DNA of 24,149 bases from a virus, in the IMG/VR virus record IMGVR_UViG_3300022928_000114, positions 1 to 24,149 of that record; one strand, given 5' to 3'. The notes below the pieces were generated by a model. The model did no database searches, was not told where the DNA came from, and worked only from the letters and a program-made list of their open reading frames with translations. Made by a program: the position numbers and the translations under genes. The number at the start of each line of letters is the position of its first letter. Position 1 is the first letter of the stretch. Of this stretch, positions 1 to 24,149 are shown piece after piece.

Positions 1-2
1 CA

Positions 3-1508
3 GAGCTTGTTGAGACTGATGAGGTTGTGGTAGTTGGTGATAGTAAAGAGGGATGGGCTAAAGCCTTCCGTCAAATCATAAGCCGCCTCTATGCTGGTGA
101 GATACCTAAGTGGGACACATCTAAGGTACGTCCTGCTGGTGCTAGACTGAAGACCTTTGGTGGACGTGCCTCTGGTGCTGAACCGTTAGAGAACCTATTC
201 AAGTTTGCGGTGAATACATTTAAGAAAGCCGCAGGACGTAAGTTGAATAGCCTTGAGTGTCATGACATTATGTGTCAGGTAGCTGCTGCTGTTGTGGTTG
301 GTGGGGTTAGACGCTCTGCTATGATTAGTCTATCAAACCTAAGTGATGACCGTATGCGTCACGCTAAGATGGGTAACTGGTGGAACGAACAGGTCAACCG
401 TAGCTATGCTAACAACTCCATTGCCTTCACAGACAAGCCAGATATGGGTAGCTTTCTCCGTGAATGGTCAGCATTGTATGAATCTAAGTCAGGTGAACGA
501 GGTATATTTAACCGTGAAGCAGCCCAAGCTAAGGCAGAAAGTATTGGCAGAGAAAGCCGCAGCGATTTTGGAACGAACCCCTGTGGAGAAATCAGTCTCA
601 GAAGTAGACAATTCTGTAACCTCTCCGAAGTTGTCATCAGAGAAACCGATGGAGTCGGAGAGCTTGAGAAGAAAACCGAAATCGCAACGATCATTGGGAC
701 GATTCAATCAGCCCTTGTGGACTTCAAATACCTGTCACCGAAATGGAAAAAGAACTCCGAAGAAGAAAGGCTACTAGGCGTATCTCTTACTGGTATCTTT
801 GACCACAAGATTATGTCTGGTCAGGGTGAGTATGAGAAGTCTGTGCTTGGTGGTACGTTAGAGAAGCTTCGTGATATAACTCGTGATGTTAACAAGGAAT
901 GGGCTGAGAAGCTAGGCATCAATCCATCAAAGGCTATCACCACAGTTAAACCTTCTGGTACTGTATCACAGTTAGTTAATAGTGGTAGTGGTATCCACCC
1001 TCGCTATGCTAAACACTACATCCGTAGAGTAAGAGCAGATGTTAAAGACCCTCTTGCTACTTGGATGCAGGAGAAGGGTGTCCCCTGTGAGGTTGATGTA
1101 TATAATCCACAGAACCTAGTGTTTGAATTTCCTATGGCTTCTGCTTCTAATAGTCTTACACGACATGACATTGGTGCTATTGAACACCTAGAGCTATGGC
1201 TTACATACCGTAATCACTGGACTGACCACAACCCATCAGTAACTATCTATGTAGGTGAGGATGAATGGGCTGATGTAGGTGCATGGGTATGGAAACATTG
1301 GGATGAAGTGTGTGGTGTATCCTTCCTACCTCGTGAGGATGACAACCATTCCTACGCACAAGCACCCTATGAAGAGATTACAGAGCAGCAGTATAAAGAA
1401 CTAAATGCAGCTATGCCAGTAATTGACTTTGCTGAGTATACAGAAGTCCTTGATAATACTACATCTTCTCAGGAATTAGCCTGTACTGCTGGTGTATGTG
1501 AAATCTAA
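3..1508 (+). CDS. Class II (adenosylcobalamin-dependent) ribonucleotide reductase, 5'-truncated by window edge
   Basis: Reduces ribonucleotides to deoxyribonucleotides for phage DNA synthesis, using a B12-generated thiyl radical. The frame is open to the left edge, so the start is outside the window; GTG at 27 is internal. About 500 residues are visible. The radical site NPCGE lies at 576-590 (Cys codon 582-584, Glu 588-590) and the partner cysteine, in FCNLSEV, at 615-617. Upstream is VGGVRRSA, and downstream PSGTVSQ and HPRYAKHYIRRVR, all typical of RNR large subunits. The C-terminus ends ACTAGVCEI, a CX4C pair like the redox-active tail cysteines of the Lactobacillus leichmannii monomeric enzyme (739 aa), so roughly 240 residues are missing, including the first disulfide cysteine. 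Location just before the portal matches cyanopodoviruses. Codons from about 546 to 775 differ strongly from the rest of the gene. Class II is inferred from overall motif style and the C-terminal pair. Confidence 0.93.
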   Translation, partial: ELVETDEVVVVGDSKEGWAKAFRQIISRLYAGEIPKWDTSKVRPAGARLKTFGGRASGAEPLENLFKFAVNTFKKAAGRKLNSLECHDIMCQVAAAVVVGGVRRSAMISLSNLSDDRMRHAKMGNWWNEQVNRSYANNSIAFTDKPDMGSFLREWSALYESKSGERGIFNREAAQAKAESIGRESRSDFGTNPCGEISLRSRQFCNLSEVVIRETDGVGELEKKTEIATIIGTIQSALVDFKYLSPKWKKNSEEERLLGVSLTGIFDHKIMSGQGEYEKSVLGGTLEKLRDITRDVNKEWAEKLGINPSKAITTVKPSGTVSQLVNSGSGIHPRYAKHYIRRVRADVKDPLATWMQEKGVPCEVDVYNPQNLVFEFPMASASNSLTRHDIGAIEHLELWLTYRNHWTDHNPSVTIYVGEDEWADVGAWVWKHWDEVCGVSFLPREDDNHSYAQAPYEEITEQQYKELNAAMPVIDFAEYTEVLDNTTSSQELACTAGVCEI

Positions 1509-1538
1509 AGTGTAACTATTAGCGAAAGTTTGAATAAA

Positions 1539-1721
1539 ATGAGAGTTTTAGGAAACGATTATAACATTACAGATGGCTTATTGAGAAAGCTTTCTGAACT
1601 GTATCCAGATAAACTTCCGCTTAATCAAGTGTCCTCTGAGGAGTTATCTTTCCTCAGGGGTCAACAGTCTGTGATACAGAAGTTACATGAATTACAAGAC
1701 AACGATTTTGAGGAAGATTAA
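1539..1721 (+). CDS. Small acidic protein of unknown function between reductase and head genes
   Basis: A 60-residue protein read from ATG 1539; a TTG three codons upstream (1530) keeps the same frame. I prefer ATG because GAAAG at 1524-1528 sits about ten bases before it, whereas the TTG has no spaced ribosome site. The protein is largely helical and acidic at the end (DNDFEED), with a central motif SSEELSFLRGQQSVIQKL that resembles a short amphipathic helix. I recall similar small proteins in this position in marine T7-like phages but cannot name a function. The stop codon is immediately followed by the ATG of the next gene, and GAGGAAG within its own last codons serves as that gene's ribosome site, so the two are translationally coupled. 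Confidence 0.7.
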   Translation: MRVLGNDYNITDGLLRKLSELYPDKLPLNQVSSEELSFLRGQQSVIQKLHELQDNDFEED

Positions 1722-1946
1722 ATGGGAAGTTTAATGGGAAGAACACCTCGTCCAGCCCCACCCCCAGCGAGACCAGTGACTGCTGTTACTAAGACTCCTG
1801 ACATTGAGATGGACGATACAGAATTAACATCAGAGCAACTGAAGAAAAAGAAGACAGGCAAAAAAGGCCTGAAGATTCAACTACAAGACACCGCTACACA
1901 GACAGGTAGTGAAGGTTCTGGTGTTCAAGTACCTACAGGAGAGTAG
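1722..1946 (+). CDS. Small MGS protein 1, Pro/Lys-rich, upstream of portal
   Basis: A 74-residue protein beginning MGSLMGRTPRPAPPPARP, then an acidic patch (DIEMDDTELTSEQ), a lysine run (KKKKTGKKGLK) and a tail ending GSGVQVPTGE. It looks mostly disordered. Its C-terminal layout (GKK, Gly/Ala, Leu, then GxGVxVPxG) parallels that of the next gene, which also starts MGS, so the two look like diverged duplicates. ATG 1722 directly abuts the previous stop with GAGGAAG upstream. The position just before the portal suggests a minor head or DNA-packaging accessory role, but this is inference only. No enzymatic motif is seen. Confidence 0.7.
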   Translation: MGSLMGRTPRPAPPPARPVTAVTKTPDIEMDDTELTSEQLKKKKTGKKGLKIQLQDTATQTGSEGSGVQVPTGE

Positions 1947-1947
1947 T

Positions 1948-2193
1948 ATGGGTAGTATAAGTAAATCACTTGGGTTTAGTAAGAAGTCAAGAGCTTCTTC
2001 TAGGTCTTCTAGTATGTCTACTCCTTCTACTGCTGCTGCTAAAAGCACTGAAGAAGGAGATGAAACAGATATAGCTACTACATCTACCATGCTAGGTATT
2101 AGTAAAAAAGGTAAGAAAGCCCTTGTCACACAACCAGCCTCAGCTAATGTAGGTGGTGATGGTGGTGTCGGGCTTAACATTCCAAAAGGATAA
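1948..2193 (+). CDS. Small MGS protein 2, Ser/Lys-rich, upstream of portal
   Basis: An 81-residue protein from ATG 1948, preceded by ACAGGAGAG at a good distance. The frame is open back to 1909, but that earlier start overlaps the preceding gene and has no better ribosome site. The N-terminal half is a Ser/Lys-rich, low-complexity stretch (MGSISKSLGFSKKSRASSRS), the middle is acidic and Thr-rich, and the end reads SKKGKKALVTQPA followed by GGVGLNIPKG. The end resembles that of the preceding protein, and a GLNIP-type tail is common in small phage proteins upstream of portals. Likely disordered; possibly a minor virion component. The function is unknown. Confidence 0.68.
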   Translation: MGSISKSLGFSKKSRASSRSSSMSTPSTAAAKSTEEGDETDIATTSTMLGISKKGKKALVTQPASANVGGDGGVGLNIPKG

Positions 2194-2197
2194 TTAA

Positions 2198-3763
2198 ATG
2201 GAACAAGGTGTAGGTGAAGTAGCTAAACGCTACAGTCAACTTGAAGGGGAGCGAGACACCTTTTTAGAACGAGGACGCGAAGCAGCAAGGCTTACCATTC
2301 CTACTCTTTTACCAGATGAAGGTCATAGTAGTTCAAGTATCTACAGTACACCATATCAAGGTATAGGGGCAAGGGGTGTAAACAATCTCGCATCTAAATT
2401 GCTTCTGGCTCTACTACCTCCTAACAGTCCCTTCTTCAGACTTACTATTGATGACTTTGATTTACAGCAGATTGCTGGCGATAATCGTGGTCAAGTAGAA
2501 GAAGGACTGGCACGAATTGAACGTGCTGCAATGCAAGAGATTGAGGGTAAAGCTATCCGTGTGCCTGTCTTTGAAGCTCTTAAGCTTCTGATTGTGACAG
2601 GTAATGCTCTTGTATATATGCCTAAAAAAGGCGGTATGAAAGTATACAGACCTGACCGTTACGTTACTAAACGTGACGCTATGGGTAATGTTCTAGAAAT
2701 CATTACAAAAGAAACAGTATCACCCATGATGCTTCCTGAGGAAGTACAGGCGATGCTGCCTCAATCAGAAACCCCAGTTAAATCTCTAAACCTTTATACA
2801 AAGCTTATGAAGACTAATAGAGGCTTTGATGTATTTCAAGAGGTTGCTGGCATAGAAGTCCCTAACTCTAGGGGAACATATAAAGATGACACAAACCCAT
2901 TTATCCCTCTTCGGTTCATCCGTATAGACGGAGAAGATTACGGACGTGGGTATGTAGAAGAATACATTGGAGACCTAAGAAGCCTTGAGTCACTTACTCG
3001 TGCTATTGTGCAGGGTAGTGCTGCTTCCTCTAAGGTACTCTTTCTTGTACGTCCTAATGGTACAACAAAATCTTCTGACCTTTCTAAAGCACCTAATGGT
3101 GCGTTCCTTAATGGTGATGCTAATGATGTATCTACCCTACAGGTACAGAAAGCAGCAGACTTCCGTGTAGCATTAGAAACTATGCGTATGATTAATGACC
3201 GCATGGCTGCTGCCTTCTTGTTGAACAGTTCAGTACAACGAGCAGCAGAGCGAGTGACAGCAGAAGAAGTTCGCTTCATGGCACAGGAACTTGAGACTGC
3301 CCTTGGTGGTGTGTACTCAATTCTGTCTCAGGAGTTTCAGCTTCCTCTGATTAACCTCCTACTAAACTCTCTGCAACAGCAGGGTAAAATGCCTAAGATG
3401 CCTAAGGACAGCGTTAAGCCTACCGTTGTTACTGGTATTGAGGCACTTGGTAGAGGTCAAGACCTTAATAAACTTGCAACTTTCTTGCAGTATCTACAGC
3501 CACTAGGGGCTGAAGTTATTGCTAGTGAGATGAACATCAATGACTACATTGACCGTCTTGGTGCTTCTCTAGGGATTGATACTTCTGGTCTGATTAAATC
3601 ACAGGAACAGAAGATGCAAGAACAAATGGCACAACAACAAATGATGCAACAACAAATGTTGGAACAGACAGCTATGGGAGCAGCACAAAGAGCAGCCCCA
3701 GCAGTAGCTGGTAACATAGACCCTGATCAAATACGTCAGGCATTGGAGCAAGTTAGCGAATGA
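2198..3763 (+). CDS. Portal (head-tail connector) protein, T7 gp8-like
   Basis: Forms the dodecameric ring at one capsid vertex through which DNA is packaged and ejected, and on which the tail assembles. At 521 residues it is close to T7 gp8 (536). The N-terminus has the family pattern of a conserved Arg-rich helix followed by DEGHSSSSIYSTPYQGIGARG and NNLASKLLLALLPPNSPFF, typical of the bacteriophage head-to-tail connecting protein family. Around residues 355-380 is the conserved QRAAERVTAEEVRFMAQELE helix. The C-terminus holds a Gln/Met-rich coil at about residues 468-490, with repeats of the type QQQMMQQQM, then a Pro/Ala linker. The stop overlaps the scaffold start by four bases (ATGA), implying coupled translation. 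Confidence 0.96.
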   Translation: MEQGVGEVAKRYSQLEGERDTFLERGREAARLTIPTLLPDEGHSSSSIYSTPYQGIGARGVNNLASKLLLALLPPNSPFFRLTIDDFDLQQIAGDNRGQVEEGLARIERAAMQEIEGKAIRVPVFEALKLLIVTGNALVYMPKKGGMKVYRPDRYVTKRDAMGNVLEIITKETVSPMMLPEEVQAMLPQSETPVKSLNLYTKLMKTNRGFDVFQEVAGIEVPNSRGTYKDDTNPFIPLRFIRIDGEDYGRGYVEEYIGDLRSLESLTRAIVQGSAASSKVLFLVRPNGTTKSSDLSKAPNGAFLNGDANDVSTLQVQKAADFRVALETMRMINDRMAAAFLLNSSVQRAAERVTAEEVRFMAQELETALGGVYSILSQEFQLPLINLLLNSLQQQGKMPKMPKDSVKPTVVTGIEALGRGQDLNKLATFLQYLQPLGAEVIASEMNINDYIDRLGASLGIDTSGLIKSQEQKMQEQMAQQQMMQQQMLEQTAMGAAQRAAPAVAGNIDPDQIRQALEQVSE

Positions 3764-4521
3764 CAGAATCAGTGAACACACATCAAGAACAACCACCAGA
3801 ATCACAAGAGCATATTGATGCTATGTTGAAGAAGGTAGAAGGTCAAGCACCTTCTGATCGTCCTGATTGGTTGCCTGAAAAATTTAAAAGTCCAGAAGAC
3901 ATGGCAAAGGCTTACTCAGAATTAGAGAGCAAGCTTGGTAAGGGTAGTAAAGAAGAGACCCAAGAAACAGATGAACTAGCTGAACAGGTAGAACAGACTA
4001 GCTCTGAAGTTTCCGAAGCCCTAGATGCCAAGGGGCTGGACTTTGATGTATTTCAACAGGAATACTTAGATAATGGTGAGCTTTCGGCTGATGCTTATAC
4101 AGCATTGGAAGAAGCTGGCTTCTCTCGTACTCTTGTTGATAGTTGGATACAAGGTCAGAACGCTCTGTCCTCACAAGTAGAAGCAGAGATGCACTCTATT
4201 GTGGGTGGACAGGAACAGTATTCTGAGCTTATGCAATGGGCATCTAACAATCTACCTGAATCAGAAATAGATGCCTTTAATGCAGCAGTAGACTCACAGA
4301 ACCCTTCTAATATCAGGTTTGCTGTACAAGGTCTTTATGCACGTTATCGTTCAGAGGCTGAACCTAATCTCCTTCAAGGAGGTACTGGTGCTGTGTCCTC
4401 TGGTGGGAAGTTTGAAAGCAATGCAGAATTAACTGCTGCTATGCGTGACCCTAGATACGCAAAGGACTCCGCCTACAGGCAACAAGTCGCTGATAAGTTG
4501 GCTCGTTCTAGTCTGTTCTAA
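3760..4521 (+). CDS. Capsid assembly (scaffolding) protein, T7 gp9-like
   Basis: Directs procapsid assembly and is removed before DNA fills the head. At 253 residues it is shorter than T7 gp9 (307). It is strongly acidic and helical, with the motif DRPDWLPEKFKSPEDMAKAY near residues 41-65, which is characteristic of podovirus scaffolds. Then come an acidic Glu/Thr/Ser linker, a helical middle region with AYTALEEAGFS, and a basic C-terminus (YRQQVADKLARSSLF) of the kind that contacts the capsid protein. It overlaps the portal stop by ATGA and lies directly before the capsid gene, as in T7. A 201-base non-coding leader follows. Confidence 0.93.
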   Translation: MTESVNTHQEQPPESQEHIDAMLKKVEGQAPSDRPDWLPEKFKSPEDMAKAYSELESKLGKGSKEETQETDELAEQVEQTSSEVSEALDAKGLDFDVFQQEYLDNGELSADAYTALEEAGFSRTLVDSWIQGQNALSSQVEAEMHSIVGGQEQYSELMQWASNNLPESEIDAFNAAVDSQNPSNIRFAVQGLYARYRSEAEPNLLQGGTGAVSSGGKFESNAELTAAMRDPRYAKDSAYRQQVADKLARSSLF

Positions 4522-4536
4522 ATGTTGCATTGGATT

Positions 4537-4553
4537 GGGGGACTTGTTCCCCC
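4537..4553 (+). other. Short G/C hairpin in the capsid leader
   Basis: A six-base-pair stem (GGGGGA at 4537-4542, TCCCCC at 4548-4553) with loop CTTGT, sixteen bases after the scaffold stop. It is followed by TCTCC rather than a T run, so it is not a standard intrinsic terminator. It is the first of three hairpins in the gap 4522-4722. Confidence 0.6.
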
Positions 4554-4596
4554 TCTCCTTCTAAACACATCTACTATGGGTGTGCTTAGAAGGGGA
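4554..4596 (+). other. Long hairpin between scaffold and capsid genes (possible RNA processing site or weak terminator)
   Basis: The left arm CCTTCTAA (4557-4564) pairs perfectly with TTAGAAGG (4586-4593). After one A/C mismatch the stem continues with CACATCT (4566-4572) against GGGTGTG (4578-4584), including two G-U pairs, closing on a five-base loop ACTAT. Three further outer pairs are possible. No T run follows. The length and internal mismatch resemble the RNase III sites that separate T7 messages, but a stabilising leader or an attenuating hairpin is equally possible. Confidence 0.65.
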
Positions 4597-4608
4597 AACC
4601 CTACCTCA

Positions 4609-4631
4609 AGTTATTACTGACTAAAATAACC
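4609..4631 (+). promoter_or_regulatory. Weak candidate phage-RNA-polymerase promoter upstream of the capsid gene
   Basis: Positions 4609-4625 match 12 of the 17 upstream positions of the T3 promoter, including the core CT-x-ACTAAA. The bases after it (ATAACC) do not match the T3/T7 initiating GGGAGA. The place, about 100 bases before the capsid start, is where T7 has its gene 10 promoter. TAAAAT at 4622-4627 could alternatively be a host -10 box, but I see no good -35. Low confidence, because promoters of marine podoviruses are divergent and no polymerase gene lies in the window. Confidence 0.2.
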
Positions 4632-4636
4632 CTGAC

Positions 4637-4648
4637 CCCTTGCGAGGG
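4637..4648 (+). other. Small hairpin in the capsid leader
   Basis: CCCT (4637-4640), loop TGCG, AGGG (4645-4648). Four base pairs only; noted because it is the third stem in the same 201-base gap. The rest of the gap, to the capsid start at 4723, holds no recognisable gene. Confidence 0.4.
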
Positions 4649-4722
4649 ACAATCTAGGCCAAGACGTGTTGGTAGTGCTGAGACAATTAACTCAACATTA
4701 TCTTTTAGAAAGGGATGATATT

Positions 4723-5838
4723 ATGGCTTCTGCCGCTTCAAACCCTGCATATAGCGTTAGCTTTCAGGGACAAAATAATAACACAGGTGACGTTCGTGAT
4801 TTATTTCTCAAACTCTATGCTGGTGAAGTTCTCACCGCATTTGAGGAAAAGAAAGTCATCATGGACAAAGTGCGTACTCGCACAATCTCAAAAGGAAAGT
4901 CTGCTTCCTTCCCAATGACAGGCCGTGCTTCTGCTGAGTACCTAACCCCAGGAAATGAAATCACTGGTGGTCAGATTCGTGCTGGTGAACGCATCGTTAC
5001 TATTGATGATCTGCTGATTAGCTCACAGTTCATTGCTAATATTGACGAAGCTATCAACCACTACGATGTTCGCTCAATCTACTCAAAAGAAGCTGGTATT
5101 GCATTGGCTAACGAAGCTGACCGTAACGTAGCTCGTATGCTGGTTAAGGCTTCTTTGTCAACCAACGCTGCTCGTGCTGCTGGTCTCATTCAGGACTACA
5201 AATCATTTACTGAAGAAGACTTCACAGACAACGTAGTAATCGGTGACAACGCTGCTGACGATTTAGTAGCTTCAGACATCGCACAAGCTATCTTCAACGC
5301 TCGTAAAGAGATGGAGAAGAAGAACGTACCGACTGATGGTGCAGTAGTAATGCTTCCACCAGACCAGTACTATGCACTGCTTGATGTGACTGATGGTAAC
5401 AAGCTGGTTTACATGAACCGTGACTTCGGTGGTGAAGGCTCTATTGCTTCTGCAACTGTACCTTCAATCGCTGGTATGCCTGTTTATATGTCAAACCATG
5501 CCAATGTAACTAACCTCTACACCGCACTTGCTGCTGGTGCTGGAGAAGGTGTAACATCAGACAACGCACCTCTGGCTAACACTGCTGGTTCAGGCCGCAC
5601 TACTCACTATGACTTACCTACTACTGATGTAGACGGTGCAGACATGGTGGCTCTTGCTGCTCGTATCCGTGGCTTCGTGTTCACACCAGACGCTGTTGCT
5701 ACTGTTAAGCTGATGGACTTAGGCCTTGAGTCTGAGTACCAGATTAATCGTCAGGGTACACTGATGGTTGCTAAGTACGCTATGGGACATAACGTCCTGC
5801 GTCCTGCTTCGGCTATTGCTCTTCTTGAGTATGCCTAA
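4723..5838 (+). CDS. Major capsid protein, T7 gp10-like
   Basis: Builds the icosahedral shell (HK97-type fold in this family). I chose ATG 4723 (371 aa) because AAAGGG at 4709-4714 lies eight bases upstream and the product then starts MASAASNPAYSVSFQGQ, like the MAS start of T7 gp10. A longer frame from 4666 would add 19 unrelated residues. Family signatures follow: DLFLKLYAGEVLTAFEEK, ISKGKSASFPMTGRASAEYL and IDDLLISSQFIANIDEA, all aligning with T7 gp10 (344 aa in the main form). The C-terminus ends in VLRPASAIALLEYA. No slippery heptamer for a T7-style minor frameshifted form was seen near the stop. Codons are more often GC-ending than in neighbours, consistent with high expression. Confidence 0.97.
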   Translation: MASAASNPAYSVSFQGQNNNTGDVRDLFLKLYAGEVLTAFEEKKVIMDKVRTRTISKGKSASFPMTGRASAEYLTPGNEITGGQIRAGERIVTIDDLLISSQFIANIDEAINHYDVRSIYSKEAGIALANEADRNVARMLVKASLSTNAARAAGLIQDYKSFTEEDFTDNVVIGDNAADDLVASDIAQAIFNARKEMEKKNVPTDGAVVMLPPDQYYALLDVTDGNKLVYMNRDFGGEGSIASATVPSIAGMPVYMSNHANVTNLYTALAAGAGEGVTSDNAPLANTAGSGRTTHYDLPTTDVDGADMVALAARIRGFVFTPDAVATVKLMDLGLESEYQINRQGTLMVAKYAMGHNVLRPASAIALLEYA

Positions 5839-5845
5839 ATAACAT

Positions 5846-5878
5846 AGAGGGGAGAGGCTTCGGCTTCTCTCCTTTTTT
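5846..5878 (+). terminator. Intrinsic terminator after the capsid gene (UUCG tetraloop)
   Basis: An 11-base-pair stem (5848-5858 with 5863-5873, two G-U pairs) closed by a TTCG loop at 5859-5862 and followed by a run of six Ts (5873-5878). It lies nine bases after the capsid stop, the same position as the T7 late terminator after gene 10. The next gene starts four bases after the T run, so its translation depends on read-through or on an unseen promoter. Confidence 0.9.
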
Positions 5879-5881
5879 ATT

Positions 5882-6106
5882 ATGCACGTTTTTCTATTGT
5901 TAGTTTACTTAGGAGTGGGAGATGACAGAGTACTCGTCAGTAATGATATGTACTTCAGGTCAATCCTAGACTGTAACTTTTTTGCTTCTGAGGTATCCAA
6001 GAGATATGGTAACTATCAGTACTCTGACTGGATAGATAATAGGGATAAGGTAACAGCCTATTGTATTCCTAAATACATAAACCCTAACACAGTGGAGGTG
6101 TACTGA
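5882..6106 (+). CDS. Small conserved-looking protein of unknown function after the capsid terminator
   Basis: A 74-residue protein starting MHVFLLLVYLGVGDDR. No Shine-Dalgarno sequence is visible, since the terminator T run occupies the place. The hydrophobic start (about 12 residues) is too short for a clear membrane segment and might be a beta strand or a weak signal. Two cysteines (DCNFF and AYCIP) bracket an aromatic-rich middle (RYGNYQYSDW). I recall small proteins of this hydrophobic-start, two-cysteine form in cyanophages, without assigned function. The stop shares its last base with the next start (TGATG), and GGAGG inside its 3' end is that gene's ribosome site, so coupling is likely. 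Confidence 0.65.
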   Translation: MHVFLLLVYLGVGDDRVLVSNDMYFRSILDCNFFASEVSKRYGNYQYSDWIDNRDKVTAYCIPKYINPNTVEVY

Positions 6107-6546
6107 TGCTTGCAGAATTAGCTGCGGCTAACGCAGCATTTGCTATTATCAAGGAAGCAGTATCAAATGGTAAAGACCTCCTTAGTGCTGGTAGTGCCAT
6201 TTCTGATTTTGTTAATGCTAAAGAAGACCTAAGAAAAAATGGTGAAAAGAAAAAGAAGTCACCATTTGCCTCTAACGAACTAGAAGAGTTTCTTGCCTTA
6301 GAAAAGATTAAGGAACAAGAGGAACACCTAAAACAAATAATGATATGGTCTGGCAGGGCTGGTCTCTGGGATGACTGGCAAAAGTTTCAAGCAGAGGCTA
6401 GAAAAGAAAGACAAAGACAGCAAGAAGAAGCCTTAAGAAAACGACAGGAATTTATAGAACTTATGCAATTAATTATTGTGGGAATTGTTTGTCTTGTGGG
6501 AATTGTTTGTCTTGTTTGGTGGGGTTTATGGTTAAGAGGACAATAG
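6106..6546 (+). CDS. Coiled-coil protein with C-terminal membrane anchor (possible lysis or virion accessory protein)
   Basis: 146 residues. The N-terminus MLAELAAANAAFAIIKEAV and the following SAGSAISDFVNAKEDLRK form helices; a lysine patch (GEKKKKSP) follows. Residues about 65-120 make a highly charged coiled coil (QKFQAEARKERQRQQEEALR), and residues about 124-142 form one transmembrane segment, then WLRGQ. The topology (soluble coil, C-terminal anchor) is the reverse of the Rz spanin, which has its anchor at the N-terminus, so I do not call it Rz. I recall the AAANAAF-IK start in hypothetical proteins of many marine podoviruses. The anchor contains a perfect 18-base tandem duplication. GGAGGTG precedes the start. 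Confidence 0.75.
   Translation: MLAELAAANAAFAIIKEAVSNGKDLLSAGSAISDFVNAKEDLRKNGEKKKKSPFASNELEEFLALEKIKEQEEHLKQIMIWSGRAGLWDDWQKFQAEARKERQRQQEEALRKRQEFIELMQLIIVGIVCLVGIVCLVWWGLWLRGQ
6478..6513 (+). repeat. Perfect 18-bp tandem duplication inside the membrane anchor
   Basis: The unit GTGGGAATTGTTTGTCTT occurs twice without mismatch (6478-6495 and 6496-6513). It is in frame and encodes GIVCLV twice, lengthening the hydrophobic segment by six residues from about 15 to about 21. Absence of mutations between copies suggests a recent event. Confidence 0.95.
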
Positions 6547-6552
6547 AGTACT

Positions 6553-6612
6553 ATGAAAAACATGAAGATTAAAAAGTCTAGCGTCAATGAAACAGCAAAG
6601 TATAGGAAGTAA
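6553..6612 (+). CDS. Possible 19-residue lysine-rich leader or microprotein
   Basis: ATG 6553 to TAA 6612 encodes MKNMKIKKSSVNETAKYRK. It lies in the 68-base gap between two genes and shares the Lys-rich composition of the next two proteins. The ribosome site is weak (GAGG is too far upstream). The AGGAAG inside its last codons is the ribosome site of the following gene, so it could act only as a translational leader. It may be chance. Confidence 0.3.
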   Translation: MKNMKIKKSSVNETAKYRK

Positions 6613-6614
6613 TT

Positions 6615-6770
6615 ATGCCAGAAGTAGGTGGAAAGAAATATAAGTATACCAAAGAAGGTATGGCTAAAGCTAAAGCAGAATCCAAGAAGACAGGTAAGAA
6701 GATGTCTTTTGGTGGTATGCCTCAGAAACAGGTAGCTGCTATTATGGCTAAGTATGGAAAGAAAAAGTAA
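6615..6770 (+). CDS. Small lysine-rich protein (51 aa)
   Basis: Reads MPEVGGKKYKYTKEGMAKAK and continues through ESKKTGKKMSFGGMPQKQ to a KYGKKK end, stop at 6768-6770. It is 51 residues, very basic and without acidic clusters. The pattern of VGGKK, then an aromatic YxYT and a Lys/Ala helix, is one I recall from tiny proteins in T7-like and marine podoviruses. AGGAAG lies eight bases before the ATG, a strong site, and the stop overlaps the next start by one base (TAATG). Such basic proteins between capsid and tail genes may bind DNA or line the head; that is inference. Confidence 0.75.
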   Translation: MPEVGGKKYKYTKEGMAKAKAESKKTGKKMSFGGMPQKQVAAIMAKYGKKK

Positions 6771-7042
6771 TGGCTATTAAACACGCAGGAGAAACCTTTT
6801 CAGGTGTAAACAAACCAAAGCGAACACCAAGTCATTCTAAGAAATCTCATGCGGTGTTAGTCAAGAAAAATGATAAATTAAAGATTATACGCTTTGGTCA
6901 AAAAGGTGTGAGTGGTGCTGGTAAAAATCCAACTACTGCTTCAGAGAAGGCAAGACGTAAGTCCTTCAAAGCACGTCATGCAAAGAATATAGCCAAGGGT
7001 AAGACGAGTGCGGCTTACTGGGCTGATAAGGTAAAATGGTGA
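6770..7042 (+). CDS. Small basic protein of marine-phage type, unknown function
   Basis: 90 residues, highly basic. It starts MAIKHAGETFSGVNKPKRTP, has a beta-like central part (SHAVLVKKNDKLKIIRFGQK) followed by GVSGAGKNP, and ends in a conserved-looking helix KARHAKNIAKGKTSAAYWAD plus KVKW. I recognise this type from many marine and environmental phages, where it has no experimentally assigned role. The KVLxxK-IRFGQxGVSGAGK block suggests a small folded domain that could bind nucleic acid. The start overlaps the previous stop by one base. The next gene begins four bases after its stop. Confidence 0.8.
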   Translation: MAIKHAGETFSGVNKPKRTPSHSKKSHAVLVKKNDKLKIIRFGQKGVSGAGKNPTTASEKARRKSFKARHAKNIAKGKTSAAYWADKVKW

Positions 7043-7046
7043 TAAC

Positions 7047-7631
7047 ATGGCAGCTACAACAAAACTAGATGCAGTTAATACAATGCTTTCTGCTATTGGT
7101 GAAGCACCAGTCAACAGCCTTTCTTCTGGTTTGGTTGAAGCTGAAATCGCAGAAACAATACTTAATACAACTAATCGTGAGGTGCAGTCTCAAGGCTGGC
7201 ACTTCAATACAGAATACAACAAGTCATATGCTCAAGACAGTGATGGACACGTTGTTATAGGTTCTGATATTCTTCGTGCTGATGCTACGCTAGAGGCTAA
7301 TGGTAAAGACCTAGTACAGCGTGGCACTAAGATGTACGACAGGAAGAACCATACGTTTGCCATTGGTGCTAGTACTAATCTTGATGTAGTAGTAGAATTA
7401 AACTTTGAAGACTTACCAGAAGTAGCTAAGAGATACATCACTCTAAAGAGTACTCGTGTGTTTCAGGACAGGGTTGTAGGGTCAGGCACTCTACACGACT
7501 TCCAAAGGGAAGATGAAGAACGTGCTTACTTTGAATTAAAGCAGTTTGACAAAGCTACTGATGATGCTAATATCTTTGATAACTATGATGTCTTTAGTAT
7601 TATAGACAGACAAGGACGGAGAACAGTGTAA
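7047..7631 (+). CDS. Tail tubular protein A (adaptor), T7 gp11-like
   Basis: Forms the dodecameric adaptor ring between portal and nozzle and is the attachment site for tail fibres. At 194 residues it is almost exactly the length of T7 gp11 (196). Family features seen: KLDAVNTMLSAIGEAPVNSL at the N-terminus, REVQSQGWHFNTE in the middle, and a C-terminal block with LPEVAKRYITLKSTRVFQDR. It begins four bases after the preceding basic protein, and its stop shares a base with the start of the tube B gene (TAATG), so the two tail-tube proteins are co-translated. Confidence 0.95.
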   Translation: MAATTKLDAVNTMLSAIGEAPVNSLSSGLVEAEIAETILNTTNREVQSQGWHFNTEYNKSYAQDSDGHVVIGSDILRADATLEANGKDLVQRGTKMYDRKNHTFAIGASTNLDVVVELNFEDLPEVAKRYITLKSTRVFQDRVVGSGTLHDFQREDEERAYFELKQFDKATDDANIFDNYDVFSIIDRQGRRTV

Positions 7632-9970
7632 TGGCACTTATCAGTCAGTCAATCCCCAATCTTATTAATGGTGTGTCGCAACAGCCGCCATCATTACGTC
7701 TTAACACACAAGCAGAGCTACAAGAAAATGCACTATCTAGCGTTGTTACAGGGTTATCAAAACGCCCAAGTACTGAACACCTTGCCGATTTGGGGGTAAT
7801 CTCTAATACTGATAAAGCTTTTATACACACAATTCGCAGGGACGAGAACGAGTATTATACTCTTATTATTGATACTGCTGGTACTCTCAGAGTCTACGAC
7901 AAGGAAGGTACAGCCAAAACTGTTACCAATAATGCCTCAAGTTATTTCTCTGGTCTCACAGACCCCAGTAAAGAAATAGCAGCAGTCTCTATTGCAGATG
8001 CTACATTCCTTATTAATAAGAACACGGAAGTAGCCAAGGGTACAACAACTTCTTCTACTCGTAATCCAGAAGCACTAGTCTATGTCAAACAGGCTGACTA
8101 CTCTTCTACCTATCGCTTAGTTATTACCAAGGGTGGTAGCTCTAGTACAGTTGAGTTTGCTACAAAGTCTAGCACACAGAGTAGTACAACGCTTACGCAG
8201 GATGCTGAACGTGGTGCTTCTACTGACTTGATTGCTACTAATCTAGATACCTTCTCAGGTACTTCTGTTAGTACAACATACTATGATGATATTACTGATG
8301 GCTCTGCTGTTACTGGTATTACAATTACTCGCTATGGCTCAGTGTTACATATTCAGTCTACAGATACTACAGACTTTCAAGTAGAAGTAGGTGACTCCCA
8401 CGGTGGAGAACATTTACTTGTATTTAAGGATGAGACACTAGACTTTAAGAAGCTTCCTGTTGAAGCTGCTGAGGACTTTATCATTAAGATTATTGGTGAT
8501 AACGAGAAGGCACAAGATGACTACTATGTAAAGTATACTGGTGGTGTCTGGAAAGAAACAGTACAGCCTAACATCTTGTTAGACCTTGATGCTTCTACTA
8601 TGCCTCACAAACTGATTAAGAACCCTGATGGTTCTTTTACCTTTGATGAGGCAGCTTATGCTCAAAGAGATGTAGGTGATGACAGCACTAATAGCTATCC
8701 TTCTTTTGTAGGATACACGCTGTCTGACATCTTCTTCCATCGTAACAGGCTAGGACTACTAGCAGACGAGAATGTTATCTTTGCTCGTGCTGGTGAGTTT
8801 CTTGAGTTTGACTTCTTTCGTAAGACAACACTAACCATTGTAGATAGTGACCCCATTGACGTGGCTGTGTCCTCTAACAAGGTTAGTATACTCAAACACG
8901 CTGTACCATTCAACGAGAGCCTACTGCTCTTCTCAGACCTTACGCAGTTCAAAGTTACAGCAGAACCTCTCCTAACTCCTGAGACTATCAACGTGGCTAA
9001 CACCACAGAGTTTGAGGCATCCCTAAGAGCAAAGCCAGCACAGGCTGGTAAGTATGTTTACTTTGCCTCTAAGCGTGGTGCATGGGCAGGATGCTGGGAG
9101 TACTTTGTTGATACTGACACAGACGTTAATGACGCTAGTGAAATTACAGCGCACGTCCCTGAGTATCTAAACGGTGAAGTCAAGAGTATTCAAGCGTCCT
9201 CTAACGAGGATATGCTGCTCTTACAGACGACTAATGACAGTGAAGCTATTTATGTATATAGATACTACTGGTCAGGACGAGAGAAGCTTCAGGCCTCTTG
9301 GTCACGCTGGGTATTTGATGGTGATGTAGTAGGGTTTTCTTTTAACCGTGCTGATATTGATATACTAATTAAGAGAGGTACTAACCTCTACTTAGAAAGA
9401 CTTAATCTATCAGTAGACAATGCTACGTTATACACAGAAGGTAGCTTTCCTATCTTCTTAGATAGACGAGTAAGACTAGAAACTGGTGGAACTACAACAG
9501 TACCATATTCAGATACTAACTTAAAGTATGTTGACCAACGTGGTAGAGTTATACAAGTAGGGAGTGTAGCAGCACTACTCGCTGATGGCGAAGTAGTTTA
9601 TGCTGGTATTCCTTTTACGTTCAAGTACCAGTTTTCTGAACCAGTAATTAAACAAGATAATAAACCCATAACAACAGGTATACTGCATATTAGAAACTAC
9701 GCAGTAACCTACAATAGTACAGGATTCTTCAAGGTTAAGATACAACCACTAAAACGAGATATATACGAGCGTACCTTTACAGGACGTATTGTTGGTGGTG
9801 GTGCTAACCTCTTAAATAAGGCTGCTATTGATTCAGGCACTTATCGCTTTGGTGTTATTGGACACGCTGATGAAACCACAATTACTCTAGAGAGTGATAG
9901 TCATCTGCCCTGTGTATTCCAATCAGCAGAGTGGGAAGGGTTCTTTGTACTTCGTTCTAGGAGAATGTAA
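7631..9970 (+). CDS. Tail tubular protein B (nozzle), T7 gp12-like
   Basis: Forms the hexameric tail nozzle below the adaptor. It is 779 residues, near T7 gp12 (794). The N-terminus MALISQSIPNLINGVSQQPP is nearly a signature, aligning with the T7 start MALISQSIKNLKGGISQQP, followed by GLSKRPSTEHL. The central region has the conserved PSFVGYTLSDIFFHRNRLGL and FFRKTTLTIVDSDPIDVAVS blocks. The C-terminal part has beta-rich stretches and NNxxxITTGxLHIRNYAVTY, typical of the nozzle. Continuous over its whole length with no frameshift. It overlaps the next gene by one base (TAATG). Confidence 0.96.
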   Translation: MALISQSIPNLINGVSQQPPSLRLNTQAELQENALSSVVTGLSKRPSTEHLADLGVISNTDKAFIHTIRRDENEYYTLIIDTAGTLRVYDKEGTAKTVTNNASSYFSGLTDPSKEIAAVSIADATFLINKNTEVAKGTTTSSTRNPEALVYVKQADYSSTYRLVITKGGSSSTVEFATKSSTQSSTTLTQDAERGASTDLIATNLDTFSGTSVSTTYYDDITDGSAVTGITITRYGSVLHIQSTDTTDFQVEVGDSHGGEHLLVFKDETLDFKKLPVEAAEDFIIKIIGDNEKAQDDYYVKYTGGVWKETVQPNILLDLDASTMPHKLIKNPDGSFTFDEAAYAQRDVGDDSTNSYPSFVGYTLSDIFFHRNRLGLLADENVIFARAGEFLEFDFFRKTTLTIVDSDPIDVAVSSNKVSILKHAVPFNESLLLFSDLTQFKVTAEPLLTPETINVANTTEFEASLRAKPAQAGKYVYFASKRGAWAGCWEYFVDTDTDVNDASEITAHVPEYLNGEVKSIQASSNEDMLLLQTTNDSEAIYVYRYYWSGREKLQASWSRWVFDGDVVGFSFNRADIDILIKRGTNLYLERLNLSVDNATLYTEGSFPIFLDRRVRLETGGTTTVPYSDTNLKYVDQRGRVIQVGSVAALLADGEVVYAGIPFTFKYQFSEPVIKQDNKPITTGILHIRNYAVTYNSTGFFKVKIQPLKRDIYERTFTGRIVGGGANLLNKAAIDSGTYRFGVIGHADETTITLESDSHLPCVFQSAEWEGFFVLRSRRM

Positions 9971-10434
9971 TGCAAGGTCATGTGAGAAAGAGTACTCAAG
10001 AAGATGTAGACTATCTATCAATTAATCTAAGGAGAGAGGATGCTATTGAAGTACTCTCCTCACATGGTAATGTAAAAGAAGCACTACAGGTAGGCTTTGA
10101 CGAGTCAGAAGACTGTAGTACTATTATTGTCTCCGACACAGGAGAGATTGCTGGTATGTATGGAATAGCTAGGTATGATGAAATAATGGGCATACCGTGG
10201 CTTCTTACCGCACCTCCTATAGAAAAGATTTGGTTGCCCTTTCTGAGAAGGTCTCGTGTTTGGGTAGAACATATGAATGATAAGTATCCTATACTCGTAA
10301 ATGCTTGTGATGCAGACTACACTAAAGCTATCAACTGGCTTCGTTTTGTGGGCTTCACGTTTATTAAAAAGCATGATAAATGGGGGGTAGGAGATAGACC
10401 CTTTTTAGAATTTGTAAGGATAAAAGATGTGTGA
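9970..10434 (+). CDS. T7 gp13-like internal/assembly protein with GNAT-like fold
   Basis: 154 residues, slightly longer than T7 gp13 (138), a protein needed for correct virion maturation; the family is listed as DUF2833. The sequence has the acetyltransferase-like order: an N-terminal RKSTQEDVDYLSINLRREDA helix, a beta hairpin with CSTIIVSDTGEIAGMYGIAR, and the C-terminal ACDADYTKAINWLRFVGFTF, in which the NxxxKAxxxLxxxGF pattern is the last GNAT motif. Whether it is catalytic is unknown. It follows the nozzle gene directly and overlaps gp14 by eight bases, matching T7 order 12-13-14. Confidence 0.85.
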   Translation: MQGHVRKSTQEDVDYLSINLRREDAIEVLSSHGNVKEALQVGFDESEDCSTIIVSDTGEIAGMYGIARYDEIMGIPWLLTAPPIEKIWLPFLRRSRVWVEHMNDKYPILVNACDADYTKAINWLRFVGFTFIKKHDKWGVGDRPFLEFVRIKDV

Positions 10435-11005
10435 ACCAACAACAATGGCAATCTTGTCTGCTGCATCTACAGGCATTGAGTTTTTAGAAGCAAAAAGACA
10501 AGCCGATGAACAACAAGCACGTTATGATCAAAACAGAATAGCATCAGCACAAGCAAGAGACTTAAAGATACAGTCACTCAATCAGAGGGCTATTCAGGAA
10601 TCTGAGGCTGCTGGTGAGGCTAAACAGAAACAAGCTATAGAAGCTTTAGAAAAGCGTGAACGTGCGGTAGTAGCGGCTGGTGAAGCTGGTGTTACTGGTG
10701 GTTCTGTTGATATGCTGCTTGCTGATTATACGGCACAAAAACTTCGTGGTGTAACCACAATTAATAGAAACCTTGAGAATATTGAAAGACAAATAGAGTT
10801 AGAAAAGATGGGTGCTTCTGCGGAGGCTGAGTCTAGAATTAACTCCATGCCTCAGGGTACACAACCTAGCTTCTTAGCTGCGGCTATTAGTGCTGGGGCA
10901 AGCGGCTACGCAGCATACAAAACGTATGAAGTAGAACCAGCAGGAAAGTATGAATCTGTGTTTGGTAAGCCTACTATTGTAAATAGCGAACCACTTTCGT
11001 ATTAG
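10427..11005 (+). CDS. Internal virion protein B, T7 gp14-like
   Basis: One of three proteins of the internal core that are ejected into the host at infection; gp14 forms the outer-membrane part of the ejection channel in T7. At 192 residues it matches T7 gp14 (196). It starts MCEPTTMAILSAASTGIEF, has a long Gln/Ala/Glu coiled coil (residues about 25-130, e.g. QADEQQARYDQNRIASAQAR), contains AAGEAGVTGGSVDMLLADY, and ends with an Ala/Gly-rich helix (FLAAAISAGASGYAAYKTY) that could insert in a membrane. TAAGGA precedes the start inside the end of gp13. Confidence 0.9.
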   Translation: MCEPTTMAILSAASTGIEFLEAKRQADEQQARYDQNRIASAQARDLKIQSLNQRAIQESEAAGEAKQKQAIEALEKRERAVVAAGEAGVTGGSVDMLLADYTAQKLRGVTTINRNLENIERQIELEKMGASAEAESRINSMPQGTQPSFLAAAISAGASGYAAYKTYEVEPAGKYESVFGKPTIVNSEPLSY

Positions 11006-11015
11006 GGAGATACTA

Positions 11016-14000
11016 ATGGCACAAACTAGAGTACCTGTAGAACGGATGCGTCCTTCTGCACGGTTGCAGCCAACGGCTAGACCTGTGGAGACTTATGTTC
11101 GTCCACCAGAGTTGCCAGAACAAGAAAGCGAACTTGGTGCTTTTATTAGGGCTGTTGCCCCTGCTGTTGAGACAGTAGCTAAACTTGAATACGAAAAGAA
11201 AGTCAAACAAAAGCGAGAAGTAGAAAAAGGTATTGCTTCTGCTCGTGCATTTGATGCAAGACTAGGAGCATCACAAGCTTTATCAGCAGCCTTTGATGAC
11301 TTCGCTGATCCTGCTAATACTCAAGAATACTTAGAGATGACTCCTGAAGAAGTCAGGGATAGACGTGCTGCAATTATGCAACCATATATAGATAAGGTTG
11401 CTCAGTCAGGTGATGAACAACTTGCACAGGCTTTTCAACAAGACCTTGAGCTAGGTAATCTTACCTTTTTTACGCAATCGTTTAATCCTAAACAACGTGA
11501 GTATCAACTAAATAACAAGTTAGACGAAGTATTTACAGAAGCTCTTGCTATTAACAATAGACAGATGATGCTGCCTACCAATCAGTTTGCAGTACAGGCT
11601 TCTATTTCTGAGTTACAACAAAAAGCTCGTGATGATGCAACAGACGAACTCTTCTCTAAGTTTCAGGCTGCGTATGGTATTCCTTGGGATACTATTAATG
11701 CCTATGCTGTAGAAATAGCTAGGAATACTGTTGGTGATACTGGACGTAATAACATCTACAGGTGGTTAGATAGAAACCAACAACTAGGCGTATCTAAATA
11801 CTCAAAAGATGTTGCAATCATCAACAACACACTTGATGCTCGTGATAAGCAGATACTAAAAGCACAAGAACCACTTTACTTTCAACAGCAAGTTATGGCT
11901 AATGTTGAGAAACATATGGAAACTGGTCTTTGGTCTGATCTAGGAGTTGACCAACCATTAGTAGGTCCAGCAGGGGGTAAGTTTACTATTAAAGACTTAG
12001 ATGTTGTAGCCGCTTATGAAACAATAGCTCAACGTGATGGTATCTCTAGAGTAGCTCAAATGGATTGGTTTAGGACAACTGGTTTAATTCCTTCAATCAA
12101 TCGTAATGCTATTATGAGTGGTAAAAACTTTTGGGCATCTGGTGATTTAACAGATGCTACAAAGGCTAAAAATGCAGCAGCCGCCTTCTATGCAGTAGAA
12201 GAGCTTATGGCGTATAATATTGAGATACCAGAAAATCTTCTTTCTCCAGATCAGAAAAAGCTTTTTGATGTTATTAGTATTCTTAATCGTGATGCTGGTG
12301 TTGGTAAAGATATTGTAGAAGATATTGGATTAGCACAAAGCGTTAACTTTGACTTAGCTCCTTCTACTAAGCTAAAAGAAAAGGCGCAATCACAATTAAA
12401 CCAATTTAGTCCTTTATCAACAGACCACAGTGAATCAATTAATAATGCAGCCAATGCTCTTGAAATAGCTAATACAGCAAGTATCTTTATGCAGTTAGGT
12501 TATAGTGAAGACGATGCTTTAGATAGAGCAGCAACAATATTTGAAGCTGATCATGTTATTCATAGTCTTTCAAATGGAGTAAAGATTTCACTAAAGCAGT
12601 TAAACACAGACCCTAATGTAACAGTGCCTTTAGTAGAAACTGTAGATACTATTAGTAATCTTTTAAGTCAAAGTTCTGCTTTACAAAACTACTTAAAGAT
12701 TAACTACGCAGCAGCAGATGATGGTGATTTAGCTTTTGGTTTTTCTAATGACCCATTAAATCGTAATGCGTTAAGACTTAATGTCTATAATGGTAGTGGA
12801 CAAGTAGTAGGGTTTATACAAACTGTTAGTAAAACACAACTACTGACTGATGAAAACTTTGTAACTAATCTTATGTCTCAGATAAAAACAGAAGCACGGA
12901 ACACTAATCTTGACCTTAATCAACCTCCTGCTGTTGATCAGTCTATTCTAGACTACGAAGCACAGGTAGCACAGATGACTGAGCAAGAGCGTAGAGCAGA
13001 AGCAAGGTTACAAGCAGCAAGGCTTGGTGAAGATGTTATTGATGTCATTAGTGAGATAGCTCCTGTTACTTCTATAGTAGAAGAACAAGCACCTGTAGAA
13101 CCAGAATTAGAAGAACAAGCACCTGTAGAACCAGATATGTTATCTCCTGACGACATAATGCTACAAGAAGCAACAGATGCAGTTGGTACAGGAACTTCTA
13201 GATTAGGTCAAATGATTAATGTAATAACTGGCGATCTAGGATTTGAGCTTGATGCACAAGAAGTAACTAACGCTATTCAGCGTTCCTTACCTACTATTAG
13301 TGATTCTGAAGAGGGTGTTGGTACATTCTTTGATGAGTCTTATCAAGCAGCCAGAGATAATTATACTAAACTAGAAGCTATCAGAGAAGCTAAAAGAATA
13401 CTAGCTGATTCTCCTGATATTATAGAAGCTCTTGGTTTAGACAAGAGAGGAATGTTTGGTGTTGATGTTTCTGGAAGACGTATCACAATTAACCAACAAG
13501 CAGCAATCGCAAGGAGTATTATTGCAGTGAGAGATGCTTCTGAAAAACAATATGACTTAGAAACTGAAGCAAACTTAACAGAAGCTTTAGACTTAGCAGC
13601 AACCCAAAAAGGTATTAGTGCTGATGACATTCTCAATAAAGTGATAAAGCCTATGGCGTATCATGAATCTGCTGGTACAATGGATGCTAATATACAACAG
13701 TATGGTGGAGGTCCTGCTCGTGGTTTAATGCAGTTTGAACCAGAACGGTTTAACACAGCTAAGAACAGAGCTAAGAACTATTTTGCAAGAATAGGACAGC
13801 CAGTCCCAGAATGGATTATGAATATTCCAGAAGGTTCTGATGCGTCTGACTTGTCTGGTAATCAGCAAATGGCTTTGGCTGTTTATGATCTACTAGAACA
13901 TCCTACTGCTGATATAGCTAAAGTTGTTAACGGTGAAGAAAAGATATGGGACTTTTGGGCTAAGAACTGGTGGGCTGGAGACCCTAAGGATAGGGTAACT

Positions 14001-14948
14001 CGTATTAGGTCTTTCCAGAAAAGTCTTAATGAGTATGAAAAAACTCTACCAACAGCCAATGATGATACGGCAATGGTTTCTCCTACTGAAGAAAGTGGTT
14101 CATTAGGAACTCAAGTAGCTTCTTTTATGAAAAGCTTAAGTCCTATTAAATCAGCAAATGCTGATGTATTTGATGCAGTAGAAGAAGCTTTTATTGAAGT
14201 TCCTGTTAGAACACCAATGCAAGCAGATGAGGTTACTACTAATGTAGTTAAGACAATTACTCCAGTAGCTAATACAAACGCTGTACCTGAAGATCAGCAA
14301 CTTGTAGTTGGTAAGGAAGCTCCTGCTGAAATGGTAGGTGATATGATTCTTTCTAAGAACCCTGCTGACGTAGCTATGAGATACTTAGGAATGAGTGAAG
14401 ACAGTGAAATAGGTGCTATGGTTATTAGACGTTACTTTGATAATGTTGTAGGTGACTGGAATCCTAATAATGAATCTGTTAAAGACTTTGCTAAGAATAA
14501 AGCATGGTGTGCAGCGTTCTTAACACAAGTTTTAAGAGACTCAGGCGTTGATACTAAAGAACTAACTGGTTCTGATGATCCGTTTAATCAAATCAGGGCT
14601 GCTTCTTATGTTAATGCAGGGACAGGTGTTGAACCTACCCAAGCACAAACTGGTGACATCATGGTTAAGATGCACTCACCAGAAGAACGTGAGAAGTTTA
14701 AGCTTGGCGTGGCTCATGTTGGCATCGTTGTAAAAGTAGAAGGTAATCAAGTCTGGTTCATTGGTGGCAACACTGGTGATAAAGTAGAAATATCTTCTTA
14801 CAATTTAGATGAAGCTGATGTTAAAATTAGACGAGTTACTAAAGCAGAAGACATTCCAGAAGCACAAAATGTTCCGTGGTTGTGGCAACTACGCGTAGGA
14901 AAAGCTTATAGAAAGTCTTATGATAAGCTAACAAACTTCTTTGAATAA
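11016..14948 (+). CDS. Internal virion protein C (gp15-like) carrying C-terminal transglycosylase-like and NlpC/P60-CHAP-like hydrolase domains
   Basis: 1310 residues against 747 in T7 gp15. Residues 1-~860 are the helical internal-core part (start RVPVERMRPSARLQPTARP, long coiled regions). An acidic linker at about 670-710 contains EEQAPVEPEL/EEQAPVEPDM. Residues ~866-1015 look like a lysozyme-type transglycosylase: MAYHES with candidate catalytic Glu884, then GGGPARGLMQFEP (897-909). A Ser/Thr/Val linker follows (~1020-1110). Residues ~1115-1300 resemble the TIGR02594/NlpC-CHAP type amidase or endopeptidase, with Cys1165 in KAWCAAF, His1234 in VAHVGIVV and Asn1252 in GGNTGDKV as the likely triad. 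It should be ejected and digest peptidoglycan to let the channel through. The core assignment rests on order and size; the two hydrolases rest on motifs. Confidence 0.88.
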   Translation: MAQTRVPVERMRPSARLQPTARPVETYVRPPELPEQESELGAFIRAVAPAVETVAKLEYEKKVKQKREVEKGIASARAFDARLGASQALSAAFDDFADPANTQEYLEMTPEEVRDRRAAIMQPYIDKVAQSGDEQLAQAFQQDLELGNLTFFTQSFNPKQREYQLNNKLDEVFTEALAINNRQMMLPTNQFAVQASISELQQKARDDATDELFSKFQAAYGIPWDTINAYAVEIARNTVGDTGRNNIYRWLDRNQQLGVSKYSKDVAIINNTLDARDKQILKAQEPLYFQQQVMANVEKHMETGLWSDLGVDQPLVGPAGGKFTIKDLDVVAAYETIAQRDGISRVAQMDWFRTTGLIPSINRNAIMSGKNFWASGDLTDATKAKNAAAAFYAVEELMAYNIEIPENLLSPDQKKLFDVISILNRDAGVGKDIVEDIGLAQSVNFDLAPSTKLKEKAQSQLNQFSPLSTDHSESINNAANALEIANTASIFMQLGYSEDDALDRAATIFEADHVIHSLSNGVKISLKQLNTDPNVTVPLVETVDTISNLLSQSSALQNYLKINYAAADDGDLAFGFSNDPLNRNALRLNVYNGSGQVVGFIQTVSKTQLLTDENFVTNLMSQIKTEARNTNLDLNQPPAVDQSILDYEAQVAQMTEQERRAEARLQAARLGEDVIDVISEIAPVTSIVEEQAPVEPELEEQAPVEPDMLSPDDIMLQEATDAVGTGTSRLGQMINVITGDLGFELDAQEVTNAIQRSLPTISDSEEGVGTFFDESYQAARDNYTKLEAIREAKRILADSPDIIEALGLDKRGMFGVDVSGRRITINQQAAIARSIIAVRDASEKQYDLETEANLTEALDLAATQKGISADDILNKVIKPMAYHESAGTMDANIQQYGGGPARGLMQFEPERFNTAKNRAKNYFARIGQPVPEWIMNIPEGSDASDLSGNQQMALAVYDLLEHPTADIAKVVNGEEKIWDFWAKNWWAGDPKDRVTRIRSFQKSLNEYEKTLPTANDDTAMVSPTEESGSLGTQVASFMKSLSPIKSANADVFDAVEEAFIEVPVRTPMQADEVTTNVVKTITPVANTNAVPEDQQLVVGKEAPAEMVGDMILSKNPADVAMRYLGMSEDSEIGAMVIRRYFDNVVGDWNPNNESVKDFAKNKAWCAAFLTQVLRDSGVDTKELTGSDDPFNQIRAASYVNAGTGVEPTQAQTGDIMVKMHSPEEREKFKLGVAHVGIVVKVEGNQVWFIGGNTGDKVEISSYNLDEADVKIRRVTKAEDIPEAQNVPWLWQLRVGKAYRKSYDKLTNFFE
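13078..13135 (+). repeat. Direct repeat in the gp15-like linker
   Basis: Two identical 28-base copies (13078-13105 and 13108-13135) with a 30-base period. They encode the ten-residue units EEQAPVEPEL and EEQAPVEPDM, a Glu/Pro-rich stretch that is probably an extended hinge between the core part and the later domains. Confidence 0.9.
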
Positions 14949-14959
14949 GGAAATAAACT

Positions 14960-17900
14960 ATGGCTGATTCAGCACAAGATATACTAAAAGGTTTAGGATT
15001 TGAGACAGGCGAGAGTGCTTATCCTGTAACCGAAACAGTAAATGAAAGTACTCTTGTCAACGCCCAGCGTGAAGCAGCAGCTAAACAACAGGGTGGCTTC
15101 CTGTCTAGCCTACCTGTTGCAGCCGCAGAAGACTGGATTATTCCTTCTATTGTTGAAAATATGGATAGGTTTCGTTCCTATGATGGACAGCCAGTAGATA
15201 AGTTTACTCCTGAACTACTAGAACAGTTAACAGGTGGTTTAACTAACAACGATGCCATTGGTGAAGTGCTAGATGAAGCACTCACCGTTGGTGTTGAGAG
15301 TGCTTTAGCTGTTAAGGAAACACACTTAAGAACAGAAGCTAGAAGGAAAGAACTACAAGAAGCAGGATGGGGCGGTACTTTTGCTACCTTTGTTGCTAAT
15401 ATGTTTGACCCTGTTGAGTGGGCTGCTATTGGAGCTTCAACGGCTGCTGTGTCGGCTTTAAGTGGTCCTGCTGCTCCTCTTACTGGTACTGCTACAGCAG
15501 TCGCAGGAACAGCTTACAGGGCTAAGAAAGCCTATAGTAAAGCTCGTGCCTTTGCTGCTGGTGCTAGTGTATCTGCTGCTGAACTTGCAGCCTTTGAAAG
15601 TATCAGGGCTGGTTTGAAGTATGATATGGACGCTAATGATGTTCTAATGACTATGGGCTTTGGTGCTGGTTTAGGTGGTACTATAAACACTGCTACTACA
15701 GCCTTTGTTAAAAGAGCTAATGTAGCTAAACTAGCTAAGATTGTAGCAGAGGGTGGAGAACTAACTCCTGCTCAGAAGTTGTTTTACGAAGCTAATAACG
15801 TAGAAGCAGTAGCTGAAAGGCTTATTGAAAAAGAGTTAGCCACAGAGCAGTTTTTAGAATCCATTGACGCTACAGATACAGCAAGAGCCTTAGGTGAAGC
15901 TGATGAAGTTTCCGTAGTTACTCCTGCTGCTAAAGTTAGTCAAGCAGAAGCAGAAGCTATTCCTGAGATTGCTGGCTGGACTTTGTTTGGCTTGCGTGAC
16001 CTTATTAGTACTGGTTATCGTTCTGCTAAATCAGAAGTAGCTCGTATTAGACTAGGTTCACGTCTTCTAGGTATGAATAGCGTAGGCTATAAGGGCGGTA
16101 AGCTTGAAGCTGAAGACTCAGCATCAGAAATAGCTGAACGTATTCAGGGACAGAATAGAGTTCCCTTTGCTTATATGTTACATCCTAATCAACGTAAGTG
16201 GAAGAAAAGAACTGGCGGTAGTATTGAAGACTTTAATCGTTTAGTCTCTAGATATGCTCGTGGTATTATCACTGACGTTGACCCAGAGGTTAAAGCAGTT
16301 GGTGACTTGTTAAAGAAACAAGAACGTGTTTTAGCTGAGATGGGTATTAAATATGATGTAGCTGGTTTCACTCCTTCTATGTTAGACCGTCATGCTAACT
16401 ATCTTGCTCGTATATTTAATGATCAAAGGATCAGAGATATTCGTGCTAGGTTAGGAGATACAGCAGACGAACAGATTGCAGAGTTAGTAGAAGCAGCTAT
16501 ACGCAAAGGTCAACCAAACATTATTGAAGACCTTGCAAACAGTATAGCAAGAAAAGCCTCTAAGACTAAGCAAAAAGGCGCACGTTCTGTTAAGTCACTA
16601 GAAGAAGAAGCAGAAGCACTTCTCAAAAGAATGGCTAGAGGATACACCAAAAGTATTACTGACCCTAAGTTAGGTAAGACTGGTGGTCCTGCTACTGTTA
16701 ATGAGATGACCCTAGAAGACCTTATTGATGTTATGAAGGTTGAGTTTAGGGATGAGCTAGATGATTCTGATATTGAAGATTTAATTGGTCAACTGACTAG
16801 AGCAGGAAAGACAAAAGGACACAAGCGTTCTCGTCCTCGTCTTGTTCTTGACGAAAGTACCTCTATTAGAGTAACTAGAGCAGATGGAGAAGTAGAAGAC
16901 TTACATTTCTATGAACTGTTAGAAGAAGATGCAGAACAACTACACAACTCCTACATCTTTCAGATGTCTGGTGCTATTGGTCTAGCTCGTAAGGGTATTA
17001 ATACTAATCAAAAAGGTTCAAGCTGGGAAGAGTTTTTAGCTTCCATTGATAAAGAAGTAAAGGCTAAGAACCTTGACCCTGATAAGGCTGCTAGAGAAAA
17101 GAGAGCCTTACAGTTTATGTATGACGGTATTACAGGAAGACTAGCCCACCGTGAAGAAGTTTCTAACAGAGCAAGAGAGTGGAACATAGGTATTCGTGCC
17201 TTTAGCTTTGCAGTTAACATGGGTATGTCAGGTATGTCAGCCATGATGGAACTTTCTAACGCTCTCTTTGAGTACACAGTAACAACACTTCTGCGTACAA
17301 TGCCAGCCTACAATCAGTTATACAAGAAGGCTTCCAAAGGACAGCTTGAAGATGGCTTGATGAAAGAGCTTATTGAAGGTCTGGGTGTTGGTGGTGAAGT
17401 TCAATTAGGACGTTACAACAGGGCTACTCGTTATGAGGGCAGTAATGTTGAAGGTTATATTGGACCTGAACAACACTGGGCTGGTAAGGCTGCTTTAAAG
17501 TCTCAACAGTTTGTTTCATACTGGTCTGGACTAAATGGTGTAACGCAAACCCTTCGTAGAATGTCAATGCTAAATTATTCTACACAGTGGGTACGTTCTG
17601 CTAAAAAGGGTGGTATGCCGTTTTCTGATATTAAACTAAAACAGTTAGGCATAACAAATGAGATGGCTGAGAAAATTAAACAAACTATCAACAAGAACGC
17701 TACATTTAAGGGTACAACACTAGATAGACTAAATCTAGAGAAGTGGCCTGAGGATGTACGAGAAGCCTTTCAAGCCTCTGGTTTCAAAGAAGCAAGACAG
17801 AGTGTTCAGGAAATGAACATTGCATCTACTAACGGATTTCTTAGAAGTGAGTTAGGTAAAACTTTGTTTCAGTTTTTAAGTTTTCCATTAGCCTCCCTAG

Positions 17901-18346
17901 AACAACAGACAATGCGTCTTGGTGTTAGGGCTGTTGGTGGTGATATAGCCGCTACTAAAGTTATGTTATCAGCAGCTATGATGGGTAGCTTAATGTATAT
18001 GGCTCGTGTTCAGCTTAATGCAGCAGGACGTGGTGATGCTGATGAGTATATTCAGGAACGTATGAAACCTAAAAACTTTGCTACAGGTGCATTAAGTCAG
18101 ATAGGAGCAGCTTCTATGTTTAGTTATATCTATCAGCTTTCTACTGGTGCTATGGATGGTAATACTTATGCGATGACCCCTCCAGCAGTTTCAATAGCTC
18201 AGTCAGGACTACAGGCTTTAACAGCATATAATAACGGTGAAATCTCTGAGGCAGAATACAGAAGGATGTTACGCATAGCTCCTGGGCAATCTCTCTATGG
18301 AATGAGACAAAGTATTAACTTGTTAGCAAACGAATTAGGAAATTAA
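14960..18346 (+). CDS. Internal virion protein D, T7 gp16-like, without the N-terminal transglycosylase
   Basis: 1128 residues; T7 gp16 is 1318. In T7 this protein spans the inner membrane part of the ejection channel. Here the N-terminus (MADSAQDILKGLGFETGE) has no lysozyme motif; that domain sits at the end of the preceding gene instead. Hydrophobic, small-residue stretches that could insert in the membrane are seen at about residues 150-240 (e.g. ASTAAVSALSGPAAPLTGTA) and 740-780 (e.g. FSFAVNMGMSGMSAMMELSN). The middle is highly charged and helical. Near the end are the blocks LFQFLSFPLASLEQQTMRLG and MLRIAPGQSLYGMRQSINLL, of the type found at the C-terminus of gp16 relatives. AAGGA precedes ATG 14960. 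The next gene is the tail fibre, as in T7. Confidence 0.88.
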   Translation: MADSAQDILKGLGFETGESAYPVTETVNESTLVNAQREAAAKQQGGFLSSLPVAAAEDWIIPSIVENMDRFRSYDGQPVDKFTPELLEQLTGGLTNNDAIGEVLDEALTVGVESALAVKETHLRTEARRKELQEAGWGGTFATFVANMFDPVEWAAIGASTAAVSALSGPAAPLTGTATAVAGTAYRAKKAYSKARAFAAGASVSAAELAAFESIRAGLKYDMDANDVLMTMGFGAGLGGTINTATTAFVKRANVAKLAKIVAEGGELTPAQKLFYEANNVEAVAERLIEKELATEQFLESIDATDTARALGEADEVSVVTPAAKVSQAEAEAIPEIAGWTLFGLRDLISTGYRSAKSEVARIRLGSRLLGMNSVGYKGGKLEAEDSASEIAERIQGQNRVPFAYMLHPNQRKWKKRTGGSIEDFNRLVSRYARGIITDVDPEVKAVGDLLKKQERVLAEMGIKYDVAGFTPSMLDRHANYLARIFNDQRIRDIRARLGDTADEQIAELVEAAIRKGQPNIIEDLANSIARKASKTKQKGARSVKSLEEEAEALLKRMARGYTKSITDPKLGKTGGPATVNEMTLEDLIDVMKVEFRDELDDSDIEDLIGQLTRAGKTKGHKRSRPRLVLDESTSIRVTRADGEVEDLHFYELLEEDAEQLHNSYIFQMSGAIGLARKGINTNQKGSSWEEFLASIDKEVKAKNLDPDKAAREKRALQFMYDGITGRLAHREEVSNRAREWNIGIRAFSFAVNMGMSGMSAMMELSNALFEYTVTTLLRTMPAYNQLYKKASKGQLEDGLMKELIEGLGVGGEVQLGRYNRATRYEGSNVEGYIGPEQHWAGKAALKSQQFVSYWSGLNGVTQTLRRMSMLNYSTQWVRSAKKGGMPFSDIKLKQLGITNEMAEKIKQTINKNATFKGTTLDRLNLEKWPEDVREAFQASGFKEARQSVQEMNIASTNGFLRSELGKTLFQFLSFPLASLEQQTMRLGVRAVGGDIAATKVMLSAAMMGSLMYMARVQLNAAGRGDADEYIQERMKPKNFATGALSQIGAASMFSYIYQLSTGAMDGNTYAMTPPAVSIAQSGLQALTAYNNGEISEAEYRRMLRIAPGQSLYGMRQSINLLANELGN

Positions 18347-18356
18347 AGGATAAACG

Positions 18357-20534
18357 ATGGCCTTTTCATACAAAGACTATACAGGTGATGGTGTAACAGA
18401 TACGTTCACCATTACCTTCACATACCAAAGCACTGACGAAATCAGTGTAACTGTGGATGGTGTGGCTGAAACAGGCCTCACCTTTCCCTCTGTAACAAGT
18501 GTGCAGTTAACGTCTGCTCCTGCTTCTGATGCTCTAGTACGAGTACGCAGAACAACTAGCCTTACATCACGAGCCGTAGACTTTGCGTCTGGTTCAGTGT
18601 TGACTGAAGAAGACTTGGATAACTCTAACATTCAGGTCTTCCACGCAGCACAGGAAGCTGTGGACACTGCTAGTGATGCTATTACTCTTGCTGATGACGA
18701 CAAGTGGGATGCACAGTCTAAAGTTATCAAGAACGTAGCAACACCAGTATCAGACAATGATGCTTCTACTAAGGCTTATGTAGACCAGATTGAAATAGAT
18801 GCAACAGCAGCACAAGCAGCAGCAGAAGCTGCTCAGGCGGCAGCAGAGACTGCTGAGACTAATGCAGCAGCAAGCGCAGCAACAGCCACTACAAAGGCTT
18901 CTGAGGCCTCTACAAGTGCCTCTAATGCAGCTTCAAGTGCATCTGCTTCGGCTACCAGTGCTTCTAGTTCATCTACTTCTGCTACAGCTAGTGCGTCAAG
19001 TGCTACGGCAGCAGCAGCTAGTGCAGCAGCAGCAGCGGTTAGTGAGACAAATGCAGCAACTTCTGAATCAAATGCCTCGACTTCGGAAACTAATGCGGCA
19101 TCAAGTGCCTCATCTGCATCGACTTCTGCCTCAACTGCAACAACTCAAGCTGGCATCGCGACTACAAAAGCTGGAGAAGCGGCTACTAGTGAAGCTAATG
19201 CGGCTACTAGTGAAGCTAATGCGGCGACATCTGCCTCTAATGCCTCGACAAGCGAGAGCAATGCGGCATCATCAGCTACTGCGGCGGCGGCTTCTCAGGT
19301 ATCGGCGGCGGCTAGTGCGGCTAGTGCGGCATCAGCCTTCGACAATTTTGATGACACTTACCTTGGCGCAAAAGCAAGTGAACCAACGGTGGACAATGAT
19401 GGTGACCCGTTAAACCAAGGCGACTTGTACTTTAATACTACAGCAAATGAAATGCGTGTGTATGACGGTGGTAGCTGGATTGCGGCTTCATCGGCTGGCG
19501 GTGTTTCATTACTAATGTATGAGTACACAGCAACCTCAGGTCAGACGACATTCTCTGGTTCTGACGACAACGCTAATACACTCAGCTACACTATTGACAA
19601 CATCATCGTAACGCTTAACGGTGTTGTTCTTGACCCTGACGATTACACAGCAACTAACGGCACAAGCATTGTGCTTGGCACTGGTGCGGCTCTGAATGAC
19701 GAGCTTAATGTGGTTGCGTTCAAATCCTTCACTACTGCGGATATGGTGTCGGCTACTAATGGCGGTACTTTTGGTAATGACGTTACTTGGGTAGACAACG
19801 CAAAGGCCATCTTCGGTGCAGGGTCTGACTTGCAGATTTATCACAATGGGTCAAATAGCTATATTCAAGAGACAGGCACTGGAAACCTGTTTATTGCCAG
19901 TGATGCAAACGTAAATATCACTAACCAATCAACGAGTGAACTGAAAGCCACCTTCATATCAAACGGTGCTGTTAATCTTTACTACGACAATGCCGCAAAA
20001 CTTTCTACCACCGCCACAGGCGTGGATGTCACTGGCACTGTGACGGCGACAGCATTTTCTGGTGACGGCTCTGCTCTTACTGGCATTGCAGGGTTTCCAT
20101 CTGGCACACTTATGCTGTTTCAACAGACTGCCGCGCCGACAGGCTGGACAAAGCAAACAACACACAACGACAAAGCACTGAGGGTTGTAAGTGGTACGGC
20201 TGGGTCTGGCGGTTCAACGGCATTTTCAACTGCACTAGGAACACCAGCAGTTAGCGGTTCTGTTTCTGTTAGTGGTAACATTTCTGACACCACGCTTTCT
20301 ACTACACAGATGCCTTCTCACTCTCATGGATACAGGGTGGCTGGAGGTAACAATGCCACAAACTCAAGTTATGGAAATAACACTGGGGCTAACGCCGTAG
20401 TTAACGGAACTACAAACAGTACTGGTGGTGGTGGCTCTCACAATCACGCTCACAACTTAGCTGGTTCTCTTTCATCTGCAACTACCGCAATCAATGTTCA
20501 ATATGTTGATTTGATCATTGCATCAAAGGATTAA
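18357..20534 (+). CDS. Tail fibre protein, T7 gp17-type anchor with Ala/Ser shaft and His-rich tip
   Basis: 725 residues (T7 gp17 has 553). Residues 1-~150 are the T7-tail-type anchor (MAFSYKDYTGDGVTDTFTIT, then VDFASGSVLTEEDLDNSNIQ). Residues ~150-325 are an Ala/Ser/Thr/Asn shaft with a seven-residue period (AATSEAN and variants), probably a trimeric coiled coil. Next come AKASEPTVDNDGDPL-NQGDLYFN and a second beta domain (TLNGVVLDPDDYTATNGTS in approximate form), then FGAGSDLQIYHNGSNSYIQ, a block common in marine phage fibres. From about 576 the tip starts PSGTLMLFQQTAAPTGW, a tail-collar-like pattern. HSH at 655-657 and HNHAH at 695-699 suggest metal binding as in T4 fibre tips. GC-rich codons (GCG, GGC) are far more frequent here than in the genes before it. 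Confidence 0.93.
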   Translation: MAFSYKDYTGDGVTDTFTITFTYQSTDEISVTVDGVAETGLTFPSVTSVQLTSAPASDALVRVRRTTSLTSRAVDFASGSVLTEEDLDNSNIQVFHAAQEAVDTASDAITLADDDKWDAQSKVIKNVATPVSDNDASTKAYVDQIEIDATAAQAAAEAAQAAAETAETNAAASAATATTKASEASTSASNAASSASASATSASSSSTSATASASSATAAAASAAAAAVSETNAATSESNASTSETNAASSASSASTSASTATTQAGIATTKAGEAATSEANAATSEANAATSASNASTSESNAASSATAAAASQVSAAASAASAASAFDNFDDTYLGAKASEPTVDNDGDPLNQGDLYFNTTANEMRVYDGGSWIAASSAGGVSLLMYEYTATSGQTTFSGSDDNANTLSYTIDNIIVTLNGVVLDPDDYTATNGTSIVLGTGAALNDELNVVAFKSFTTADMVSATNGGTFGNDVTWVDNAKAIFGAGSDLQIYHNGSNSYIQETGTGNLFIASDANVNITNQSTSELKATFISNGAVNLYYDNAAKLSTTATGVDVTGTVTATAFSGDGSALTGIAGFPSGTLMLFQQTAAPTGWTKQTTHNDKALRVVSGTAGSGGSTAFSTALGTPAVSGSVSVSGNISDTTLSTTQMPSHSHGYRVAGGNNATNSSYGNNTGANAVVNGTTNSTGGGGSHNHAHNLAGSLSSATTAINVQYVDLIIASKD
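19179..19220 (+). repeat. Perfect 21-bp tandem repeat in the fibre shaft
   Basis: The unit at 19179-19199 is repeated exactly at 19200-19220 and encodes AATSEAN twice, one heptad each. It shows how the shaft can grow or shrink by unequal recombination in frame. Confidence 0.93.
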
Positions 20535-20535
20535 T

Positions 20536-21108
20536 ATGGAAACGCCAAACTTTATAGAATCTTATCAAACTGAACAATACGATTTTTGTGACAGGGTTGT
20601 TGCAAGGCTTGAGGAGTTACTTGATGCAGAAAAAAGTCCAGAATCGCAAGGGCATTTACAAGTAGGCTCAGAAACAAATGGTGGAGCAGAGGTCAGGGTA
20701 GATTTTTCTTTTAATTTTCTTCATTTACAAGACCTTTTAAATACTGAGATGCACAACATATTACGACAATATTTGCCAGAGTACGGTAAAAAGTACAATG
20801 CTTTTAATGGACAGCTTTGTATGTCACAGGACATGAAGGTGCAAAAGACACTGCCTAAAGGTGGCTTTCATACTTGGCATTGTGAGCAGTGTGCTGCTGC
20901 GCCAGCAAGAAATTTAACGTGGACGTTGTACTTAAACGACATTCCAGACGGTGAGGGTGAAACAGAGTTCATTGAGTATGGTGTAAAAGTTCAGCCTAAA
21001 AAAGGATTGCTGTGTTTTTTCCCAGCAACTTGGACACATACCCATAGAGGCAACCCCGTTTATTCCTGTGACAAATACATAGCCACAGGATGGTATTACT
21101 TAGTGTAG
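20536..21108 (+). CDS. 2-oxoglutarate/Fe(II)-dependent oxygenase (prolyl-4-hydroxylase-like)
   Basis: 190 residues from ATG 20536, one base after the fibre stop and preceded by AAAGGA; the frame also opens at TTG 20518, which would overlap the fibre. Expected to hydroxylate a substrate using O2 and 2-oxoglutarate. The double-stranded beta-helix motif is visible: His115 and Glu117 in WHCEQ (HxE, where HxD is usual), His170 in TWTHTHRG, and Lys180 ten residues later, the spacing of the 2-oxoglutarate-binding lysine in prolyl 4-hydroxylases. TWTLYLNDIPDGEGETEF between them is the typical strand pair. His168 could be the ligand in place of His170. The substrate is unknown; neighbours are fibre and adhesin genes, so a virion protein is one possibility. 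Its codons (TTG, TTT, AAA) differ from the fibre gene. Confidence 0.85.
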   Translation: METPNFIESYQTEQYDFCDRVVARLEELLDAEKSPESQGHLQVGSETNGGAEVRVDFSFNFLHLQDLLNTEMHNILRQYLPEYGKKYNAFNGQLCMSQDMKVQKTLPKGGFHTWHCEQCAAAPARNLTWTLYLNDIPDGEGETEFIEYGVKVQPKKGLLCFFPATWTHTHRGNPVYSCDKYIATGWYYLV

Positions 21109-21117
21109 GAGACTTTT

Positions 21118-21384
21118 ATGTCTAAATGGACAGTAATTTTTGATGATGGTCAGATTGGAAAAGATGGTCATTTTTATAGCAATCTTGATTTGTCTTGGTT
21201 GCCAACAAGCATCAGGGCAGTTCAATCATTGGATGGTGTTACTTGTACGCTTGAATACGGCGACAGAGCAGCCCAAACCAATACTCATAATGATGAAGAT
21301 GTTGCAACATCAAGCCTTGATTGGTGGTCTAATGTGAAAACATCTTGGCAAGCAGCTTACGATGCAGAGGCTACACCCGAATGA
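21118..21384 (+). CDS. Small tail-region protein of unknown function (88 aa)
   Basis: Starts MSKWTVIFDDGQIGKDGHFY, followed by SNLDLSWLPTSIRAVQSLDG and GVTCTLEYGDRAAQ, then an acidic linker and a C-terminal helix DWWSNVKTSWQAAYDAEA. It looks like a small beta-sheet domain with a helical tail. I recall the same start in many marine phage tail regions, but no function is known to me. TAGGAG lies in front of the ATG, nine bases after the oxygenase stop, and its own stop overlaps the next start (ATGA). Confidence 0.75.
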   Translation: MSKWTVIFDDGQIGKDGHFYSNLDLSWLPTSIRAVQSLDGVTCTLEYGDRAAQTNTHNDEDVATSSLDWWSNVKTSWQAAYDAEATPE

Positions 21385-21686
21385 AGCTAGAGGTAAAAGA
21401 CAACTGCCCCTTGAACAACTTTGAGCCTTGCAAAAAGTTTGACTGCGCTTGGTTCATGCACATTAGAGGCACAGACCCAAACACAGGGAAAGACTTAGAT
21501 GATTGGGGTTGTTCGATGGCGTGGATGCCAAAGCTGTTGATTGAAAACGCACAACAATCAAGACAGACTGGTGCGGCTGTTGAAAGTTTTCGCAACGAGA
21601 TGGTTAAAGCTAATGACCTCAATCGTGATTTGCTTATAGAGGCATCTAAGACCGACAAAGACATTGTTATGATAAATGGAAAATAA
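21381..21686 (+). CDS. Small four-cysteine protein, possible metal-binding, marine-phage type
   Basis: 101 residues from ATG 21381, which overlaps the preceding stop as ATGA; an upstream in-frame start at 21345 would overlap by 40 bases and is less likely. The N-terminal half has four cysteines: NCPLNNFEPCKKFDCAWF and later DDWGCSMAW. The spacing C-x7-C-x4-C-x(about 23)-C would suit a zinc or iron-sulfur site. Between them lies HIRGTDPNTGKDLDDWGC. The C-terminal half is helical (NAQQSRQTGAAVESFRNEMV). I recognise the type from marine phage and environmental sequences; no function is known. It sits within the fibre/adhesin cassette. Confidence 0.75.
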   Translation: MKLEVKDNCPLNNFEPCKKFDCAWFMHIRGTDPNTGKDLDDWGCSMAWMPKLLIENAQQSRQTGAAVESFRNEMVKANDLNRDLLIEASKTDKDIVMINGK

Positions 21687-21696
21687 GGAGTAACTA

Positions 21697-21912
21697 ATGA
21701 GTAACGCAAGAAACTTAGCCGATATAATTAGCGGAAACTTTGATGTTCCAGCAAACTCACTTGGCAACGTAGAAGCATTACCTTCTGGCTGGACAGCAAC
21801 ACTTAGTGGTACTGATATGGTGTTTAACTATAGTGGAACAGCAAAGTTTAAGGTTGCTTCTGATGGTTCAGTAACAGCAGTCGATGACGTGACAGCCTTT
21901 GGGAGTGTATAA
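21697..21912 (+). CDS. Small tail-associated protein (71 aa)
   Basis: Starts MSNARNLADIISGNFDVPAN, followed by SLGNVEALPSGWTATLSGTD and ending in GTAKFKVASDGSVTAVDDVT-AFGSV. The NARNLA start and the FKVASDGSVTAVDDVTAFGS end are patterns that recur in longer marine phage tail-fibre proteins, so this may be a fibre fragment working as a separate subunit or a clipped fibre remnant. TAAGGAG lies before the ATG. The stop shares a base with the following adhesin start (TAATG). Confidence 0.72.
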   Translation: MSNARNLADIISGNFDVPANSLGNVEALPSGWTATLSGTDMVFNYSGTAKFKVASDGSVTAVDDVTAFGSV

Positions 21913-22931
21913 TGCCACAAATTCCAAACTCAGGAGCTATCTCATTATCTGACTTTGCCGCAGAGTTTGGAGGTACTCCACCACATTCTATGTCGGAATA
22001 CTACCGTGATGGCGGTAATGTTCCTTCAAACAACACTAACGTGCCTACCTCTGGTGTGTTTCGTTTCGGTAATATGCGTGGTGCAATCAACGCTATTATT
22101 CAAACGCTATCCAATACAACCAACGTAGACCTATCAACCGTCTTTGGTAGTGACTGGGCAAGCACAGTCCCCAAAGAAATCATTATACCATCAGGCGTAA
22201 CCATAGGCGGCACAGGCTCATCTAATGCTCTGCTTGTCCCTAGCGGTATGGGCGGCACACTAGCAATTACTAACGCTGGAAGCATCATTGGATATGGCGG
22301 TGCGGTTGGGAGTGCTGGTGGTAACGCTATCAGCATAGCATCCACAGGTGTCACAGTAGACAACACTGGCCTCATCGCTGGCGGTGGTGGTGGTGGAGGT
22401 ACTGGTGGTTCTGGTGGCACAGGCGGTCAAGGTAGATATACTGGAAGCAGTGTAGAGGTAGGTATTACCAGTAGTAGTGGCAATCAGGCAACGAATTGTT
22501 CAAATCAATGTAACAGCCTCGGTAAAACCTATCATTATTACGCATATTATCAATGCGGCGAAGATACTTGTTGTTGTCGGTGTTATTGCTACAATTGGGT
22601 CTACACGTCTGGTGGTGCTGGTGGTGCTGGCGGCTCAGGTGGAGTAGGTCAAGGATATAATCAGTCTGCAACGTCAGGCTCTGCTGGGATTACTGGTGCG
22701 GCTGGTGGAACAAATGCTGGGGCTGGTGGTTCTGGAGGCTCTGGAGGCTCTGGTTCAGCTTATGGTACTGCTGGGGTTTCTGGTAACACAGGTTCTTCTG
22801 GTGCTAATGGTAACTATACAAATGGCTCTAGCGCATCAAGTGGCGCATCAGGTGGCGCAGCTGGAGCGGCAGTCATCTATACAGCGGCCTACACTATGAA
22901 TAACACAGGTACACTGGCAGGAGCGGCATAA
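21912..22931 (+). CDS. Glycine-rich tail adhesin-like protein with eight-cysteine insert
   Basis: 339 residues. The N-terminus PNSGAISLSDFAAEFGGTPP, then SMSEYYRDG and FRFGNMRGA, is a small adaptor region I recall from phage tail proteins. Residues ~85-155 have beta-helix-like repeats (VTIGGTGSSNALLVPSGMGG, GLIAGG). From residue 157 the sequence is mostly Gly/Ser/Ala/Thr in short Gly-X-X blocks, like polyglycine-II adhesins such as gp38 of T-even-type phages. At 196-226 this is broken by eight cysteines (196, 200, 215, 220, 221, 222, 224, 226) with many tyrosines, an unusual compact insert likely to form disulfides or bind metal. After it the Gly-rich blocks resume to about 325, then an Ala-rich end. 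It probably contacts the host surface. The assignment is by composition and context, not by homology search. Confidence 0.8.
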   Translation: MPQIPNSGAISLSDFAAEFGGTPPHSMSEYYRDGGNVPSNNTNVPTSGVFRFGNMRGAINAIIQTLSNTTNVDLSTVFGSDWASTVPKEIIIPSGVTIGGTGSSNALLVPSGMGGTLAITNAGSIIGYGGAVGSAGGNAISIASTGVTVDNTGLIAGGGGGGGTGGSGGTGGQGRYTGSSVEVGITSSSGNQATNCSNQCNSLGKTYHYYAYYQCGEDTCCCRCYCYNWVYTSGGAGGAGGSGGVGQGYNQSATSGSAGITGAAGGTNAGAGGSGGSGGSGSAYGTAGVSGNTGSSGANGNYTNGSSASSGASGGAAGAAVIYTAAYTMNNTGTLAGAA

Positions 22932-23071
22932 TGACTAGTGAAGAGCGAATGGAAATCTGCAAGCAGTGTGTTTGGTTTAGAGAGGTCTTAAAGACTTGCA
23001 AGAAATGTGGGTGCTTTATGCCTATCAAGACCAAGTTTAAATCTAGCAAATGTCCAATAAGGAGATGGTAA
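22931..23071 (+). CDS. Small zinc-ribbon-like protein (46 aa)
   Basis: ATG 22931 shares one base with the adhesin stop (TAATG). The product starts MTSEERMEICKQCVWFRE and continues with TCKKCGCFMP and SKCPIRRW. It has six cysteines (CxxC, CxxCxC, C), the layout of a small zinc ribbon, and closely resembles a family I recall from phages (DUF6171-like; name not certain). It is basic at the C-terminus. The function is unknown; possibly a nucleic-acid-binding or regulatory microprotein. Its final codons contain AAGGAGAT, the ribosome site of the next gene. Confidence 0.75.
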   Translation: MTSEERMEICKQCVWFREVLKTCKKCGCFMPIKTKFKSSKCPIRRW

Positions 23072-23072
23072 G

Positions 23073-23435
23073 ATGATTGATTACACAATTGAAAGCGTAA
23101 CAGAAGATGGTTTAGCAACTGTTCGGTTTGCTGACGGAAGCTGGGCTGAGGTACTTTTAGCCGCCAGTATGACGGAGAAAGACGTTGATGAGTTGGTGTG
23201 GGAATTTAGACCTAAAACAGGTTCTATCCCTTCATTTATTAATGTAGGCAATACACGAAGTGCAATTCCTGTAGTTACACCTGCAAACGAAACAGAACCT
23301 AATCCAGACTGGCTTAACAATAGAATTGAAGCATATGGCAATATTGAATCACAGATTGAGTTTATCACAGAGAATGGACTTGAGGCTTGGCAAGCTGAAG
23401 TGGCACAGATCAAAGCAGACAACCCTAAAGTATGA
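23073..23435 (+). CDS. Probable tail accessory/assembly protein (120 aa)
   Basis: Starts MIDYTIESVTEDGLATVRFA and has a small beta-barrel-like N-terminal part with GSWAEVLLAASMTEKDVDEL, then VWEFRPKTGSIPSF. The C-terminus (RIEAYGNIESQIEFITENGL, EAWQAEVAQIKADNPKV) is the helical ending often seen in small proteins next to phage tail fibres and adhesins, some described as tail assembly chaperones. AAGGAGAT precedes the ATG. The stop overlaps the next gene by four bases (ATGA). The role is inferred from place and general look, so the name is tentative. Confidence 0.7.
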   Translation: MIDYTIESVTEDGLATVRFADGSWAEVLLAASMTEKDVDELVWEFRPKTGSIPSFINVGNTRSAIPVVTPANETEPNPDWLNNRIEAYGNIESQIEFITENGLEAWQAEVAQIKADNPKV

Positions 23436-23986
23436 GTAGGCTTTTAATGTTCAGCGGTGGTGTTGAAAGCACTGCTTTATTGACAACACTAGACCCAAAC
23501 AATGATTACGCATTAACAGTTACACATGAGTGCAATGAGCCTACTATGGCTTTTCCGACTGCTGACTTAAATTTAGTTAAGAAGATATTGGCTCACTATA
23601 AGTTTCATAGGTTTATTCATGTTCACTTGAAGCATAATTATATGACTGGAATGTACGAAGGTGACTATCAAAGAGTGTGGTTATTTCCTGCCGCTACTAT
23701 GATTGCTGGTAAATTGCCAGAAGTCAAAGAACTTGTGTTTGGGTATCACGCAGATGAAGTCTTCAATAGCGAGATTTATGACAGATGGTGTGCTGCGTTT
23801 AGTCTGATGTATCCAGACAAGAAAGTGAATGACTACCTACGTCACAAAACAAAGTCTGAACACTGGGATATGATTGACGATGCTGTGAAACCGTATGTTG
23901 TTAGCTGTTATGTAGAAGCCGCAGGGTATCCACATGACCCATCAACTTGTCACTCATGTGAAGAACGAAACACATATTGTAATTAA
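23432..23986 (+). CDS. QueC-like PP-loop ATPase (possible 7-cyano-7-deazaguanine synthase homologue)
   Basis: 184 residues, shorter than typical QueC (about 220-230). The N-terminal LLMFSGGVESTALL carries the PP-loop (SGGxDS form, with Glu12 in place of Asp), which adenylates a carboxylate in QueC when making preQ0. The C-terminus has VSCYV, then TCHSCEER and a final TYCN. Cysteines 159, 173, 176 and 183 give C-x13-C-x2-C-x6-C against the canonical tight QueC zinc cluster of four cysteines. The middle has ELVFGYHADEVFN. QueC in phages supports 7-deazaguanine DNA modification, but no QueD, QueE, FolE or DpdA gene is in this window. It may therefore be a relative with a different substrate. It overlaps the preceding stop by ATGA. 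Confidence 0.7.
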   Translation: MSRLLMFSGGVESTALLTTLDPNNDYALTVTHECNEPTMAFPTADLNLVKKILAHYKFHRFIHVHLKHNYMTGMYEGDYQRVWLFPAATMIAGKLPEVKELVFGYHADEVFNSEIYDRWCAAFSLMYPDKKVNDYLRHKTKSEHWDMIDDAVKPYVVSCYVEAAGYPHDPSTCHSCEERNTYCN

Positions 23987-23996
23987 GGTAATATAA

Positions 23997-24149
23997 ATGA
24001 GTACACAGTCACAACTAGATAATCACGAAGCTCTCTGTCTGGAACGCTACAATGGCATAAAAGAAAAGCTAGATAATTTAGAAAAGCGTATGTGGCGGCT
24101 AGAAGCCATGATTATGGGGTCTACCTTTGCTATGGTAGCACTGGCTGCT
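23997..24149 (+). CDS. XhlA/holin-like protein, 3' end beyond the window
   Basis: ATG 23997, preceded by AAGGTAATATAA, opens a frame that runs off the right edge; 51 residues are visible. It begins MSTQSQLDNHEALCLERYNG, followed by a charged helix (IKEKLDNLEKRMWRLEAM) and then the start of a hydrophobic segment (IMGSTFAMVALAA). This order (short acidic start, coiled coil, C-terminal membrane helix) matches XhlA-type haemolysin/holin accessory proteins, which act in lysis. Without its C-terminus the call is partial. The position after the tail cassette is where T7 keeps lysis genes (17.5 onward). Confidence 0.72.
   Translation, partial: MSTQSQLDNHEALCLERYNGIKEKLDNLEKRMWRLEAMIMGSTFAMVALAA

Follow-up and report, generated by a model that had tools for sequence, protein, structure and literature searches.

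A gp38-like polyglycine adhesin with a hypervariable, cysteine-rich loop in a T7-like podovirus

The adhesin gene and its neighborhood

The window analyzed here is the whole of a 24,149-base virus record (IMG/VR IMGVR_UViG_3300022928_000114). It is probably a genome fragment, and it encodes the structural module of a T7-like podovirus (Table 1). The nozzle protein was identified by its match to PF25675 (E = 2e-229). With at most 42% identity to the nozzles of LUZ100 and of Rhizobium, Roseobacter, and Pelagibacter phages, it does not allow a host to be named. By eye, the C-terminal part of a ribonucleotide reductase seems to be encoded at the left end of the record. A T7-type tail fiber gene lies upstream of the adhesin gene with four small genes between them, and the neighborhoods of relatives are similar. 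This fiber is likely the carrier of the adhesin. Its C-terminus forms a collar-like tip with HSHG and HNHAHN motifs, resembling metal-binding fiber tips, and a 2OG-Fe(II) oxygenase is encoded between fiber and adhesin. Proteins of 71 and 120 aa flank the adhesin in many phages that otherwise differ, the former directly upstream of it in many close relatives.

Table 1. Positions of the genes and adhesin segments discussed in the text
Feature	Position	Strand	Basis
Stretch resembling C-terminal part of ribonucleotide reductase, left record edge	27..1508	+	by eye
T7-type tail fiber, PF03906 N-terminus	18357..20534	+	PF03906, E = 9.9e-33
2OG-Fe(II) oxygenase	20518..21108	+	PF13640; phrog_61
71-aa protein upstream of adhesin	21697..21912	+	synteny
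gp38-like polyglycine adhesin gene, 339 aa	21912..22931	+	ORF; phrog_10745, 8.4e-33; BFVD gp38-domain structural match, E = 8.1e-29
N-terminal module, residues 1-56, GAISLSDFA.EFGG..PHSMSEYYR..VP..N.NVPTSG	21912..22079	+	kept in most relatives; AF2 pLDDT 55-65
Beta-helix core, residues 57-155, including first small Gly extension G127-G137	22080..22376	+	AF2 pLDDT mostly >90; conserved profile part matching 6f45_D
Long polyglycine run, residues 156-172, equivalent of S16 Gly-rich motif 3	22377..22427	+	Gly columns 158-171 near-invariant; S16 topology (PMC6851490)
Hypervariable insert at distal loop B position, residues 173-233	22428..22610	+	no conserved columns there in relatives; pairwise loop identity
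Eight-Cys core, residues 196-226, spacing 3-14-4-0-0-1-1	22497..22589	+	Cys positions; even-Cys rule
Remaining Gly-rich motifs and short variable turns, residues 234-318	22611..22865	+	GVGQGYNQ is the conserved block after the loop
C-terminal beta-helix closure, residues 319-339, VIYTAAYTMNNTGTLAGAA	22866..22928	+	AF2 pLDDT 91-96; kept in relatives
46-aa Cys-rich microprotein	22931..23071	+	DUF6171 (PF19668)
120-aa protein downstream of adhesin	23073..23435	+	synteny

All cysteines of the 339-aa adhesin (residues 196, 200, 215, 220, 221, 222, 224, and 226) fall within the insert, and eight cysteines placed at random would span no more than 31 of the 339 positions with an exact probability of 1.6e-7. 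A preliminary description of this DNA had correctly reported the eight cysteines of residues 196-226, including CCCRCYC (220-226), at 22494-22600, an interval that encloses the core, as well as the Gly-rich, Cys-free flanks on either side of the insert in the window protein. Of the seven tyrosines that it counted, six lie within residues 196-226 (207, 209, 210, 212, 213, and 225), while the seventh, Y227, is just outside. In the AF2 model of the window adhesin (overall pLDDT 77.7, beta-helix >90), C196-x3-C200 was placed in a helix and the CxC and remaining cysteines in a hairpin, an arrangement that, at a pLDDT of only 61-69, gives only a hint of the fold. A defensin-like CS-alpha-beta fold would call for a C-x3-C helix bridged to a C-x-C strand; the low-confidence placement gives at most a hint of it, and the cysteine spacings of relatives differ.

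The 46-aa Cys-rich microprotein encoded next to the adhesin overlaps the adhesin's stop codon and contains two CxxC-like pairs. It was matched to DUF6171 (PF19668; E = 2.4e-6, above the cut-off). The preliminary description had suggested that it might be relevant to the cysteine knot, a suggestion not borne out, as no link between the two was found. A role as a folding helper was considered and rejected, DUF6171 being the only match. Synteny entries for the microprotein, which rested on a wrong reading frame, were left out of the comparison.

A gp38-like scaffold with a hypervariable loop

More than 100 distinct relatives of the adhesin were collected by scanning IMG/VR (L-numbers denote such uncultivated relatives and close phages). 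A Pfam scan of the window adhesin gave no match, PF05268 (GP38) included, and a Foldseek search of its model against PDB gave none either, the insert with its low confidence being the probable reason. The case for the scaffold rests on the relatives. A profile built from 28 of them had S16 gp38 (6f45_D, E = 2.9e-5) as its top PDB match, the aligned stretch taking in non-Gly positions as well, and PF05268 matched 6 of 40 relatives (best 6e-6). The insert-less relative L021 overcame the difficulty posed by the insert: the only PDB matches of its AF2 model (pLDDT 87.8, pTM 0.83) with E < 0.001 were PP01 gp38 (two chains of 9v85, 1.1e-7 and 1.8e-7) and S16 gp38 (6f45_D, 4.6e-6). In BFVD, the window model itself matched Gp38-domain proteins from two phages, RL2RES of Rhizobium (8.1e-29) and OLIVR5 of Agrobacterium (1.1e-8). 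Several matches were discarded as reflecting composition, namely the PDB matches of profiles A1 and A5, which were to Gly-rich linkers only; phmmer of the window adhesin returned only LIM-domain linker constructs and similar sequences (E at least 0.04), which were also discarded, and the scan with profile A3 gave mainly Gly-rich noise. A search of genome contigs found no relative.

As judged by profile, Pfam, and predicted fold, the scaffold is that of a gp38-like adhesin: Gly-rich motifs alternate with hypervariable segments, and a beta-helix with a polyglycine-II sandwich is predicted. These matches to S16 and PP01 gp38 support the earlier proposal of a Cys-rich knot borne by a polyglycine-II stack and forming a likely receptor-binding tip. 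The tip had also been described as unlike the aromatic loops of known gp38-type adhesins; the loop is indeed new, but the protein is itself a gp38-type adhesin and not a rival to that type. We use the term gp38-like, and not gp38 ortholog, because the window protein lacks a Pfam match and its N-terminal module (residues 1-56) is not the three-helix domain. This module, which is probably the attachment domain, has no Trp and two short, low-confidence predicted helices, and it differs from the three-helix Trp domain by which gp38 docks on gp37. It is of a widely shared type and is absent from L018-L031. The same module heads four proteins (L046, L045, L033, and L041) with apparently unrelated, non-Gly C-termini, most clearly in L046 and L045, and is apparently a docking module common to different tip proteins.

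In S16 gp38, two beta-helix turns extend into the polyglycine-II sandwich and the variable segments form distal loops (PMC6851490). The first small Gly extension of the window adhesin occupies residues 127-137, and the second opens with the long run 156-172, after which comes the insert (173-233). Since the insert follows the long Gly run, and is thus the distal loop that comes first in the second extension, we assigned it to the position of loop B; the equivalence is one of topology and not of residues, as residue alignment to gp38 is insecure. L021 aligns on either side of the insert (49% over the beta-helix and 90% over GGAGGVGQGYNQS and the next residues), with ~10 residues replacing it. 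Loop B of PP01 gp38 (residues 158-170) is essential for adsorption (PMC12892980).

The metagenome comparison suggested in the preliminary description had the predicted outcome: about 100 relatives keep the Gly blocks, and the Cys insert is hypervariable. Loops at this position, with boundaries set by pattern, are ~10 aa long (L018-L025 and L102), Cys-free and ~80-95 aa long (L006, L008, L009, L084, Paso, and RHph_N34), or Cys-rich mini-domains with 2-10 cysteines in many spacings. Their mean Cys content in relatives was 3.8%; the N-terminal part of these adhesins had 0.50%, and the remaining long ORFs on these contigs 0.48%. When pairs of relatives were grouped by beta-helix identity, mean identities of core and loop were 0.94 and 0.64, 0.84 and 0.39, 0.74 and 0.32, and 0.64 and 0.22, respectively. 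Isolated phages with homologs (Paso, RHph_N34, and phiM9) have Cys-free loops, and the phage collection searched yielded no isolate whose loop is Cys-rich.

Close relatives of the window phage differ in the same region. L002, whose internal virion protein is 96% identical over 597 aa, encodes an adhesin with 81% identity in the N-terminal 155 residues but a different, four-Cys loop. L281 is 98% identical to the window in DNA up to 19096, and it and L282-L286 diverge abruptly within the fiber gene past its N-terminal part; close phages are near-identical to the window up to approximately fiber residues 100-250, with the switch at ~18660-19100. The loop difference of L002 and the fiber divergence of L281-L286 therefore indicate that the host-recognition module is exchanged on a conserved backbone. 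A diversity-generating retroelement was rejected as the source of variation, since the loops differ in length and Cys spacing rather than by substitutions in a fixed-length repeat; inspection of the window ORFs by eye also revealed no obvious reverse transcriptase.

Even cysteine numbers in the loop

Among Cys-containing loops of 35-170 aa, 62 had an even number of cysteines and 10 an odd number (binomial P = 1.3e-10). Some odd loops have one further cysteine downstream, and when cysteines were counted from the loop to the C-terminus, a measure adopted after these exceptions had been seen, 91 were even and 6 odd. With the same count and single-linkage clustering of loops, which corrects for relatedness among them only in part, there were 38 even versus 2 odd at 50% identity and 15 versus 0 at 40%. 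Controls gave 132 even versus 157 odd for ordinary ORFs of the same contigs and 20 versus 36 for the upstream part of the same adhesins, and other residues within the same loops had no even bias. L129 and L215, with beta-helices 97% alike, have six and eight loop cysteines, respectively, and differ by one extra C-x4-C pair. Cysteines in these loops are gained and lost in pairs; therefore disulfides are favored over metal, as a metal site would favor 3-4 ligands, often His. Of the "disulfide or metal knot" originally envisaged, the disulfide half gained support from even numbers at every value from 2 to 10, irregular spacings, and the lack of correlation between Cys and His numbers (r = 0.03), while the metal half is disfavored.

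Cysteines elsewhere in the family were also noted. A short-loop subclass (L136, L125, L106, L144, and L146) has one cysteine in the first loop and one elsewhere, possibly a disulfide joining two distal loops. In a second Gly-rich family (L165, L193, L200, L207, L230, and L266), 7 or 9 loop cysteines are accompanied by exactly one downstream, giving an even total.

Interpretation and comparison with known systems

A knob that binds zinc or iron-sulfur and folds around its metal in the reducing cytoplasm would solve the problem of cytoplasmic folding, and both the commonest spacing of neighboring cysteines in the loops (C-x2-C, 33 cases) and the commonest non-zero count in long loops (four) are as such a site might have them. 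We nevertheless consider it improbable, since 2, 6, 8, and 10 cysteines are also common and changes go by two, spacings are widely spread (0-20 and beyond), loops richer in Cys are not richer in His, and the CCCRCYC core with its six tyrosines shows no obvious tetrahedral site. A metallothionein-like knot was judged unlikely for a further reason, as the core is Tyr-rich and metallothioneins are not known to carry aromatic residues. It is also rather unlikely that the Cys loop serves mainly to stabilize a gp38-like adhesin against proteases or the environment while other distal loops contact the receptor. Gp38 does have several distal loops (A-E), of which loop E of PP01 enters the OmpC cleft (PMC12892980), but no other segment comes near the Cys loop in length or variability, as receptor-driven selection predicts, whereas a stability device would be conserved.

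That the protein is no virion adhesin at all, but a secreted or cytoplasmic Gly-rich protein or a fiber chaperone, as T4 gp38 is (PMC6851490), seems very improbable: its predicted fold matches the adhesin gp38 of S16 and PP01 and no other fold, its loop is hypervariable, and in many relatives it is located in the fiber region. A frameshift or assembly error creating a spurious Cys-rich stretch is scarcely credible. No close homolog of the window insert was found in any other contig, as an artifact would predict, but the frame stays open into the conserved C-terminus, L073 and L197 have a C-x4-CC core in the same place, and dozens of independent contigs have Cys-rich loops.

The reading we prefer, to which we assign a probability of about 0.74, is that the product of the gene is a tail-tip adhesin of gp38 type, belonging to a T7-like podovirus, that its loop B is replaced by a disulfide mini-domain that contacts the receptor, and that such loops are exchanged for host specificity. 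The N-terminal module would attach the adhesin to the virion, with the T7-type fiber as the likeliest anchor and another tail part as the alternative, and the short beta-helix would carry the polyglycine-II sandwich as a rigid platform. At the tip of the adhesin, which is likely to be the receptor-binding part, an independently folding, disulfide-locked knob would take the place of loop B, contact the host receptor, and keep its fold while almost every residue can change. Among relatives the scaffold would be retained, with other disulfide mini-domains or Cys-free segments standing in for the loop, and host specificity would therefore be diversified by exchange of loops between relatives, with cysteines coming and going in pairs. 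Since tail proteins are made in the reducing cytoplasm, oxidation would most likely follow lysis: the adhesin would be reduced within the cell, and its disulfides would probably form in oxidizing water. An unsystematic look through the window revealed no enzyme that makes disulfides. For the broader proposition the odds appear evenly balanced, namely that a large group of uncultivated tailed phages diversify their receptor-binding tips with interchangeable disulfide knobs on polyglycine, which are set free by lysis, oxidized outside and binding-competent only after release, as a counterpart of the bovine ultralong CDR-H3 knob.

If correct, phages already possess a natural display library, in which disulfide mini-domains with many different frameworks are presented for receptor binding on a rigid polyglycine scaffold. 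This would explain how small loops hold a defined shape while nearly all residues change. The even-Cys rule would help to spot receptor-binding loops in metagenomes, the timing of phage disulfide formation would be directly testable, and the protein could provide a scaffold for binding proteins.

The gp38 kind of adhesin was known already, as was a podoviral member; new are the Cys-rich, expanded loop, its spread among uncultivated phages, and the even-Cys rule. Rhizobium phage Paso (Autographiviridae) provides the podoviral member, labeled a receptor recognition protein after an HHpred match to S16 gp38. This homologous adhesin, encoded directly downstream of a PF03906 fiber, also counts toward identifying the scaffold as gp38-like; it has a Cys-free loop and an N-terminus unrelated to that of the window protein. 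The gp38 proteins of S16, T2, and PP01 (6F45, 9V85; PF05268) share with the window adhesin the beta-helix and polyglycine-II sandwich and the Gly-rich motifs parted by hypervariable segments, as well as, by prediction, the role of a monomeric fiber cap that binds the receptor. However, their loops are short (~6-10 residues in PP01) whereas loop B of the window family measures 10-130 aa and is often Cys-rich; their attachment domain is three-helix, unlike the window's N-terminal module; no disulfides were reported for them in the papers searched; and the window-type adhesin sits on a T7-like podovirus. The literature searched contained no disulfide-rich, hypervariable receptor-binding loop or protein of a phage. 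Disulfides themselves occur in virions, as the capsid of phage 7-7-1 contains many despite assembly in the reducing cytoplasm (PMC12796354), and a disulfide network in the tail of phage Milano is named in the title of a reference therein. Those of the Milano tail and 7-7-1 capsid are conserved structural cross-links, whereas in the window family they would lie in a variable, putative receptor-binding loop. The nearest analogy, though not a relative, is the knob of bovine ultralong CDR-H3, a hypervariable binding domain on a conserved stalk in which Cys numbers are biased to even and the disulfide pattern is part of the diversity (PMC7366855). It shares hypervariability and the even-Cys bias with the phage loop, but it belongs to an unrelated protein, is made in the oxidizing ER, and is diversified somatically.
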